Source: Plantibacter sp. PA-3-X8 (GTDB lineage: Bacteria; Actinomycetota; Actinomycetes; Actinomycetales; Microbacteriaceae). From it: a stretch of DNA of 64,000 nucleotides. The position numbers and the translations under genes are program-made. Positions 1-64,000 of the stretch are shown one piece after another (the stretch's first letter is position 1; each line of letters opens with the position of its first letter). The stretch covers positions 310,001-374,000 of the forward strand of contig NZ_CP033107.1 of the NCBI RefSeq assembly GCF_003856975.1, in the 5' to 3' direction. The notes under the pieces are model-generated. The model was not told the origin of the DNA. It worked only from the letters and a program-made list of their open reading frames with translations, and did not search any database.

Positions 1-29
1 TGGTTGGCGGTGTCGGTGGTGTTCGACAT
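1..29 (-). CDS. 5' end of a gene running off the left edge
   Basis: On the minus strand an ATG (complement of 27-29) is preceded by a good ribosome binding site (AAGGAG, complement of about 36-41). Only nine residues are visible, MSNTTDTAN, rich in Thr and Asn, so no product can be named. It lies downstream of, and in the same direction as, the AraC-type regulator at 198-1232, with about 170 bp between them, so the regulator may control it. That relationship is inference. Confidence 0.5.
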
Positions 30-197
30 GGTGTTGCTCCTTCGGTGGCTGGTACTGCGGTTTCGCGGTCCGGGTGTCCGGTCGCGGTGCCCGTGTTCCG
101 GGCGACATCTATGAGACTGCGCGTCACGCCCGATCCTCACGGTCGATCTCGTTTTCGTCGCGAAGCACTCAGTTTCTGGATATTCGCGACTCGTCGA

Positions 198-1232
198 TCA
201 GGCGCGGAGGGTCTGGCTCGGGCCCTCGCCGAAGCGGTTCCGGTAGGCGGAGGCGAAGCGGCCGAGGTGGACGAACCCCCACCGCTTCGCGACCTCGCCG
301 ACCGTGGTCTCCTGCGGCGAGCTGTCGGCGAGCTCGCGCCGGGTGCGGTCGAGGCGGATGTCGCGCAGGTAAGCGGTGGGCGACATGCCGAGCTCGCGAC
401 GGCAGTGGAGCTGCAGCGTTCTCGTGTGCAGCCCGGCCGCCTTCGCCGCGTCGGCGGGCGTGATGGGCTCCGCCGCGTGGTGGTGCAGGTATTCGACCGC
501 GAGGCGGGTGCGCGCCATCGAGGGCTCGCGGAGCGGCTCCGGCAGGTCGACCACCGCCCACGGTGCGAGCTGCAGCAGCGCGAGGGCGAGCGGTCGCTGG
601 GCGTTCATGCGGAGCAGCGGAGGGGCCATCTCGTCGGTGAGCACCGGGGTGGAGGCGTTCAGCGCCACGCGCCAGCGCTCGATCGCCTCGGGTGTCGGCG
701 TCGCCTCGAGGTCGAAGGACACCGCTTGACTCGGGCCGGCGTGGATCTCGGTCGCGATGTCCTCGAGGTACGGTGCGGAGAACAGCACGGAGTTCTGCCG
801 ATGCGGGGTGAGGTGCACCGTGTACGGCCGGTGGAACGGGAGGACGAACGGGTGTCGCGGGATCTCCATCCGTTGGCCGTCGCGACGCACGATCCAGCCG
901 CCGCCGGTCGTGACCCACGAGACCACATAGTCGGTGAGGCCCGGGGTCTCGCCGGTGACGTGCCCGGTCATCGTCGCGGTGCGGAGCGAGACGCGGTCGT
1001 CGCCGATCGACACCCACTGGAACGAGAACGGCTCGGAACCGCGGGTGACGGTGAAGCGGCTGCCGTCGTAGGCGCGCTCGTAGTTCTGCCGGGCGACCGC
1101 CGGGTCGTCGCCGCTGACCGTGACCTTGCGGATCGGAACCGTCGACACCGAGCTACTCGTGCTGCCGAGCAGCGGGCCGGTGTCGGAGTCACTCTCCGGA
1201 TCTGATTCGGATGCGAGGAAGGAGTGTTGCAT
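198..1232 (-). CDS. AraC/XylS-family transcriptional regulator
   Basis: A 344-residue protein whose last 100 residues (about 243-344) form the double helix-turn-helix of the AraC family; the signature stretch includes WGFVHLGRFASAYRNRFGE near 318-336. Residues 35-200 are a cupin-like ligand/oligomerisation part resembling the AraC-binding-like domain of AraC-type activators (conserved pattern around HPFVLPFHRPY). The start ATG at 1232 has AAGGACG upstream. Ligand unknown. The only same-strand gene downstream is the partial one at the window edge, so that is the candidate target; the formaldehyde dehydrogenase upstream is the other neighbour. Confidence 0.85.
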   Translation of the reverse strand: MQHSFLASESDPESDSDTGPLLGSTSSSVSTVPIRKVTVSGDDPAVARQNYERAYDGSRFTVTRGSEPFSFQWVSIGDDRVSLRTATMTGHVTGETPGLTDYVVSWVTTGGGWIVRRDGQRMEIPRHPFVLPFHRPYTVHLTPHRQNSVLFSAPYLEDIATEIHAGPSQAVSFDLEATPTPEAIERWRVALNASTPVLTDEMAPPLLRMNAQRPLALALLQLAPWAVVDLPEPLREPSMARTRLAVEYLHHHAAEPITPADAAKAAGLHTRTLQLHCRRELGMSPTAYLRDIRLDRTRRELADSSPQETTVGEVAKRWGFVHLGRFASAYRNRFGEGPSQTLRA

Positions 1233-1554
1233 GGTCGTCCTTGTGCGAGTGGGGGTCTCTTCGTCGCGGGACGGGCCCCATGGCCCCGTCGGTTTCCCGC
1301 GTCATTGGAGAGACGGACCGAGAGGAGGGAATCTCACGGTTCACTCAGCAGTTCGTCAGACAACGCCGTACCGGATGCCTCGCCGCACGCGTTTGGGTGA
1401 AAACTCAGTAGTCGGGACCTCCTGGTGAGGAGATGAATCCGTCCCCGTCGCCCCGTCCCTGAGCCTGTCGGCGGGCAGCCGAAAGCGCCCGTTCCGTCGT
1501 CCTGAAGCTCTCCAGACGACGCAACGGACGCTCTCGGTGATGTCGCAGTGCCGC
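1233..1554. other. intergenic stretch without a gene
   Basis: About 320 bp between the regulator and the dehydrogenase. It holds a dehydrogenase terminator (1484-1532) and a partial REP-like sequence at 1451-1475. The rest shows no open frame with coding-like third positions; the promoter of the AraC gene must lie in its left part, but I cannot place it convincingly. Confidence 0.6.
1484..1532 (-). terminator. stem-loop downstream of formaldehyde dehydrogenase
   Basis: An 18-nt left arm (1484-1501) and right arm (1515-1532) are complementary with about four mismatches, closing a 13-nt loop, 22 bp past the stop of the minus-strand dehydrogenase gene. No T tract follows, as is common in high-GC actinobacteria. 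Confidence 0.6.
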
Positions 1555-2775
1555 CTACGCTGCGTCCAGATACCCGTTCGGGTTGAGGACGAACTTCTGC
1601 GCAGCCCCCGCATCGAACTCGGCGTACCCGCGCGGGGCGTCCTCGAGGGTGATCGCGGTGGCGTTGACGTTCTTCGCGATGTGGACCTTGTCGTGCAGGA
1701 TCGCCATCATCAGGCCGTGGTTGTACTTCATGACCGGGCACTGACCGGTGGTGAACGACAGCGACTTCGCCCAACCGGTGCCGAGACTCAGCGACAGCGC
1801 GCCCTTCTTCGCGGCCTCGTCGATGCCGCCCGGGTCACCCGTCACATAGAGCCCGGGGATGCCGAGCGCTCCGCCGGCCGCGGTGATGTCCATGAGCGAG
1901 TTGAGTACGGTCGCCGGGGCTTCGTGACCCGCGTCGCCGCCGTGACCACGAGCCTCGAACCCGACGGCGTCGACCGCGCAGTCGACCTCCGGGACACCGA
2001 GGATCTGTTCGATCTGCTCCGCCGGCTCGCCCTTGGTGAGGTCGACCGTCTCGCAGCCGAAGCTCCGCGCCTGCGCCAACCGGTCGGCGTTCATGTCGCC
2101 GACGATGACCGCAGCGGCGCCGAGGAGCATGGCCCCGGTCGCTGCGGCAAGTCCGACCGGTCCCGCACCTGCCACGTAGACGGTCGAGCCGACGCCGACA
2201 CCCGCCGTCACCGCACCGTGGAAGCCGGTCGGGAAGATGTCGGAGAGCATCGTGAGGTCCATGATCTTCTCGAGCGCCTGGTCGCGGTCCGGGAACTTCA
2301 GGAGGTTCCAGTCCGCGTAGGGCACGAGCACGTACTCGGCCTGGCCGCCGACCCAGCCACCCATGTCGACGTAGCCGTAGGCACTGCCCGGGCGGTCGGG
2401 GTTCACGTTGAGGCAGATGCCGGTCTTGCGCTCCTTGCAGTTGCGACAGCGACCGCAGGCGATGTTGAAGGGCACCGAGACGATGTCGCCGACCTTGATG
2501 AACTCGACATCCGGTCCGACCTCGACGACTTCACCGGTGATCTCGTGTCCGAGGACGAGGTTCGGCGGTGCCGTGGTGCGGCCGCGGACCATGTGCTGGT
2601 CGGAGCCGCAAATGTTGGTCGCGACGGTCTTCAGGATGGCGCCGTGGGGGACTTTCCGGCCGACGTTGGCCGGGTTCACCCCCGGTCCGTCCTTGAGTTC
2701 GAAGGTGGGGTAGTCGATGTCGATGACCTCGACGACACCCGCTGCTTTGTAGGCGACAGCTCTGTTACCTGACAC
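1555..2775 (-). CDS. fdhA: glutathione-independent formaldehyde dehydrogenase (zinc MDR family)
   Basis: NAD-dependent oxidation of formaldehyde to formate without added thiol is the family function (Pseudomonas putida FdhA type, about 400 residues; here 406). Seen directly: catalytic zinc ligands Cys56 in NICGSDQH and His77 in GHE, the structural-zinc quartet Cys107, 110, 113 and 121 in CGRCRNCKERKTGIC, and the Rossmann motif GAGPVGLA at 203-210. I chose GTG at 2775 because AAGGAGG sits ideally upstream; the longer open frame extends into REP repeats. It stands alone; a role in removing formaldehyde from methylated compounds, or from the flavin monooxygenases nearby, is only an inference. 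Close relatives also act on other aldehydes. Confidence 0.9.
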   Translation of the reverse strand: MSGNRAVAYKAAGVVEVIDIDYPTFELKDGPGVNPANVGRKVPHGAILKTVATNICGSDQHMVRGRTTAPPNLVLGHEITGEVVEVGPDVEFIKVGDIVSVPFNIACGRCRNCKERKTGICLNVNPDRPGSAYGYVDMGGWVGGQAEYVLVPYADWNLLKFPDRDQALEKIMDLTMLSDIFPTGFHGAVTAGVGVGSTVYVAGAGPVGLAAATGAMLLGAAAVIVGDMNADRLAQARSFGCETVDLTKGEPAEQIEQILGVPEVDCAVDAVGFEARGHGGDAGHEAPATVLNSLMDITAAGGALGIPGLYVTGDPGGIDEAAKKGALSLSLGTGWAKSLSFTTGQCPVMKYNHGLMMAILHDKVHIAKNVNATAITLEDAPRGYAEFDAGAAQKFVLNPNGYLDAA

Positions 2776-2861
2776 GTGATCCTCCTTGATCGCGGGCGCC
2801 CGTTGTGGGGCACCCTGTGTCTGCTCGACCCTATCCCGCCCCTGTCGCGAGCGGCAGTCCC

Positions 2862-2998
2862 CCGGTCCCGCAGAACACCTCCGTCGGTCCCTGAGCGCAC
2901 CTCCATCGGCTCCTGAGCGCACCTCCGCCGGTCCCTGAGAACACCTCCGCCGGTCCCTGAGAACACCTCCGCCGGTCCCTGAGCTTGTCGAAGGGCAC
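2862..2998. repeat. REP-like tandem array R1
   Basis: About six head-to-tail units of roughly 24 bp built on CCGGTCCCTGAG followed by AACACCTCCG, ending in CTTGTCGAAGGG. The core is the reverse complement of the REP sequence seen at many other intergenic positions here. It lies between the dehydrogenase start and the toxin-antitoxin operator. Confidence 0.85.
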
Positions 2999-3077
2999 CC
3001 CTGTGGAGAGCGCCCTCGGTCGTCCGCCACCTTGTCTAGGCTGCCCGGAGGCCGTTGTCCGAAGCTGCGGTCTCACA

Positions 3078-3104
3078 TGTACAGACGGAGGCTCAAAACG
3101 TACA
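3078..3104 (+). promoter_or_regulatory. putative toxin-antitoxin operator (TGTACA sites)
   Basis: TGTACA at 3078-3083 and CGTACA at 3099-3104, centres 21 bp (two helix turns) apart, end 8 bp before the antitoxin ATG. Hexamers of this kind are the known recognition core of YefM/Phd-type antitoxins (YefM-YoeB), so autoregulation is likely. The sites are seen; binding is inferred. Confidence 0.55.
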
Positions 3105-3112
3105 CTTGCGAC

Positions 3113-3361
3113 ATGTCCCGGATCAACGTCACCGAAGCTCGAGCGAAGTTCTCCGAGCTCATCGCGCGATCCCACACCGAAGCCGTCTTCGTGGAGCGTC
3201 GCGGGCGCGCAGAGGCCGTCATCATCAGTCCCGAACGGTACGACCGGATGATGGAAGCGCTCGAAGACGCCGAGGACGCCCGTGCCTTCGACGCGGCGAT
3301 GGCCGAGGAGGGCGACAGCATCCCGTGGGCACAGGCGAAGGCCGACCTCGGCTGGGAATGA
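3113..3361 (+). CDS. Phd/YefM-family antitoxin
   Basis: An 82-residue protein beginning MSRINVTEARAKFSELIAR, the classic N-terminal DNA-binding fold of YefM/Phd, followed by VFVERRGRAEAVIISPERYD and a charged C-terminal tail that would wrap the toxin. The ATG at 3113 is chosen because homology starts there. It overlaps the toxin gene by 4 bp (ATGA), and two TGTACA-like sites lie just upstream. It should neutralise the toxin and repress the operon. Confidence 0.9.
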   Translation: MSRINVTEARAKFSELIARSHTEAVFVERRGRAEAVIISPERYDRMMEALEDAEDARAFDAAMAEEGDSIPWAQAKADLGWE

Positions 3362-3618
3362 GTCGATACGACATCGAGCTGCGGCCGGCCGCGATCAAGG
3401 CGCTCCGCAGGATCGACCATCAGGACCAGCGACGCATCCGGGCCGCGATCGCTCTGCTCGGGGAGAACCCACGCCCGCCGAGCGCCACGGCGTTGCAGGG
3501 GCGCCCCGGCTTCCGAGTCAGGGTGGGCAGGTATCGGATCGTGTACACGATCGATGACGGTGTGCTCCTCGTGGTCGTCATCACGCTCGGCCATCGGAGC
3601 GACGTCTACCGGGGCTGA
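3358..3618 (+). CDS. RelE/ParE-superfamily toxin
   Basis: An 86-residue basic protein with the RelE pattern: N-terminal YDIELRPAAIKALRRID, central LQGRPGFRVRVGRYRIVYTI and C-terminal HRSDVYRG with the Arg and Tyr residues typical of ribosome-dependent mRNA interferases. Its ATG overlaps the antitoxin stop, the usual arrangement of a type II system. RelE-type enzymes cleave mRNA in the ribosomal A site; the ParE branch instead attacks gyrase. The HR...VY(R) ending favours RelE. Confidence 0.88.
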   Translation: MSRYDIELRPAAIKALRRIDHQDQRRIRAAIALLGENPRPPSATALQGRPGFRVRVGRYRIVYTIDDGVLLVVVITLGHRSDVYRG

Positions 3619-3686
3619 CGTCCGGCGACCTCGTGTCGGCGCCCACCTCTACGCTGGTGAAGCAGACCCCGAGGAGAGCACCCAGC

Positions 3687-4463
3687 ATGAAGAAGACTCC
3701 CTTGGCGTTGCTCGGCGCGCTCCTTGCAGCCATCGTGGTGCTCGTCGCAACGCAGGTCGACGGCGGTATCGTGTTCGGCGAGCCAGGATCATCGACGCCG
3801 ACATCCGTCGTGCCGACGCCCGCGGCGGTCAGCCCGAGCGCGCGGGCATCGCTCGAGGCCGCCGGCTTCGCTGTCGTGGACGCGTCTGGGCAGTTGGTCG
3901 TCTCGGCCACCGCCGTCGAAGACGCGCTGGCCGACGTCGACACCGCCACCCGGGTCGCCACCGGCTACGACCGGGACCGGTTCGGTCAGCGCTGGGCCGA
4001 CATCGACCGCAACGGCTGCGACACCCGCAATGACGTGCTCGCGCGCGACCTCGTCGACGTCACTTTCAAGCCGGGGACCCGCGACTGCGTCGTCCTCACC
4101 GGCGTTCTGCACGACCTCTACACGGGGTCGACGATCGACTTCCAGCGCGGTGAGCGGTCGAGTCAGCTTGTGCAGATCGATCACGTCGTGCCGCTCGCGT
4201 GGGGTTGGCGTCACGGCGGGAACACGTGGACTGAGCAGCAGCGGGAGCAGTTCGCGAACGACCCGATCAACCTGCAGGCCGTCGACGGCGCGACGAACTC
4301 CTCGAAGTCGGACTCCGGCCCCGGCGATTGGATGCCGCCCTCGGCCGCCTCCCACTGCGAGTACGCGGCTCGGTTCGTGCTCGTGCTGATGGCGTACGAC
4401 CTCACGGTCGACGACGCCGACCGCCAGGCGCTCACGGGCACGCTGGACAGCTGCCGGGCGTAG
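3687..4463 (+). CDS. secreted HNH endonuclease-family protein
   Basis: 258 residues starting MKKTPLALLGALLAAIVVLV, a signal peptide or membrane anchor, then a Ser/Thr/Pro linker (35-55) and an extracellular domain. The nuclease centre is visible: IDHVVPLAWGWRHGG (Asp165, His166), NLQAVDG at 195-201 and NSSKSDSGPGDW at 204-215, the pattern of the secreted HNH/DUF1524-like nucleases of actinobacteria. Four Cys (111, 134, 224, 256) could form two disulfides, fitting export. GAGGAG lies upstream of the chosen ATG. It probably degrades environmental DNA; a link to the adjacent toxin-antitoxin pair is not evident. Confidence 0.85.
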   Translation: MKKTPLALLGALLAAIVVLVATQVDGGIVFGEPGSSTPTSVVPTPAAVSPSARASLEAAGFAVVDASGQLVVSATAVEDALADVDTATRVATGYDRDRFGQRWADIDRNGCDTRNDVLARDLVDVTFKPGTRDCVVLTGVLHDLYTGSTIDFQRGERSSQLVQIDHVVPLAWGWRHGGNTWTEQQREQFANDPINLQAVDGATNSSKSDSGPGDWMPPSAASHCEYAARFVLVLMAYDLTVDDADRQALTGTLDSCRA

Positions 4464-4477
4464 CGCCCTCGGCACCA

Positions 4478-4548
4478 CAGCAGGACAAACGCCCGAGAAC
4501 CGGAGGTTTCCCGCGATTCCATCCTGTTCTCGCGCCAATATCCTGCTG
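4478..4548. repeat. long imperfect palindrome, family E copy 1
   Basis: Left arm begins CAGCAGGACAAACGCCCGAG, and the right arm ends with the complement, giving about 23-nt arms with five mismatches and a GC-rich centre. It starts 15 bp after the nuclease stop and faces the tRNA terminator. A related copy sits at 16479-16543. It may act as a bidirectional terminator or be a mobile palindromic element. Confidence 0.65.
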
Positions 4549-4560
4549 TCACGTGGCACG

Positions 4561-4592
4561 AAAAAAGCGGCCCACCGAAGTGGACCGCTTTC
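4561..4592 (-). terminator. intrinsic terminator of tRNA-Arg
   Basis: Read on the minus strand, AAGCGGTCCAC, loop TTCG, GTGGGCCGCTT (one mismatch) and then a run of six T (complement of 4561-4566). A canonical rho-independent terminator directly after the tRNA. Confidence 0.85.
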
Positions 4593-4599
4593 CGAAATG

Positions 4600-4672
4600 T
4601 GCGCCCGAAGGGATTCGAACCCCCAACCTTCTGATCCGTAGTCAGATGCTCTATCCGTTGAGCTACGGGCGC
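4600..4672 (-). tRNA. tRNA-Arg (anticodon ACG)
   Basis: The minus strand folds as a cloverleaf: acceptor GCGCCCG pairs with CGGGCGC, the D arm is GCTCAACGGATAGAGC, the anticodon loop CTACGGA sits between TCTGA and TCAGA, and the T arm contains GGTTCGAATCC. Discriminator base A; CCA is not encoded. ACG reads CGN arginine codons after wobble deamination. Confidence 0.95.
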
Positions 4673-4784
4673 ATTGCTTGCTGAGAGAAGAGAACTTCGG
4701 CTCGGCAGGCCGAAGTAGAGCCTACAACACGGAAGCCGAAGACGCGAATCGTGCTGCGAGGGGTACGGGGCCGGGGAGGGTCAC

Positions 4785-4905
4785 GCCCTTCGACAAGCTC
4801 AGGGACCGGGGAAGGTGACGCCCTTCGACAAGCTCAGGGACCGGAGGAGGTGGCCCAGGGACCCGGATGGTCGCTCAGGGACCGGAGGGGTGGTTCAGGG
4901 GCGGG
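4785..4905. repeat. REP-like array R2
   Basis: Two full copies of TTCGACAAGCTCAGGGACC (near 4790 and 4823) followed by degenerate GGCTCAGGGACCGG-type units. It fills most of the 320-bp gap between tRNA-Arg (4672) and the next gene (4994). The remainder of the gap carries the tRNA promoter region and a small inverted repeat, CTTCGG/CCGAAG, at 4695-4715. Confidence 0.85.
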
Positions 4906-4993
4906 TGCGGCCCGCGGACCTGGGAGGGCTCCCCATCGACACGACGGGCGCCGACATGGAACAGTCGATGCGACCATCTGCCGAGAGGATGAC

Positions 4994-6739
4994 GTGAGCA
5001 CAGCAGCAGGACCGACGAACGACGGGTTCACCATGATCGGCCGCCATCCCGTCAGGGCGAACCTCGTCCTCATCCTCATCCTGTCGGGCATCCTCGCCAC
5101 CGTCCTCGGCTGGATCACCGGAACCGTCATCGACGGCATCTTCGACATCGCACCCACGGCGCTCATCGTCATTCCGGCCTTCTTCCTCCTCACCGCAGGC
5201 ATCTGCCTGTCCTACCTCCGGACCGCCTTCCGCCCGGTCGGTGTCGACACCGTCCGCGGCACAGCCCTCCTCGGCGGCCAGACGATCCCACTCCGCTCGA
5301 TCGTGAGCGGCGAGCTCCTCACCCGCAATCCCGCCGCGACCACGCCGGCCCTCAGCCTGCGACTCACGACCGACACCGGCACACGTGCGCGCATCATCGT
5401 GAACGGCGGTTGGCTCCGGAGCCTCCCCACCTCCGACCTCGTGCCACTCGTCGCGCTCATCGCCGGCAGCGGCATCCCCGATGACACCGGTCAGGATCCG
5501 CTCGACGTCGGCCGGGAACGCATCTCGCGATCCCTCGCCGGGAAGGGCTCGGACGTCATGATCGGTCGACGCGGGTTCATCGGCGACTGCATCACCGTGG
5601 CGGAATCCACCGGCGACGTGAAGCTGCTCGAAGCGGTGATCCAGGCCGCGGGGCCGCTCGGCCGAAGCATCCGGGACGAGGCGATGCGGGCCACCCAGGG
5701 CGCGGCGGAGGAGGTCGTGCGCGCGCATCAGGACGTGGCTCCAGCGGCGCCCGAAGCCCCGAACCCTACTCCCCTCGTGCCGCCTGCGCCGCAGTACGGG
5801 TCGGTCGTCGCGGAGGAGGACGAGACGACGGCGGTCGACGACAACGACACGGACGACGACCGGTTCCGTCGACCGGACGACCCGGCCCGGCTGGCCGCGG
5901 AGCAGATCGTCGGCCGAGTGCACCTCGACAAGCTCGGTGACCGGAATGGGGCGCTTGGCAATCGGGATGCGGAGCTTGGCAATCGGGATGCGGAGCTCGG
6001 CAATCGGGATGCGGAGCTCGGCAATCGGGACGCGGAGCGCGGCGACCCGGACGACGGACGCGAGTTGCCGTCGTGGATTCCGCCACAGGACCAGGCTCGG
6101 GTGCGGTCCTGGCTCGCGGACGACGACGACGTCGTCCACCTGCAACCGATTCCGGAGACGGTCGGCGCGCACACCCTCCGGAAGGTCTGCGACCGGATCC
6201 TCATCGGGCTCGCCGGCATCGGCCTGCTCGCGATCTTCGGCGCGGCCATCGCGGAAGGGGTCATCGACCGCCTCCTGCCGTCCGACGCGAACGCGCTCGT
6301 CGCCGTCGCCGTGGTCGGCTCGGCACTGCTCGCGTTCGTCGCGTGGGTCGTCGGTGGCATCGCGCGGGCACGCGAGCTCCACATCGCCCAGCAGTTCTCC
6401 CTTGACTGGCTCGACCGACGCGGCCCGGAACAACGCCGCCGCGGACTTCCGCCGGTGCTCTTGCAGCACTTCCTCGGCCCGATCCCCGCGTCGCGCCTGT
6501 TCGCGGCCGGGGCGTACTTCGGCACCTGCATCGGCGGTGTCGGTGTCCTCGCGGGCGCCCTCCTGTCCGTCGACCCGGAGGAGCTCGGCGCGACCGGGCC
6601 GATCATGCTCGGCGTCAGCCTCGTCCTCACGGCCGTCGGGACGGTGCTGTTCATCGTGCGCTGGCGGCGGGTCAAGCGGCAGCGGGCGCTGGCGATCGAG
6701 CTCGGCGGCGAGCGCCTGGCGTACCTCGGGAACCTGTAG
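4994..6739 (+). CDS. six-TM membrane protein of unknown function with a heptapeptide repeat
   Basis: 581 residues from GTG 4994 (GAGGA just upstream). TM segments by eye: about 24-46, 54-75, 399-421, 434-456, 496-520 and 536-556, so two hydrophobic hairpins flank a roughly 320-residue soluble centre. That centre carries a helical region (230-260), a Pro-rich linker, acidic clusters and four heptads ELGNRDA at about 321-348 encoded by perfect-phase 21-bp DNA repeats. No enzyme motif recognised. The gene sits between REP arrays R2 and R3, and its repeat seems to have grown from a REP-like sequence (see findings). Function unknown. Confidence 0.75.
   Translation: MSTAAGPTNDGFTMIGRHPVRANLVLILILSGILATVLGWITGTVIDGIFDIAPTALIVIPAFFLLTAGICLSYLRTAFRPVGVDTVRGTALLGGQTIPLRSIVSGELLTRNPAATTPALSLRLTTDTGTRARIIVNGGWLRSLPTSDLVPLVALIAGSGIPDDTGQDPLDVGRERISRSLAGKGSDVMIGRRGFIGDCITVAESTGDVKLLEAVIQAAGPLGRSIRDEAMRATQGAAEEVVRAHQDVAPAAPEAPNPTPLVPPAPQYGSVVAEEDETTAVDDNDTDDDRFRRPDDPARLAAEQIVGRVHLDKLGDRNGALGNRDAELGNRDAELGNRDAELGNRDAERGDPDDGRELPSWIPPQDQARVRSWLADDDDVVHLQPIPETVGAHTLRKVCDRILIGLAGIGLLAIFGAAIAEGVIDRLLPSDANALVAVAVVGSALLAFVAWVVGGIARARELHIAQQFSLDWLDRRGPEQRRRGLPPVLLQHFLGPIPASRLFAAGAYFGTCIGGVGVLAGALLSVDPEELGATGPIMLGVSLVLTAVGTVLFIVRWRRVKRQRALAIELGGERLAYLGNL
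5933..6037 (+). repeat. 21-bp coding tandem repeat (one degenerate plus four clear units)
   Basis: Units at 5954, 5975, 5996 and 6017 follow CTTGGCAATCGGGATGCGGA with one or two changes; a degenerate unit at 5933-5953 starts CTCGGTGACCGG and is preceded by GACAAG, making it REP-like. All units stay in frame and encode heptads ELGNRDA. Confidence 0.9.
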
Positions 6740-6759
6740 GCGAGCGGGCGGTCGGCGGA

Positions 6760-6822
6760 CCCTTCGACAAGCTCAGGGACCGGACAAGGATCCACCGCTT
6801 TCGACAGACTCAGGCGCCGGAC
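6760..6822. repeat. REP-like element R3
   Basis: TTCGACAAGCTCAGGGACC near 6763 followed by a degenerate copy, TTTCGACAGACTCAGGCGCC near 6799, just after the membrane-protein stop. Confidence 0.8.
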
Positions 6823-6854
6823 GAGATCCCGCAAACCTGGGTCGAAAACACCCC

Positions 6855-6907
6855 TTGCGCAACCGGTACTCAGTGTTACTATCTACCAGTACCTAGTATC
6901 ACTCAGT
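6855..6907 (+). promoter_or_regulatory. promoter and candidate PadR operator
   Basis: A -35 TTGCGC (6855-6860), 16-bp spacer and -10 TACTAT (6877-6882). The -10 lies inside an imperfect inverted repeat, GTGTTACTATCTACC (6873-6887) against AGTACCTAGTATCAC (6888-6902), itself framed by the direct repeat ACTCAGT (6868 and 6901). Position over the promoter of its own gene fits PadR autorepression. Confidence 0.55.
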
Positions 6908-6924
6908 AGTCGGCAAGGAGTGCC

Positions 6925-7254
6925 ATGGCGAAGCAGATGACCGAGATGCTCAAGGGGACGCTCGAAGGCATCGTCCTGGCGCTGCTCGCCGGCTCCCCCG
7001 CCTACGGCTACGAGATCACCGCCCGCCTGCGCGACAAGGGCTTCACCGACATCGCCGAAGGCACCATCTACGCGATCCTCGTCCGGATCGAGCAGAAGGC
7101 GCTCGTCAGCATCGAGAAGCTCCCCTCCGAGAAGGGCCCACCCCGCAAGGTGTACGCCCTCAACCCCGACGGCGAGCGTTACCTCGCCGAGTTCTGGAAC
7201 ACCTGGAGCTTCCTGTCCGAGCGACTCGAACAGCTCCGAGACGAAAGGTCCTGA
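6925..7254 (+). CDS. PadR-family transcriptional repressor
   Basis: 109 residues with the PadR winged helix: LKGTLEGIVLALLAGSPAYG, then YEITARLRDKGFTDIAEGTIYAILVRIE and GPPRKVYALNPDGERYL. It ends without the long C-terminal dimerisation domain, so it belongs to the short PadR-s2 subgroup. ATG 6925 follows AAGGAGTGCC. It heads an operon with a DUF1048 protein (2-bp gap) and a DrrAB-like ABC exporter, so it probably senses a toxic compound and derepresses the exporter. The overlapping inverted repeat upstream suggests autorepression. Confidence 0.9.
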   Translation: MAKQMTEMLKGTLEGIVLALLAGSPAYGYEITARLRDKGFTDIAEGTIYAILVRIEQKALVSIEKLPSEKGPPRKVYALNPDGERYLAEFWNTWSFLSERLEQLRDERS

Positions 7255-7256
7255 CC

Positions 7257-7619
7257 ATGTTCCTCAGCCGCATGATCGAGGAGAAACGGCACTACAAGCG
7301 GTTCCGCGCACGCACCCGGGCGCTCCCGCCCAACTACCGGACGACCGTCGAGGCACTCGAGCACTACGTGTACTACTTCGCCTCCGCGCGCAGCACGAAC
7401 CTGCTCCCGCTCCTCGACAACCTCACCGAGCTCTTCGAAGAGGCCGCAGCCAACGACATGCCGATCCGCAGCATCGTCGGCGACGACCCGATCGAGTTCA
7501 TCGAGGAACTCATCCGCAACTACGCACCGGGCGAGTGGATCCTCAAGGAACGCGCACGCCTCACGAGCGCGATCGACGCCGCTGCGCACGGCACCGGTCC
7601 CGGCAGCGACCCTCGCTGA
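7257..7619 (+). CDS. DUF1048-family protein
   Basis: A 120-residue soluble, mostly helical protein beginning MFLSRMIEEKRHYKRFRAR, with the aromatic stretch ALEHYVYYF and IEFIEELIRNYAPGEWILKERARL. Proteins of this DUF1048 type commonly sit between a PadR repressor and a drug exporter, as here, and some are thought to modulate the regulator. Its start is 2 bp after the padR stop, so the pair is translationally linked. Molecular function not established. Confidence 0.8.
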   Translation: MFLSRMIEEKRHYKRFRARTRALPPNYRTTVEALEHYVYYFASARSTNLLPLLDNLTELFEEAAANDMPIRSIVGDDPIEFIEELIRNYAPGEWILKERARLTSAIDAAAHGTGPGSDPR

Positions 7620-7845
7620 CCTCCCCGACGCCACCGCACTGACCACCCGCAGAGCCGGGCACACCGCACCACCCGCTGCAGATCGCACCACAGGTACCAG
7701 GTCGACGCCGCAACCATCGACCATCGACACCGCGCCTGGGTAGCGCTGTTCGTCGCGCCCATCCGCGACCGCTTCGGCAGCTCCTCCACCCGCACCTCGC
7801 GCCCCTCCGAGCGCGTCCATCAGCGACCCCGAAAGGCCGGACACC

Positions 7846-8682
7846 ATGCCCACGACCACCGCACCACCCGCCACTGCGCCGACATCCGCGATCCACCTCC
7901 GCGGACTCACCAAGTCCTTCGGCACACTCGACGTCCTGCGCGGCGTCGACCTCGACGTCGAACGCGGCAGCATCTTCGCCCTGCTCGGCTCCAACGGCGC
8001 CGGCAAGACCACCGTCGTCAACATCCTCTCGACACTGCTCCGTGGAGACGGCGGCACCGCGCAGGTCGGCGGGTTCGACGTCGTCTCGCAAGCCGCCCGG
8101 GTGCGCGAGACGATCAGCTTGACCGGCCAGTTCGCCGCCGTCGACGACACCCTCTCCGGTCGCGAGAACCTCGTCCTCGTCGCCCGGCTCCGTCACCTCC
8201 CGCAACCGAAACGGATCGCCGACGAACTCCTCGCGCGGTTCTCCCTCACCGATGCCGGCACCAGACGAGCGGGCACCTACTCGGGCGGGATGCGGCGCCG
8301 CCTCGACATCGCCATGAGCCTCGTGGGTGACCCCTCGGTCGTCTTCCTCGACGAGCCCACCACGGGGCTCGACCCGGAAGCACGACTCGAGGTCTGGGAG
8401 GTCATCACGGAGCTGGCCGGACACGGCACCACCGTCCTCCTGACCACCCAGTACCTCGACGAGGCCGAGCACCTCGCCGACCGCATCGCCATCCTCCACG
8501 AGGGCCGCATCATCGCGAACGGGACCCTGTCTGAACTCAAGCGGCTCCTCCCGCCGGCCGCGGTCGAGTACGTCGAGAAGCAGCCCAGCCTCGAGGACGT
8601 GTTCCTCGCCATCATCGGCCATCGCGACGCCCGGAACGACATCTCCACGACGCACTCCGACACCGACAGGGAGCAATCATGA
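7846..8682 (+). CDS. ABC exporter ATPase, DrrA/daunorubicin-resistance type
   Basis: 278 residues with Walker A GSNGAGKTT (48-56), signature YSGGM (145-149), Walker B VVFLDEPTTGLDP (165-177) and the H-loop region TTQYLDEAEHLADR. YLDEAE is typical of the DrrA branch of ATPases that power two-gene drug or lipid exporters. It overlaps the permease gene by 4 bp (ATGA). A 226-bp gap separates it from the DUF1048 gene; I see no convincing gene there. It should act with the next gene to export a hydrophobic substrate under PadR control. Confidence 0.92.
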   Translation: MPTTTAPPATAPTSAIHLRGLTKSFGTLDVLRGVDLDVERGSIFALLGSNGAGKTTVVNILSTLLRGDGGTAQVGGFDVVSQAARVRETISLTGQFAAVDDTLSGRENLVLVARLRHLPQPKRIADELLARFSLTDAGTRRAGTYSGGMRRRLDIAMSLVGDPSVVFLDEPTTGLDPEARLEVWEVITELAGHGTTVLLTTQYLDEAEHLADRIAILHEGRIIANGTLSELKRLLPPAAVEYVEKQPSLEDVFLAIIGHRDARNDISTTHSDTDREQS

Positions 8683-9485
8683 CCACGTTCACAGCACCCA
8701 CAGCCCGTCCCGCCGTCGCCCGACGACGCTCGCACCTCCTCAGCGACACGAGTGTCCTGACGGGTCGATCCATGCGGCACATCACGCGCAGTCTCGACAC
8801 GATCATCACGGTCACGATCACCCCGATCGCCCTGATGCTCCTGTTCACCTACGTCTTCGGCGGAGCCCTGGCGACGGGCACCGACACCTACGTCACCTAC
8901 CTGCTCCCGGGCATCCTGCTCATCACGATCGCCTCCGGCATCGCGTACACGGCGCTCCGCTTGTACACCGATCTGCAGAGCGGTGTCTTCCAGCGGTTCC
9001 ACTCCATGCCGATCTCACGATCGGCGATCCTCTGGGCGCACGTGCTCACGTCGCTGGTCTCCAACGGCCTGTCGCTCGTCATCGTCGTGGCAGTCGCCCT
9101 GGTGATGGGGTTCCGATCCCCGGCCGGTCCGCTCGCCTGGCTCGGCGTCGTCGGGATCCTGGCCCTGTTCACCCTCGCGCTGACCTGGGTCGCCGTGATC
9201 GCCGGGCTCGCGGCGAAGAGTCCCGACGGTGCGGGTGCGTTCGCCTACCCGCTGATCTTCCTGCCCTTCATCAGCTCGGCGTTCGTCCCGACCGACACGA
9301 TGCCGGGCCCGGTGCGCTGGTTCGCCGAGCACCAGCCCGTCACCTCGATCGTCGACACCATCCGACGACTGTTGGCAGCCGAGGCCGTCGGCGGCGAGAT
9401 CTGGATCGCGCTCGCGTGGTGCGTCGGGCTGCTCGTGGTCGCGTACGGGTTCGCGACGCTCGTCTACCGGCGACGCCTGGCGTGA
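8679..9485 (+). CDS. ABC-2 type exporter permease, DrrB-like
   Basis: 268 residues with six hydrophobic segments: about 43-65, 68-90, 115-140, 148-172, 180-196 and 240-260. The N-terminus LTGRSMRHITRSLDTIITVTI and the end LAWCVGLLVVAYGFATLVYRRRL match the ABC-2 permeases that pair with DrrA ATPases. It starts inside the ATPase stop codon. The substrate cannot be read from the sequence; daunorubicin-like drugs are known only for the namesake. Confidence 0.9.
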   Translation: MTTFTAPTARPAVARRRSHLLSDTSVLTGRSMRHITRSLDTIITVTITPIALMLLFTYVFGGALATGTDTYVTYLLPGILLITIASGIAYTALRLYTDLQSGVFQRFHSMPISRSAILWAHVLTSLVSNGLSLVIVVAVALVMGFRSPAGPLAWLGVVGILALFTLALTWVAVIAGLAAKSPDGAGAFAYPLIFLPFISSAFVPTDTMPGPVRWFAEHQPVTSIVDTIRRLLAAEAVGGEIWIALAWCVGLLVVAYGFATLVYRRRLA

Positions 9486-9539
9486 CCGCGGCGGTGAGTC
9501 GGCGACCGCCTCAGCGGACTCGTCGAGCGACCGGCAGCG

Positions 9540-10055
9540 CTACTGCGCGACGACCTTGGCGAGCACCCAGTGCGCGCGGTCGAGGGAGTTCGCGGGTGCC
9601 GGCTGGTACTGGAAGGCCCGCGCGCCACGCTGGACGGAGACACCCTGCGCCGTCGCAGCGGCCTCCAATAGACCGGTGAAGCGCTGCCAGCCGTCGAGCC
9701 CCTGCGGGAACCCGAAGTTCTCCTCCAGCGAGGTGACCAGCACCTCAGCGCCGGAACCCGCGGGCCACACCTCGATCACCGCGTCCTCCTTCGAGATCTG
9801 GTTGAGGCCCCAGACGCCCGGACGCAGTGACTTCAACCGACTCTTCGGCAGGCCCTCGATGAGCGCGACCGCACCGGCGGTGTCGGTCCCGAGGATGACG
9901 GAGCGACCGAACTCCTGCAGGGTCGCGGGGATCCTGGCCTCCTTGCTCTCGCCGGCCTCACGCAGCTTCCGCCGACCGAGTCCCTTCAACACCCCCAGCC
10001 CGACGATGGCGAGCAGGACGAGAATGGCGATGATCGCGAGCACGTTGCTGTCCAC
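9540..10055 (-). CDS. small membrane-anchored protein of unknown function
   Basis: 171 residues from GTG 10055. Residues 4-27 (VLAIIAILVLLAIVGLGVLK) form one N-terminal TM helix, followed by GRRKLREAGESKE, a positive cytoplasmic face. The rest is a compact soluble domain with LQEFGRSVILGTDTAGAVALI, DAVIEVWPAGSGAEVLVTSL and FPQGLDGWQRFTGLL. No family recognised. A GGGGGG stretch serves as the only ribosome-binding candidate, so the start is less certain. It lies between the convergent exporter operon and a GNAT gene. Confidence 0.7.
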   Translation of the reverse strand: MDSNVLAIIAILVLLAIVGLGVLKGLGRRKLREAGESKEARIPATLQEFGRSVILGTDTAGAVALIEGLPKSRLKSLRPGVWGLNQISKEDAVIEVWPAGSGAEVLVTSLEENFGFPQGLDGWQRFTGLLEAAATAQGVSVQRGARAFQYQPAPANSLDRAHWVLAKVVAQ

Positions 10056-10161
10056 AGGAGCCCCCCAAGGCTGTCGATTCCGGGCGGTTCGCCCAGGACG
10101 AGGATGCCGCAGACCCGACATCCCTTCAATGGGTACCGGTCCCCACCCCGTCAAGCCACGG

Positions 10162-10848
10162 TCAGGCCGGCGACGGGAGTCCAGCGTCAACGGCCGCCGA
10201 CCCCCGCCTGTCCGTCGACGCCGAGACGGTCGACGCAGGAGCGGACCGTGCGACCTCCCGCCACATCGCAGCCGGCGTCACGCCCGGGATGCCCATGATG
10301 GAGGCGATACTCCGGAATCCGCTTCGCCGATACAGCGCCCGATTGCGCTCGTTCGACGACTCCAGGTACGCGGGGAGGCCGGCGGCGTCGATGGCGCGCA
10401 GGCGTGACTCGAGGAGCGCACCCCCGACACCGGCCCCGCGAGCGCCGTCGCCGACGCCGATCTGTGCGAGGTACCAGTGCGGTTCGGCCGGACGGTGCAG
10501 CGCGAGGGTCCGCTGCAGGCGCATGGCTCGCGGAAGTCCGCGCAGCCCCAGCGCACGGGCGAACCTCGGCAGCTGCCGCACCTGGTCGAGCACGGAGTGG
10601 CGGGCGTCCGGCGGCTCCCAGACGGCGACACCGAGGACGACGCCGTCGCTGTCCCGGCGAGCGAGGTCGACGCGGCCACTCGATGCCGCACCCGAGCACA
10701 GCATCGCCTCGAAGAGGAGGGCGAGCCGGCGCTCACGGTCAGAACCGGAGACGAGCGTCGAGGTGACCGTGTCCTGTCGGAAGGCGGTCGCGAGCACGGC
10801 CGCGGCCTCCTCGAGGTCGGCGGGCGAGGCGGGAGCGATGGTGAACAC
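10162..10848 (-). CDS. GNAT-family N-acetyltransferase
   Basis: 228 residues from GTG 10848, chosen because AAAGGAAA lies upstream and the GNAT fold begins with FTIAPASPADLEEAA. The acetyl-CoA loop is visible as YLAQIGVGDGARGAGVGGALL, followed by YLESSNERNRALYRRSGF, the usual end of the fold. It follows the second SMR gene by 49 bp on the same strand, so it may be the last gene of the TetR operon. The substrate is unknown; an amine or drug is a guess based on its neighbours. Confidence 0.88.
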   Translation of the reverse strand: MFTIAPASPADLEEAAAVLATAFRQDTVTSTLVSGSDRERRLALLFEAMLCSGAASSGRVDLARRDSDGVVLGVAVWEPPDARHSVLDQVRQLPRFARALGLRGLPRAMRLQRTLALHRPAEPHWYLAQIGVGDGARGAGVGGALLESRLRAIDAAGLPAYLESSNERNRALYRRSGFRSIASIMGIPGVTPAAMWREVARSAPASTVSASTDRRGSAAVDAGLPSPA

Positions 10849-10897
10849 GCGTTTCCTTTCGGGCGGAGAGTGAGTGTGGGGCGACGACCTGCGCGGG

Positions 10898-11224
10898 TCA
10901 GTGCGCCTGGGAACCGAGCTCGATGACGAGGACACCGACCGCGATCAGGCCGATGCCGACGATCATCTTCGGCGTCAGCTTCTCCTTGAAGAGCACGCGC
11001 GCACCGATGGCCGTGAGGGCGACCCCGCAGGCGGCCCAGATCCCGTAGGCGATCCCGACGGGCATCCCGTTCGCGAGTGCGATGGTCAGCAGTCCGAAGG
11101 CGGTCACGTAGAACACGGCGACGGGAGCGATCCACCGCTTCTTCCGCAGGCCTTCCGACGCGCGCAGGGAGAGCGTCGCGGCGACCTCGGTGACGATGGC
11201 GCCGGCCAGGAGCAACCAGGTCAT
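10898..11224 (-). CDS. small multidrug resistance (SMR) protein, second of a pair
   Basis: 108 residues, four TM helices, with the essential membrane Glu in AGAIVTEVAATLSLR (residue 13) and the family motif GMPVGIAYGIWAACGVALTA. Its ATG overlaps the stop of the preceding SMR gene (ATGA). Paired SMR genes of this kind (EbrAB, YkkCD) often work as a heterodimer with opposite topologies; the two here differ in charged loops (RKKRW here against NPWW in the partner), consistent with that. Proton-driven export of cationic compounds or guanidinium-like substrates is the family role. Confidence 0.9.
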   Translation of the reverse strand: MTWLLLAGAIVTEVAATLSLRASEGLRKKRWIAPVAVFYVTAFGLLTIALANGMPVGIAYGIWAACGVALTAIGARVLFKEKLTPKMIVGIGLIAVGVLVIELGSQAH

Positions 11225-11583
11225 GCGCCGACCTCCTCGTTGGTCGCGGCGGGCGTCGGCGACTCCGGCGCGTGGCCCGTCTCCACGAGCACGACGCCGG
11301 CGATCACGATCGCGATGCCGAGCCCGATCGTGAAGGTGAACTGCTCGCCGAACACGAGCGACGCGAGCACCGCGGTGAGCGCGACGCCCGCAGCGGCCCA
11401 GATGCCGTAGACCACCCCGATCGGCACCCCCATGCGGAGCAGCAGGGACAGCGCGATGAACGCACCCGCGTACCCGACCACGGCGAGGATCGACCACCAG
11501 GGGTTCTCGATGGTGCCGCGGAGCGAGAGGGTCGCCGTGACCTCCAACAGGATGGCGGCGGAGAGGATCAGCCACTTCTTCAT
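11221..11583 (-). CDS. small multidrug resistance (SMR) protein, first of a pair
   Basis: 120 residues with four TM helices, the catalytic Glu in AAILLEVTATLSLRG (residue 14) and MGVPIGVVYGIWAAAGVALTA. A polar C-terminal tail of about 16 residues (APESPTPAATNEEVGA) is absent from the partner. The gene starts within the TetR stop and ends in the second SMR start, so regulator and both subunits are translationally coupled. Confidence 0.9.
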   Translation of the reverse strand: MKKWLILSAAILLEVTATLSLRGTIENPWWSILAVVGYAGAFIALSLLLRMGVPIGVVYGIWAAAGVALTAVLASLVFGEQFTFTIGLGIAIVIAGVVLVETGHAPESPTPAATNEEVGA

Positions 11584-12116
11584 CGGGCTTCACCTCCAGC
11601 GAGGGCCAGGAGTCGCGAGACGAGGTCGGCGCGCTGGTCGCGGCCGACGTCGAGGATGCCGGTCGCCTCGGCGATCCAGAGGCCGTTCGCCGCCAACCAG
11701 ACGAGCAGGAGGGAGGTCGAATCGGTGTCCTCGCCGAACCCGAACCAGGTCCGGAGGTACTCGAGCCAGGGAGCGGCGAGTTCGGGACGCCTGACCGCCT
11801 CGGCGAAGACGACGAACTCGCCCTGGCTCGCCCCACCCTCCCCTGCGAAGGCGACGAAGGCCCGCACCCGCTCCTCGAGCGTCGACGTCTCGAGCGGCGC
11901 CCCCAACTCCTCCACGAGTTCGCGCTGCCAGCGAGCGACCACGTGCTCGATCACCGCGATCATCATCGCGTCCCGTGAGGGGAAGTGGTAGCGCAGGCCG
12001 GCCTTCGTCAGACCGACCTCCTGCGCCACCGCCTCGTAGGTGATGTCGGCCTCTCCGGAGGCGTCGACGACGCGGACGGCCGCATCGAGGATCTCGTTCC
12101 GCGCACTGGGTCTCAT
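11580..12116 (-). CDS. TetR-family repressor of the SMR efflux operon
   Basis: 178 residues. The N-terminal helix-turn-helix is DAAVRVVDASGEADITYEAV followed by AQEVGLTKAGLRYHFPSRDAM (residues about 11-51), where GLRYHFPSR replaces the more usual LYYHF. The remaining helices are the ligand domain. A perfect 32-bp palindrome ends 3 bp before the ATG, and no Shine-Dalgarno sequence is visible, so the mRNA may be leaderless. It leads the TetR-SMR-SMR operon with ATGA overlaps and should release the operator on binding the exported compound. Confidence 0.92.
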   Translation of the reverse strand: MRPSARNEILDAAVRVVDASGEADITYEAVAQEVGLTKAGLRYHFPSRDAMMIAVIEHVVARWQRELVEELGAPLETSTLEERVRAFVAFAGEGGASQGEFVVFAEAVRRPELAAPWLEYLRTWFGFGEDTDSTSLLLVWLAANGLWIAEATGILDVGRDQRADLVSRLLALAGGEAR

Positions 12117-12119
12117 GGA

Positions 12120-12151
12120 AGTTACTTTACCTTACGTAAGGTAAAGTAACT
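12120..12151. promoter_or_regulatory. 32-bp perfect palindrome, TetR operator
   Basis: The half site AGTTACTTTACCTTAC is repeated exactly as its complement, giving a 32-bp palindrome centred on CG at 12135-12136. It touches the TetR start and lies between divergently transcribed genes (TetR operon and the monooxygenase at 12308). Size and position are those of a TetR operator; binding is inferred. Confidence 0.85.
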
Positions 12152-12307
12152 CTGGGAAGGTACCGTGAGGAACGGACGCCCAGCGGCCCATGTGACGCTC
12201 TGTTTCGGGCCCCTCGCGAGCACCCGAGCCCCCGAGTACCGTCGTGCTGGACGGCGCCGTGATCGCCGTCGGACCCAGCCTCGACGAGACGACCCGGTGG
12301 TATCCCT

Positions 12308-13777
12308 GTGAGCAAGCGCATCATCCTCAACGCGTTCGACATGAGCTGCGTGACCCATCAGGCGCCCGGCCTGTGGAAGCACCCCGACAACCAGGCGCAC
12401 CGTTACAACGACATCGACTACTGGATCGACCTCGCCAGACTCCTCGAGCGGGGCACCTTCGACGCCCTGTTCATCGCGGACGTCGTCGGCATCTACGACG
12501 TCTACCGTCACTCCTCCGCACCCGCGCTCATCGACTCGGCGCAACTGCCCGTCGGCGACCCGATCATCCAGGTGTCGGCCATGGCGAAGGCGACCGAGCA
12601 CCTCGGCTTCGGCGTCACCGTCGCGTCCACCTACGAGCTGCCCTACGCCCTCGCCCGCCGCTTCTCGACGCTCGACCACTTCACGAAGGGTCGGGTCGGC
12701 TGGAACGTCGTCACCTCCTACCTCGACTCCGCCGCCCGCAACCTCGGGCTCACCACCCAGATCAAGCACGACGACCGGTACGGCATCGGCGAGGAATTCC
12801 TCGACGTCACCTACAAACTGTGGGAGGGCTCCTGGGAGGACGACGCGGTCGTCATCGACCGGGAGAACGGCGTCTACACCGACCCCACGAAGGTGCACCC
12901 GATCAACCACCGGGGCGAGCACTTCCAGGTGCCCGGCATCCACCTCTCGGAACCGTCGCCGCAGCGCACCCCGGTCATCTTCCAGGCCGGCGCCTCGGCC
13001 CGCGGTCGCCAGTTCGCAGCCACCCACGGCGAGGCGGTGTTCATCAACGGGCTCGTCCCGGAGCTGACCCGCAAGACGACCGACGACATCCGCGAACGCG
13101 CCGAGGCCCTCGGACGCCCGCGCGACAGCGTGAAGATCCTCACCCTCGCCACGGCGATCGTCGCCGAGACCGACGAGGAGGCGCAGGCCAAGTACGAGGA
13201 GTACCAGCAGTACATCTCGCTCGACGGCGCCCTCACCCTCTACGGCGGCTGGTCCGGCCTCGACCTCTCCTCCTTCGACCCCGACAAGCCGCTCAAGTAC
13301 GTCGACACCGACTCCGCCCGCTCGGCGCTCGCGATCTTCACGCTCGCCGACCCGGAGCGCGAGTGGACGCCGCGCGACATCGCCCACTACATCGGCATCG
13401 GCGGCATCGGGCCCGTGTTCGTCGGCAGCGCCGCGACGGTCGCCGACGAGATCGAGCGCTGGATCGACGTCGCCGGTACCGACGGCTTCAACCTCGCCTA
13501 CGTCATCACGCCCGGCACCTTCGAGGCCGTCGTCGACCTGCTCGTGCCCGAGCTGCGTCGCCGTGGCCGAGTCTGGGACGAGTACCCGGAGGGGACCCTC
13601 CGCGGCCGCCTGAACGGCACCGGCTCCCCCGTCGTGCCCGAGTGGCACCCGGCCCACCGGTACCGCGGTGCGTACGTCGGGCAGCCGTCCGCCGCCGACG
13701 ACACCGCGCCTTCCCTCTTCGACACCGACAACGCCGACGAGACCAACGCCTACGCCCCAGAAGGAGCCTCAGCATGA
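12308..13777 (+). CDS. FMN-dependent monooxygenase, NtaA/SnaA/DszA family
   Basis: 489 residues with the luciferase-like TIM-barrel pattern of the NtaA/DszA/SoxA group: ILNAFDMSCVTHQAPGLWKHP at the start, ARLLERGTFDALFIADVVG, GRVGWNVVTSYLDSAARNLG, PQRTPVIFQAGASARGRQFA and GGIGPVFVGSA. These enzymes use FMNH2 from a separate reductase to oxidise sulfones, aminocarboxylates or related compounds. GTG 12308 is the start. The gene overlaps the next (ATGA), an SfnB/DszC-like partner, so the two probably act in sequence on one organosulfur or xenobiotic substrate. No flavin reductase is seen in the window. Confidence 0.88.
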   Translation: MSKRIILNAFDMSCVTHQAPGLWKHPDNQAHRYNDIDYWIDLARLLERGTFDALFIADVVGIYDVYRHSSAPALIDSAQLPVGDPIIQVSAMAKATEHLGFGVTVASTYELPYALARRFSTLDHFTKGRVGWNVVTSYLDSAARNLGLTTQIKHDDRYGIGEEFLDVTYKLWEGSWEDDAVVIDRENGVYTDPTKVHPINHRGEHFQVPGIHLSEPSPQRTPVIFQAGASARGRQFAATHGEAVFINGLVPELTRKTTDDIRERAEALGRPRDSVKILTLATAIVAETDEEAQAKYEEYQQYISLDGALTLYGGWSGLDLSSFDPDKPLKYVDTDSARSALAIFTLADPEREWTPRDIAHYIGIGGIGPVFVGSAATVADEIERWIDVAGTDGFNLAYVITPGTFEAVVDLLVPELRRRGRVWDEYPEGTLRGRLNGTGSPVVPEWHPAHRYRGAYVGQPSAADDTAPSLFDTDNADETNAYAPEGASA

Positions 13778-15036
13778 GCATCGACACGATCAGCACTTCG
13801 ACAGGCTCAGTGACCGGGCAGCCGATCCCCGAAGGGCGTACGCACTGGTCCGGCACCGCCGACGACGCCGAGCTCGCGCACTGGGACGCCGTCGCCACCG
13901 AGGTCGCCACCAAGCTCGCGGTCGACGTCCTCGAACGCGACCGCGCGAACCTCGACCCCACCACCGAGCTCGACCTCCTCCGCGAATCGGGCCTCGTCAA
14001 CCTGCTCGACCCCGCCGAGTTCGGCGGGGGTGGCGGACACTGGGAGAGCGCCTTCCGGGTCGTCCGCATCCTGTCGCGCGTCGACGCCTCCATCGGCCAG
14101 CTGCTCGCCTACCACTACATCAACGCCGGCAACATCGGCTTCACCGCCGACCCGGCCACGCAGGCCGAGTGGCACCGCAAAACCGTGGAGGGCCGGTGGA
14201 TCTGGGGCGACTCCGTGAACCCGACGGACCCCGACCTCTCGCTCACCCAGGACGGCGACGCGTTCCGCCTCAACGGACTCAAGCGGTTCTCGACGGGCGC
14301 CTCGGCCGGCGACGTCATCCTCGTCAACGCGGTCGTCCGCGGTGGCGACCACGACGGCACGATCTTCCAGTTCGTCCTCGACCACGACCGCGCGGGCATC
14401 ACCTACCTCGGCGACTGGGACGCGCTCGGCCAGCGGCTCTCCGCCTCGGGTTCCGTGCGGTTCGAGGACGTGCTCGTCGAGCAGGCGGACATCCTCGGCA
14501 CCGTCGGCGACGAACCGTTCTCCTCCCTCGTGACGCCGGGCATCCAGCTCGCGTTCGGCAACCTCTACCTCGGCATCGCGGAGGGTGCGCTCGCGCAGGG
14601 CACGGAGCTCGTCCGGGCACGGAAGAACGCCTGGTTCCTCAGCCGCGCCGAGACCTACCGCGACGACCCGTTCGTGCAGCGCGTCGTCGGCGAGTTCGTG
14701 TCGTCGATCGCCGCCGTCGAGGCGCTCGCCGACCGCACGAACGCCCGCTTCGACCGCATCATCGAGCGGGGAGCGGACGTGACCGCGGAGGACCGCGGCG
14801 CCATCGCCATCGAGATCGCCAAGCTCAAGGTCGTCTCCACCGAGCTCGGCATCGAGGTCGCGAACCGCATCTTTGAGGTCACCGGCTCCAGCTCGGCGAA
14901 GGCCTCCGTGGGGCTCGACCTGTTCTGGCGGAACGTGCGCACGCACTCCCTCCACGACCCGGTCGACTACAAGAAGCTCGAAGTCGGCGCGAACCACCTG
15001 AACGGCGAGCTGCAGCCGATCTCGCTCTACACCTAG
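13774..15036 (+). CDS. SfnB/DszC-type flavin monooxygenase (acyl-CoA dehydrogenase fold)
   Basis: 420 residues with the acyl-CoA dehydrogenase fold: LRESGLVNLLDPAEFGGGGG, then KTVEGRWIWGDSVNP, LNGLKRFSTGASAGDVILV and a C-terminal helical domain ending VGLDLFWRNVRTHSLHDPVDYK. The His/Asn-rich WRNVRTHSLHDP ending marks the DszC/SfnB group rather than true acyl-CoA dehydrogenases, which carry a catalytic Glu. Residues 8-16 (STSTGSVTG) are encoded by a REP element, an odd N-terminal insertion. Translationally coupled to the DszA-like gene upstream. Likely oxygenates sulfur using reduced flavin. Confidence 0.87.
   Translation: MSIDTISTSTGSVTGQPIPEGRTHWSGTADDAELAHWDAVATEVATKLAVDVLERDRANLDPTTELDLLRESGLVNLLDPAEFGGGGGHWESAFRVVRILSRVDASIGQLLAYHYINAGNIGFTADPATQAEWHRKTVEGRWIWGDSVNPTDPDLSLTQDGDAFRLNGLKRFSTGASAGDVILVNAVVRGGDHDGTIFQFVLDHDRAGITYLGDWDALGQRLSASGSVRFEDVLVEQADILGTVGDEPFSSLVTPGIQLAFGNLYLGIAEGALAQGTELVRARKNAWFLSRAETYRDDPFVQRVVGEFVSSIAAVEALADRTNARFDRIIERGADVTAEDRGAIAIEIAKLKVVSTELGIEVANRIFEVTGSSSAKASVGLDLFWRNVRTHSLHDPVDYKKLEVGANHLNGELQPISLYT
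13794..13817 (+). repeat. intragenic REP element R4
   Basis: Contains TTCGACAGGCTCAGTGACC, identical to the intergenic copies at 36754 and 36830, but here translated as part of the N-terminus of the SfnB-like protein. Confidence 0.85.
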
Positions 15037-15053
15037 GCCTTCACGCCACTCCC

Positions 15054-15179
15054 CCCTTCGACAGGCTCAGGGACCGAACCCAGACTGCCCAACCCGGTCG
15101 CCGAGCACCTCCACCGGCCCCTGAGCACCTCCACCGGTCCCTGAGCACCTCCACCGGTCCCTGAGCCTGTCGAAGGGCC
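15054..15179. repeat. REP-like array R5, inverted ends
   Basis: Starts with TTCGACAGGCTCAGGGACC and ends with the inverted form GGTCCCTGAGCCTGTCGAA; between them three 22-bp units CACCTCCACCGGTCCCTGAG. It separates two SfnB-like genes and could form a large hairpin. Confidence 0.88.
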
Positions 15180-15221
15180 CACCGCCCGACCAGCCCACCG
15201 CCGCCTCCGGAACGGAACCAG

Positions 15222-16460
15222 ATGACCTCCGCACCCACCACCACCGCCCGCCCGGTCGGCTTCGCGGCCACCCGGGAGCTGCTCCTGCCGCTGTTCGCCG
15301 AGATCCAGGCCGGCGCCGTGGAGCGCGAACTCGAGCACCGGCTCCCGCGGGAGGAGGTGCGGAAGCTCGCCGCCGCCGGCTTCGGCGCGCTCCGGGTCCC
15401 CGCCGAGTTCGGCGGTTCGGGACTCACCTTCCCGGAGTTCACCGAGCTCCTGATCGAGCTCGCGGCGGCGGACTCGAACCTCCCGCAGATCTTCCGTGGG
15501 CACATCGCCCTCGTCGAGGACCAGCTGGTCGCGGCCCCGAGCGACCGACGCACCGCCTGGCTCGAGCGGTTCGTCGCCGGTGAGATCGTCGGCAACGCCT
15601 GGAGCGAGGTCGGCTCCGGTGCACTCGGCGTCTCCGGAACGGTCGTCACCGAGCGCGACGGCCGCTACGTCGTGAACGGCCGCAAGTTCTACACGACGGG
15701 CAGCATCTACGCCGACTGGACGGACGCGACCGCGCGACTCGTCGTCGAGGGCCAGCCCGACACCGAGGTCACCGTGCTCGTCCGCACGAACCAGCTGGGC
15801 GTGACGATCGCCGACGACTGGGACGGCTTCGGGCAGCAGCTCACCGGCACGGGGACGATCGTCTTCGAGGACGCGGTCGTCGACGCCGACCAGCTGCACC
15901 CCTTCACCGATCGGTTCCGCTACCAGACCGCGCTCTACCAGCACGTGCTCATCGCCGTGCACGCGGGGATCGCGGCGGCGGTCGAGCGCGACGCCGGGGA
16001 GCAGATCCGCGCCCGTACCCGCGTCTACACGCATGGTCTCGCGCCACTCGTGAAGGACGACGGGCAGATCCAGGCGGTGGTCGGCGAGATCTCGTCGATC
16101 GCGTTCGTCGCGAAGCAGACCGTGCTCGGGGTCGCCGCTGCGATCGAGCGGGCATCGGAGACCGCCGCCGACCGCGATTCCGCGGACGACGTGCAGGCGA
16201 ACATCGAGGCCGAGATCCGTTCCGCCCAGGCGCAGGTAGTGCTCTCAGAGCTCGTCCCACGGTCCGCGACGCTGCTGTTCAACACGCTCGGCGCCTCAGC
16301 CGTCAGCCGCACGAGCGCCCTCGACCGCCACTGGCGCAACGCCCGCACGGTCGCGTCGCACAACCCCGTGATCTACAAGACGCGCATCGTCGGCGACTGG
16401 TCCATCAACGGCACCCCGCCGCCCTTCGTCTGGGCCGTCGGTACGGCCAAGCCGGAGTAG
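15222..16460 (+). CDS. SfnB/DszC-type flavin monooxygenase
   Basis: 412 residues. Fold markers: KLAAAGFGALRVPAEFGGSG, LIELAAADSNLPQIFRGHIA, VVNGRKFYTTGSIYADW, DDWDGFGQQLTGTGT and the closing DRHWRNARTVASHNPVIYK. NARTVASHNP is the SfnB/DszC hallmark. It is separated from its paralogue at 13774 by 185 bp of REP DNA and converges with a DszA-like gene. Compared with the two paralogues at 29700 and 30878 it is clearly the same subfamily (shared YTTGSIYADW with the 29700 gene). Substrate unknown, probably organosulfur. Confidence 0.88.
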   Translation: MTSAPTTTARPVGFAATRELLLPLFAEIQAGAVERELEHRLPREEVRKLAAAGFGALRVPAEFGGSGLTFPEFTELLIELAAADSNLPQIFRGHIALVEDQLVAAPSDRRTAWLERFVAGEIVGNAWSEVGSGALGVSGTVVTERDGRYVVNGRKFYTTGSIYADWTDATARLVVEGQPDTEVTVLVRTNQLGVTIADDWDGFGQQLTGTGTIVFEDAVVDADQLHPFTDRFRYQTALYQHVLIAVHAGIAAAVERDAGEQIRARTRVYTHGLAPLVKDDGQIQAVVGEISSIAFVAKQTVLGVAAAIERASETAADRDSADDVQANIEAEIRSAQAQVVLSELVPRSATLLFNTLGASAVSRTSALDRHWRNARTVASHNPVIYKTRIVGDWSINGTPPPFVWAVGTAKPE

Positions 16461-16478
16461 CCCGCCGCGGCACGAGAA

Positions 16479-16543
16479 CAGGACATCCGCCCGAGAGCAG
16501 GACGTTTCGACGGGAAATGTCCTGCTCTCGGGAGGATGTCCTG
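16479..16543. repeat. long palindrome, family E copy 2 (bidirectional terminator?)
   Basis: A 30-nt left arm (16479-16508) beginning CAGGACATCCGCCCGAGAGC pairs with 16514-16543 with two mismatches around a 5-nt loop. It lies exactly between the convergent ends of 15222-16460 and 16562-17944, so it can terminate both. It shares CAGGACA..CGCCCGAGA with the copy at 4478. Confidence 0.8.
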
Positions 16544-16561
16544 CTGCCGAGCGGGCGCGGG

Positions 16562-17944
16562 TCAGCGGTCGGCGAAGGCGCCGCGGTAGGCGCGCAGCGG
16601 GTGCGTCTCCGGGAGGGTGGACTCCGCACCGAAGAGCTTCTCGCGGAGCGTGCCCGGCGCGTACTCCCGCTGGGCGAGACCGCGCTCCTGCAGCACCGGC
16701 ATGACCTCGTCGACGAAGACCTCGTAGGAGTGCGGGATCATCCAGTTGGCGACGTTGATCCCGTCGATCCCGGCCGCGCGCCACTCGGCCAGGTGGTCGG
16801 CGATCTGCTCCGGCGTGCCGACGACGCGACCCCGCAGCTTCGCGGTGAGCTTGGCGAGGTCGCGGACGGTCGGCTCGCGGTCCGGCGAGAGGGCCTGCAG
16901 CGCCTCGAGCATGCTGTGCCCGCCCTGGGTCTCGACGTCCTTGAGCGGGGTGTCCGGGTCGATCGGCTTGCCGGTCGCCTGGTCGGTGCCGAGGTTCGAG
17001 TGAGCGAGGAACGCGTCGGCCGACAGGAGGTCGTCGTACTCGGCCTCGATGCGCTTCGCCTCCTCCTCGGTGCTGCCGACGATGAACGACATCGCCTGCC
17101 AGAACTTGACGTCGCGCGGGTCGCGGCCGGTCTCGGCGACGAGCGCGCGCGTCGACTCCGCGGACGCCCGAGCGGCCTCGATGCTCGGCGCCATCATGAA
17201 CTGCACCTCGGCGTAGTTCGCGGCGAACGCCTTCCCCGCACCGGACGAGCCGGCCTGGAACAGGAGCGGCGAGCGCTGCGGCGACGGCGACGACAGGTGC
17301 GGGCCTTCCACGCGGTACCGTTCGCCGACGTGGTCGATCCGGTGCACCTTGGTGGGGTCGGCGAAGACGCCGCTGGCCTTGTCGGCGAGGAGCGCGCCGT
17401 CGTCCCACGACCCCTCCCAGAGCTTGCCGACGACCGCCACGTACTCCTCGGCCCACGCATACCGCTCGTCGTGCTCGACGAGGCGGTCGAGCCCGTAGTT
17501 GCGCGCCGCGTTCTCGAGGAAGCTCGTGACGATGTTCCAGCCGACCCGCCCACCGGACGCGTGGTCGATCGTCGAGATCTTCCGGGCGAAGGTGAACGGG
17601 TGCTCCTGCAGGATCGACGAGGTGAACGCGAGGCCGAGGTGCTCGGTGCTGATCGCGAGCGCCGACAGCAGCATCGACGGGTCGTTGCTCGGCAGCTGCA
17701 TGCCCTCGCGGGCGTTCACGTCGCAGGACGCCCCGGCACCGCCGTATACCCCGACGACGTCGGCGAAGAAGATCGTGTCGAACCGACCCCGCTCGAGCGT
17801 CTTCGCGAGGTCGACCCACAGGTTCACGTCGTCGAAGGTGTGCTGCTTCGCCTCCGGGTGGCGCCAGAGGCCGTGCTGCATGTGGGAGCCGGTGTTCATC
17901 ACGAAGGCACCGAACTGGAGGCGGGAGGGCTGAGCGGCGGTCAT
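16562..17944 (-). CDS. FMN-dependent monooxygenase, NtaA/SnaA/DszA family
   Basis: 460 residues with the same family marks as the 12308 gene: FGAFVMNTGSHMQHGLWRHP, KTLERGRFDTIFFADVVGVYG, GGRVGWNIVTSFLENAARNYG, PQRSPLLFQAGSSGAGKAFA and a C-terminal GTPEQIADHLAEW. It is not a recent duplicate, since loops differ throughout. Convergent with the SfnB-like gene and 23 bp downstream of an unknown membrane-protein gene on the same strand. Should use FMNH2 from a reductase encoded elsewhere. Confidence 0.88.
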   Translation of the reverse strand: MTAAQPSRLQFGAFVMNTGSHMQHGLWRHPEAKQHTFDDVNLWVDLAKTLERGRFDTIFFADVVGVYGGAGASCDVNAREGMQLPSNDPSMLLSALAISTEHLGLAFTSSILQEHPFTFARKISTIDHASGGRVGWNIVTSFLENAARNYGLDRLVEHDERYAWAEEYVAVVGKLWEGSWDDGALLADKASGVFADPTKVHRIDHVGERYRVEGPHLSSPSPQRSPLLFQAGSSGAGKAFAANYAEVQFMMAPSIEAARASAESTRALVAETGRDPRDVKFWQAMSFIVGSTEEEAKRIEAEYDDLLSADAFLAHSNLGTDQATGKPIDPDTPLKDVETQGGHSMLEALQALSPDREPTVRDLAKLTAKLRGRVVGTPEQIADHLAEWRAAGIDGINVANWMIPHSYEVFVDEVMPVLQERGLAQREYAPGTLREKLFGAESTLPETHPLRAYRGAFADR

Positions 17945-17967
17945 CCCCTCACGCTACCGGCAGGGGC

Positions 17968-19506
17968 TCAACCGAAGGTGCCCTCCAGGTAGACGTCCCC
18001 CTCGGGGCCGGAGGTGTGGATCTGGTAGTCGGCGGGGTACCCCGATGGACTCGTTCCGGCGAGCGCCGGGTCCTGCAGGATGGCGACGATCGCTGCGGCC
18101 TCCTCCGGGGTCACGTCGTTCACGTAGAGCTTCGGTTGGGCGTTGACCTCGATCTCGACATCGGGGTAGGCCTCGACGACGGCGAGGATGGCGTCGACCA
18201 TCGGCACGCTCAGCCCGGCCGGGTCGTCCGCCATGGAGAAGCGTTCCGGCACACGGTAGTGCGCGCCGTCCGGGTAGATCCCGCGGAGTTCCCGGACCGC
18301 CGCGGGAAGGGCATCCATGGAGAAGACGGTGATGAGCGGTGCCCCCTCCGTGACGGCGATCGACACCTGCAGCCGCTCCGTCAGCATCAGCCGCTGCAGT
18401 TCGTCGGCGATCTCGTCCATGCTCTGATCGCTCGGCACGAGCTGCACCCGCCACGGTCCCCGTGGTGGATCCTGTTGCTGGGCGGCCGACGTCGGGTCCG
18501 GCTCGCGCTGGATGACGACGATCGCGATGCCCTCGAGGTCCTCCCCGGCACGCTTCGCCGCGTCGGCCGCGCCGAGCACCTGCCCGACGCCGGCATCGAG
18601 CGACATCGTCACCGTCGCGCCGTGACCGACGACCTCGATGTCGGCGATCCCGTCGATGTCCGCGAGCGCCCGAGTGAATCCGTCCTCGGCTTCGGACCGT
18701 TGCGCCGCGGCGACCTCACGCGCGGGTGGCGGGCGGAACGCACCGGTCGACGCCACGATGACGGCGACGACGATGAGACCGGCGAGCACCGCAGTGACGA
18801 CCCGTACCCGTCGCCGACCGATGGCGAAGGAGAGGAGCATGATGAGCGCGGCGACGATCAGCACGGGGGCTCCGTAGACGACGAGTCCGAAGACGAGTAT
18901 CGCGAGTGCTGATCCGAGATTGCTCACCAGCCCACCAGCGGCTCCGCTGGCGATCAACCCCACGGGCGGTATCCCGAAGACCACCAGGACACCGAAGCCG
19001 ATCCCGGCGACCGTGACCGCCGTCAGGCCGCTCACGTAGGCGAGCCCACGCGAGGGGGTCCTCCGACGGACGACCTCCATCACCGGTTGGACGATCACGA
19101 GCATGACGCCGACGGCGAGGAGGATCCACCCGCCGAGCGAGCCGAGCATCTGGTACCAGAGCTCCGCCCCCGACGGCCCGCCGAGCACGAGCGGCGCGTC
19201 GGGGCCGTACGACCCGGTCGACTGATCGACGCGCATGGCGGTGCCGACGATGTTGAAAAGCGTCATGACGACGCCCCCGATGGCGATGATGAGGACGGCC
19301 GAGACGACGAGGTCGACGGAGCGGATGAGATACGCGATCAGGAACGCGACTCGGGGCGACCGGCGGACAGGATCCTGGGGATCCGCGGATGCGTCGTCGG
19401 GGTCGGGCGAGGTCGCCACGGTCGAGGTCGCGTGGACGGATCCGGCGGCGCTGGCCTCGGCGTCATCGCGCTCAGGCGATGTCCCGGCTGCGCCCCCGTC
19501 GCTCAT
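17968..19506 (-). CDS. membrane protein with large extracytoplasmic C-terminal domain, unknown
   Basis: 512 residues. A Ser/Asp-rich cytoplasmic start (1-48) is followed by five TM segments at about 55-85, 115-137, 155-178, 188-215 and 240-258. Residues 265-512 are outside the membrane and rich in Asp/Glu, with DIDGIADIEVVGHGATVTMSLDAG and two later alpha/beta stretches, suggesting repeated small domains similar in style to BON or cell-wall sensing modules. No motif named with confidence. Its stop is 23 bp from the monooxygenase start, so read-through is possible. Confidence 0.75.
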   Translation of the reverse strand: MSDGGAAGTSPERDDAEASAAGSVHATSTVATSPDPDDASADPQDPVRRSPRVAFLIAYLIRSVDLVVSAVLIIAIGGVVMTLFNIVGTAMRVDQSTGSYGPDAPLVLGGPSGAELWYQMLGSLGGWILLAVGVMLVIVQPVMEVVRRRTPSRGLAYVSGLTAVTVAGIGFGVLVVFGIPPVGLIASGAAGGLVSNLGSALAILVFGLVVYGAPVLIVAALIMLLSFAIGRRRVRVVTAVLAGLIVVAVIVASTGAFRPPPAREVAAAQRSEAEDGFTRALADIDGIADIEVVGHGATVTMSLDAGVGQVLGAADAAKRAGEDLEGIAIVVIQREPDPTSAAQQQDPPRGPWRVQLVPSDQSMDEIADELQRLMLTERLQVSIAVTEGAPLITVFSMDALPAAVRELRGIYPDGAHYRVPERFSMADDPAGLSVPMVDAILAVVEAYPDVEIEVNAQPKLYVNDVTPEEAAAIVAILQDPALAGTSPSGYPADYQIHTSGPEGDVYLEGTFG

Positions 19507-19601
19507 GGCTCCCCACTTCCGATGCGTCTCGATGACGCTCCCCCGGTCGTCAGTCTGGCACGACCCTTTCGAGATGCTGCCGCGACCGGGCCCGTCCCGG
19601 G

Positions 19602-20003
19602 TCAGCGCGCGTCGAGCGCCCGGAGCTGCCGCTGGAGGGCGACCTGCCGGTACGAGGTGTCGATCAACTCAGCGATGAGTGCCCAGTCGACGTCGTCGAG
19701 CGTGCGGCTGTCGTCGCCGTCGAGACCGGCGTCGAACGCGAGCTTGCCCGACGGGCCGTCGTACTTCGGCGACCAGAACCGGTCGTCCTCGAGCCAGGCG
19801 CCGCGCTCCTCCTCGGCCGGCGTGAACGTGATGCTGTGCGGGATGCGCATCTCCGACCCGACGGTCACGAACACGCGCTTGCCCGCCTTGAACCGCGGGC
19901 GTCCGTGGCCGAACGTCTCGACGGCCTCCGGATAGGCGAGGCACAACCGCCTGACGCGTTCGACGAACGGATCGTCGGGATCATGCACGATCGGATGCTC
20001 CAT
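19602..20003 (-). CDS. MmcQ/YjbR-family protein
   Basis: 133 residues matching the MmcQ/YjbR fold: VERVRRLCLAYPEAVETFGHG, PRFKAGKRVFVTVG, WLEDDRFWSPKYDG and the helical end DWALIAELIDTSYRQVALQRQL. The family has a cyclopeptide-like DNA-binding fold of uncertain role and is often annotated as a DNA-binding protein without direct proof. It stands alone, divergent from nothing, with 40 bp to the HxlR gene. Confidence 0.88.
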   Translation of the reverse strand: MEHPIVHDPDDPFVERVRRLCLAYPEAVETFGHGRPRFKAGKRVFVTVGSEMRIPHSITFTPAEEERGAWLEDDRFWSPKYDGPSGKLAFDAGLDGDDSRTLDDVDWALIAELIDTSYRQVALQRQLRALDAR

Positions 20004-20042
20004 GCGCCGACGCTACTCCGCGCGGGCGTCACGCGACAGTGC

Positions 20043-20456
20043 TCACCGGATGGTATGCCCCGGGTGGGCGGCGTCGTACGCCGAACGCGACGCCGCGATC
20101 ACCGGCCGCTGCTCGAGCGACCAGTCGGCGAGCATCTTGATCAGGTGGGAGAGCCCAGCACCGGACGAGGTGAGCGCGTAGGACACCTGCGCGGGAACCG
20201 TCGGGTACACGGTCCGGTCGACGAGGCCGTCGCGTTCGAGGCGGCGGAGGGTCAGCGTCAGCATGCGTTGGGAGATCCCGTCGATCGCCCGCTGGAGCTC
20301 GCGGAACCGGCGGTCGCCCGACGCGAGCTCGACGACGACGAGGACCGACCAGGTGTCGCCGATGCGGTCGAGGACATCCCGGATGCCGCAGTCCGGGTGG
20401 TCCTCCTTGCCGCAGGGTTCGAGGTCGGCGGTTACCGCGGTGTGCGTGAGTGACAT
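20043..20456 (-). CDS. HxlR-family transcriptional regulator
   Basis: 137 residues. The HxlR pattern is clear: CGIRDVLDRIGDTWSVLVVVEL, FRELQRAIDGISQRMLTLTL and RRLERDGLVDRTVYPTVPAQVSYAL. Cys15 and Cys22 near the N-terminus could be redox sensors, as in thiol-sensing YodB/QorR. ATG 20456 has AAGAAGG upstream. It is divergent from an NAD(P)-binding reductase (79-bp gap with a palindrome), the same arrangement as E. coli ytfH-qorB and QorR-qor2 pairs, so it likely represses that gene until quinone or oxidant stress. Confidence 0.92.
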   Translation of the reverse strand: MSLTHTAVTADLEPCGKEDHPDCGIRDVLDRIGDTWSVLVVVELASGDRRFRELQRAIDGISQRMLTLTLRRLERDGLVDRTVYPTVPAQVSYALTSSGAGLSHLIKMLADWSLEQRPVIAASRSAYDAAHPGHTIR

Positions 20457-20493
20457 GGAAGTGCCTTCTTGTGGGGCCGGAACAGGGGACGCA

Positions 20494-20507
20494 GACTCGT
20501 CCGAGTC
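20494..20507. promoter_or_regulatory. candidate HxlR operator
   Basis: GACTCG, two bases, CGAGTC: a perfect 6-2-6 palindrome in the middle of the 79-bp divergent region, well placed to control both genes. Inferred from position only. Confidence 0.45.
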
Positions 20508-20535
20508 ATCAGTCCGAACACCGAAAGGCCCTGAA

Positions 20536-21339
20536 ATGATCCTCGTCACCGGAACCACCGGCCAACTCGGCAGCGCGATCCTCAATGCGCTCACCGTCCG
20601 TGGGCCCGCACCGCTCGCGAGCAACCGCAGCGGACAGGACGGCGCGCGACGGATGGACTTCGACGACCCCGACACCGTCTCCTTCGTCGGCGTCGACACG
20701 CTCGTCCTCGTGTCGGCGGGTGAAGCCGAGGACGACGTCGTGATCGCCCGACACGAGACGGCGATCTCCGCGGCTGAGCGGGACGGGGTACAGCACGTCG
20801 TGTACACGAGCCTCACCTCGGCCGGAGACCACCTCGCGTTCGCGCTCGCGCACCGGTGGACCGAGCGTCGGCTGCAGCACAGCAGCCTGTCCTGGACGAT
20901 CCTGCGGAACGGCCTCTACGCCGAGCTGTTCGGGTCGCTCCTGGCGTGGTCGGGCGACTCGCTCGGTTCGGCGTTCGGCGACGGGGCGCTCGCCGCCGTC
21001 GCACGAGCCGACCTCGCCGAGGCCGCCGCCGTCGTCGCAGAGTCACCGTCGGACCACGTCGGTCGCAGTTACGACCTCGTGGGCGAACCGATCACGGCCG
21101 CGCAGGTGGCCGATCGCTTGGCCGTCCCGCTTCGCAGCGTCTCCCTCGCCGAGCAGCGGTCGACGCTGGCCGAGGCCGCGCTCAAGCCGTTCCAGCCCGC
21201 CATGCTCATGTCGATCTTCACCGGCGTCCGGCACGGATTCCTCGACGGCACGGGTGACGACCTCCGAACCCTGCTCGGACGCGAACCAGCGGACACGGTC
21301 GCGGTCGCGGTCGCCGCCGCCTCGCTCCCGCCCCGCTGA
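20536..21339 (+). CDS. NmrA-like NAD(P)H:quinone reductase / NAD(P)-binding protein
   Basis: 267 residues beginning MILVTGTTGQLGSAIL, the extended short-chain dehydrogenase nucleotide motif (GxxGxLG), followed by VQHVVYTSLTSA and LSWTILRNGLYAE, all hallmarks of the QorB/NmrA group. QorB reduces quinones with NADPH. AAAGG precedes the ATG. The divergent HxlR regulator supports a quinone or electrophile stress role. The stop codon is part of the left arm of a long terminator palindrome. Confidence 0.88.
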   Translation: MILVTGTTGQLGSAILNALTVRGPAPLASNRSGQDGARRMDFDDPDTVSFVGVDTLVLVSAGEAEDDVVIARHETAISAAERDGVQHVVYTSLTSAGDHLAFALAHRWTERRLQHSSLSWTILRNGLYAELFGSLLAWSGDSLGSAFGDGALAAVARADLAEAAAVVAESPSDHVGRSYDLVGEPITAAQVADRLAVPLRSVSLAEQRSTLAEAALKPFQPAMLMSIFTGVRHGFLDGTGDDLRTLLGREPADTVAVAVAAASLPPR

Positions 21340-21395
21340 GTCGCCCGGATCTGCACGAATCCGAGCCGAAATCGTGCGGATCGGGGCGACTCAGC
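21335..21395. terminator. bidirectional terminator palindrome
   Basis: GCTGAGTCGCCC and its complement 50 bp away, continued by GGATC/GATCC and GCACGA/TCGTGC, make arms of about 24 nt with two mismatches around a 13-nt loop. It separates convergent genes ending at 21339 and 21398, and includes the stop of the first. Confidence 0.75.
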
Positions 21396-21397
21396 GC

Positions 21398-22435
21398 TCA
21401 GGCGGCTGGCAGCGCAGCACCCCGCAGCGGGACGGCGCGACGCCAAGTGGCCATCCGCCAGACCCACTCGACCGGCCCGTAGCGGAAGTGTCGCAGCCAG
21501 AGGCGGCTGAGCACCGACTGCACCGCGATGAGCGCGAGCGCCCCGACGCTCACCGCGGCCAAGTCGTCGATCTCCCGGAAGGGGACGACCAGCCCGACGA
21601 CCGCGAACACGGCGCTCGCGGCGAGGTAGTTGGTGAGGGCCATGCGACCGAGAGGTTCAAAGACGGCCGCGAGCACCCGACGCATCGGCGTCTGCCAGAG
21701 CAGCGCGAATCCGGTGACGTACACGACGGCGAGGATCCCGCCCGCGATCCCACCGGCGGTCGTGAACCGCGGATCGCCGGGCTCAGTGGTCTGCCAGACG
21801 ATGGCCGGGACGGCGAGTGTCGCCGCCACGAGGAAGGTGATCCACACGGGCCGCCGCCCGGCGTCGAGCACCTTCGGCAAGCCGTACGCCGCCGCCCCCG
21901 CACCGGCGAGGAACAGTCCGGGCAGGGTCGCGAGCCCACCGCCCGTGAGCGCGTAGGCGGCGATCGTGAGCACGACACCGGACCCGAGCAGCGCCCAGCG
22001 CGGCAACCACAGCATGAGGGGGAGCATGAGGATCCCGCAGATCGCGTACTCGCGGAGGATCTCGCCCGGGTAGAGGAACCCGTGCGCGATGCCGATCACC
22101 GCCAGCGCACTGAACCGCAGCAGCATCGGGACGAGCGCACCGGTGCCGCGACGGCGGGCGCCCTGGATCACGAGCATCGCGCTCAGCCCGAAGAGGAAGG
22201 CGAAGATGGGGACGAACCGCGTCTGCACCGCGAACTCGAGCACGGTGTCCATGAGCGTGGACTGTCGCTGGTCGAACGGGATGTCGCTACCGAGCCGGGT
22301 GATGTCGGGGACGTTGACGAAGAGGATGCCGACGAGCGCGAACCCGCGGAGGGCGTCGATGAGGTGCCAGCGACGCGAGGTGGCGCCGCCGGTGGACGAG
22401 ACCGGCGGCGTGGAAGAAATGCTGACCTGAGGCAT
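21398..22435 (-). CDS. DUF418-family membrane protein (YeiB-like)
   Basis: 345 residues, eight or nine TM helices. The N-terminal RRWHLIDALRGFALVGILFV and the C-terminal PLGRMALTNYLAASAVFAVV with LRHFRYGPVEWVWR are diagnostic of the DUF418 family (YeiB/YxaH), thought to be acyltransferase-3 relatives or transporters of unknown substrate. The protein is single-standing; the ATG at 22435 has no strong ribosome site, so the start could be slightly inside. Confidence 0.85.
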   Translation of the reverse strand: MPQVSISSTPPVSSTGGATSRRWHLIDALRGFALVGILFVNVPDITRLGSDIPFDQRQSTLMDTVLEFAVQTRFVPIFAFLFGLSAMLVIQGARRRGTGALVPMLLRFSALAVIGIAHGFLYPGEILREYAICGILMLPLMLWLPRWALLGSGVVLTIAAYALTGGGLATLPGLFLAGAGAAAYGLPKVLDAGRRPVWITFLVAATLAVPAIVWQTTEPGDPRFTTAGGIAGGILAVVYVTGFALLWQTPMRRVLAAVFEPLGRMALTNYLAASAVFAVVGLVVPFREIDDLAAVSVGALALIAVQSVLSRLWLRHFRYGPVEWVWRMATWRRAVPLRGAALPAA

Positions 22436-22514
22436 ATCACCAGTTCAGCAGGCGTGGCGGAAGCCCGCATGCACCTGGAGGATGACGTCCTGCCACCCGG
22501 GATGGAGATCGCCC

Positions 22515-22757
22515 TCAGGCGGCCGGCGCCTTCGGGCAGTGCAGCTGCGTGCGCGGGCCGGTCGTGCGGTCGACGATGTGCTCCGACATGGCGTGGCCGC
22601 AGATCGGGCACCCCGATTGCGCGGCCGGAGGCAACGGCTCCTCGTTGTAGGGACCGAGGGGCGGCGGACCGAGCACCTTCCACATGCGGCCGTTCACCCA
22701 GCCGTACAGACCACCGGCCTCGCGCACGGACTCCCGGAAGGATCGTTTCTCGCTCAT
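22515..22757 (-). CDS. small putative zinc-binding protein
   Basis: 80 residues beginning MSEKRSFRESVREAGGLYGW, with PLPPAAQSGCPICGHAMSEH and a final HCPKAPAA: a CxxC plus His/Cys set that looks like a small zinc ribbon. It shares a 38-bp divergent control region, including a palindrome, with the OhrR-like gene, so it may be under the same control. Function unknown. Confidence 0.7.
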   Translation of the reverse strand: MSEKRSFRESVREAGGLYGWVNGRMWKVLGPPPLGPYNEEPLPPAAQSGCPICGHAMSEHIVDRTTGPRTQLHCPKAPAA

Positions 22758-22758
22758 A

Positions 22759-22789
22759 TTGATGAGTGTACTAATCATTTGGGTACGAT
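22759..22789 (+). promoter_or_regulatory. promoter with OhrR/MarR operator
   Basis: Palindrome TGATGAGTGTACTAATCA (22760-22777; half sites TGATnAGT/ACTnATCA) lies between TTGATG (22759-22764) and -10 TACGAT (22784-22789). The likely transcription start coincides with the GTG at 22796, so translation of the regulator is probably leaderless. Confidence 0.55.
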
Positions 22790-22795
22790 GGGACC

Positions 22796-23287
22796 GTGAC
22801 CGCCAACGAATCCACCACCGTCGCCACGACCGACGACCTGCTCCAGCTCGAGAACCAGGTCTGCTTCGCGCTCGCCGTCGCGTCGCGCAGCGTCATCTCG
22901 CTCTACAGGCCGATCCTCGAACCGCTCGGTCTCACCCATCCGCAGTACCTCGTGATGCTCGCCCTCTGGCAGCACAGCCCGCGCTCGGTCAAGGACCTCG
23001 GCGGAGCGCTGCAGCTCGAGCCGGCGACGTTGTCCCCGCTCCTCAAGCGCCTCGAGACCGCCGGGCTCGTCCGACGCGACCGCAGCCGACTCGACGAACG
23101 CGTGCTCGACGTCTCACTCACCACCGCCGGCCGTGAGCTGCGCACTCAGGCGGAGGCCATCCCGCACCGGGTCATGAACGAGCTCCGGATGGACGCCGAG
23201 CATCTCACCCAGCTCCGCGAGATGCTCCACGCGGTGATCGGGGCGGCCACCACCGCGCCCGCCGTCACGGGTGTCGATCCGCTCTGA
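22796..23287 (+). CDS. OhrR-like MarR-family organic peroxide sensor
   Basis: 163 residues. LENQVCFALAVASRSVISLY with Cys23 matches the peroxide-sensing cysteine segment of OhrR, followed by PLGLTHPQYLVMLALWQHSP, SVKDLGGALQLEPATLSPLL and KRLETAGLVRRDRSRLDERV, the MarR winged helix. In OhrR, oxidation of this Cys releases DNA. The usual partner, the Ohr peroxiredoxin, is not next to it; the divergent neighbour is an 80-residue protein and the downstream convergent gene an MFS pump. GTG start with no Shine-Dalgarno sequence. Confidence 0.87.
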   Translation: MTANESTTVATTDDLLQLENQVCFALAVASRSVISLYRPILEPLGLTHPQYLVMLALWQHSPRSVKDLGGALQLEPATLSPLLKRLETAGLVRRDRSRLDERVLDVSLTTAGRELRTQAEAIPHRVMNELRMDAEHLTQLREMLHAVIGAATTAPAVTGVDPL

Positions 23288-23314
23288 CCGAGGGCTCGCC
23301 GCCAGGCGACAGCG

Positions 23315-24697
23315 TCAGGCCGGCGACGAGGTCGTCGTCTCCGGCGCGGTCGCGGTCCGCGGGTTCCGGATACCGACGAACGACACCACGCCGCCGACGA
23401 ACATGAACACGGCGGTCGCCAGGACCACCCGCGGGAACCCGTCGACGCCGAGCGCGCCACCGGCGATGATGCCGACCAGGGCGATCGAAACCAGGCCGGC
23501 CACGCGCGACACCGCGTTGTTGACCGCCGATCCGATGCCGGCATGGGCCGGGTCGATCGATCCGAGGATGCCCGCGGTGAGCGGCGCGACCGTGATCGCG
23601 AGGCCGAGACCGACGAGCAGGATGCCCGGGAACAGCTGCACCCAGTAGTTCAGGTCCTGCTGCGCACCCATCATCAGCAGGAAGCCGACGCCGGCGATGA
23701 TCGGCCCGACCGTCATGAACAGCCGCGGTCCGTGCTTGCCGGCCAGCTTGCCGAACCACGACGACAACGCGAGCATGACGAGCGTCGGCGGCAGCGTCGC
23801 GATGCCGGCCAGCGTGGCGCTGAAGCCCGCCGTCTGCTGGATGAAGACGGCGATGGCGAAGAAGCCGAGCGAGAGGGCGCCGTAGATGAAGACGGTCGCG
23901 ATGTTGCCGTAGCCGAAGTTCCGCACGCGGAAGAGCGACAGCGGCAGCATCGGGTCGGGGTGGCGGCGCTCCCACCAGAGGAACGCGACGAAGGACACGA
24001 CCCCGCCGATGAGCGGCACGAGCAGCATCGGGCTCGACCAGCTGTAGCGCTCCTGCTCGATGAGCGCGAAGACGGGACCACCCAGCCCGACGGCGCCGAG
24101 CACCGCACCGACGACGTCGATCCGCGGGCGGTGTTCGGGCTCGGGTACGCGGTCAGTACGCATCATGAGCCACAGGGTGACGAGGATCGGGATGATGTTG
24201 ATGGCGAAGATGAGGCGCCAGGACAGCGTGTCGACGAGCACCCCGCCGAGCAGCGGGCCGGTGATGCCCGCGGCCCCCGTCCATGCCGTCCAGGTGCCGA
24301 TCGCCTTGCCCTGCGCGACGCCGCTGAACGTCGAGATGATGATGGCGAGCGAACTCGGCACGAGCAGCGCGGCCGCGCCACCCTGGAGCAGCCGGGCGAT
24401 GATGAGCACCTCGGCGGTCGGTGCGACCGCGCACAGGATCGAGGTGACGCCGAAGCCGATGAGCCCGATGCGGAGGATGCGGATGCGCCCGAACGCGTCG
24501 GAGAGCGAGCCCGCGAGCAGGATGAGCGAACCGAGGGTGATCAGGTAGGCGTCGACCACCCACTGCTGCACGATGAGGCCGCCGCCGAGTTCCTTCGTCA
24601 TCGCGGGGAGCGCGACGTTCACGACCGAGCCGTCGAGGAACGCCACGAACGAGGAGAGGATCGCGATCGTGAGCACGAGGCGCTGCTGGCGGGTCAT
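23315..24697 (-). CDS. MFS drug efflux transporter, DHA2 (14-TM) family
   Basis: 460 residues with the DHA2 marks: ILSSFVAFLDGSVVNVALPA in TM1, GSLSDAFGRIRILRIGLIGF (motif A), RLLQGGAAALLVPSSLAII and GPLLGGVLVDTLSWRLIF (motif C region). Proton-coupled export of drugs or dyes is the family role. The start ATG 24697 has a weak ribosome site. It converges with the OhrR-like gene across a 27-bp gap. Confidence 0.9.
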   Translation of the reverse strand: MTRQQRLVLTIAILSSFVAFLDGSVVNVALPAMTKELGGGLIVQQWVVDAYLITLGSLILLAGSLSDAFGRIRILRIGLIGFGVTSILCAVAPTAEVLIIARLLQGGAAALLVPSSLAIIISTFSGVAQGKAIGTWTAWTGAAGITGPLLGGVLVDTLSWRLIFAINIIPILVTLWLMMRTDRVPEPEHRPRIDVVGAVLGAVGLGGPVFALIEQERYSWSSPMLLVPLIGGVVSFVAFLWWERRHPDPMLPLSLFRVRNFGYGNIATVFIYGALSLGFFAIAVFIQQTAGFSATLAGIATLPPTLVMLALSSWFGKLAGKHGPRLFMTVGPIIAGVGFLLMMGAQQDLNYWVQLFPGILLVGLGLAITVAPLTAGILGSIDPAHAGIGSAVNNAVSRVAGLVSIALVGIIAGGALGVDGFPRVVLATAVFMFVGGVVSFVGIRNPRTATAPETTTSSPA

Positions 24698-24839
24698 GGG
24701 TTCAGGGTAGCCCCGCGGACCGACGTGCCAAGCGTGATCCCGAGGAAGCTCGACAGGCGTCGAAACGCCGTCGACGATCGACACCCGGCGCCACGTCCTT
24801 CCCAGCCGACGCCCGTTCCGCGTTCGTAGACTGGAGCCC

Positions 24840-26111
24840 ATGGACGACCTGTGGTGGCTCCCCTCGCTGATCGTGTTCGGGGGCGTCGGCATCATCGTCT
24901 GGTTGCTCGTCACCCTGCTGCGTCGGCGCAACCCGAAGACCCCCGTCGCCTCGATCGACGACCTCCACCGTCGCGCGGGCATCGCCCTCGTCCGTACCGA
25001 CGACGCGGTCCGCGAGGCCGAGGACGAGGTCGGATTCGCCGAAGCGGAGTTCGGGCGCGAAGCCGCCCGAGGGTATGCGGCCGACGTCGCCTCGGCACGC
25101 TCGGCGCTCGGGGAGGCGTTCCGGCTCCGTCAGTCGCTCGAGGACGAGATCGCCGACACGGAGGCGCAGCGCCGCGCCTGGAACGAGCGGATCATCAGCG
25201 TCTGCGAGGACGTCGAGCGCACGCTGAGCGCCCGGCTGCGCGGCTTCGACGAACGCCGTGGCGCGGAGCGATCGGCGCCCGAGCTCCTCGACCAGCTCGA
25301 GCGACGCATCGACCGCGCGCGCGAACGACTCACCACCACCGGCCTCGCGATCGCCTCGGCCGCCGATCGCTATGCGGCGAACGCCGTCGAGGACGCCCGG
25401 GTGCTCCGCCGGACCGCGCAGGACGCAGTCGACCAGGCGACGGCCGATGCGGCGAAGACGAAGGATCGGATCGACACCGCCCAGCCGGCCGCCGCGTCAC
25501 TGCACGCCCTGGGGCGCGAGCTGCAGCAGGCGGAGGACCGGCTGGACGCCGTCGAGCGTTCGCTCGCGGGCATCGCTGCAGCGGAGACCGAACTCGCCGC
25601 AGCGGGGCGGGAGCTCCGCACGGTGATCGCCGAAGCGGAGGCATTGGGCGCGACGGTGGAACGCGCGGAGACGGCCGCCGTCATCGCGGCTGCCGTCGAG
25701 CGGGCGAACCGCGCGCTCCTGGAGGCGGAGTCGACCACGTCCACGGACGGCGACCGCGTCCTGCCCGATCCGATGCGACATCTGGAGGCGGTTCGCGCCG
25801 CCGACATCGATCTCGACGCGGCCCTCGCGACCGCCCGGAGCGCACAGCAGCGCCTCGACAACGCACGCGAGGCGATGCGCGGGGCACTGTTCACCGCGGA
25901 CAGCAACATCCGCGTCGCCGTCGACGTCATCTCCGCGCACCGAGGGAGGGTGGGTGCCGACGCGAGGACGCGCCTCGCCGAGGCACAGCGGCAGCTCGCG
26001 CTCGCGGAGGCGGCAGCGGTCGACGATCCGGTCGAGGCGCTCGACGCCGCCCGCCGGGCATCGCGGATCGCCCAGGACGCCGATGCATTGGCGCGATACG
26101 ACGTCGGGTGA
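24840..26111 (+). CDS. membrane-anchored coiled-coil protein
   Basis: 423 residues: a TM helix at about 8-28 (LIVFGGVGIIVWLLVTLLRR), then nearly continuous charged helix with heptad character to the end, very rich in Ala, Arg and Glu. The last 50 residues (RTRLAEAQRQLALAEAAAVD and EALDAARRASRIAQDADALA) resemble the helical repeats at the end of actinobacterial TPM-domain proteins, but the TPM domain is absent. A structural or cell-envelope role is plausible; no function can be assigned. Confidence 0.75.
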   Translation: MDDLWWLPSLIVFGGVGIIVWLLVTLLRRRNPKTPVASIDDLHRRAGIALVRTDDAVREAEDEVGFAEAEFGREAARGYAADVASARSALGEAFRLRQSLEDEIADTEAQRRAWNERIISVCEDVERTLSARLRGFDERRGAERSAPELLDQLERRIDRARERLTTTGLAIASAADRYAANAVEDARVLRRTAQDAVDQATADAAKTKDRIDTAQPAAASLHALGRELQQAEDRLDAVERSLAGIAAAETELAAAGRELRTVIAEAEALGATVERAETAAVIAAAVERANRALLEAESTTSTDGDRVLPDPMRHLEAVRAADIDLDAALATARSAQQRLDNAREAMRGALFTADSNIRVAVDVISAHRGRVGADARTRLAEAQRQLALAEAAAVDDPVEALDAARRASRIAQDADALARYDVG

Positions 26112-26116
26112 CGGTG

Positions 26117-26133
26117 GCCACCTGACAGGTGGC
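26117..26133. terminator. short perfect hairpin after the coiled-coil gene
   Basis: GCCACCT, loop GAC, AGGTGGC: a perfect 7-bp stem 6 bp after the stop. No T tract; a weak terminator candidate. Confidence 0.4.
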
Positions 26134-26233
26134 GGCCGACACTCAGCATTCATGTTCTAGAATACGAGCACTGCTGTCGCGACGTACTCACCGTGATCGC
26201 GAAGCCCTCGCCGCCGACTCCCGAGAGGACCCC

Positions 26234-26458
26234 GTGCCCAGCTCGTCCGCGCGCCCGCCGCGCTCCGCGTCCCCGATCTTCACGACGCTCACCCACGGGT
26301 TCGACGCGCGGGCGGCGTCCTCTCCTCCGGAACAGGCCCCTCTGGCCGGAGCACCGACCCACCACGGGTCGCCGATCCCCTCACCCGACTGCCCGATCTT
26401 CGATCAGCTCGCGGGCCGACGCCTCGCCCGCCGGAGCAACGTCGTCCACCCCGCCTGA
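26234..26458 (+). CDS. possible small protein, 74 residues
   Basis: Open from GTG 26234 with GAGAGGA 5 bp upstream; about 90 percent of third codon positions are G or C, as in real genes here. The product is Pro/Ser/Arg-rich with two similar motifs, SPIFTTLTHGFDARA and CPIFDQLAGRRLARR. A TAGAAT box at 26158-26163 could be its -10. No family recognised; it could also be chance in GC-rich DNA, since the frame ends next to REP array R6. Confidence 0.4.
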   Translation: MPSSSARPPRSASPIFTTLTHGFDARAASSPPEQAPLAGAPTHHGSPIPSPDCPIFDQLAGRRLARRSNVVHPA

Positions 26459-26463
26459 CCCCG

Positions 26464-26612
26464 CCCGTCGACAGGCTCAAGGACCGGTAGAGGTGCGCGG
26501 GGCACCCGGTCACTGAACGCCGGATTCGGCCACTGAGCCCCAGCCCCGATCATCGAGCCCCAGCCCCGGTCACTGAGCCCCAGCCCCGGCCACTGAGCCT
26601 GTCGAAGTGCCG
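26464..26612. repeat. REP-like array R6
   Basis: Starts GTCGACAGGCTCAAGGACC and ends CACTGAGCCTGTCGAAGTGC; between them four units of about 22 bp, CACTGAGCCCCAGCCCCGG. It occupies the left half of the 339-bp gap before metQ. The right half holds the metQ promoter; I find no S-box, SAM-II or SAM-IV riboswitch core there. Confidence 0.85.
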
Positions 26613-26797
26613 CGGGAGGTGCGGAGCGCCGGTCGACGTGCCGCAGTGTAGGGACGATCGCCCGCCCGTGCAGCGCGTTTACGTTTCATCTCGAACGGTG
26701 ACGGTCCGCGGTAACGCAACGGGCGTCCCTCCGCACGCCTGTGGAAACTGGCTCCGTGCACGCACCAGTGCACCCACAGACAGAGCCGAGGACCATC

Positions 26798-27778
26798 ATG
26801 AGTGAGCACACGGGACCAGAACCGAGCGAATTGCGGGCGTCGATCGCCTCCGGCAAACGGAAGCGCCGGAACCTGCTGATCGGCGGTGTCGCGGTCGTCG
26901 CCGTCGCCGCGATCGCCGTCGTCGTCTCGGTCGTCGTCGGTGGCCAGAACGGTGCCGCCGACGCGGCGACCGGTTCCGACGCACCCGCCGAGCGCCTCAG
27001 CGTGAAGATCGCGGTGTCGGAGGACACGCAGTTCCAGGACGCCGTCAAGGAGGTCGCCGCCGAGAAGGGCCTCGACGTCGAGTGGGTGAACGTGAAGGAC
27101 TGGGTACTCCCGAACACCGAACTCGTCGCCGGCACCGTCGACGCGAACGCCTTCCAGCACATCCTCTACCTCTCGGCCTTCAACGCGGAGAACGACGCCG
27201 ATCTGACGCCGGTGTTCTCGACCGTCATCACGCAGTGGGGGATCTTCTCGAAGACGCTCACCGACGTCAATGACCTCGCCGACGGCGCGCGCATCGCGAT
27301 CCCGGACGACCCGTCCAACGGCGGTCGTGCGCTGAACATCCTGGCTGCGGCCGGACTCATCGAGATCGCGGCGGACGCGGGGAACTTCCCGACCGTCGAG
27401 GACGTCACCGCGAACGACAAGAACCTCCAGTTCGTGCCGCTGCCGGCGACGAGCATCCCGCAGCAGTTCGACGACCCGTCGCTCGCGGCCGTCGTCGTCG
27501 GGACCTCCTACTTCGACCCGAGCCAGGGCATCACGAAGGACGACGCACTCTTCCTCGACGACTCGCTCTCCGAGAAGAACCTGCCCTACGTCAACGTCAT
27601 CGCCACCCGCGAGGAGGACAAGGACAACCCGGCCTGGAAGATCCTCGAGGACACCTACGCCGACCCGCGCGTCGCCGAGGCGCTCGACGACGAGTTCGCC
27701 GGGAACTCGATCCTCGTGAAGGTTCCGGTGAAGGACCTCCGCGACAAACTCGCCGAGCTCCAAGCCGAAGCCGAGTAG
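26798..27778 (+). CDS. metQ: MetQ/NlpA-family substrate-binding protein, TM-anchored
   Basis: 326 residues. The mature part begins LSVKIAVSEDTQFQDAVKEV, then TVDANAFQHILYLSAFNAEN, GARIAIPDDPSNGGRALNIL and LAAVVVGTSYFD, the NlpA/MetQ lipoprotein fold that binds methionine in characterised members. Unusually there is no lipobox Cys: a charged cytoplasmic start (SGKRKRRN) leads into one TM helix (45-68), so the protein is held by a membrane anchor. It heads a five-gene operon, metQ-metN-metI and two SfnB-like monooxygenases, which suggests that the true ligand is an oxidisable organosulfur compound. Confidence 0.88.
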   Translation: MSEHTGPEPSELRASIASGKRKRRNLLIGGVAVVAVAAIAVVVSVVVGGQNGAADAATGSDAPAERLSVKIAVSEDTQFQDAVKEVAAEKGLDVEWVNVKDWVLPNTELVAGTVDANAFQHILYLSAFNAENDADLTPVFSTVITQWGIFSKTLTDVNDLADGARIAIPDDPSNGGRALNILAAAGLIEIAADAGNFPTVEDVTANDKNLQFVPLPATSIPQQFDDPSLAAVVVGTSYFDPSQGITKDDALFLDDSLSEKNLPYVNVIATREEDKDNPAWKILEDTYADPRVAEALDDEFAGNSILVKVPVKDLRDKLAELQAEAE

Positions 27779-27878
27779 GACGACGGCGGCCGATCATCGC
27801 CTCCCGCGATGATCGGCCGCCACCACGCAGTGGCCGTCCGGGGTCTCCTGGACGGCCCTCCCGCGAGAGGAGCAGGTG

Positions 27879-29045
27879 ATGAACACAGCAATCGTCTTCG
27901 AGGACGTCAGCAAGACGTTCGAGGTGAAGGGCCGTGCCTTCGAGGCGCTGCGCCGCGTCGACCTGACGGTCGAGCGGGGTGAGATCTTCGGCATCGTCGG
28001 ATACTCCGGCGCCGGGAAGTCGACGCTCCTGCGCACCGTCAACGCCCTCGAGCGGCCGACGAGCGGGCGGGTCATCGTCGAGGGGCTCGAGATCTCCGCA
28101 CTCGCCGGGCAGGCGCTCTACGCCGCGCGTCAGCGGATCGGCATGATCTTCCAGCAGTTCAACCTCCTGGAGTCCCGGACCGTCTACAAGAACATCGCCT
28201 ACCCGCTCAAACTCGCGAAGGTGCCGGACGCCGAGATCGTCGACCGCGTCGAAGAACTGCTCGCGTTCGTCGGGCTGAGCGACAAAGCGCTCGCCTACCC
28301 GTCGCAACTCTCCGGCGGGCAGAAGCAGCGGGTCGGCATCGCCCGCGCCCTCGCCACCCGCCCGGAGATCCTCATCTCCGACGAGGCCACCAGCGCCCTC
28401 GACCCGCAGACGACCGGCGAGGTCCTCGAGCTCCTCCGGCGCGTGAACGAGGAGTACGGCGTCACGATCCTGCTCGTCACCCACGAGATCGACGTCATCC
28501 GCGAACTCGCCGACCGGGTCGCCGTCATGGAGGACGGCGAGGTCGTGGAGCAGGGCAGTGTGTACGAGGTGTTCTCGGCACCACGCACCGCGACCGCGCG
28601 ACGCTTCGTCTCGTCGGTGCTCCACCACATCCCCTCCGACGACGTGCTCGCGAAGATCCGGGCCGTCCACCACGGCCGCCTGGTCCAGCTGCACGTCGAG
28701 GACCGCGACACCAACCACCCGTTCCTCTCGCGGGTCGCACGCGACAACGACATCGACTTCAACGTCGTGTTCGGCGGCGTCGACGAACTCCAGGGGCGAC
28801 TGTTCGGCAGTCTCACGGTCGAGCTGCTCGGACCGGACGACCGCGTGGACGCCGCCATCGCGGGGCTCCGAGCCACGGCGACCGTCACCGCGATCGACCC
28901 TGCGCCGACCGCGTCGTTCCCTAAGCCTGCACCGATTCCTGAGCCCACGCCGGTCCCTGAGCCTGCACCGGTCCCTGAGCCTGTCGAAGGGCATGAACCG
29001 CTCGCCGAGGACCCCACCACGCTGAAGGAGCACACCCATGCGTGA
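27879..29045 (+). CDS. metN: MetN-type ABC transporter ATPase with REP-derived tail
   Basis: 388 residues. Walker A GYSGAGKST (41-49), FQQFNLLESRTVYKNIAYPL, signature LSGGQ (144-148), Walker B ILISDEATSALDP (165-177) and THEIDV are typical MetN. Residues about 265-345 form the regulatory NIL domain (FLSRVARDNDIDFNVVFGGV), which in E. coli MetN senses methionine. The last 40 residues are a Pro/Glu low-complexity tail (PEPTPVPEPAPVPEPVEG) encoded by a REP element. ATG 27879 is preceded by GAGGAG; GTG 27876 is the alternative. The gene overlaps metI by 8 bp. Confidence 0.92.
   Translation: MNTAIVFEDVSKTFEVKGRAFEALRRVDLTVERGEIFGIVGYSGAGKSTLLRTVNALERPTSGRVIVEGLEISALAGQALYAARQRIGMIFQQFNLLESRTVYKNIAYPLKLAKVPDAEIVDRVEELLAFVGLSDKALAYPSQLSGGQKQRVGIARALATRPEILISDEATSALDPQTTGEVLELLRRVNEEYGVTILLVTHEIDVIRELADRVAVMEDGEVVEQGSVYEVFSAPRTATARRFVSSVLHHIPSDDVLAKIRAVHHGRLVQLHVEDRDTNHPFLSRVARDNDIDFNVVFGGVDELQGRLFGSLTVELLGPDDRVDAAIAGLRATATVTAIDPAPTASFPKPAPIPEPTPVPEPAPVPEPVEGHEPLAEDPTTLKEHTHA
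28916..28993 (+). repeat. intragenic REP-like element R7
   Basis: Three and a half copies of CCGGTCCCTGAGCCTGCA-like units ending in CTGAGCCTGTCGAAGGGC, the standard REP end, translated as a PEP-rich tail of MetN. Confidence 0.88.
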
Positions 29046-29703
29046 CTTCGATCCCGACGCGTTCTTCCCGCGTCTCCTCAAGGCCATCGGGGAGACCGGC
29101 CTCATGGTCTCCGTGTCCTTCGCCGTCGCGACGGTCATCGGGATCCTGCTGGGCCTCCTGCTCTACGCGAGCCGGCCCGGCAACCTCCTGCAGAACCGCG
29201 TCGTGTTCGGCGTCCTCAACTTCGTCATCAACGTCATCCGACCGGTGCCCTTCCTCATCGTCGCGATCGCGCTCATCCCGCTCACGCGGCTCGTGTTCGG
29301 CACCGGCCTCGGACCGCTTCCGGCGACGATCCCGCTCATCCTCGTCGCGAGCGTCGCCATCGGTCGCGTCTCCGAGTCGAACCTCGTCGCCGTCTCACCG
29401 GGTGCCATCGAGGCAGGTGCGGCCATGGGGGCGAGCCCCGTGCGGGTGCTGTTCACGATCGTCGTGCCCGAGGCGCTCGGCCCACTCATCCTCGGACTGA
29501 CCTACATCCTCGTCGCCCTCGTCGATGCGACGGCCGTGGCCGGTGTGCTCGGCGGCGGCGGCCTCGGCGACCTCGCCATGACCTACGGTTACCAGCGGTT
29601 CGACTGGATCGTCGTCGGGCTCGTGGTCGTCACGCTCGTCCTGCTCGTGCAGCTCGCCCAGTTGCTCGGCAACGTGCTGGCGAAGCGGGTGCTGCACCGA
29701 TGA
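29038..29703 (+). CDS. metI: MetI-type ABC transporter permease
   Basis: 221 residues with five TM helices. GLMVSVSFAVATVIGILLGL at the start, NFVINVIRPVPFLIVAIALI and the EAA-like loop AIEAGAAMGASPVRVLFTIV followed by PEALGPLILGLTYILVALVD match MetI closely. It forms the channel for MetN and MetQ. Coupled at both ends: 8-bp overlap with metN and ATGA overlap with the monooxygenase that follows. Confidence 0.93.
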   Translation: MRDFDPDAFFPRLLKAIGETGLMVSVSFAVATVIGILLGLLLYASRPGNLLQNRVVFGVLNFVINVIRPVPFLIVAIALIPLTRLVFGTGLGPLPATIPLILVASVAIGRVSESNLVAVSPGAIEAGAAMGASPVRVLFTIVVPEALGPLILGLTYILVALVDATAVAGVLGGGGLGDLAMTYGYQRFDWIVVGLVVVTLVLLVQLAQLLGNVLAKRVLHR

Positions 29704-30881
29704 GCGCCGACGACTTCGACTCGTTCCTCTCCTCCATCCGCGGCGGCGCCGTGTCGCGCGAGACCGACCGGCGGCTCCTGTTCGACGAGGTCACCGAGCT
29801 CAAGCACCTGGGCTTCGCCGCAGCCAGAGTCCCCGTCGCGTCCGGCGGCGACGGGCTCACGCTCGAGCAGCTGTTCGCGCGACTCATCGCGCTCTCGGCG
29901 GCGGACTCGAGCCTCGGGCACGTCTGGCGGGGACACATCCTGTTCGTCGAGGCGCTGCTCGCTTCGCCCGACGCCGCCTATCGGGAGCACTGGTTCACCC
30001 GGCTGAGCGCCGGCGACCTCGTCGGGAACGCACAGTCGGAGCGGCACGCGACCGCGCACCTCGAGACCGTCCTCGACCGCGACGGCGAACTCCTCACGGT
30101 GACCGGCACGAAGTACTACACGACCGGCAGCATCTACGCCGACTGGATCTACCTGTCCGCGCTCGACGGGACCGACCGCGTCGCCGTGACCGTCTCCGCG
30201 CACGATCCTGGCACCCGCTCGGTGGACGACTGGGACGGCTTCGGACAACCGTTGACCGGAAGCGGGACGACCACCTTCGACCGCGTACCGGTGGACCCGC
30301 GCGACCTCGTCGTCCACAGCGGCGACGCGGCGGGGTGGCACCGGACGGGAGCCCTCCAACAGCTCATCCTGCTCGGTGTGGTGGCGGGCATCGCGCAACG
30401 TGCCCTCGAGGACACCGTCGACTACGTGCGTGCCAGGCGACGGACCGTCGGCCACGCGGGCGAGCACCTGCCGCGGGAGGATCCGCTCGTGCAGTCGATC
30501 GTGGGTCAGCTGAGCAGCGTCGTGCACACGGCCCGCGCGCTCGTCCTCGCGTCCGCTCGAACCTTGGACGGGCCGGCCACCGATCCCGACGCCGCGCGTT
30601 CGGCGCTCCTGGAGGTCTTCCGCGTCCAGCAGGTCGTCCTCCCGCTCGTCCTCGATGCGCTCAGTCGCCTGTTCGAGGTCGGTGGTGCCTCCGCCGTCGG
30701 CCGGTCGACCGCGCTGGACCGGCACTGGCGGAACGTCCGGACGATCGCCTCCCACAATCCCGCCGTGCAGCGTTCGGCGGCACTCGGGCAGTTCGAACTC
30801 AACGGCACCCTGCCCGAGTGGCAGGCTCCGGGGGCGCGGCCCGAGACCGAGTCCGTTCCGGCGGATGGAGAGCAGGCATGA
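29700..30881 (+). CDS. SfnB/DszC-type flavin monooxygenase coupled to metI
   Basis: 393 residues. LKHLGFAAARVPVASGGDGL, RLIALSAADSSLGHVWRGHI, GTKYYTTGSIYADWIYL, DDWDGFGQPLTGSGTTTF and DRHWRNVRTIASHNPAVQ place it with the SfnB/DszC group. It begins inside the metI stop (ATGA) and ends in the start of a paralogue. Together with the transporter this predicts uptake of a thio-compound followed by flavin-dependent oxidation, releasing sulfur under sulfate limitation, as known for sfn and ssu-type systems. No flavin reductase is in the operon. Confidence 0.88.
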   Translation: MSADDFDSFLSSIRGGAVSRETDRRLLFDEVTELKHLGFAAARVPVASGGDGLTLEQLFARLIALSAADSSLGHVWRGHILFVEALLASPDAAYREHWFTRLSAGDLVGNAQSERHATAHLETVLDRDGELLTVTGTKYYTTGSIYADWIYLSALDGTDRVAVTVSAHDPGTRSVDDWDGFGQPLTGSGTTTFDRVPVDPRDLVVHSGDAAGWHRTGALQQLILLGVVAGIAQRALEDTVDYVRARRRTVGHAGEHLPREDPLVQSIVGQLSSVVHTARALVLASARTLDGPATDPDAARSALLEVFRVQQVVLPLVLDALSRLFEVGGASAVGRSTALDRHWRNVRTIASHNPAVQRSAALGQFELNGTLPEWQAPGARPETESVPADGEQA

Positions 30882-32077
30882 GCGAGACGGCGACGATCGA
30901 CCGGGACCTGGCGCAGCGGTTCGCACCGCTCTTCGACGAGCTCGGGCGGGACACCGTCGAGCGGGAGCACGAGCGCCGTCTGCCGTATGCCGAGGTGGAG
31001 GCACTGCGGCAAGCAGGCTTCACCCGAGTGACGCTGCCACGACGATATGGTGGCGAGGAGGCCACGCACGGCGAGCTGTTCGAGCTGCTCGCCGAGCTGG
31101 CCAGACGCGACCCGAACCTCGCGCAGCTGTTCCGCTCCCACTTCTCCTACATCGACCGCACCCTGCACGCGCCGGCGTCTGCGGACCGCGAGGCGCGCCT
31201 GGCCCGGCTGGCCGACGGAGCCATCGTCGGCAACGCGAGCCACGAGCGGTCGACCGCGAAGGTGGGATCCCTCGCCACCCGACTCACCGAGACGCCGGGC
31301 GGTCTCCGACTGAACGGCACCAAGTTCTACAGCACGGGCACCCTGTTCGCCGACCTCGTCGGGGTCGCCGCCGAACAGGACGGCGAGTTCGTCTCGGTGC
31401 TCGTGGAGACGGACGCCACGGGTGTCGATCGGATCGACGATTGGACCGGGTTCGGACAACGACTGACGGGCAGCGGCACCACCGTCTTCACGGAGGTCGC
31501 CGTCGACGCGTCGGCGGTGACCCGGCGCGAGCCGGAACGCCCCTCGCACGGCGGCGCGTTCGTGCAGCTGGTCCTGCTGGCGGCGGTGACGGGCATCGGC
31601 CGCGCCATCGTCGACGACGCCGGCGCGTTCGTCCGCACGCGGACCAGGACCTACAGCCACGGTGCGGCGTCGACCGCCCAGGCCGACCCGATCGTGCAGG
31701 AGGTTGTCGGTGAGCTGTCGGCGAAGTCGTTCGCCGCCGATGCCGCGCTGGCCGCCGCGACGACCGCACTGGGGCGTTCGAGCGCGGCGATCCTCGGTGC
31801 CGAACCGGATCTCGTCCAGGAACGGATCGCCGCCGTCGAACTCGCGACGGCGCGCGCGCAGCTCGTGATCCTGCCCGCCGTGCTCGACGCCGCGACCGCC
31901 CTGTTCGACGTCGGCGGTGCGAGCGCCGTCGAGACGCACCGGGCGCTCGACCGGCACTGGCGGAACGCCCGCACGATCGCCTCGCACAACCCGTCCCGCT
32001 TCAAGGCCAGGTCGATCGGCGACCACGTCGTGAACGGGACGCCGATCGCCTCCTGGTGGAGCACCGGCGAGGCCTGA
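30878..32077 (+). CDS. SfnB/DszC-type flavin monooxygenase, last gene of the met-like operon
   Basis: 399 residues. Shares LRQAGFTRVTLPRRYGGEEA, AELARRDPNLAQLFRSHFSY, LNGTKFYSTGTLFADLVGV, DDWTGFGQRLTGSGTTVF and DRHWRNARTIASHNPSRF with its paralogues; it is closer to the 29700 gene than to the 13774 gene by eye. ATGA overlap with the upstream gene, so the two may form a hetero-oligomer or act in sequence. REP element R8, which can fold back, lies just downstream and may end transcription. Confidence 0.88.
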   Translation: MSETATIDRDLAQRFAPLFDELGRDTVEREHERRLPYAEVEALRQAGFTRVTLPRRYGGEEATHGELFELLAELARRDPNLAQLFRSHFSYIDRTLHAPASADREARLARLADGAIVGNASHERSTAKVGSLATRLTETPGGLRLNGTKFYSTGTLFADLVGVAAEQDGEFVSVLVETDATGVDRIDDWTGFGQRLTGSGTTVFTEVAVDASAVTRREPERPSHGGAFVQLVLLAAVTGIGRAIVDDAGAFVRTRTRTYSHGAASTAQADPIVQEVVGELSAKSFAADAALAAATTALGRSSAAILGAEPDLVQERIAAVELATARAQLVILPAVLDAATALFDVGGASAVETHRALDRHWRNARTIASHNPSRFKARSIGDHVVNGTPIASWWSTGEA

Positions 32078-32095
32078 CGCCCCGCCGGTCACACC

Positions 32096-32150
32096 CGTCG
32101 ACAAGCGGTTCCTGAGCCTGTCGAAGGGCAGGAACCACTTGTCGAGGGGC
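32096..32150. repeat. REP-like element R8 in hairpin form
   Basis: GTCGACAAGCGGTTCCTGAG followed by CCTGTCGAAGGGCAGGAACC and ACTTGTCGAGGGG: the copies face each other, so AAGCGGTTCCTG pairs with CAGGAACCACTT. It sits between convergent genes ending at 32077 and 32150 and probably terminates both. Confidence 0.75.
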
Positions 32151-33079
32151 TACTTCAGCCCGGAGAACGCCAGCCCGTCGATCACCCGGCGCTGGAGCAC
32201 GATGAACAGGATGAGTACCGGTGCCATCGCGAGGATCGACGCGGCCATCATCACCGGGTAGTCCGTCGTCTTGTCGCTCGTGAGCGTCGCGAGACCGGCG
32301 GCGAGCGGCATCGAGTTCGCGTACGTGGAGACCACGAGCGGCCAGAGCAGTTCGTTCCACGACCAGAGCACGGTCGTGATCGCGAGGACGCTGATGCTGG
32401 GCCTCGCGAGCGGCAGCATGATCTTCCAGAAGATCTGGAAGGGCCCGGCGCCGTCGATCCGCGCCGCCTCCTCGAGCTCCGTCGGCAGGTTCAGGAACGC
32501 CGTCCGCATGAGGAACGTGCCGAACGCGCTGAACAGGCCGGGTGCGACGATGCCGAGCGTGGTGTTCAGCCAGCCGAAGCCCTGCACGATCTGGTACTGC
32601 GAGATGAGATACGCCTGCGACGGCACCATGAGGATCGACAGCGTCACGGCGAGCAGCACCGCGCGCCCGCGGAACCGCATCCGCGCGAACGCGTACCCCG
32701 CCATCGTGCAGAGGACGATCTGCGCGAGCGTCCTGATCACGGTGATGACGATCGACGTGCGCAGCTGGTCGAGGAACGGGAGGCGCTCGAACACCGCGGC
32801 GTAGTTCTGCCACTGCAGTTCGGCCGGCCAGAACGTGGGGACCACGCTCTGCACCTCCGCGTTCGTCGACAGCGACATGATGATCTGCCAGATGAACGGG
32901 AACGCCATGATGAGGCCACCGACGCCGAGCACGATGTGGGCGACGACGTGCGACCCGCGACGCTGGCCGGGGCGACCGGCCTCGCGGCGTCGCGCGGACG
33001 CAGCGGACGGACGACCCGAACCCGGAACGGTGACGGCACGGGTGGTGAGCGGTGCTGTGGCCGTGAGTTGCTCAGTCAT
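32150..33079 (-). CDS. carbohydrate ABC transporter permease, MalG/CUT1 type
   Basis: 309 residues with six TM helices after a 45-residue basic N-terminus. MAFPFIWQIIMSLSTNAEVQ at the start, MVPSQAYLISQYQIVQGFGW, and the EAA loop LEEAARIDGAGPFQIFWKIM with LPLARPSISVLAIT are typical CUT1 permeases that end in a short cytoplasmic tail. Overlaps the MalF-like gene by 8 bp. With the lipoprotein at 34013 it forms a sugar importer; the ATPase is missing from the operon, as is usual in actinobacteria where a shared MsiK serves many CUT1 systems. Confidence 0.93.
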   Translation of the reverse strand: MTEQLTATAPLTTRAVTVPGSGRPSAASARRREAGRPGQRRGSHVVAHIVLGVGGLIMAFPFIWQIIMSLSTNAEVQSVVPTFWPAELQWQNYAAVFERLPFLDQLRTSIVITVIRTLAQIVLCTMAGYAFARMRFRGRAVLLAVTLSILMVPSQAYLISQYQIVQGFGWLNTTLGIVAPGLFSAFGTFLMRTAFLNLPTELEEAARIDGAGPFQIFWKIMLPLARPSISVLAITTVLWSWNELLWPLVVSTYANSMPLAAGLATLTSDKTTDYPVMMAASILAMAPVLILFIVLQRRVIDGLAFSGLK

Positions 33080-34016
33080 TGTTCACCCATCGTTTCTGGA
33101 GCCGGAACTGGAGGAGCGTCACGAGTCCGATGATCAGGAAGATCACGATCGCGATCGCCGCCGCGTACCCCTTGTCGTTCTGGACGAAGCCCTGGTCGTA
33201 GAAGAAGTAGACGAGCGACATGCTCTTCGGGAGCACCGGGTTGGTGCTGCCGAGGATCGCGTACAGCAGGTCGAAGAGCTGGAAGCTCGAGATGACCGTG
33301 ATGATCGTGACGAAGAAGATGCTCGGAGTGAGCAGCGGCACCGTGATCGAGCGGAACTGCCGCCACCGGGTGGCGCCGTCGAGCTCGGCCGCCTCGTAGA
33401 GCTCCGGTGCGATGTTCTTGAGTCCGGACGCCAGGATGATCATCGAGAAGCCGAGCGACGACCAGAGGCCGACGATCGCCACGGCGAACATCGCGGTGCC
33501 CGGCGTGCTGATCCAGTAGGGGCCGTCGATGCCGACGAGCGACAGCGTGTAGTTGAGGATGCCGAAGTCACCGTTGAAGATGATCCGCCAGACGATGGCC
33601 ACGGCGGTCGGCATCGCGACGTACGGCAGGAAGAACAGCACCCGGTAGAAACTCGCGAACCGCAGGCCGGGGAGGTTCAACAGGCTCGCGAGGTAGACGG
33701 CGATCGGAATGCCGAGGAGGACCACCGCCGTGTAGATCAGCGTGTTGCCGAGGGAGGCGTAGAGCCGCGGGTCGGCGAACAACCGGACGTAGTTCTCGAC
33801 ACCCGTGAAGGTGGTTCCGCCGAAGACGCCCCACTCGGTGAACGAGTAGTAGGCGGTCTGGATCATCGGCCAGATGAAGAAGACGCCGATGCCGGTGAGG
33901 AGCGGGAGGACGAAGATCCACGGCCAGGCACCCTCGCCCCGGGCGGCACCCCGCCGGGCCACTCTCCGTGAGGAGAGCGGCGCCGACGGGGTGCGCAGCA
34001 CGGTCTGACCGGTCAC
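33072..34016 (-). CDS. carbohydrate ABC transporter permease, MalF/CUT1 type
   Basis: 314 residues from GTG 34016, which overlaps the stop of the binding-protein gene (GTGA). Six TM helices: WPWIFVLPLLTGIGVFFIWP, GVENYVRLFADPRLYASLGN, VLFFLPYVAMPTAVAIVWRI, and the EAA loop LYEAAELDGATRWRQFRSIT followed by VPLLTPSIFFV. A pair partner of the 32150 permease. Confidence 0.93.
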   Translation of the reverse strand: MTGQTVLRTPSAPLSSRRVARRGAARGEGAWPWIFVLPLLTGIGVFFIWPMIQTAYYSFTEWGVFGGTTFTGVENYVRLFADPRLYASLGNTLIYTAVVLLGIPIAVYLASLLNLPGLRFASFYRVLFFLPYVAMPTAVAIVWRIIFNGDFGILNYTLSLVGIDGPYWISTPGTAMFAVAIVGLWSSLGFSMIILASGLKNIAPELYEAAELDGATRWRQFRSITVPLLTPSIFFVTIITVISSFQLFDLLYAILGSTNPVLPKSMSLVYFFYDQGFVQNDKGYAAAIAIVIFLIIGLVTLLQFRLQKRWVNND

Positions 34017-35347
34017 TTCTTGGCCAGCGCTGCGTTCATCTGCTCGGCGATGTCCTTCGCCACATCGGCGACGGGCTTGTCGCCGCTGAACGCGTCGGGC
34101 AGGAGCTCGACCTCGAGCGCGTTCCACGCGGCGGTGTTCTCCGACACCGGCAGCGGCTTGGCGTAGTCGAGGGCGTCGAGGAAGACCTGCAGGTTCATCG
34201 TCGGGTAGGAGTCGACGAAGGACTGCTGCGTGCCGGTGAAGGCGGGGATGACGGCGCCGAGGTCGCCCTGCTGCTGCTGGGCCTCCTCGCTCGCCAGAAA
34301 CACCTGCAGTGCCTGAGCGGCCTGCTTGTTCTTGCTCGCCGCCGCGACGACGTTCGAGACGCCGTGGATGACCGTCGCCTGCTCCTTGCCGGTGGGCAGC
34401 GGGAAGGCCTGCGTGGTGGCGGCGACATCGGACTCACCGACGAGGGGTCGCAGCCAGCTGCCGCCCCAGTACATGGCGACCTTGCCCGAGGTGAACCACT
34501 GGTCGGCCGGCGTGTCCGTCAGCTGCTGCATGCTGGGCGAGGAGCCGTTCGCGATGAGGTCGGTCCAGAACTGGAGCCCTTCCTGGGCCTCGGGGCTGTC
34601 GTACTCGGACTCGGTCTGGTCGGCGTTGATGACCTCGCCGCCGGCCTGCAGGATCGTGTTGTAGTAGGTGGTTTGTCCGTCCATGCCGCCGGCGGCACCG
34701 TAGACGCCCTGGTCCTTGAGGTTCGTCGAGATCGTCTGCGCGGCGGTGTCGAAGTCGTCCCAGGTCCAGTCGTCGGCGGGCAGCGCGACGCCGGCCTGCT
34801 CGAAGAGCGCCGTGTTGACCCAGACGCCGACGGTGTCGAAGTCCTTCGGCACGCCGTACTGGGTGTCGTCGAGCGAGTACAGCTCGTTCAGGGCCTCGGG
34901 GTAGTTCTTCGGGTCGATGTCGCCCGCCTTCACGGCGCCGGTGATCGGCTCGATCTTGCCGTTCGCCGCGTAGACCTGGAAGTTCGGCCCGTTCAACCAG
35001 AAGAGGTCGGGCAGGGTGTCGCTCGAGGCCTGCGTCTGGAGCTTCGACCAGTACGAGGCCCAGGGCGTGACGTTCACGTTGACGGTGATGTCGGGGTAGA
35101 CCTTGTTGAAGGCCTCGATGTTGGCGTCGATCGCCTCGACCTGGGCCTGATCCCAGACACCGTAGGTGATCTCGGCCTTGAGGTCCTTCGGGGCGGCGGC
35201 GTACTCGCCACCGGTGGCGCCCCCTCCCCCGGTGCTGCAGCCGGCGGTGAGCGCGGCGGCGGCGAGGAGGCCGATGCCGCTGAGGATGGCACGGCGTCGG
35301 TTGCGACCGCCGGGTGCGGCGTTGCGGTTCATGAACGGCGAAGGCAT
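34013..35347 (-). CDS. extracellular sugar-binding lipoprotein (ABC family 1 SBP)
   Basis: 444 residues. RNRRRAILSGIGLLAAAALT followed by AGC (Cys37) is a lipoprotein signal with a twin-Arg-like RRR start. The mature domain has the family-1 solute-binding pattern: VNVTPWASYWSKLQTQASSD, LPDLFWLNGPNF, YGVPKDFDTVGVWVNTALF, GKVAMYWGGSW and AQALQVFLASEEAQQQQGDL. Many Trp and Asn/Asp residues fit sugar binding. First gene of the transporter, 23 bp after the Gfo/Idh/MocA gene, with AAAGGA upstream of ATG 35347. Confidence 0.93.
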   Translation of the reverse strand: MPSPFMNRNAAPGGRNRRRAILSGIGLLAAAALTAGCSTGGGGATGGEYAAAPKDLKAEITYGVWDQAQVEAIDANIEAFNKVYPDITVNVNVTPWASYWSKLQTQASSDTLPDLFWLNGPNFQVYAANGKIEPITGAVKAGDIDPKNYPEALNELYSLDDTQYGVPKDFDTVGVWVNTALFEQAGVALPADDWTWDDFDTAAQTISTNLKDQGVYGAAGGMDGQTTYYNTILQAGGEVINADQTESEYDSPEAQEGLQFWTDLIANGSSPSMQQLTDTPADQWFTSGKVAMYWGGSWLRPLVGESDVAATTQAFPLPTGKEQATVIHGVSNVVAAASKNKQAAQALQVFLASEEAQQQQGDLGAVIPAFTGTQQSFVDSYPTMNLQVFLDALDYAKPLPVSENTAAWNALEVELLPDAFSGDKPVADVAKDIAEQMNAALAKK

Positions 35348-35370
35348 GACTGGAGTCCTTTCGAGGTGCG

Positions 35371-36603
35371 CTACCGGGCGGCGGCGTCGAGGGAGTGCGG
35401 TGCGGTGCGGGCGGTGAGGGAGGAGAAGTACTCGACGAGTGCGGGGTCGAGTGGCGGGACGTCGAGCGGGATCGAACCGTTGCGGAGGGAGTGTGCGGCG
35501 AGGGCACCGGCGGCGACGGCCTGGCGTGCGGCGACCGGCGACAAGGTGGTCGGGGTGCCGTCGGCGACGAAGGCGAGGAACTCGTTCATCGTGTCGAGAT
35601 CGGCGTCGGCGTGCCCCTCCTCGACGCCCGCGATCGGGTACTCGACGTCGCCCTCGGTGCTCCAGGTGCGACGACGGTTCCAGACCTTGACGGTGCCACC
35701 GGCGGTGTCGCCGATGTTCTCGAGCCGGCCGTGCGTCCCGATGACGGTGTAGTTCCGCCAGTAGTCGGGGGTGAAGTGGCACTGCTCGTAGCTGGCGGTG
35801 ATCCCGTGCTCGAGGGTCATGAGCATCATCGAGACGTCTTCGACGTCGACCACGGGGTTCAGGCCTCGCTGCGCCTCGGGCGGCCAGTTGTCGTACGAGA
35901 ACCAGTCGGCCATGGTCTGGCCGCTGCGGTCCTCGTGATCGTCGATGTCGCCGTAGACCGCGAGGTCGCCCATCGCGACGACGCGCTGCGTGTACGCGCC
36001 GGCGAGGAAGTGGACGACGTCGATGTCGTGGCTCGCCTTCTGCAGGAGCAGGGTGTTCACGCGCGAGCGGTCGGCGTGCCAGTCCTTGAAGTAGTAGTCG
36101 CCGCCGTTGCCGACGAAGTGGCGCACCCAGACGGACTTGACCGCGCCGATCTCGCCGCGCTCGATGACCTCGTGCATGAGCCGGACGACCGCCGCATGCC
36201 GGAAGTTGTGCCCGACGTAGAGCGGCGTCCGCGACTCGTAGGCGGCCTGGAGGACCGCGTCGGCGTCGTCGAGCGTGATCGCGAGCGGCTTCTCCAAGTA
36301 GACCGCGATGCCGGCGCGCAGCAGGTCGACCGCGATCTCCTTGTGGGTCCAGTCGGGCGTCGTCACGATCGCCGCGTCGACACCGCCCTGCGCGATGAGC
36401 GCCTCGTGGGAGTCGAACACCTCGATGTCGTCGCCGAACAGCTGCCGTGCCCGACCGCGACCGATCTCGGTGGTGTCGACCGCCGCGACGACCGATGCGG
36501 ACGTGGGGCTCGTGGCGACGTGTTCGGCGATGTAGGCCCGCTGGCCGGTGCCGATGACGGCGACCCGGAGGCCTTCTGGGGTGGTGGCTGGTGCAGTGCT
36601 CAC
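35371..36603 (-). CDS. Gfo/Idh/MocA-family oxidoreductase
   Basis: 410 residues. The Rossmann start RVAVIGTGQRAYIAEHVATS and the family EKP motif (VYLEKPLAIT, 104-106) are visible, followed by GHNFRHAAVVRLMHEVIERG and KASHDIDVVHFLAG, where His-Asp-Asp acts in catalysis. Such enzymes oxidise a sugar or inositol hydroxyl with NAD(P); a few relatives (GH109) are NAD-dependent glycosidases. It is the first gene of the transporter operon, so it should act on the imported sugar. Confidence 0.9.
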   Translation of the reverse strand: MSTAPATTPEGLRVAVIGTGQRAYIAEHVATSPTSASVVAAVDTTEIGRGRARQLFGDDIEVFDSHEALIAQGGVDAAIVTTPDWTHKEIAVDLLRAGIAVYLEKPLAITLDDADAVLQAAYESRTPLYVGHNFRHAAVVRLMHEVIERGEIGAVKSVWVRHFVGNGGDYYFKDWHADRSRVNTLLLQKASHDIDVVHFLAGAYTQRVVAMGDLAVYGDIDDHEDRSGQTMADWFSYDNWPPEAQRGLNPVVDVEDVSMMLMTLEHGITASYEQCHFTPDYWRNYTVIGTHGRLENIGDTAGGTVKVWNRRRTWSTEGDVEYPIAGVEEGHADADLDTMNEFLAFVADGTPTTLSPVAARQAVAAGALAAHSLRNGSIPLDVPPLDPALVEYFSSLTARTAPHSLDAAAR

Positions 36604-36904
36604 TCGATCACATCCGCTTCCTTGCGTGAAGTTGATTCATATGATGCCAAAACGATCATGAAATGACAATAGGCGATCACAGCGCTGACGCAAGTGCGGG
36701 GTGGCCGATGTGGAGAGGTTTTACCGTGCGGAAACATGGGGAGCGGGGTCGCACTTCGACAGGCTCAGTGACCGGGAGGGGATGGCTCAGCGGCCGAGAG
36801 GGGGCTCAACGAGCGGGAGGGTGGGGCACTTCGACAGGCTCAGTGACCGGGAAGGGCCGCTCAGTGACCAGGAGGGGGCGGCTCAGCGACCGGAAGGAGA
36901 GGAC
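36604..36904. other. control region of the sugar transporter operon plus REP array
   Basis: About 300 bp without a gene. The left 80 bp are AT-rich for this genome and hold the minus-strand promoter with a candidate TTGTCA -35 and an imperfect inverted repeat, TTCATATGATG (36636-36646) against CGATCATGAAAT (36653-36664). CATCATATG on the minus strand recurs near the DeoR gene. The right part, 36751-36896, is REP array R9. Confidence 0.6.
36751..36896. repeat. REP-like array R9
   Basis: Two complete copies of TTCGACAGGCTCAGTGACC (near 36754 and 36830) with degenerate GGCTCAGCGACCGG units between and after, just beyond the DeoR stop. Confidence 0.88.
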
Positions 36905-37693
36905 TCAGGCGGCGATGATGAGCTCGACGCCGGCCGCGGCCAGGGCGTCGGCGAGTGTCGGATCCACAGGCTGGTCGGTGACGAGCACGTCGATGCGGTC
37001 GAGCGGGCAGATGCGGGCGAAGGTCGCCTTCGTCATCTTGGTGCTGTCGGCGACCACGATGACCCGCTTCGCGACCTTGACGAACTCCTGGCTCACCGAG
37101 GCCTCACCCTCGTGGAGGGTGGTGGCGCCGAACTGCGCGCTCAAGCCGTCGACGCCCAGGATCGCGACGTCGAGGGCGATCTCGGCGAGCGCCCCCGCGA
37201 CGAGCGATCCCACGAGTTCATAGGACTGGCGTCGTGCGACGCCGCCCGTCACGACGATCTTCACGTGCGAGCGCACGGACAGTTCGAAGGCGATGTTGAG
37301 CGCGTTCGTCACGATCGTGACCGAGGCGTCGCCGTCCGAACGGACGAGGTGCTCGCTCCGCCCGATCACGCGCGCGACCTCACTCGTGGTGGTACCGCCG
37401 TTGAGTCCGACGGCGTCGCCGACGTTGATCAGGGCGGCCGTGGCCTTCGCGATGGCCATCTTGGCGTCGGCCTGGCGGGCGATCTTGTACTGCAGCGGCA
37501 GCTCGTAGCCGGTGCCGAGGGCGGCGGCACCGCCGTGGGTCCGCGTGACGAGTCGCTGTTCGGCGAGCGCCGTCAGGTCGCGGCGGGCGGTGGCCGCGGA
37601 GATGCCGAGCGCTTCGCCGATCTCGGCGATCGTCACGTTGCCGCGTTCGCTCACGAGCTCGAGCAGGGCGTTGAGTCGCTGTTGCTGCGTCAT
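36905..37693 (-). CDS. DeoR/GlpR-family sugar operon repressor
   Basis: 262 residues. The DeoR helix-turn-helix: MTQQQRLNALLELVSERGNV, IAEIGEALGISAATARRDLT and ALAEQRLVTRTHGGAAA. The C-terminal sugar-phosphate sensing domain has GLNGGTTTSEVARVI, TIVTNALNIAFEL, VTGGVARRQSYELVG and LGVDGLSAQFGATTLHEGEA. It is AgaR-like in arrangement: between the minus-strand transporter operon and the plus-strand sugar catabolic operon. It probably represses both, with a phosphorylated sugar as inducer. Confidence 0.92.
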   Translation of the reverse strand: MTQQQRLNALLELVSERGNVTIAEIGEALGISAATARRDLTALAEQRLVTRTHGGAAALGTGYELPLQYKIARQADAKMAIAKATAALINVGDAVGLNGGTTTSEVARVIGRSEHLVRSDGDASVTIVTNALNIAFELSVRSHVKIVVTGGVARRQSYELVGSLVAGALAEIALDVAILGVDGLSAQFGATTLHEGEASVSQEFVKVAKRVIVVADSTKMTKATFARICPLDRIDVLVTDQPVDPTLADALAAAGVELIIAA

Positions 37694-37731
37694 CTGTCCT
37701 GCTTTTCCGGTCGGGTCGGGCGTACTGTGAC

Positions 37732-37793
37732 CATCATATGGGCGCTCAGGCAGCGCCTGTCTGATTGATTCTGACGATTTGCACTGGTATCGA
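37732..37793 (+). promoter_or_regulatory. divergent sugar-operon promoter with candidate DeoR site
   Basis: A plus-strand promoter: -35 TTGATT (37765-37770), 17-bp spacer, -10 TATCGA (37788-37793). CATCATATG at 37732-37740 is the same 9-mer found (inverted) in the transporter-operon control region at 36638-36646, so it may be a shared DeoR half site. The hairpin GGCGCT...AGCGCC at 37741-37756 sits between them. Confidence 0.5.
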
Positions 37794-37868
37794 TCAGATT
37801 CGATCCGGTATGGTTGCGGCAACGCATCGCCACGCTGCGATCGCGTCCCCTCACGTGAAAGGCACGTC

Positions 37869-38753
37869 ATGCCCGAGACCTTCGTCGCCGCCGAACTGGC
37901 GTCGCAGCCCGAATCCTGGCGCACCGCCGCCGCCCTCGTGCCGGAGGCCGGTGCCGTGCTACCGCAGCCGGGCGAGCGGGTCGCGGTGGTCGGGTGCGGC
38001 ACCAGCTGGTTCATCGCGATGAGCTACGCCGTGCTGCGCGAACAGGCGGGGCTCGGCATCACTGACGCGTTCGCGGGCTCGGAGTTCCCCGGTATCCGCG
38101 ACTACGACCGCATCGTCGCCATCTCACGCTCCGGCACGACCACGGAGATCGTGCACCTGTTGGAGGCGGTGGGCGACTCGGTCACCACCGTCCTCATCAC
38201 CGCGGTCGACGACTCCCCCGCGACCGTTCCGGCGGCACACGTCATCGCCCTCCCCTTCGCCGACGAGCGTTCCGTGGTCCAGACCCGCTTCGCCACGACG
38301 ACGCTCGCGCTCCTCCGCGGCTCGCTCGGACACGACGTCGAGGCACTCGCCGTGGAAGCCGAGCGGGCGCTGCAAATCCCGATCGACGAGTACCTCGCCG
38401 CCGACCAGGTCTCCTTCATCGGACTCGGGCACGCCGTGGGCCTCACCTTCGAGGCCGCGCTCAAGACCCGAGAGGCGGCACAGTTCTGGGCGGAGTCCTA
38501 CCCCGCCATGGACTACCGCCACGGTCCCATCGCGATCGCGCAGCCCGGCCGACTCGTCTGGTCCCTCGGTCCGACGCCCGCCGGCCTGCCGGAGGACGTC
38601 GCGGCCACCGGAGCGACCTTCGTGCAGCACGACCTCGACCCCATCGCCGGGCTCGTCGTCGCCCAGCGCTTCGCGGTCGCGTTGGCTGAGGCCCGCGGCC
38701 TCGACGCCGACCACCCCCGTTCGCTCACGCGCTCCGTCATCCTGACGCCGTGA
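37869..38753 (+). CDS. SIS-domain sugar isomerase/deaminase, AgaS/GlmS-C type
   Basis: 294 residues with two SIS domains: VAVVGCGTSWFIAMSYAVLR, IVAISRSGTTTEIVHLLEAV (the SxSG/TT phosphosugar site) and VSFIGLGHAVGLTFEAALKT followed by REAAQFWAESYPAMDYRHGP. This is the GlmS isomerase-domain group, which includes AgaS (galactosamine-6-phosphate deaminase/isomerase) and FrlB. ATG 37869 has AAAGG upstream. It opens a four-gene operon with 4-bp overlaps. Galactosamine-6-P to tagatose-6-P is the best guess given the kinase and aldolase that follow. Confidence 0.85.
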   Translation: MPETFVAAELASQPESWRTAAALVPEAGAVLPQPGERVAVVGCGTSWFIAMSYAVLREQAGLGITDAFAGSEFPGIRDYDRIVAISRSGTTTEIVHLLEAVGDSVTTVLITAVDDSPATVPAAHVIALPFADERSVVQTRFATTTLALLRGSLGHDVEALAVEAERALQIPIDEYLAADQVSFIGLGHAVGLTFEAALKTREAAQFWAESYPAMDYRHGPIAIAQPGRLVWSLGPTPAGLPEDVAATGATFVQHDLDPIAGLVVAQRFAVALAEARGLDADHPRSLTRSVILTP

Positions 38754-39628
38754 CCGAGCGGGCGGTCCTCGGCATCGACGTCGGCGGGACCGGGATCAAA
38801 GCCGCATTGACGGATGCCGACGGCACGGTCCTCGGGCGCTGGCGCGAGGCCACGCCTTCGGGCGACACCTCGGGTGTCCTGACTCGCGACATCGTCCTCG
38901 GACTCGTCGCCGCCGCGAGCCGCGTCGCAGCCCCAGCGGCCGTCGGGGTGGTCGTGCCCGGCGTCGTCGACGAGCAGCACGGCGTCTGCATCCACGCGGT
39001 CAACCTCGGTTGGCGCGACCTCGCCTTCCCCGAGCTCCTCCGTCCCGCGCTCGAGGTGCCGCTCGCCTTCGGGCAGGACGTCCGCGCCGGGGCGCTGGCG
39101 GAGGCGGTCTCGGGCGCTGCAGCCGACGTCACGGGCACGATCGCGTTCGTACCGGTCGGAACCGGTCTGGCCTCGGCGCTCGTCATCGACGGCATCCCCT
39201 TCGCCGGCGGCGGCTGGGCCGGCGAGATCGGCCAGCGCGTGATCCAGGACGGCCCGCACCGCGGGCTCCGGGTCGAGGAACTCGCCTCGGCGGGCGGCAT
39301 CGCACGACGCGCGGGCACCCGCGACGCGAAGACCGTCGCCGACGCCGTCGCCAGCGGTGACGCCGCCGCCATCGTCATCTGGAACGACGCCGTCGATGCA
39401 CTCGCCGAGGCCCTCGCCGGCATCACCGTCGTCGCCGCACCCACCGCCATCGTGATCGGCGGTGGGCTCGCCCTCGCCGGAGCCGCCCTCTTCGAGCCAC
39501 TCGAGCACGGACTCCGCGAGCGCCTCGACGTCGTCCGTGTCCCGCAGCTCCTGCCCGCTCGTCACGGCGACGAGGCGGCCACGGTCGGTGCGGGGATCCT
39601 CGCTCGCCGACTGGTGACAGCCCGATGA
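38750..39628 (+). CDS. ROK-family sugar kinase
   Basis: 292 residues from a GTG overlapping the previous stop. The ATP site is VLGIDVGGTGIKAALTDADG, then VGVVVPGVVDEQHGV, FAFGQD-like LAFGQDVRAGALAEA, VPVGTGLASALVIDG and GGWAGEIGQRVIQDGP. The zinc-binding Cys cluster (CxCGxxGCxE) usual in ROK kinases is absent; the sequence runs GLRVEELASAGG instead. That suggests a divergent member, perhaps specific for an unusual hexose or amino sugar, phosphorylating the imported sugar. Confidence 0.87.
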   Translation: MTERAVLGIDVGGTGIKAALTDADGTVLGRWREATPSGDTSGVLTRDIVLGLVAAASRVAAPAAVGVVVPGVVDEQHGVCIHAVNLGWRDLAFPELLRPALEVPLAFGQDVRAGALAEAVSGAAADVTGTIAFVPVGTGLASALVIDGIPFAGGGWAGEIGQRVIQDGPHRGLRVEELASAGGIARRAGTRDAKTVADAVASGDAAAIVIWNDAVDALAEALAGITVVAAPTAIVIGGGLALAGAALFEPLEHGLRERLDVVRVPQLLPARHGDEAATVGAGILARRLVTAR

Positions 39629-40566
39629 CGACCACCCCCGCACCGCGTCGCGTCGTGGTCGTGACGCCGAACCCGGCCGTCGACATCACCTACACGGTCG
39701 CCGAGCAGCAGCTCGGGGTCACGCAACGCGTCCAGTCCGTCGTGCGGCGTGCCGGCGGGAAGGGCGTGAACGTCGCCCGCGTCCTCGAGTCGCTCAGCGT
39801 CCCGACTCTGCAGGTGCTCCCCCTCGGTGGCGCCTCCGGCACCTGGCTCGCGGACGCCCTCACGGCCGACGACCTCCCCACCCGGGTCGTGGAGCTCCGC
39901 GCCGAGACACGCTCGACGGTCGCGGTCGTCGACGGCGTCCAGCATCCGACCCTCTTCGCCGAAGCCGGTCCGGTCGTGACGCCCGAGGAGTGGACCACCC
40001 TGACGACCGAGCTCCGACGCGCCCTCCACGACGCGAGCGCACTCGTCATCTCGGGCTCGCTCCCGCCGGCCACACCCGACGCCGTCGTCGAAGCCCTCGT
40101 CCGAACCGGGCACGACGCCGGCGTCCCCGTGATCGTCGACGTCAGCGGCACGGCGCTCCTCGCCGCGGCCCGCGCCGGTGCGACGATCCTCAAACCCAAC
40201 CTCGACGAGGCCCTCGAAGCGACGGGCGCCGCCGATCTCGCATCGGCTCGCGCGGCTCTCCTCGCGCTCGGCGCCCGCGCGGTCGTCATCTCCCGTGGGG
40301 CCGACGGCCTCACCGCCGGAGACGCCGATGGTGCCCACGAGGTCCCGGCCGTCCCCGGCGTCAGCGGCAACCCGACCGGCGCCGGCGATGCCGCCACGGC
40401 CGGCCTGGTCGCAGCACTCCGCGCGGGAGCCACACTTCCCGAGGCACTCCGCACGGCGGCGGCGGCAGGTGCTGCGGCCGTGCTCGAACCGATCGCCGGC
40501 GCGATCGACCTCGCCGCCTTCCACCGATTCCTCGACGCACCCGACCCCATTGGAGCAACCGAATGA
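39625..40566 (+). CDS. PfkB-family kinase, tagatose-6-P / fructose-1-P kinase type
   Basis: 313 residues. VVVTPNPAVDITYTVAEQQL at the start, RRAGGKGVNVARVLESLSV, ADALTADDLPTRVVEL, and the catalytic PfkB signature GNPTGAGDAATAGLVAALRA with Asp as base. The NPAVD start and GGKGxNVA loop mark the LacC/FruK subgroup, which phosphorylates tagatose-6-P or fructose-1-P at C1 or C6. ATGA overlap with both neighbours. Next gene is a bisphosphate aldolase, so the product is a ketose bisphosphate. Confidence 0.92.
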   Translation: MTTTPAPRRVVVVTPNPAVDITYTVAEQQLGVTQRVQSVVRRAGGKGVNVARVLESLSVPTLQVLPLGGASGTWLADALTADDLPTRVVELRAETRSTVAVVDGVQHPTLFAEAGPVVTPEEWTTLTTELRRALHDASALVISGSLPPATPDAVVEALVRTGHDAGVPVIVDVSGTALLAAARAGATILKPNLDEALEATGAADLASARAALLALGARAVVISRGADGLTAGDADGAHEVPAVPGVSGNPTGAGDAATAGLVAALRAGATLPEALRTAAAAGAAAVLEPIAGAIDLAAFHRFLDAPDPIGATE

Positions 40567-41402
40567 CCACCGCCCTCGAATTCACCACGCTCCTCGCCAA
40601 CGCCTCGTCCTCGAACGCCGGCATCGCGGCGTGCAACGTGGTCCTCCTCGAGCACGCGGAGGCGATCGTCGCCGGCGCCGAGGAGGCCGGGCTGCCGGTC
40701 ATCCTGCAGATCAGCGAGAACTGCGTGCGGTACCACGGGTCGCTCGCCCCCATCACACTCGCCTCGCTGGCCATCGCCCGTGCAGCGACGGTCCCGGTCC
40801 TCGTCCACCTCGACCACGTGGAGTCGGCCGAGCTCGTGCGCGAGGGTGTCGAGCTCGGCGTGGACAGCGTGATGTACGACGCCTCGACCCTGCCGTACGA
40901 CGAGAACGTCCGCGCGACGAAGGAGATCGTGGACTTCTGCCACGCGCGCGGCGTGGCCGTCGAAGCGGAGCTCGGCGAGGTCGGCGGGAAGGACGGCGTC
41001 CACGCTCCGGGCGCACGCACGGTGCCCGCAGAGGCCGTCGCGTTCGTCGCTGCGACCGGCGTCGACGCCCTGGCCGTGGCCGTCGGCACCTCGCACGCGA
41101 TGACGAGCCGGGAGGCCGCCGTCGACCACGCGCTGATCGCACAGCTCCGCCGCGAGGTGCCCGTCCCGCTCGTGCTGCACGGTTCCTCCGGGCTCCCCGA
41201 CGACGAGCTCCGCGCGGCGGTCCGTTCCGGGATGACGAAGATCAACCTCTCGACGCACCTCAACGGCTTGTTCACCCGGGCGGTGCGCGACGTCCTCGAC
41301 GAGCAGCCGAAGCTCGTCGACCCCCGCACCTACGTGCGGGCCGGGCGCAGCGCGGTCGCGGCCGAGACCGCGCGGATCCTGCGCCTCCTTGCGACGGACT
41401 GA
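40563..41402 (+). CDS. class II ketose-bisphosphate aldolase, GatY/KbaY-like
   Basis: 279 residues. Zinc and catalytic motifs: VLVHLDHVESAELVREGVEL, VMYDASTLPYDENVRATKEI, VEAELGEVGGKDG, AVAVGTSHAM and LHGSSGLPDDELRAAVRSGM followed by TKINLSTHLN. This is the GatY/KbaY/Fba class II pattern, splitting tagatose- or fructose-1,6-bisphosphate into DHAP and glyceraldehyde-3-P. One normal zinc His motif, GTxHG, reads GTSHA here. Last gene of the SIS-ROK-PfkB-aldolase operon. Confidence 0.92.
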   Translation: MTTALEFTTLLANASSSNAGIAACNVVLLEHAEAIVAGAEEAGLPVILQISENCVRYHGSLAPITLASLAIARAATVPVLVHLDHVESAELVREGVELGVDSVMYDASTLPYDENVRATKEIVDFCHARGVAVEAELGEVGGKDGVHAPGARTVPAEAVAFVAATGVDALAVAVGTSHAMTSREAAVDHALIAQLRREVPVPLVLHGSSGLPDDELRAAVRSGMTKINLSTHLNGLFTRAVRDVLDEQPKLVDPRTYVRAGRSAVAAETARILRLLATD

Positions 41403-41973
41403 GCACTCCCAGCAATCCCACAGCAACACGCAACGCTGAGCTGTTAATATATATTGTGTTGGAGTTCTTCCAACGCCTCCACCGGTAACCGATCGTCCCC
41501 CGCGATCACCCTCCGGCCTCCCGAGCCCGATATCCCTTCGGGTGCGCGGGAGATACGGCCACCCCTCCCCTAGGTGCGGTGGCCCGAAGCTCTGCGACAC
41601 CGCCGGTCGATGCTCGGGTCCAACCTCGGGCATCGACCCGCGCAAGCACTGACGCCAGGCATTCCCAGGTCGTTCTCAGCTTGGTCGCGTACGTTCGTTC
41701 CTCGAGTGCCGATGTCACAACCGGCTTCCGTGTGCAGAGTCCACACCTCCACGGATACGCCGATGCTCCCGACACGACACCACCAGCCGTCATCCAGAAC
41801 GGCGAAGAACGATCCACCGGACGGCCCCAGCCGACCAGCGCAGCCGAATCTCGGCGCAGCTGCATACCGGACGGTCTCGTCGCTCCATCCATGCGACCTG
41901 CACCGATCGTCATCGCATTCCCCCTCTGGAACCGGCCCATCCATCATCCGTAACACCAGAATCGAGAACCACC
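41403..41973 (+). other. gene-poor structured region, possible long 5' leader or ncRNA
   Basis: About 570 bp between the aldolase and a 56-residue protein. It begins with an AT patch (TTAATATATATTG, 41444-41456) unusual here and the hairpin GTTGGA/TCCAAC (41458-41474), then three stems: 41518-41552 (CTCCCG and CCCGA nested with TCGGG and CGGGAG), 41557-41584 (GGCCACC with GGTGGCC) and 41605-41638 (GGTCGATGC with GCATCGACC). GC and third-position bias are lower than in nearby genes and no frame looks coding. Whether it is transcribed is unknown. Confidence 0.5.
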
Positions 41974-42144
41974 ATGTCCATCACTCAGACTCGGACCCCA
42001 GCGTCCTCCAACCGTTCCGCGGGCACCGCCGTCCACGGCCGCGGTCACTCCACCGAGAAGCTCACCTACCGCTTCGGTCTCCGCACCCGGGAGACCGGTG
42101 CGGAGCAGCGCGGCTCCAGCAGTGCGGCCAACCGCCGCGGCTGA
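41974..42144 (+). CDS. small basic protein, 56 residues
   Basis: MSITQTRTPASSNRSAGTAV, then HGRGHSTEKLTYRFGLRTR and a Ser/Arg-rich end (SSSAANRRG). Highly basic, no TM segment, probably disordered. It lies at the end of the structured region and is followed 20 bp later by a strong terminator, so it is likely a monocistronic gene. No good Shine-Dalgarno sequence precedes ATG 41974 (only GAGAACC). Family not recognised; a nucleic-acid-binding or ribosome-linked role is a guess. Confidence 0.55.
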   Translation: MSITQTRTPASSNRSAGTAVHGRGHSTEKLTYRFGLRTRETGAEQRGSSSAANRRG

Positions 42145-42164
42145 GCCGCCTCACCGCTCCAATC

Positions 42165-42199
42165 GACGCCCCCGCACGGCTTGACCGTGCGGGGGCGTC
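42165..42199 (+). terminator. strong GC-rich terminator
   Basis: A perfect 15-bp stem, GACGCCCCCGCACGG with its complement, around the loop CTTGA. No T tract. It closes the transcription unit of the 56-residue protein. Confidence 0.8.
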
Positions 42200-42289
42200 G
42201 TGCGTCCAGAACCGGCGCCGATCCCGGCCGCTCCGGAGTTCGGACGATCGTACGGACGACCACGGCGTCCCAGGTGGGAGAATCCCCAC

Positions 42290-43870
42290 ATGGATCCCGT
42301 CGCGCTCATCTCGTGGATCGTCGTGTTCGTCGTCGTCACCGTCATCGTCTCCGGCCTGTCCGGCCGAGCGGGCGTCTCCGCCCCGGTGGCCCTGGTGCTC
42401 GTCGGCGGCGTCGCGTCGTTCATCCCCGCCGTCCCGACCGTCGAGATCGAACCCGACCTGATCCTCTACGGACTATTGCCGCCGCTGCTCTTCGCGTCGG
42501 CGATCCGGATCTCCCTCATCGACATCCGTGCCCGTAACGACGGCATCATCCTGCTCTCGGTGGGGGCGGTCGCGTTCACCGTCGTGTCGGTCGGGTTCGC
42601 CAGCTGGCTCCTCATCCCGTCGATCACCCTCGCGGCGGCGTTCGCGTTCGCAGCGGTCATCGCTCCGACCGACGCCGTCGCCGTGAGCGCGATCGCCGGA
42701 CGACTCGGGCTCCCGCGCCGCGTACTGACGATCCTCGAGGGCGAGAGCCTGCTCAACGACGCCACCGCACTCGTGGCACTCAACGCCTCGATCCTCGCCA
42801 TCACGAGCGTCGTCAACCCGGTCATGATCGCCGGCGAGTTCGTCATCGAGGTCGTCGCCGGCGTCGGCGTCGGTCTCGCGGTCGGCTGGGTGCTCTCCGA
42901 GGTCCGCCGACGCCTGCGCGCCCCAGTCCTCGACACCTGCCTGTCCCTCATCACCCCGTTCCTGGCGTTCCTCCTGGCGCAGGCGATCCACGGTTCGGGT
43001 GTGCTCGCGGTCGTCACCGCCGGGCTACTGCTCGGCTACCGGGCGCCCATCGTGCAGTCGGCCGAGGCGCGCATCGCCGAGTCGCTCAACTGGCGCACCA
43101 TCCAGTTCCTCCTCGAGAACGCCGTCTTCCTGTTCATCGGGCTCAACCTGGCCGGCATCCTCGAGGGCGCGATCCAGACCGGTCCTGGGCTCTGGCCGAC
43201 CGTGTTCATCAGCATCGGGGTCCTCGCGGCGCTCATCGTCTCGCGGTTCGTGTGGGAGATGACGGTCACGGCGATCTACCGGCTCGGGCCGAGACGGCTC
43301 CGTGAGCGGAGCTGGTCGTGGGGCAACGGGATAGCCGTCTCCGCAGCGGGCGTCCGTGGCGTGGTGACCCTGGCGGCCGTGTTCCTGCTGCCCGAGGACA
43401 CCCCGTCGCGCGAGTTCCTGCAGTTCCTGGCGTTCGTCGTCGTGGTCGGCACGCTCCTCTCGGGGCTCGCGCTCCCCCGGATCATCCGCGCACTGCACCT
43501 CCCGCCGCCGAACCACAGCCAGGAGCGCGTCGAACAACTGATGCTCATGGCGGAGGTCCAGACGGCCGGCCTGGACCGCCTCGACGAACTGACGACCGAG
43601 GCGGACGAGGAACAGGTGCTCAACCGTCTGCGGACCAATGCGAGCTTCGTGGCCAACGCCCTCGAGCAGTACACGGGTGACGGCTCGGAACTCCGCACGG
43701 TCGCGTTCGCCCGGCTCCGCCGCCAGATGATCGCGGCGGAACGCGAGGCGCTCCTCTCGGCGCGCGCCGAGGGTCGCTACCAGGAACCGGCGGTCGCCGC
43801 GGTCCTGGCGGCGATCGACGCCGAGGAGGCGACACTCAAGGCGATGACGCCGAAGCCGCCGCGGTCATAG
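42290..43870 (+). CDS. Na+/H+ antiporter, CPA1/NhaP type
   Basis: 526 residues: about 12 TM helices (1-400) and a cytoplasmic tail. The ion-binding motifs are FAAVIAPTDAVAVSAIAG and VLTILEGESLLNDATALVAL (Asp in TDAVAV and ND), followed by GVRGVVTLAAVFLLP, all CPA1 hallmarks. The tail after residue 410 (ERVEQLMLMAEVQTAGLDRL) is helical and probably regulatory. ATG 42290 with GGGAG upstream. Exchanges Na+ (or K+) for protons to control cytoplasmic pH. Confidence 0.92.
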   Translation: MDPVALISWIVVFVVVTVIVSGLSGRAGVSAPVALVLVGGVASFIPAVPTVEIEPDLILYGLLPPLLFASAIRISLIDIRARNDGIILLSVGAVAFTVVSVGFASWLLIPSITLAAAFAFAAVIAPTDAVAVSAIAGRLGLPRRVLTILEGESLLNDATALVALNASILAITSVVNPVMIAGEFVIEVVAGVGVGLAVGWVLSEVRRRLRAPVLDTCLSLITPFLAFLLAQAIHGSGVLAVVTAGLLLGYRAPIVQSAEARIAESLNWRTIQFLLENAVFLFIGLNLAGILEGAIQTGPGLWPTVFISIGVLAALIVSRFVWEMTVTAIYRLGPRRLRERSWSWGNGIAVSAAGVRGVVTLAAVFLLPEDTPSREFLQFLAFVVVVGTLLSGLALPRIIRALHLPPPNHSQERVEQLMLMAEVQTAGLDRLDELTTEADEEQVLNRLRTNASFVANALEQYTGDGSELRTVAFARLRRQMIAAEREALLSARAEGRYQEPAVAAVLAAIDAEEATLKAMTPKPPRS

Positions 43871-43943
43871 CACCCCGGACGCGCTGCCCGCATGCCCCAT
43901 CCGAACGACCGGTACAGGACGATCGGTCGGGCAGGATGAGGGC

Positions 43944-44972
43944 ATGATCATGTTGTTCCCGGCCGCCGTCTTCGCGGTGCTCTACGTCACGAGCCGACGC
44001 CGCGACGCCCGCCGCCTGCGCAACGGGGTCTTCCTGGTCTCCGCGATCGCCTGCGGGCTGGTGGCGCTCCTCTCGGAGGCGTCCCGCACGACGCCGTTCA
44101 CCGTGCTCCTCGCCGCGTTCGGCACGGTCCTGCTGGTGGGCGTGCTCGGGGTCCTCCTCATCGGCAACGGCATCACGATGCTCCGGCTCGAAGGACGCAG
44201 CCTGGGCAACCTGCTCTCGCTGTTCGCCGGGGTCGCGATCCTCGTCCTGCCCGTGCTGGCCGTGCTGCTGGTCCTCGGAGCGCACCCGCAGTCCCTGCCC
44301 TCCTGGCTGACGATCGTCCTCGTCGCGCTGGGTCTCCTGCTCGGGTTCGCGTGCTTCTACGCGGCGGCGACCTTCGCGGCCTTCGGCGTGTACTCACTCG
44401 TCTACAGCCGCTACCGTCACACCCAGACGCCCGACGCCCTCGTCGTCCTCGGTTCCGGCCTCATCCACGGCGAGGTCCCGCCGTTACTGCGCAGTCGCCT
44501 GGACCTGGCACTCCGCATCTACCGGGCGACAGCACCGGGGACGACTCGACCGATCCTGATCCCGTCCGGCGGCCAGGGCGACGACGAACCGCGCCCGGAG
44601 GGGACGGCCATGGCCGAGTACCTCGTCGCGAACGGCGCGGACCCGACGGACGTGCTCCCGGAGACCGCGTCCACGAGCACGCGCGAGAACCTGTTGCTCT
44701 CCCGGGACCTGCAGCAGTCGGCCGGACGGAACGGCGAGACGATCGTGGTGACGAACAATTACCACGTCCTCCGCGCGGCGCTCCTCGCACGTTCGATCGG
44801 GAGCGACGCACAGGTGATCGGCTCCCCGACGGCCGCCTACTACGTGCCGAGCGCGTTCCTCCGCGAGTACGTCGCCATCATGGTCGAGCACCGTCAGCTG
44901 AACGCGCTGGCGATCGCGGGCGTCGCGGGCCTGATCGCCCTCGCCGTGGTCTGGTCGCTCCTGCCGATCTGA
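43944..44972 (+). CDS. YdcF-family (DUF218) membrane protein
   Basis: 342 residues: four or five TM helices in the first 160 residues, then the DUF218 domain with PDALVVLGSGLIHGEVPPLL, PILIPSGGQGDDEPRPEGTA, MAEYLVANGADPTDVLPETA and STSTRENLLLSRDL, VVTNNYHVLRAALLAR. A final TM helix ends the protein. YdcF/SanA-like proteins are linked to envelope integrity and cell-wall precursor handling; the exact reaction is not known. Confidence 0.87.
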   Translation: MIMLFPAAVFAVLYVTSRRRDARRLRNGVFLVSAIACGLVALLSEASRTTPFTVLLAAFGTVLLVGVLGVLLIGNGITMLRLEGRSLGNLLSLFAGVAILVLPVLAVLLVLGAHPQSLPSWLTIVLVALGLLLGFACFYAAATFAAFGVYSLVYSRYRHTQTPDALVVLGSGLIHGEVPPLLRSRLDLALRIYRATAPGTTRPILIPSGGQGDDEPRPEGTAMAEYLVANGADPTDVLPETASTSTRENLLLSRDLQQSAGRNGETIVVTNNYHVLRAALLARSIGSDAQVIGSPTAAYYVPSAFLREYVAIMVEHRQLNALAIAGVAGLIALAVVWSLLPI

Positions 44973-45009
44973 GCCGCCGTCTCACTCGAACACGGCGACC
45001 GCAACGCGC

Positions 45010-45048
45010 GACGGGCCGTCGTCCGAGTGGATCGGAGGACGGCCCGTC
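45010..45048. terminator. bidirectional terminator
   Basis: GACGGGCCGTC and GACGGCCCGTC, each continued by TCC/GGA with one bulged G, around GAGTGGATC. It lies between convergent genes ending at 44972 and 45067. Confidence 0.85.
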
Positions 45049-45066
45049 GGTCGTGTGGTGTCCGAC

Positions 45067-45441
45067 TCAGTCGGGTGCGGTGTCGTAGACCTCGCGGGCG
45101 TCGTCGGTGGCCTCGGAGGCCGGACCGGAGTCGGGCTGGTGGTCGGCCGAGCCGTCGGCGTCGCCACCCTCGCCCTCGGCCAGCGGTGCGTCGAGTTCGG
45201 TCGAGGGCTCCGGGGTCTCGACGGCCTCCTCGGTCGCCTGCTCCTCGTCGGGAGCCGCGTCCTCCGAGCCGGTGCCGTCGACGGTCTGACTCGACCCGTC
45301 CGAGCCCGGTCCGGCGGTCGTCTGGTCGGAGCTCACGAGCTCTGCGGTGTCGATGTCGGCACCCTCCCAGGCTTCCTGGTCCGCTCCGGCCGCACCGGTC
45401 GCGAGGTCGTCGCTTGAACGCTGGTCCTGCTGATCCGTCAT
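45067..45441 (-). CDS. acidic disordered protein, 124 residues
   Basis: A low-complexity protein of Asp, Glu, Ser, Thr, Ala and Gly with almost no hydrophobic residues (for example SSQTVDGTGSEDAAPDEEQA). No domain or signal peptide. GGAGAGGAG upstream supports ATG 45441. Such acidic, desiccation-like proteins are often annotated as hypothetical; function unknown. Confidence 0.75.
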   Translation of the reverse strand: MTDQQDQRSSDDLATGAAGADQEAWEGADIDTAELVSSDQTTAGPGSDGSSQTVDGTGSEDAAPDEEQATEEAVETPEPSTELDAPLAEGEGGDADGSADHQPDSGPASEATDDAREVYDTAPD

Positions 45442-45567
45442 GATGCACTCCTCTCCGCGGAACGCGTCGCGCTCCGTGTCCTCGGACTCTACGTCGTGAT
45501 CCTCCACGGTCTCCCGGGGTTGACAGCCACCGACGGGCGCCCGAGCCGGTCGCGATAGCGTGGGGAC

Positions 45568-46458
45568 ATGAGCCTCCCCGTCACGGACACGCGCGTCACC
45601 TATCCCTCCGGAGCCCTCGTCTCGACGGGCACGGTGCTGCACGTCGAACCCGCCGGCGACCACCTCGCCGTCGTGCTCGACGAGACGGCCTGCCACCCGG
45701 TCGACGCCGCGTGGCCCGACCAGCCCGCCGACACGGCGACCATCACCTTCGGTGCGGGCACGAGTGCCGTGGAGGTCGCCGTGACGGACTGCGTCGTCGC
45801 CGCGACCGACGGCACTCAGTTGTACCTCGGCGCCAACATCCCCGTGAAGAAGGGCACCGAGGGGTGGGCCTTCCTCGTCGCCCACCTGGTCTCCGCCGAG
45901 GCGACCCCGAGCGCCGTCGAGGGCGAGACGGCCCGCGTCGAGGTGGACGCGTCCACCCGACACGCGCTCTCCGCCGGACACACCGGTTGCCACCTCGCAT
46001 CACTCGCCCTGAACGCCGCGCTCGCCGACGCCTGGCGCAAGGAGGTCGTCCCCGACGCCCTCGGGGCTCCGGATTTCGACGCGCTCGCCTGCGAGTCGTC
46101 GCGGATCGCTCCGAACGCGTCGACCGACCGTTACCGCATCGGCAAGTCGCTTCGACGGAAGGGGTTCGACCCGGCCGCCCTCGACGACCTCGACGCGCTC
46201 GGGTCACGCATCCGGAACACGCTCGACGGCTGGTTGGACAGCGGCGCCGCCGTCCGGATCGATCGCGAGGGCGAGCTGCTCACGGATCGGCGCAGCTGGC
46301 ACTGCGAGCTTCCGGGCGGCCCCGCGGTCATCGCCTGCGGCGGCACCCACGTGGCGTCATTGGGCGAGTTCTCGAACATCGCCGTCTGGCTGGAACGCGA
46401 AGACGTCGACGGCGCCGTGGTGCTGTCGATGGTCAGCACGGTCGTCCCGGCCGGCTGA
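45568..46458 (+). CDS. stand-alone alanyl-tRNA editing domain protein (AlaX-like)
   Basis: 296 residues. Zinc ligands of the tRNA-SAD editing domain are visible: His138 and His142 in SAGHTGCHLASLALN and Cys257/His261 in ACGGTHVASLGEF. The N-terminal beta domain (TGTVLHVEPAGDHLAVVLDE) matches the AlaX/AlaRS-like barrel. AlaX proteins hydrolyse Ser- or Gly-mischarged tRNA-Ala. The HxxxH spacer GC is unlike the usual HTATH, and the central 160-240 insert is long, so it may be a divergent editor. Confidence 0.82.
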   Translation: MSLPVTDTRVTYPSGALVSTGTVLHVEPAGDHLAVVLDETACHPVDAAWPDQPADTATITFGAGTSAVEVAVTDCVVAATDGTQLYLGANIPVKKGTEGWAFLVAHLVSAEATPSAVEGETARVEVDASTRHALSAGHTGCHLASLALNAALADAWRKEVVPDALGAPDFDALACESSRIAPNASTDRYRIGKSLRRKGFDPAALDDLDALGSRIRNTLDGWLDSGAAVRIDREGELLTDRRSWHCELPGGPAVIACGGTHVASLGEFSNIAVWLEREDVDGAVVLSMVSTVVPAG

Positions 46459-46484
46459 CCGGCGGCTCGGCGGTTGACCGGCGA

Positions 46485-46997
46485 CTAGGCGGCGATGCCG
46501 GTGGAGGCCGCGCTGCCGACGCCGGCGAGCAGGCCACCCATGACGAACACCCAGAGCAGCACGAGCGCCGCCCAGCCGAGCAGGAACAGCCCGTTGAGCA
46601 CGACGCCCGTGATGGCCATCGCGCGACCGGCGGGCTCGCGGCGGAGCCCCATGAGGCCGAGGACGAATCCGACGACCGGGAGCACGAAGGTGAACCCGAA
46701 GAACAGCGACACCAGGCCGATGACCATGCTGGAGATACTGAGACCCTTCGGCGGCGACGCCGGGTACGGGTACGGCGCGGGGTACACGGGCGCATACGGC
46801 TGCGCGTACGGCTGCATGCCGTACTGCGGCGGGTAGGGCTGCTGCTGCGGGTAGGGCGCCTGCTGGGCGTACGGCTGCACCCCGTACTGCTGCGGCTGGA
46901 GCTGCTGTTGCGGGTACGGCTGCGGCGGAACCGACTGCTGCGAGTACGCCTGCTGCGGCGCAGAGGGCTGCGGCTTGGATCCGTCCGGTGTGCTCAT
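46485..46997 (-). CDS. DUF4190-type membrane protein with Pro/Gln/Tyr repeat head
   Basis: 170 residues. The first 85 are PQ/PY-rich low complexity (PQPYPQQQLQPQQYGVQPYA), then two TM helices: LSISSMVIGLVSLFFGFTFV with LPVVGFVLGLMGLRREPAGR, and AMAITGVVLNGLFLLGWAAL. The MVIGLVSL...GLMGL pattern is DUF4190. Such proteins are common in actinobacteria and lack a known role; the repeat head probably mediates interactions at the membrane. Confidence 0.85.
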   Translation of the reverse strand: MSTPDGSKPQPSAPQQAYSQQSVPPQPYPQQQLQPQQYGVQPYAQQAPYPQQQPYPPQYGMQPYAQPYAPVYPAPYPYPASPPKGLSISSMVIGLVSLFFGFTFVLPVVGFVLGLMGLRREPAGRAMAITGVVLNGLFLLGWAALVLLWVFVMGGLLAGVGSAASTGIAA

Positions 46998-47177
46998 GCC
47001 CGTCAGCCTACCGACCAGCCCGCGCTCGATGCCCGACCCCTCGCCCCGACGGCAGCCTCCAGCTCTCTGGGAGCTCACGCTCAAGGGCGGTGAGGGGCCC
47101 GGAAAGCGACTACCGTATTCGTGCGGTCCTCGCAGTGAACCCGGAACACGGACCGCGCCACACCCAGAAGGAGCACC

Positions 47178-49415
47178 GTGCAGAACGACGCGATCGCCGA
47201 GGAACAGGACCATCTCGATCGGCTGCACGACGTGATCCGGTCGCAGTCGGACCTCGAGGAACGACGCTCCGAACTCGCCCTCCGCGCCTTCGACGGCGAC
47301 GACGACTCGAGCTTCTCGGAACGCGACGCCCTGGTCGCCCACCACCGCCAGCGGATGGTCGAGCTTCGTTCGTCCAGCTACGGACTCCTCTTCGGCCTCC
47401 TCGAACGCGAGACCGACGAACGGCACCACATCGGGCGCATCGGCCTGCGCGACCCGGAGAGCGGCGACCAGCTCCTGTTGGACTGGCGCGCACCGGCCTC
47501 GCGCCCGTTCTACACTGCGACGCCACTCCGACCCGAAGGCCTCCGCCTACGCCGCCGCATCGGCACGGCCGGTCGCCGCGTCACGGAGGTGCACGACGAG
47601 GTCCTCGACACGACCATGCTCAGCGACGACGAGCCGAGCGGCATCGGCGAGTCCGGTGCGTTGCTGGCGGCCCTCGGTCGCGCCCGGACCAAGCACATGG
47701 CGGACATCGTCGACACCATCCAGGCCGAGCAGGATGCGATCATCCGCGCGCCCCTCCCCGGCACGCTCCTCGTCCAGGGCGGTCCGGGCACCGGGAAGAC
47801 CGCCGTCGCGCTCCACCGCGCCGCGTACCTCCTGTACGAGCACCGCGAGCGGCTCATGCGCAGTGTCGTGCTCATCGTCGGGCCGAACTCGACCTTCCTC
47901 GACTACATCAGCCGCGTGCTGCCGTCGCTCGGCGAGACCGCCGTCGTCCTCGTGACGCCCGCGACCCTCGTGCCCGGACTCGACGCACACGCGGAGGACT
48001 CGCTCGAGGCCGCCGAACTCAAGGGTCGACTGCGGATGGCCGACGTCGTCGCCCGGGCCGTCCGCGAGCGCCAGGTGCCGCTCGACGAGCCGGTCACGAT
48101 CCGCATCGCCGGTGACGGCCCGCTCCGCGTCACGCCGGGCGTCCTGCGCCGGATCAAGGCCGGCATCGAGCGCTCGGGCACGCCGCACAACGAGGCGAAG
48201 CTGCGGTTCGACCGCGCCGTGCTGACGCACCTCATCGGGCTCGAGGCGAAGCGCGACGGCTTCGAGCCCCGCACGGGCGAGGATGCCGACGAGCGTCGAC
48301 AGGAGCTGAGCGAGGAGCCCGAGGTCGAGGAGCTGCTCGACACGATGTGGCCGATCCTCGAGCCGGCCGAGATCATCGACCGCCTCTTCACCGATCCAGA
48401 GCTGCTCGCTCGCGTCGCGCCAGACCACACCGAGGAGGAGCGTCGCCTCCTGCTCCGCGAACCCGTCGCCGGAACGGACGGCGCAGGTGAGACCGACTGG
48501 GCGGCCCGGCTCACGCCCGGCGACATCGCCCTCGTCGACGAGGCCGCCGAGCTCATCGGCGAGGACCAGCGTCCCGAGCTGGAACGCCAGCGCCGCGCCG
48601 CCTACGAGCGCCGGCACGACGTCGAGTACGCGCGCAGTGTGCTCGAGATGATCGGTGACATCAGCATCGACGACGAGGCCCAGGACGACGACTACCTCCG
48701 TTCCGCCCAGGACCTCGCCGACCGCCAGACCGTGGAGGACGACCGCAGCCCCGCGGAACGCGCCGCGAGCGACCGCACCTGGGTCTACGGGCACGTCATC
48801 ATCGACGAGGCGCAGGAGCTCACCCCCATGCTGCTGCGGGCCGTCCTGCGACGCGGTCCCAACCGCTCGATGACGCTCGTCGGCGACATCAACCAGCAGA
48901 GCACCTCCGCCACCCGCTCCAGCTGGCAGGAGCTGCTCGGCCCCCAGCTCCCGCGCTGGACCGAGGAGCTGCTCACCGTCAACTACCGGACGCCCGAGCA
49001 GATCATGGCGCTCGCCGATCCCGTCAGGCTCGAACTCGACCCGGACTCCCCGGCGCCCGTGTCGATCCGACGCGGCGAGGAGGAGCCCGTGCTGCTCACG
49101 GTCGAACCCGCCGCGCTGGCCCCGACGGCTGCCCGCGCCGCCGTCGACGCGATCACCGCACACGCCGGTATCGCGGGCGTCATCGCACCCCGCGCGCTCC
49201 TGGCGGAGATCGACACCCTCCTCGCCGACGCCGGAGCCGATCGCGCGCGGGTGTGGACCGGCACCGCGCGTGAGAGCAAGGGCCTCGAGTTCGACAGCGT
49301 CGTCCTCGTGCAGCCCGACGCGCTGGGCGGGACAGGACACGCGGCCCTGTCGCTCCGGTACGTCGCGCTCACCCGTGCCACCCAACGGCTCACGGTCGTC
49401 GACTCGTCGAGCTGA
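47178..49415 (+). CDS. helD: HelD-type UvrD-like ATPase/helicase
   Basis: 745 residues from GTG 47178. A coiled-coil N-terminus (1-80, DRLHDVIRSQSDLEERRSEL) precedes the first motor domain with Walker A GGPGTGKT (201-208), the Walker B region HVIIDEAQELTPMLL near 538 and MTLVGDINQQST, then the second RecA domain ending in LGGTGHAALSLRYVALTRAT. This is the HelD arrangement; HelD rescues stalled RNA polymerase from DNA and recycles it, helping against rifampicin in some actinobacteria. Confidence 0.9.
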   Translation: MQNDAIAEEQDHLDRLHDVIRSQSDLEERRSELALRAFDGDDDSSFSERDALVAHHRQRMVELRSSSYGLLFGLLERETDERHHIGRIGLRDPESGDQLLLDWRAPASRPFYTATPLRPEGLRLRRRIGTAGRRVTEVHDEVLDTTMLSDDEPSGIGESGALLAALGRARTKHMADIVDTIQAEQDAIIRAPLPGTLLVQGGPGTGKTAVALHRAAYLLYEHRERLMRSVVLIVGPNSTFLDYISRVLPSLGETAVVLVTPATLVPGLDAHAEDSLEAAELKGRLRMADVVARAVRERQVPLDEPVTIRIAGDGPLRVTPGVLRRIKAGIERSGTPHNEAKLRFDRAVLTHLIGLEAKRDGFEPRTGEDADERRQELSEEPEVEELLDTMWPILEPAEIIDRLFTDPELLARVAPDHTEEERRLLLREPVAGTDGAGETDWAARLTPGDIALVDEAAELIGEDQRPELERQRRAAYERRHDVEYARSVLEMIGDISIDDEAQDDDYLRSAQDLADRQTVEDDRSPAERAASDRTWVYGHVIIDEAQELTPMLLRAVLRRGPNRSMTLVGDINQQSTSATRSSWQELLGPQLPRWTEELLTVNYRTPEQIMALADPVRLELDPDSPAPVSIRRGEEEPVLLTVEPAALAPTAARAAVDAITAHAGIAGVIAPRALLAEIDTLLADAGADRARVWTGTARESKGLEFDSVVLVQPDALGGTGHAALSLRYVALTRATQRLTVVDSSS

Positions 49416-49517
49416 CCGCGGGCAACCGGCGACGCACCGTCGTCCGGACCCCTCCAGAGCACCGGGCGACGGGAAGGACCGTAGGCTTGGGCTCTGCCAA
49501 CAGAATGTGAGGCTGGG

Positions 49518-50228
49518 ATGAAGGTCATCAGCTACAACCTCCGCAAGAACAAGGCCAGCGGCGAGCTCGTCGCACTCACCGAAGAGTTCGGCCCGGACGT
49601 CCTCGCGTTGCAGGAGGCCGACACCCTGCAGCTGCCCGCCGAGCTCGGCGGCCTGCACCTCGCCGACAGCACCCACCGCAACCGGCTCGGCCTCGCGATC
49701 TACTACCGCCGCGACCGGTTCACCGCCGAGTCGACGCAGACGTTCGCGCTGAAGAAGTCGCTGCACGACATGGTGCTCGCGCCGGCGCACGAGCGCCTCA
49801 TCGGCACCCGCCTCACCGACGTCGAGGCCGGGCGCGAACTCATCGTCGCCTCGTTCCACGCGGCCCCGCTCACCGCGCTCAACTCACTGCGTCGGCACCA
49901 GATCAAGGCCGCGCACGAGCAGCTGCACGCGATGGGCGACGTCCCGACGCTCATGGTCGGCGACTACAACTACCCGCTCTTCCAGAAGGGCCTCGGCACC
50001 AAGATGCAGGAGAGCGGCTACGACCTGAGCCTCAGCGATCGCAGCACCTACACCCGCTACAAGATGTTCCGTGGGCACTTCGACTTCGCGACGTCCGTGG
50101 GCCTCAAGATCGACCGGGTGCAGACGCTCCGCCGCGGCATCTCGGACCACCTGCCGATCCTCGTGGACGCGAGCTACGGCTTCGCCGTGCCCGAGGACGA
50201 CGACGCGCCGGAGTCCGCCGCCCGCTGA
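49518..50228 (+). CDS. endonuclease/exonuclease/phosphatase (EEP) family protein
   Basis: 236 residues. The EEP catalytic set is visible: VISYNLRKNK, DVLALQEADT (metal Glu), SFHAAPL, MVGDYNYP and the final SDHLPILVDA. The family covers DNA nucleases such as ExoIII relatives, and phospholipid or nucleotide phosphatases; the lack of a signal peptide favours an intracellular nuclease or phosphatase. Single gene. Confidence 0.88.
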   Translation: MKVISYNLRKNKASGELVALTEEFGPDVLALQEADTLQLPAELGGLHLADSTHRNRLGLAIYYRRDRFTAESTQTFALKKSLHDMVLAPAHERLIGTRLTDVEAGRELIVASFHAAPLTALNSLRRHQIKAAHEQLHAMGDVPTLMVGDYNYPLFQKGLGTKMQESGYDLSLSDRSTYTRYKMFRGHFDFATSVGLKIDRVQTLRRGISDHLPILVDASYGFAVPEDDDAPESAAR

Positions 50229-50261
50229 CCCGGTCGCCTGCCCCTGTGCGCGCCCCGTCCG

Positions 50262-50348
50262 GTTCGCAATTCAGGATGCGCTCGGCGCGGCGCCCTCCTG
50301 CCGCGGCGTGCCACGCGGGAAACGCCGCGCTCGTCCTGAGTTGTGAAC
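50262..50348. terminator. long imperfect palindrome between convergent genes
   Basis: Left arm GTTCGCAATTCAGGATGCGC and the complement at 50323-50348 match over about 26 nt with six mismatches, around a GC-rich 35-nt centre. It lies between the EEP gene and RNase HI and can terminate both. Confidence 0.65.
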
Positions 50349-50360
50349 TCGAAAGCGACG

Positions 50361-51104
50361 TCAGATGAGGCCGCGGAGGAACTCCTGGACGCTCGTGCCG
50401 GCCTCGCGGGCGCGACGGACCAGGCGCTCGTGCTCGTCGGACGTGAGATCGAGGGTGAGCTGGTGCCACGTCGGTTCGACGTCGAGCGAGAACAGCGCGC
50501 CGTCGTCCTCCGCGTCGAACACGGGGGCGGTGCGTTCCTCCTCGACCTCGAGGTCGGCGAACAGCTCCGGCTCGGTCGTCTCGGGAGCGTCTTCAGCCTC
50601 GGCATCAGCCTCGGGGATCGACGGGGTCTCCGCAGCTCCGGCGCCGGTCCAACCGGGTCCCTCCGGCACCGGCGTCTTGCGCTGGAAGGCCTCAGCCGCC
50701 GTGCGGGCGCGGATGTCGGCCGCCTCGTTGAGTCGGTGACCGACGTGACCCTTCACCCACTCGAACCGGTAGCGCCGCCCGGCGATGGCGGCGTCGATCT
50801 CCTGCATGAGCTCGAGGTTCATGACGGGCTTGCCGTCGCCCTTCTTCCAACCCTTCTTCTTCCAGCCCGGCATCCACTTCGTGATCGAGTCGATGACGTA
50901 TTTGCTGTCGCAGAGGATGTGGAGGTCCTCGTCGAGGTGCTCGGTGGCGCGGAACAGTTCGAGGACGGCGCGCAGCTCGCCCATGTTGTTCGTGCCGTGC
51001 GGCCATCCCCCAGCTGCCCAGCAATCGTCGTCGACATACCAGGCCCAGCCGGCGGGTCCGGGGTTGCCGAGGGCGGAGCCGTCTGCGGCAGCGGTGATCG
51101 TCAT
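50361..51104 (-). CDS. rnhA: ribonuclease HI with an extra C-terminal module
   Basis: 247 residues. Type I RNase H catalytic residues: Asp8 in AADGSALGNPGPAGW, Glu43 in NMGELRAV, Asp66 in ILCDSKYVIDS and Asp130 in LNEAADIR; the basic protrusion KWMPGWKKKGWKKGD is present. It removes RNA from RNA-DNA hybrids. A further 100 residues follow: an acidic linker (150-210) and a C-terminal unit, LTLDLTSDEHERLVRRAREA, then GTSVQEFLRGLI, that looks like a ribbon-helix-helix fold. ATG 51104 has AAAGG upstream. Confidence 0.92.
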   Translation of the reverse strand: MTITAAADGSALGNPGPAGWAWYVDDDCWAAGGWPHGTNNMGELRAVLELFRATEHLDEDLHILCDSKYVIDSITKWMPGWKKKGWKKGDGKPVMNLELMQEIDAAIAGRRYRFEWVKGHVGHRLNEAADIRARTAAEAFQRKTPVPEGPGWTGAGAAETPSIPEADAEAEDAPETTEPELFADLEVEEERTAPVFDAEDDGALFSLDVEPTWHQLTLDLTSDEHERLVRRAREAGTSVQEFLRGLI

Positions 51105-51210
51105 GAGCGCCTTTCGATGAGTGCCCTCCATCGTATCGACGCACCACCGACGCCCCGACGCCGGTCCCGCGGTGCCGGTATCGGGCTGGCCCGGCGTCAG
51201 GCGGATGGCG

Positions 51211-52104
51211 TCAGGCGGGCGCGAAGACGCTGAGCGTGACGGCGACCGTGACCGTCGTGTAGCCGGGCAGGTCGGCGATCGCCTGCTCGAAGACGTCGTC
51301 GTCGAGGTGGTGGGCGCTCGGCCCCATGCGGACCTCGTCGCGCACCTCCTCCGGCATGAGTTCGACCGCGTAGTCGAGCGTGTCGCGAGAGCGGAGCGCG
51401 AAGCCGTCGAGCTGCGCGTCGAGGCGGGCGTCCTTGCGCTCGGCGATCCCGATCATGCCGAGACGGTCGCGCAGCTCGGCCAGGTGACCGGGTCGCGGCG
51501 TCACGACGGTGAGCAGGCCGTCCGGGCGGAGCACCCGACGCATCTCGGGACCGTTGCGTGGGCCGAAGATGCTCAACAGGTGGTCGACCGACGCCGCCTG
51601 CAGCGGGAACGGCGCCCAGGCATCAGCGGTCGCCGCTGCAGCCCGGCCGTGTGCGCGCGCGGCGCGACGAGCGGCGAGCGGCGACAGGTCGAACCCGAAC
51701 CCGCGCCAGGCCGGCCGGGCGTCGAGGATCCGGCCCAGGTAGTAGCCGGTCCCGCCGGCGATGTCCACGACGAGCGGGGCGCTGTCGTCGTCGACCGAGC
51801 CGTCCGGGAGGAAGCGCGCGAGCGGCAGGGTCGTGGCGACGTGGTCGGCGATCGGCTCGTAGTGCTCGGCCTCGAGGAACGCTGCGCGGGCCGCTACCAT
51901 CTCCTGCGTGTCGCCGGTCTTCGGCGTCCGACCGCCGACGACGAGCGAGGCGTACCCCTGCCGGGCGATGTCGAAGCTGTGACCGGCGGGGCAGCGGAGC
52001 ACGCGGTCGCCGAGCTCGAGGGTCGCGGTGCAGATCGTGCACGCGAGATCGGGGGCGACGAGGCTCAGCCGATCGTGCTGCGGGACGTCAGCGAGGATCG
52101 GCAT
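51211..52104 (-). CDS. 23S rRNA (guanine-N1) methyltransferase, RlmA/TlrB type
   Basis: 297 residues from ATG 52104. A four-ligand zinc site near the start, Cys22, Cys25, Cys38 and His42 (CTICTATLELGDRVLRCPAG), precedes the SAM fold VVDIAGGTGYYLGRIL, WRGFGFDLSPLAARRAAR and LLSIFGPRNGPEMRRVLRPD. RlmAI methylates G745 and RlmAII/TlrB G748 of 23S rRNA; TlrB gives tylosin resistance in its host. Which guanine is used here cannot be read. A longer open frame to 52179 is possible but less supported. Confidence 0.88.
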   Translation of the reverse strand: MPILADVPQHDRLSLVAPDLACTICTATLELGDRVLRCPAGHSFDIARQGYASLVVGGRTPKTGDTQEMVAARAAFLEAEHYEPIADHVATTLPLARFLPDGSVDDDSAPLVVDIAGGTGYYLGRILDARPAWRGFGFDLSPLAARRAARAHGRAAAATADAWAPFPLQAASVDHLLSIFGPRNGPEMRRVLRPDGLLTVVTPRPGHLAELRDRLGMIGIAERKDARLDAQLDGFALRSRDTLDYAVELMPEEVRDEVRMGPSAHHLDDDVFEQAIADLPGYTTVTVAVTLSVFAPA

Positions 52105-52284
52105 GCCTTCGAAACGCTCCGCTTCCAGCTGCTGTGTCCGTCGCCGCCGCGATGCTTCCGGTTGTCGCACTTCACCCACACGGTGAGTCTAGGCGCGTGC
52201 CGCATGGTGCGTGCGCCGGAACGTTCGAGCAGCGATCCGTCGCGGCGGGCTTCGGCACCGCGGTGACTCGATCGGCTCGGTGAC

Positions 52285-53187
52285 TCAGTCCTCGAGCGCG
52301 CTCCGCAGACGCTCGACCTCCTCGCGTGCTGCGTCGCTGGCACGCTGCGCCCGGTCAGCCTCTCGTCGGCGTCGGACCCACTCGCGATCGGCGTCGGCGA
52401 TGTCCGCGTCGAGCTCCTCGAGGCGCCGTGCGAGGTCCTCGCGGTCACGCTGCAGTCCCGATCGCCGGACCGCCGACTCGTCCAGGAAGGCGGTCGCCTC
52501 CTCACTCGCGCTGGACGCTGCCTCCTCGTCGCGCTCGGCCGCCTCCAGCCGGGCCCGAAGGCGTCGGCGTCGGTCGTCGTCATCGTCGGAATGGTCGCAG
52601 TCTCCGTCGCCCCGCGTCCCGACGGACCCGTCGGCGGTGGAGCGCCTACCGGGGGATCCTGGCCCGCCGACCACACCACCCCACCCCGCTCCGCTCGAGG
52701 TCGGGGCGTCGGTCAGCCGCCCGGACGACACCTGCGCGGCGAGGTCGGCGTCTGCACTCGCCGCTTGCAGACTCTGGCGGACGGTCTCGATCACCGCTCC
52801 GGAGAGGGACGCCCCCTCCGCTGCTGCGGCTTCGACGGTGGCGGTGACGAGCGTCGCGATCAGCGAGCGACGTTCGGTGCCGAGCGTGCGGAGCGCAGTG
52901 GCGTCGCCGGAGCGTTGAGCGTCGCCGAGCGCGGAGCCGAGTTGTTCCAGTTCGCTGAGCAGGTCCGGGCGGTGCGCCGTCAACACGTTGAGCGCCCAGG
53001 CGGCGACCGACGGTTTGCGGAGCGCGAGGATCGCCGTCGCCAGGTCGTCATCCCCGTCGTCGCGCGCTGCGACGGCCAGGCGTTTGCGCTCCGTCACGAA
53101 GCCGCTGAGGGGGACGCGCAGCAACTCGACGGCTGCGGACGCGAGGCCAGTCGGGGCCGGCGTTCCGGTGTCGCGGTCATCGGGCAC
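52285..53187 (-). CDS. coiled-coil protein of unknown function
   Basis: 300 residues from GTG 53187, chosen for GAGGGAG 7 bp upstream. An N-terminal helical domain (VELLRVPLSGFVTERKRLAV with AILALRKPSVAAWALNVLTA) is a pattern often seen in actinobacterial hypothetical proteins. A Gly/Asp linker follows (180-220), then a strongly charged coiled coil (RRRLRARLEAAERDEEAASS to the end). Cytoplasmic; possibly DNA- or membrane-associated. Function unknown. Confidence 0.7.
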   Translation of the reverse strand: MPDDRDTGTPAPTGLASAAVELLRVPLSGFVTERKRLAVAARDDGDDDLATAILALRKPSVAAWALNVLTAHRPDLLSELEQLGSALGDAQRSGDATALRTLGTERRSLIATLVTATVEAAAAEGASLSGAVIETVRQSLQAASADADLAAQVSSGRLTDAPTSSGAGWGGVVGGPGSPGRRSTADGSVGTRGDGDCDHSDDDDDRRRRLRARLEAAERDEEAASSASEEATAFLDESAVRRSGLQRDREDLARRLEELDADIADADREWVRRRREADRAQRASDAAREEVERLRSALED

Positions 53188-53283
53188 GGTGCCGCTCCCT
53201 CGCATCATTTCACGTCAGGCTAGCGCCCTCTTGCGCCAGAACGGAGTCCGACTGTCGCCTTTTCGGGGGTCGATACCGACAAT

Positions 53284-53538
53284 GTGGACATGGATGCCAG
53301 ACCTTACCCCGACACAGCGGAGCCGCCAGAAACAGCGGCCTGCACCGACTTGAAGACCCTCCTCAGGACCGTGGACTTCCCGATCTCACGCCGCGAACTG
53401 CAGTCGATCGCCGTCCGTTCCGGACTCGACCGCGGGACGCTCGCCGCGCTCAACACGCTCACCGAAGAGCACTACGCCGGCTCGTTCGGCATCCTCCGCG
53501 AACTCCGCCACCACGGCGAGCTCCGTCGCTCCGCCTGA
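53284..53538 (+). CDS. DUF2795-domain protein
   Basis: 84 residues. LKTLLRTVDFPISRRELQSI followed by AVRSGLDRGTLAALNTLTEE and a short end is the DUF2795 pattern, a small helical domain found in actinobacterial proteins. GTG 53284 or ATG 53290 could start it; no strong ribosome site. A Cys in ETAACTDL is the only one. Role unknown. Repeat copy A begins 14 bp after the stop. Confidence 0.7.
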   Translation: MDMDARPYPDTAEPPETAACTDLKTLLRTVDFPISRRELQSIAVRSGLDRGTLAALNTLTEEHYAGSFGILRELRHHGELRRSA

Positions 53539-53551
53539 CCGTCTCATCCGA

Positions 53552-53671
53552 CACCTGGTGGATTCCCCAGCGCGGTGCGCTGACGTGAGCGCGGGTCACA
53601 GTCGCGGGCGCGGGTCTCCGGAGGGGCGCGCTCACGCGCGCGGGACGCGGTGACGTCAGCGCACCGCGTGG
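53552..53671. repeat. nested palindrome repeat, copy A
   Basis: 120 bp differing from copy B (54440-54560) by three substitutions and one indel. Outer arms CCAGCGCGGTGCGCTGACGT and ACGTCAGCGCACCGCG are complementary; an inner palindrome (GAGCGCG..CTCCGGAGG..CGCGCTC) lies between. It precedes the lipoprotein gene. Confidence 0.9.
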
Positions 53672-53746
53672 CGGCTCGGCCGGGCAGGCTCTCGGCACGG
53701 TGCGTGACGTCCTTGCTGCTCGCGTTCGGGCTCCTAGACTGGCCCG

Positions 53747-54430
53747 ATGGGGAAACGCACATGGTCTGCAGCTGTCGGAATCGTCATCGCGCTCGGAGTC
53801 GCACTCACCGGCTGCGCGCCGAGTGCACCGGCACCCACCGGCACGCCCGTCGGCTCCCCGACCATGTCGGCCACGCCGGAACCGACTGCCCCTCCTGCGG
53901 AGGACGTCGTCGCCATCGTCGTCGGCCCGTTGGCACTCGAACTCGTCGATACGACCGGGACGCCACTGGAGAGCTTCGCCTACGACGACCCGTCGGAGGA
54001 GGCGCGTGCCAAGCTCACGAACCTGTTCGGAGAGGAACCCGTCGTCGAGGACAACTCGACGGGCAAAGTCCCGAACACCACCTATCAATGGGCGGGTATC
54101 AGCATCTTCGACCGCCAGGGCGACGGCGGCGAGTTCATCCCTGATTGGTCGGTCGCCGTGACGGCGTCGGCCCTCGGCGAGGTCGATTTCCGGTCCATCG
54201 AGGGGACGGTGGTCGGGGCATCGGTCAGTACCGTCCGCGAACGCTATCCGGAGCACCCCGACCAGGTTGATGCGAACGGCGGACGTCACTTCAGCATCTC
54301 GGTGGCGGAGACACCGGTCGGTACCGACGACCAAGGCAACGAGCACACGTACTCCGTCTTCATTTCCGCGCAGGATCCCGACAGCCCCATCGAGAGCATC
54401 GGCGCACCGTACACGAACTTCGGCGACTGA
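53747..54430 (+). CDS. putative lipoprotein of unknown function
   Basis: 227 residues. MGKRTWSAAVGIVIALGVAL then TGC (Cys23) is a lipoprotein signal; a Pro/Thr-rich linker follows (26-50). The mature domain has DVVAIVVGPLALELVDTTGT, TYQWAGISIFDRQGDGGEFI and RERYPEHPDQVDANGGRHFS with no known motif. Its GC content is somewhat lower than its neighbours and it is bracketed by repeat copies A (53552-53671) and B (54440-54560), which suggests acquisition or duplication as a unit. Function unknown. Confidence 0.78.
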   Translation: MGKRTWSAAVGIVIALGVALTGCAPSAPAPTGTPVGSPTMSATPEPTAPPAEDVVAIVVGPLALELVDTTGTPLESFAYDDPSEEARAKLTNLFGEEPVVEDNSTGKVPNTTYQWAGISIFDRQGDGGEFIPDWSVAVTASALGEVDFRSIEGTVVGASVSTVRERYPEHPDQVDANGGRHFSISVAETPVGTDDQGNEHTYSVFISAQDPDSPIESIGAPYTNFGD

Positions 54431-54439
54431 GCTCACCGC

Positions 54440-54560
54440 CACCTGGTGGATTCCCCAGCGCGGTGGGCTGACGTGAGCGCGGGTCACAGTCGCGGGCGCG
54501 GGTCTCCGGAGGGGCGCGCTCACGCGTGCGGGGCGCGGTGACGTCAGCGCACCGCGCTGG
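54440..54560. repeat. nested palindrome repeat, copy B
   Basis: 121 bp, nearly identical to copy A, same orientation, starting 9 bp after the lipoprotein stop. Both start CACCTGGTGGATTCCCCAGC and both contain the inner CTCCGGAGG palindrome; right arm ACGTCAGCGCACCGCGCTGG is exact. Confidence 0.9.
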
Positions 54561-54587
54561 CGATTCCGACAGACATCGTGCAACGCA

Positions 54588-54613
54588 GAAACCCCCGGCG
54601 AACCGAGGGTTTC
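54588..54613 (-). terminator. terminator of tRNA-Ser(GCT)
   Basis: Minus-strand GAAACCCTCGG, loop TTCG, CCGGGGGTTTC (one mismatch), directly after the tRNA. Only a short T-rich end follows. Confidence 0.75.
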
Positions 54614-54629
54614 GAGCTGAGATCCAGTG

Positions 54630-54718
54630 CGGAGACGGCGGGATTTGAACCCGCGGTCCCCTTACGGGGACTCCACCTTAGCAGGGTGGTGCACTAGGCC
54701 GAACTATGCGACGTCTCC
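54630..54718 (-). tRNA. tRNA-Ser (anticodon GCT)
   Basis: 89 nt. Acceptor GGAGACG pairs with CGTCTCC, discriminator G, anticodon loop CTGCTAA with GCT, a long variable arm (GTCCCC...GGGGAC) as in serine tRNAs, and T loop GGTTCAAATCC. CCA not encoded. Confidence 0.95.
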
Positions 54719-54799
54719 ATGTGCGCTCGCAAGCGGACGCACGACGACCAGCATAACCGGTGATGGGCGTGGTGACGAATCCCCGGGTCCGAGACACCC

Positions 54800-54868
54800 T
54801 TCGACACTTCGACAAGCTCAGTGACCGGGACTGTGGTTCCTGAGTCTGTCGGAGGGCAGGGACCGGGG
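54800..54868. repeat. REP-like element R10
   Basis: TTCGACAAGCTCAGTGACC (near 54808) followed by the inverted GGTTCCTGAGTCTGTCGG; part of the gap between tRNA-Ser and the LCP gene. Confidence 0.82.
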
Positions 54869-54920
54869 CGGCCACTTCTGCGCTCGCTGAAAGACCGGCG
54901 TCGGAGACGGACCGGGACGC

Positions 54921-56261
54921 CTACTGGTTGTCGAGGGTACGACCGCGGGAGCAGGTGCGCTGGTCGGCGGTCTGGCCCGTCACGGACGACGGAAGGACCA
55001 CTGCACCACCGGCGGAGGGGTCGGTCGCATCGGCAGGCGGGGCCGTCGCCGCAGGATCGCCACCGGCATCCGCACCCTCGGCGGGCTCGACCGCGGTCGG
55101 GTCGGTCGGGTTCGCCACCGCACCCGCGCCGGTCGCGCCCGAGAGCTGGATGGGCTGGTCGTTGCCGAGCGCCTCGAAGAGCGCGGCCGCCGCATCGTCG
55201 ATCGGCTCGACGCCACCCTCCACGGCGGCGTTCGGATACTGCACGAACGCGATGTTCGCGAGGTCGACCTCACGCAACGTCATGGCGATCGCGATCATCG
55301 TGTCGAGGCTCGTCAGGCTGTCGGACAGCTGCATGTTCTTCGCCGCCGCTTTGGCCAGGGAGTAGAGGATTCCAGGGTTGGTCAGCGTCTCGGCGCTCTT
55401 CACCTGCTGCATCATCGCCGACAGGAACACCTGCTGGTTGCTGATGCGACTGAGGTCGCTGCCGTCGCCGACACCGTGCCTGGTGCGGAGGAACTGCAGT
55501 GCCTCGTACCCCTCGAGCGTGTGCTCGCCCGCCGAGAGGAAGGTGTTCGTGTACTCGTCCTCGATCGGGTCGGCGACACACACCGTCACCCCACCGAGCG
55601 CGGTCGACATGGCCATCACGCCACTGAACTGGACCTCGGCGGCGAACGGGATCTCGAGGCCGGTGAGCTGCGACACCGTCAGCGCCGTGCAGGCGAGTCC
55701 GCCGTAGCTGAGCGAGGTGTTGATCTTCTGCCGGCTCATCGAGTCGAACGAGCCGCCGGACGGGTCGGGGCAGGACGGGATCGGGACGAACATGTCGCGA
55801 GGGAAGCTGACGACCGTCGCGTTGCTGTGGTCTTCGGAGATGTGCACGAGCATCGTGACGTCGTTGAGGTTGCCCGTCTCCTCCTCGGCATCACCGAAGA
55901 CGGGATCCTGACCGGCGCGCGAGTCGCTGCCGACGATCAGGAGGTTGACGCCACCGGGATACGCTCCGATCGCGGGCAGATCGGTGACCGCCTCACCCTG
56001 CGAGTCGACGAGCGCGACGCCGGGTTTCACGGTCGCGGCGACGTCCCAGAGGGCGATGCCGGCGACGATGCCACCGCTGACCAGTGCGACCGCGAGCGTC
56101 GAGGCGACGATCTTCAGGGCGGTCGCGATCGGGTTCGACCGCTTGAGTCGTCCGTGGCGGGCGATGGTCGCGAGCTTCTTCGGGCGGGGCCCACGAGCTG
56201 CCGCTCGGCGTGCCGCGGCGTCGCCGGCGGGCTCGTCGATGTCGGTCGAATGCGGGGGCAT
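54921..56261 (-). CDS. LytR-CpsA-Psr (LCP) family cell-wall ligase, copy 1
   Basis: 446 residues. A basic cytoplasmic start, one TM helix (about 50-70, ATALKIVASTLAVALVSGGI), then the extracellular LCP domain: VGSDSRAGQD, LNDVTMLVHISEDHSNATVV and SFPRDMFVPI, KINTSLSYGG, GGVTVCV and TRHGVGDGSDLSRISNQQVF. LCP enzymes move polymers such as wall teichoic acid or arabinogalactan-like glycans onto peptidoglycan. A Pro/Ala/Asp-rich tail of about 90 residues ends it. The start is uncertain: ATG 56285 is also possible, and neither has a strong ribosome site. Confidence 0.88.
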   Translation of the reverse strand: MPPHSTDIDEPAGDAAARRAAARGPRPKKLATIARHGRLKRSNPIATALKIVASTLAVALVSGGIVAGIALWDVAATVKPGVALVDSQGEAVTDLPAIGAYPGGVNLLIVGSDSRAGQDPVFGDAEEETGNLNDVTMLVHISEDHSNATVVSFPRDMFVPIPSCPDPSGGSFDSMSRQKINTSLSYGGLACTALTVSQLTGLEIPFAAEVQFSGVMAMSTALGGVTVCVADPIEDEYTNTFLSAGEHTLEGYEALQFLRTRHGVGDGSDLSRISNQQVFLSAMMQQVKSAETLTNPGILYSLAKAAAKNMQLSDSLTSLDTMIAIAMTLREVDLANIAFVQYPNAAVEGGVEPIDDAAAALFEALGNDQPIQLSGATGAGAVANPTDPTAVEPAEGADAGGDPAATAPPADATDPSAGGAVVLPSSVTGQTADQRTCSRGRTLDNQ

Positions 56262-56352
56262 TCGTCGATTCAACCACGGGTTCATGTGAAGCGCACAGCC
56301 CGGAGCCGTGGGCTCCGAGGCGCGGGAGTCTCTCGGGGCGGTGAAAGCAGTG

Positions 56353-56437
56353 CGGAGGGCGTGGGATTCGAACCCACGAGACATTTCTGCCCACCAGTTT
56401 TCAAGACTGGCTCCATCGGCCGCTCGGACAGCCCTCC
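56353..56437 (-). tRNA. tRNA-Ser (anticodon TGA)
   Basis: 85 nt. Acceptor GGAGGGC pairs with GCCCTCC, discriminator G, anticodon loop CTTGAAA with TGA, a serine-type variable arm (TGGGCAGAAATGTCTC region) and T loop GGTTCGAATCC. It is about 90 bp upstream of the LCP gene and on the same strand. Confidence 0.95.
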
Positions 56438-56533
56438 TGATGGTCGATCGCCCGCGATGACGCAGCTGACGACCAGGATCGAGTGTATCGGATGGGGCCA
56501 GCGACGAAGCGGCCCCATCCGATCACGCGGTGA

Positions 56534-57781
56534 TTACTGGTCTTCCTCCGGACGACCCGCCGTGCAGGTGTTCTGCGCGGCGTTCTGGCCCGTGATCGTG
56601 TCGGGCAAGGCGACCGGGCCGGCGGCGGACGGGTCCGCGGGCGCTGCCGGGTCCGCCGTGGCAGCGGGATCGGCAGCCGCGTCGGTGGTCGCCGGGTCTG
56701 GCGTGACCGGCGCGTTCGGGTCGGTCACGACGTACTTGCCGGTGGCGGACAGGGCGACGGCCTGGTCGCTCTGCAGCGCCGTCCACAGGACGTCGGCATC
56801 GGACGTCGCCTCGACTCCGCCCTCGACCGTGGCCGTCGGCGTCTGGACGAACGCGACGCGGTCGAGCGGGATGTCCTTGAGCGCTGCGGCGATCGACACC
56901 ATCGTGTCGATGTTGTTCAGGCTGCTCGACAGGGTCACGTTCTTCAGCGCGGCGCGGGCGATCGAGTAGAGCTTGATCGGATCGGAGAGCGTGTCGCTGC
57001 TCTTCAGCGTGCGGACGAGCGAGGAGAGGAAGACCTGCTGGTTCGAGATCCGCGAGAGGTCGCTGCCGTCGCCGACGCCGTGACGTGAGCGGAGGAAGGC
57101 GAGGGCGGACGCGCCCGAGAGGTCGTGGGTGCCGACGTCGAGGTTGATGCCGCTCCAGGCGTCGTTGAGGGGCTCGGTGACACACACCGGCACGCCGCCG
57201 ACCGCGTTCGACATCGAGATGACGCCGTCGAAGCCGATCTGCGCGGCGAACGGGATGGAGAGGCCGGTGATGCCCTCGACCGTGGAGACCGCGCAGGCGA
57301 GCCCGCCGTCGGCCCCGCCGTACATGAGGGCGGTGTTCATCTTGTCGCGACCGTTGCCGCCGTCGGCGCAGTCGCCGATCTGCACGTACATGTCGCGCGG
57401 GAAGCTGACGACCGTGGCGCTCGAGTGGTCTGCCGAGATGTGCATGAGGATCGTGACGTCGTTGAGGTTCTCGTCTCGCTCGCCGTACGCCTGGTTGCCA
57501 TCGCCCGAGTCGCTGCCGACGAGGAGCAGGTTGACGCCGCCCTCGATCGCGCCGATGTTGGGCGGCGGCGCACCCGGCGTCTCGTTGTCGAGGTGGGCGA
57601 CGGGCTTGACGCTGTTGGCGAGGTCGAGCGCGGCCACACCGGCGACCGCGATGCCACTCACGCCGACGACGGCGGCCGTCGCGGCGACGATCTTCGCGAC
57701 GGTGACGAACGGGTTCGACTTGCGGAGTCTGCCGTGACGGACGGCGGCGCGCGGTTTGGACGCGTCGGCGTTGCGGGTCAT
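56534..57781 (-). CDS. LytR-CpsA-Psr (LCP) family cell-wall ligase, copy 2
   Basis: 415 residues, paralogous to the gene at 54921 along its whole length: TM helix (about 30-53, VAKIVAATAAVVGVSGIAVA), VGSDSGDGNQ, LNDVTILMHISADHSSATVV, SFPRDMYVQIGDCADGG, GGVPVCVTEPLND and SRHGVGDGSDLSRISNQQVF. Tail of 70 residues rich in Asp, Pro, Ala and Thr. Same strand, with a tRNA-Ser gene between the copies. ATG 57781 has GAGAGCGAG upstream. Confidence 0.9.
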   Translation of the reverse strand: MTRNADASKPRAAVRHGRLRKSNPFVTVAKIVAATAAVVGVSGIAVAGVAALDLANSVKPVAHLDNETPGAPPPNIGAIEGGVNLLLVGSDSGDGNQAYGERDENLNDVTILMHISADHSSATVVSFPRDMYVQIGDCADGGNGRDKMNTALMYGGADGGLACAVSTVEGITGLSIPFAAQIGFDGVISMSNAVGGVPVCVTEPLNDAWSGINLDVGTHDLSGASALAFLRSRHGVGDGSDLSRISNQQVFLSSLVRTLKSSDTLSDPIKLYSIARAALKNVTLSSSLNNIDTMVSIAAALKDIPLDRVAFVQTPTATVEGGVEATSDADVLWTALQSDQAVALSATGKYVVTDPNAPVTPDPATTDAAADPAATADPAAPADPSAAGPVALPDTITGQNAAQNTCTAGRPEEDQ

Positions 57782-57927
57782 GGATCTCGCTCTCGTCTCA
57801 GGAACAGGGGTGGCCGGAACCCAGGAGACCGGGCTGCGGCGAGTCGTCCGGCGACACCTGGAGCAGGCGCGCACCGACGCCCCGTGCCCACCGGAAACGG
57901 CGTATCGGCACGGAGCTTTGGACGATG

Positions 57928-58752
57928 CTAACCCGAAATGCTCCTCAGGAGCTGAGAGAGACCGTCGTCGGTGACCGTGCCGGTGACCTCCGACGCGACC
58001 GCGAGGACCTCCTCGGGCGCCTGGCCCATGGCGACACCGCGCCCTCCGGCTGCGGCCCAGCCGAGCATGTCGACGTCGTTGCGGCCGTCGCCGACGGCGA
58101 CCATCTGCGAGCGCTCGAGCCCCAGCCACTCCCGGACACGCTCCAGCGCGGTCGCCTTGTTGACGCCCTTCGGCGCGATGTCGAGCCATGCCGTCCAGCC
58201 GATCGCGTAGCTCACCTGGCTGAGCCCGATCTTGTCGACGATGCGGAGGAACTCCTCCTCGTCGTGGCTCGGGGATACGACGACGACGCGTGTCACGGGG
58301 CTCGTGACGAGCTCCTCGAACGGCACCTCGATCGCGTTCTCGAGGTTCCAGTCCTCCATGCCGACCGTGTACTTGCGGAAGCCGTCGGGGTATTCGACCA
58401 TGTAGCTGCCCTCGGAGAGGTGCGGCTGGATGAGCCCGAGGACCTCGGTCGGGTCGAAGGTCTCCATGAAGAAGCGCTCATAGGAGTCGGGCTTCGACTC
58501 ATCGCGCTTCATGATGAGCGCACCGTTCGCGCAGACGACGTACTGCGGCGTCAGCTCGAGCTCCTCGAGCACCGGGCGCGTGCTCTCCCAGCTGCGACCG
58601 GTGGCCAAGGTGACGATGTGGCCGAGCGAGACCACGCGGCGCACCTCGTCGGCGACCGACAGGCTGAGCGAACCGTCCTCGTGCAGCACGGTGCCGTCGA
58701 TGTCGAGGGCGACGAGCAGCGGGTTCGCGGTGGTGGTCGTCTCGTCCGTCAT
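57928..58752 (-). CDS. HAD-superfamily hydrolase, Cof type
   Basis: 274 residues. HAD motifs I ([16 protein letters not shown]), II ([16 protein letters not shown]), and IV ([16 protein letters not shown]) with the Cof cap ([20 protein letters not shown]) mark a Cof-type phosphatase acting on sugar phosphates or cofactors such as FMN. Its ATG overlaps the serS stop (ATGA), so it is in an operon with seryl-tRNA synthetase. Confidence 0.92.
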
Positions 58753-60014
58753 CGGATCGGCCTCGCGACCTCGATGCCGCCCAGGTACGGACGCAGCACC
58801 TCGGGGATGACGACGCTGCCGTCCTCCTGCTGGTGCGTCTCGAGGATCGCGACGATCCAGCGGGTGGTCGCGAGCGTTCCGTTGAGCGTCGCGACCGGCG
58901 TGGTCTTGCCCGACTCCCCGCGGTACCGGGTGTCGAGGCGACGCGCCTGGTAGGTGGTGCAGTTCGAGGTGCTGGTGAGCTCGCGGTACGCGTCCTGCGT
59001 CGGCACCCAGGCCTCGACGTCGAACTTGCGTGCCGCGCTCGACCCGAGGTCGCCGGCGGCCGTGTCGATGACCCGGTAGCTGAGGCCGAGCGACTGCAGC
59101 ATCGCCTCCTGGTACGACAGCAGGCGCTCGTGCTCGGCGGCGGCGTCCTCCGGCTTGGTGTAGACGAACATCTCGAGCTTGTTGAACTGGTGCACCCGGA
59201 TGATGCCGCGGGTGTCGCGCCCGTAGGACCCGGCCTCCTTGCGGTAGCAGGTCGACCAGCCGGCGTAGCGGAGCGCGCCCTCCTCGAGGTCGAGGATCTC
59301 GTCGGAGTGGTACCCGGCGAGCGCCACCTCGCTCGTGCCGGTGAGGAAGAGGTCTTCACCGGCGATCTGGTAGACCTCGTCGGCGTGCTCGCCGAGGAAG
59401 CCGGTGCCCTTCATGATCTCGGGGCGCACGAGCGTCGGCGTGATGAGCGGGACGAAGCCGGCCTCGATCGCGCGGTCGAGCGCGAGGTTCATGAGGGCGA
59501 TCTCGAGGCGGGCGCCGATGCCGCGGAGGAAGTAGAAGCGCGAGCCGCTGACCTTGGTGCCGCGCTGCATGTCGATGGCGCCGAGGAGCTCCCCGAGCTC
59601 GAGGTGGTCGCGCGGGGCGAAGTCGAAGGAGGGGCGTTCGCCGACCTCGCGGAGCGTGATGAAGTCGGCCTCGCCGCCGGCGGGCACGCCGTCGAGCACC
59701 GGGTTCTGGATGCGACCGGCGACGTCGGCGAAGTAGGCCTCGGCCTCGGTCGCGACCTGCTGGGCCTCCTTGACGCGGGCGGCGAGCTGCTGCGCTTGGG
59801 CGACGAGGGCGGCCTTCTCCTCCTTGGGGGCCTTGGCGACCTGCTTGCCGAACGCGTTCTGCTCGGCACGGAGTTCCTCGAACCCGGTGATCGCAGCGCG
59901 GCGTGCGGTGTCGGCGTCGATCGCCTGGTCGACGAGGTCGACGGAGGACCCTCGCTTCTGCTGCGACGCTCGGAGGACTTCTGGCTGTTCGCGGAGGAGT
60001 ACGGGATCGATCAC
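58749..60014 (-). CDS. serS: seryl-tRNA synthetase
   Basis: 421 residues, the usual SerRS size. The N-terminal coiled coil (27-100, [20 protein letters not shown]) binds the long variable arm of tRNA-Ser. Class II motifs: motif 2 [20 protein letters not shown] and [10 protein letters not shown], motif 3 in [20 protein letters not shown] with [15 protein letters not shown], and the serine site [13 protein letters not shown]. It charges the two tRNA-Ser genes a few kilobases away, among others. First gene of the operon with the Cof hydrolase. Confidence 0.97.
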
Positions 60015-60071
60015 CCGGCAAGTCTAGCGATCGAGGTCGGTGACGAGGCCCCGGGACAGTACCGTTGGGCC

Positions 60072-61040
60072 ATGCCGACTCCCCCGCACGCCGCGCTCGT
60101 GTACAACCCGGTGAAGGTCGACGCCACCCGGCTGCGGAGCGCGTTGGAGGCGCGGTCACAGGAGGCGGGATGGGCGGCTCCGCACCTGTACGAGACGAGC
60201 GTCGACGACCCCGGTGTCGGTCAGGCGCGGCGCGCGGTCCTCGACGGTGCTCAGGTGGTGCTCGTGGCCGGCGGCGACGGGACCGTGCGGGCCGTCGCCG
60301 AAGGCCTTCGCGGGAGCGGTGTGCCGCTGACCCTCATCCCCTCGGGGACCGGCAACCTGCTCGCGAGGAACCTGAAGGTGCCGCTCGGCGACCAGCTGGC
60401 CGCGATCGGGACGGCGTTCACGGGCGACACGCGCGCGATCGACATCGGCGTCGCCATGATCACCCGTGCCGACGGGTCGGAGGAGGAGCACGCGTTCGTC
60501 GTGATGGCCGGCATGGGCATCGACGCGATGATGATCGCCACCGCGAACCCCGACCTCAAGAAGTCGCTCGGCTGGCTCGCCTATGTCGAGTCCGGTCTCC
60601 GCTCGATCGCCACGGCCGCGCCGTTCCGCATCCACTACCAGTTGCGCGGGCACCGTCAGCATGCGGCGACCGTGAGCTCGGTGCTCGTCGGGAACTGCGG
60701 CACGCTGCAGGGCGGGGTGCAGCTCATGCCGGACGCCGAACTCGACGACGGGTTCCTCGACGTCGCGGTGCTGCAGCCGAAGGGTGCCTTCGGCTGGCTG
60801 CTCGTGTGGCGGAAGGTGACGTGGGAGAACCGGGTCCTGCGGCGGACTGCCGTGGGGCGACGGATGATCCGCTTCACCGAGGGCCGGGGCGGGAACACCG
60901 TGACGAACCTGCGTGCTGAGGCGCTGACCGTGCGGGTCGACGAGGCGCAGGACCTGGAGCTCGACGGCGACGCGTTCGGCATGGCGACCATGGTCGCGTT
61001 CGACGCGCACCGCGGCGGGTTGCTCGTCAAGCTCCCGTAG
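60072..61040 (+). CDS. diacylglycerol kinase-family lipid kinase
   Basis: 322 residues. The DAGK catalytic pattern: ALVYNPVKVDATRLRSAL at the start, VLVAGGDGTVRAVAEGLRGS (GGDGT nucleotide loop), PLTLIPSGTGNLLARNLKVP and the C-terminal beta domain with VLVGNCGTLQGGVQLMPDAE and DDGFLDVAVLQPKG. It should phosphorylate diacylglycerol or a related lipid or sphingoid. Divergent from serS, 57 bp apart; weak ribosome site, so possibly leaderless. Confidence 0.9.
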   Translation: MPTPPHAALVYNPVKVDATRLRSALEARSQEAGWAAPHLYETSVDDPGVGQARRAVLDGAQVVLVAGGDGTVRAVAEGLRGSGVPLTLIPSGTGNLLARNLKVPLGDQLAAIGTAFTGDTRAIDIGVAMITRADGSEEEHAFVVMAGMGIDAMMIATANPDLKKSLGWLAYVESGLRSIATAAPFRIHYQLRGHRQHAATVSSVLVGNCGTLQGGVQLMPDAELDDGFLDVAVLQPKGAFGWLLVWRKVTWENRVLRRTAVGRRMIRFTEGRGGNTVTNLRAEALTVRVDEAQDLELDGDAFGMATMVAFDAHRGGLLVKLP

Positions 61041-61076
61041 CCACCACCCGTCCCCCATCCTGGCTCGGTGGGGTGC

Positions 61077-61200
61077 CAGCGCGGTGCGCTGGCGTGAGCG
61101 CGGGTCATCGACGTGAGCGCGGGTCTCCGGAGGGGCGCGCTCACGTCGATGACCCGCAGTGACGCCGATGCGTGCATGGTGACGTCAGCGCACCGCGCTG
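61077..61200. repeat. nested palindrome repeat, copy C
   Basis: Same outer arms as copies A and B (CCAGCGCGGTGCGCTGGCGT, ACGTCAGCGCACCGCGCTG), but the inner arms differ: TCATCGACGTGAGCGCG pairs with its perfect complement around the CTCCGGAGG region. It lies in the gap before hutU. Confidence 0.85.
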
Positions 61201-61302
61201 ACGGACGAACAGCGACCCGAAACACCCGGATGTCTGGCGGACCAGACAGCCACAGCCCGGTCGCTCTCGCCGTGCGGGCCCCGGGAGGAGTGGACTGATC
61301 AC

Positions 61303-62969
<1,667 letters not shown>

Positions 62970-62973
<4 letters not shown>

Positions 62974-64000
62974 CCGACGGCCTGATCGCCCACGGTCGGC
63001 TCGCCGGGCTCGACGAGATCGCCGGCGTCGGCGTCGATCCGGCACGCGGCGGGTACTCCCGGCACGTCTGGACGCCGGCCGAGTCGGAGCTGCGCGAGTG
63101 GTTCACGGCTCGCGCCGCCCGACTCGGGCTCGACGTCGAGACGGACCGGAACGGCAACCTGTGGGCGTGGTGGGGCGCGCGTGGGCCCGACGCGGTCGTC
63201 ACCGGCAGCCACCTCGACTCCGTCCCGGGCGGCGGCGCCTTCGACGGGCCGCTCGGCGTCGTCTCAGCGCTGGACGCCGTCGCGCGTCTGCAGGCCACCG
63301 GGTTCCAACCGTCGCGTCCCGTCGCCGTCGTGGTGTTCGCCGAGGAGGAGGGGTCCCGGTTCGGGGTCGCCTGCCTCGGATCCCGGCTCCTGTCCGGTGC
63401 GATCACCGCGGACGCCGCCCGAGCGCTGACGGACGCCGACGGGGTCACCGTGGCGGAGGCCGCAGCGGCCGCCGGGCTCGCTCCCGAGCACCTCGGCCGC
63501 GACGACGAGGCGCTCGGCCGCATCGGACTCTTCATCGAGTTGCACGTGGAACAGGGTCGCGGCCTCATCGACCTCGGCTCGCCCACCGCCGTCGCCTCGT
63601 CGATCCTCGCCCACGGCCGCTGGCGACTCCGCGTGAGCGGTCAGGGGAACCACGCCGGCGCGACCGGCATGCGCGAGCGTCGTGATCCCGTGGTCGCCGC
63701 GGCACGGGCCGTCATCGCGGTCGAGCAGGCCGCCCTCGCGACGGACGACGCCCGCGCCACCGTCGGCCGCATGCGCATCGTGCCGGGCGGCACCAACGTC
63801 ATCGCCTCCGAGGTCGACGCCTGGGTGGACGCGCGCGCGGCCACCGATGCCGGCACGCGCGCCCTCGTCGCGGACATCGAGAGCCGGGTGCAAGAGGCCG
63901 TCGCCGGTTCCGGCTGTACAGCGGAGCTGGTCGAGGAGTCGTGGTCGGGCGTCGTCGAGTTCGACCCAGAGCTCGCCGCGCGGCTGGCGGGCACGCTCGG
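62970..64000 (+). CDS. M20-family amidohydrolase (allantoate/N-carbamoyl-amino-acid type), truncated by the window
   Basis: At least 343 residues, still open at the right edge. The dizinc motifs are [37 protein letters not shown] and [11 protein letters not shown], followed by the lid region [20 protein letters not shown] and [18 protein letters not shown]. This is the HyuC/AllC (allantoate amidohydrolase, N-carbamoyl-L-amino acid hydrolase) group. Coupled to hutU, it likely acts on a histidine-pathway intermediate such as formiminoglutamate or N-carbamoylglutamate rather than allantoate. Confidence 0.92.

Follow-up and report, generated by a model that had tools for sequence, protein, structure and literature searches.

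A Plantibacter-restricted composite intergenic repeat in which conservation points to phased DNA sites rather than to base pairing

Dispersed palindromic repeats are usually taken as hairpins or transposon debris. The window analyzed here, a 64,000-nucleotide stretch of the chromosome of Plantibacter sp. PA-3-X8, contains three copies (A, B, and C) of one nested palindrome, raising the question of whether such an element is kept for the structure that it can form or for the DNA sequences that it carries. A sequence-only reading of the window had assigned the three copies to one family and had argued that compensatory change in their arms implied selection on structure. With about 140 copies in seven species, the hairpin reading can be tested from sequence alone.

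The three copies do belong to one family. A search of the genome with the 20-nucleotide arm pattern (three or fewer mismatches) returned 85 sites, versus 3 for the reversed control, and the predicted folding of the copies as DNA exceeds that of dinucleotide shuffles by 5.1 SD for A, 5.1 SD for B, and 11.6 SD for C. Measured from arm to arm and without an assigned strand, copy A (53568..53671; short-short form; dyad between 53619 and 53620) and copy B (54456..54559; dyad between 54507 and 54508) each span 104 bp, while copy C (61077..61200; short-long form; dyad between 61128 and 61129) spans 124 bp. The left arm of copy A, CAGCGCGGTGCGCTG (53568..53582), and its left outer unit core, GAGCGCGGGTC (53587..53597), lie on the plus strand; the central dyad, GGGCGCGGGTCTCC / GGAGGGGCGCGCTC (53606..53633), carries unlike triplets (GGT on the left, CCC on the right), and the outer end of the right arm (53657..53671, minus strand) is decayed. 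In copy C, the left arm (61077..61091) and left outer unit core (61096..61106) on the plus strand are followed by the central dyad, GAGCGCGGGTCTCC / GGAGGGGCGCGCTC (61115..61142), and, on the minus strand, by the right outer unit core (GACCCGCAGTG; 61151..61161), an extension-unit stretch (GCCGAT...; 61162..61185), and the right arm (61186..61200), so that the right half measures 72 bp instead of 52. The boundaries originally given for copy C hold, but those of copies A and B began too early: their arms start at 53568 and 54456, and the 16 preceding bases (from ~53552 and ~54440) are locus flank rather than element, common to both since each copy is a duplicate of the other (97% alike over 121 nucleotides). 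Likewise, the central CTCCGGAG and arms of 15 bp stand, but 20-nucleotide arms identical between copies do not; the left arm of B has GGGCTG for GCGCTG, the right arm of A ends in CGCGTGG, and GACGT is replaced by GGCGT in C.

Copies A and B bracket an open reading frame of 227 amino acids (53747..54430, plus strand) without a Pfam match, whose N terminus we take to be lipoprotein-like. This gene is missing at the matching place in four relatives, which carry a single element at the place of copy B; among six relatives, the best that could be found was 33% identity in one (G001) and 53% identity over 41 residues in another (G002), with no match in the other four. In our reading, copies A and B stem from a single element that was duplicated on either side of a gained gene, and copy C is a separate copy. 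A tRNA-Ser(GCT) gene (54629..54718, minus strand) converges on copy B, and inspection by eye shows a second hairpin-like sequence (~54590-54612) between the two. Copy C lies 37 bp beyond the end of an open reading frame with a diacylglycerol-kinase catalytic domain (58833..61040, plus strand) and upstream of a urocanate hydratase (urocanase) gene (61303..62973, plus strand).

The family extends well beyond the window, as the sequence-only reading had supposed of a dispersed family under selection. The 4.08-Mb genome holds 39 dyads, and the fetched parts of seven Plantibacter genomes hold 141 in total; counts for the relatives are lower bounds that cover only the fetched stretches, and the census of G003 is possibly incomplete. 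Candidate places were scored for 40 of 96 in one set and 40 of 63 in another, and all 37 places given by the whole-genome dyad pattern in the PA-3-X8 genome fall among its 39. Correctly spaced, exact arm pairs are found in all seven Plantibacter genomes, with no match for the control, whereas the arm-pair pattern identified the family in none of 391 other Microbacteriaceae genomes; the expected further copies thus exist in the genome and the genus. With the loop bases left free, the exact arm-pair pattern matched eight of the 391 once each, and by eye, the matched letters indicate a different element in seven and probably a chance match in coding sequence in the eighth. The inner dyad (two or fewer mismatches) occurs once each in 3 of 147 genomes outside the genus, versus 5 of 147 for its reversed control. 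No title or abstract opening that we found describes the element. Within these searches, the family is restricted to the genus Plantibacter and is a REP/BIME-like composite unlike any catalogued family found; the earlier placement among REP/MITE-like or DNA-site elements was in the right neighborhood.

Elements are arrays in which units sharing the core (S)AGCGCGG recur at a nearly constant spacing of 19 to 20 bp and point inward from both sides toward the CTCCGGAG dyad. The array is closed by two 15-bp arms in inverted orientation, each itself a small inverted repeat (CAGCGC-GGT-GCGCTG); the commonest arm, present in 211 of 262 halves, has a 6-bp stem and a 3-nucleotide loop, and a tag-like CGTC adjoins the arm in 177 of 262. 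The distance from arm to dyad is quantized at 52/53 or 72 bp and then 39 more: it is 52, 53, 72, or 73 bp in 262 of 276 halves, and none of 138 elements has two long halves (3 of the 141 dyads were left out for lying too close to the end of a locus, and half-pairs with more than 14 differences were dropped from this survey of arm distance, tag, and pairing). Interval lengths between species differ by ~39 bp, and copies may change by gain or loss of whole modules of about this size. The 19- to 20-bp spacing does not correspond to a whole number of helical turns.

To see where constraint falls, we compared 94 orthologous half-pairs, dropping those with more than 22 differences. Substitutions affected 12 of 470 positions in core 1, 9 of 470 in core 2, and 39 of 1,410 in the arms, versus 93 of 376 in the spacers and 224 of 940 just outside the element, that is, 2 to 3% divergence in cores and arms, 25% in spacers, and 24% outside. 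The difference between core 1 and spacer is significant (P = 1e-23) and remains so in 22 half-pairs not chosen by their arms (P = 2e-5), in which divergence is raised because some pairings of neighboring copies are included. Arm conservation is inflated because the relatives' loci were chosen largely by exact arms; free of this bias, 22 of 330 arm positions changed versus 69 of 220 outside. The central triplet (−5 to −7) is variable (38 of 282; 18 of 66 in the unbiased set). Of 59 comparisons, 52 show lower divergence in the element than in the remaining intergenic DNA, and 55 show lower divergence than at four-fold sites; gaps amount to 0 to 1.5% within elements versus 1.5 to 21% in intergenic DNA (comparisons with ≥30% gaps in the element, or with an unsuitable span, were dropped beforehand). 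Gene conversion among copies could help keep the common cores. The distribution of substitutions points to constraint on regularly spaced short DNA sites rather than on base pairing, as expected of a putative protein-binding array rather than of a folded RNA.

Elements sit between genes, with a bias toward convergent gene ends. None of the 39 lies inside a called gene, and 16 of 36 gaps with an element are convergent, versus 5 of 57 gaps without one (P = 1e-4). Genes were called with a simple codon-usage caller, which erred to the left of copy C, where the plus-strand frame at 58833-61040 has a Pfam domain and the minus-strand frame called instead has none; divergent gaps are therefore at most 3, not 4, of the 36. 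Nine element pairs lie 0.4 to 3.5 kb apart, versus 1.1 expected and at most 6 in 5,000 random placements. The largest element-free stretch, 1.32 Mb, includes the point opposite dnaA; a gap of this size is not significant when 15 clusters are each counted once (P = 0.06) and arose in 0 of 20,000 random placements with all 39 elements counted, and we treat terminus depletion as a lead only.

This placement, behind genes and between convergent genes, would suit a transcribed hairpin, either a bidirectional terminator or a 3'-UTR stabilizer, whose function would reside in the nested palindrome. Predicted folds are also strong: in addition to the three window copies (z of −5 to −11.6 as DNA), each of 31 elements tested (the 8 of 39 without both standard arms were left out) folds better than its shuffles, with z of −3.9 to −10.3. 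However, the two halves vary independently. Across the 39 paralogues, the variable positions −17 to −21 gave 83 left-right matches versus 84.4 expected on re-dealt right halves, and positions −5 to −7 gave 34 versus 54.6 expected (SD, 7.8), a count as low as this occurring in 0.5% of 2,000 permutations; the central triplet is thus anti-correlated. Re-paired halves fold better than the real ones (mean of −89.6 versus −85.8 kcal/mol; 40 of 40 re-pairings of the 31 elements). In 81 orthologue comparisons (pairs with over 30 differences were left out), a single change disrupts a pair 176 times and creates one 158 times, while pairing survives 126 one-sided changes and 13 double changes. On these results, we reject an RNA structure kept by compensatory change, and the selection on structure that the sequence-only reading had drawn from such change is not supported. 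The perfect pairing of the inner arms of copy C (GGGTCATCGACGTGAGCGCG), on which that argument leaned, is real but is a private state: no other of the 39 elements matches perfectly across all 20 inner positions examined (−8 to −27), and the single available orthologue of copy C is paired at 16 of 20. Further against a hairpin, Rfam gave no match above the gathering score in 50000-64000 except tRNA-Ser, the element-end sequences inspected visually showed no T-run, and the second hairpin-like sequence already separates copy B from tRNA-Ser. A looser structural requirement is still compatible with these data because most hairpin pairs join conserved cores; overall, we consider a transcribed hairpin unlikely.

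We give similarly little weight to a selfish, nonautonomous element (REPIN- or MITE-like) whose transposase has since been lost and whose arms are old recognition ends between which the interior hitchhikes. Such an element would explain why copies are scattered, confined to the genus, and bounded by inverted arms, which at 15 bp are terminal inverted repeats like those of MITEs, and would also explain the state of the copy C locus, which has no element at the matching place in G005 and no dyad in the flank-matched 6-kb interval of G001; moreover, the CGTC beside the arm recalls CGTC REPs, likewise described without a dedicated transposase (PMC3733652). Against it, the interior cores are as conserved as the arms, and places are mostly common to the compared species, with an element present in 88 of 91 flank-matched comparisons (loci mostly picked for holding elements; A plus B matched to one element in four relatives). 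The REP-associated transposase envisaged earlier also failed to appear: Y1_Tnp (PF01797) has no match in the PA-3-X8 genome at an E value of ≤1 or in any of the seven Plantibacter genomes at ≤0.01. No target-site duplication was seen in the two unoccupied sites aligned, a comparison limited by diverged flanks at the first (371115 in G005) and by a short-repeat deletion at the second (1560138 in G003). RAYT mobilization is rejected on the absence of PF01797, and the array is presumably not mobilized by a RAYT today. Very improbable is a recombination substrate that promotes gene gain through exchange, either homologous or site-specific, with A-gene-B as an example. It would fit the bracketed gene (absent here from four relatives and without a close homologue in six), the excess of close element pairs, and the ~39-bp differences in interval length, but the bracketed genes look ordinary (judged without an annotation search), many bracket pairs are common to relatives, the genome's three integrase-domain proteins were not linked to the elements, and recombination between repeats requires no dedicated role.

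Among known systems, ERIC/IRU is an imperfect palindrome, as is the Plantibacter element, but it is not known to have a modular unit array, is unrelated in sequence, and belongs to another phylum. BOX modules, also unrelated in sequence, are not known to form phased half-sites about a dyad. Noc/SlmA nucleoid-occlusion sites are dispersed palindromic protein sites, each single and short; by comparison, the element-free 1.32 Mb in Plantibacter spans the point opposite dnaA, and the only ParB_N protein is encoded beside dnaA, which rejects a Noc-like ParB paralogue. Resemblances lie in length for ERIC/IRU, an intergenic repeat of ~127 bp in Enterobacteriaceae (PMC2759123), and in construction for BOX of Streptococcus pneumoniae, a modular composite with end modules and an inner-module number that varies between strains (PMC3049150). 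Like REPs in general, the Plantibacter elements are short intergenic palindromes in many copies, often in inverted pairs, and they share with REP/BIME their inverted palindromic units, composite intergenic arrays, location behind genes and between convergent genes, and preference for unlike units within a pair, as described for most REP families (PMC3733652; PMC2817692). They differ in an interior of 19- to 20-bp units with conserved cores and drifting spacers, and their ~40 copies fall below the usual REP number of >100 (PMC2817692). CGTC-tagged REPs, as set out in PMC3733652, whose main text does not contain the word Actinobacteria, have CGTC (or TGTC/CCTC) at one end, a tail like CCA, a stem of 8 to 9 bp with A/T in the first two pairs, and a loop of 4 to 5 nucleotides; the commonest Plantibacter arm, with its 6-bp stem and 3-nucleotide loop, is not of this type despite its frequent CGTC tag.

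On balance, we lean toward a genus-specific repeat, composite and intergenic like REP/BIME elements, that would function in double-stranded DNA, as phased sites held by a putative protein. These sites would be occupied by an oligomeric DNA-binding protein, or by DNA gyrase as happens at BIME-2, in a compact complex behind genes that could block read-through from either direction or anchor supercoils or the chromosome. Points against this reading are a unit spacing that does not fit whole helical turns, the variable central triplet, the choice of loci by their arms, the strong folds with pairs mostly between conserved cores, and a possible part of gene conversion in keeping the cores alike. A more specific proposal, which we regard as a long shot, is that the elements are docking arrays for a genus-specific oligomeric protein that organizes the chromosome; it would draw together the dyad-centered 19- to 20-bp phasing, the limit of one long half, the position at the borders of transcription units, where elements often bracket a single unit, and the lack of elements in the roughly one third of the chromosome that surrounds the presumed terminus.

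More generally, one well-paired copy is poor ground for inferring structural selection. If a protein does hold these arrays, the array itself would be a direct bait with which to find it, and a plant-associated actinobacterial genus would have its own boundary or chromosome-anchoring system.

The three palindrome copies described in the sequence-only reading, A (53568-53671), B (54456-54559) and C (61077-61200), are present in the sequence, and the genome search it suggested for further copies recovered 39 dyads in the host genome, a single contig of 4,082,089 bp in which the window occupies positions 310001-374000. Copy A as the query gave at least 138 aligned pieces in this genome (40 of 96 candidates scored), which resolved into 39 dyads in the stretches fetched. 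Scanned against the whole genome, the dyad pattern (≤2 mismatches) matched 37 places, all 37 of them included in the list of 39, and the 20-nt arm pattern (≤3 mismatches) matched 85 sites, versus 3 for a reversed control.

We aligned 276 half-elements on the central dyad to obtain a consensus. A unit core, (S)AGCGCGG, recurs every 19-20 bp in inward orientation, and the array is closed by the arm CAGCGCGGTGCGCTG, which is exact in 211 of 262 arms. In 262 of 276 halves, the distance from the dyad to the arm start falls into one of two classes, 52 or 53 bp in a short half and 72 or 73 bp in a long half; the long half carries one additional unit with a GAATCGG-like core, and 48 halves have a second arm 39 bp beyond the first. 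The 138 elements comprise 96 with one long and one short half, 28 with two short halves, and 14 in which one half fits neither class; there is no long-long element.

Each of the 7 Plantibacter genomes carries the exact, correctly spaced arm pair (5 to 16 places each; control matches, 0). A search of 84,980 species genomes, a collection from which records very close to the window may be missing, placed it in 46 stretches, every one titled Plantibacter (4 species). When the loop bases were left free, the arm-pair pattern matched once in each of 8 of 391 non-Plantibacter Microbacteriaceae genomes; judged by eye, seven of these matches are another element and one looks like chance. Three Plantibacter genomes contain 37, 42, and 19 matches to the inner dyad; outside the genus it matched 3/147 genomes, not above the reversed control (5/147). 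The other element is ~100 bp long and contains several palindromes, with CAGCGC-N3-GCGCTG ends around GGATGCGC...GCGCATCC and similar sequences. It has a single match in each of seven genomes from five Microbacteriaceae genera other than Plantibacter (loci L071, L072, L073, L075, L076, L077, and G277:C15:8900-9000) and may represent a conserved RNA or a site for a protein.

In four relatives, the place of A and B holds one element, with the upstream gene and downstream flank as here. The host genome has an 888-bp direct step (53548-54556), flanked by a 121-bp direct repeat, which adds a second element copy and a 227-amino-acid ORF. This ORF has no Pfam match, and a close homolog is absent from six relatives (33% identity in G001, 53% over 41 residues in G002, and none in four). 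From this arrangement, A and B are one duplication rather than two independent samples, and the three copies represent two lineages. Two adjacent paralogous genes, about 1.6 kb apart and with blocks 71-82% identical, lie within 54921-57563; the first encodes a LytR_cpsA_psr protein. This neighborhood also contains tRNA-Ser (GCT) (54629-54718, minus strand) and tRNA-Ser (TGA) (56352-56437, minus strand); because the latter overlaps the start of the ORF listed at 54921-56384, that start is probably too far upstream.

Compensatory change had been taken to imply selection on structure, and both covariation and folding tests went against this. Across the 39 host elements, variable positions match between left and right halves no more than with re-dealt right halves, and left-right matches in the central triplet (-5 to -7) numbered 34, fewer than the 54.6 expected (SD, 7.8). 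The central triplets tend to be GGT on one side and CCC on the other; either polarity of the array or a tendency to avoid long perfect palindromes may account for this. In 31 elements with both arms standard, mean fold energy was -85.8 kcal/mol versus -89.6 (SD, 1.1) for re-paired halves. Single changes in 81 orthologue comparisons broke a pair in 176 cases, created one in 158, and kept pairing in 126; double changes kept pairing in 13 of 50. With independent halves, better folds on re-pairing, and substitutions that break and create pairs in similar numbers, conservation of structure is not supported. The tested elements nevertheless have predicted folds far better than shuffled sequence, as any dyad built from like sites must. 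The perfect inner pairing reported for copy C is present, but it is the only case among 39 and stands at 16/20 in its orthologue.

Sites, not structure, appear to be what evolution keeps. Divergence between orthologues (94 half-pairs) is 2-3% in arms and cores, a figure that overstates arm conservation because the relatives' loci were mostly picked by exact arms, compared with 25% in spacers and 24% in the ten bases outside the arm. In 22 half-pairs not picked by arms, changes numbered 22/330 in arms and 4/110 and 1/110 in unit cores 1 and 2, versus 21/88 in spacers, 18/66 in the central triplet, and 69/220 outside. After comparisons with ≥30% gaps in the element were dropped, the element was less diverged than the remaining intergenic DNA in 52/59 comparisons and than four-fold sites in 55/59.

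None of the 39 elements lies inside a called gene. Of 36 element-bearing gaps, 16 are convergent, another 16 are co-directional, and 4 are divergent (one a gene miscall), versus 5, 30, and 22 among 57 element-free gaps (≥130 bp) from the same stretches. Both flanks matched fetched loci of relatives for 26 of 39 elements, and an element was found in 88 of 91 such comparisons, a count that is biased toward presence and in which A and B both matched one single element. Interval lengths cluster at ~160, 201, and 240 bp, or two dyads stand in place of one; we read both patterns as module gain and loss. Copy C is absent from relative G005, and G003 has lost the copy at 1560138 in a deletion bounded by short GCTGAC repeats. 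Element pairs 0.4-3.5 kb apart number 9, versus 1.1 expected, and most flank one or two called genes (e.g., 96330/98346, 1497530/1499682, and 4005061/4007480 on the host contig, G000:C1). The largest element-free stretch (G000:C1:2005987-3330913, 1.32 Mb) includes the point opposite dnaA (772 kb); in G003, the 40 candidates scored out of 63 leave a gap of ~1.36 Mb.

The element works like a REP/BIME composite, and its modular change resembles that of BOX elements in the available text of PMC3049150. As far as the available text of PMC3733652 describes CGTC-tagged REPs, it shares with them the lack of a transposase, a location behind genes, and a preference for unlike halves but falls outside their CGTC stem and loop definition; it differs from RAYT-mobilised REPs in failing the RAYT test. 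A REP-associated transposase acting in trans had been proposed as one option, and no Y1_Tnp protein was found in the host genome. That genome encodes one ParB_N protein and three integrase-domain proteins, with no seen link to the elements, and the search of it found no candidate binding protein. Because spacing is nearly fixed, short cores are conserved, and spacers are free, the element looks like an array of protein sites, a candidate for binding by a protein. In the available text of PMC2817692, BIMEs are bound by IHF and gyrase, and REPs are bound by Pol I and aid Rho-dependent termination. The location behind genes suggests that such an array would act as a two-way road-block or as a supercoil or chromosome anchor.
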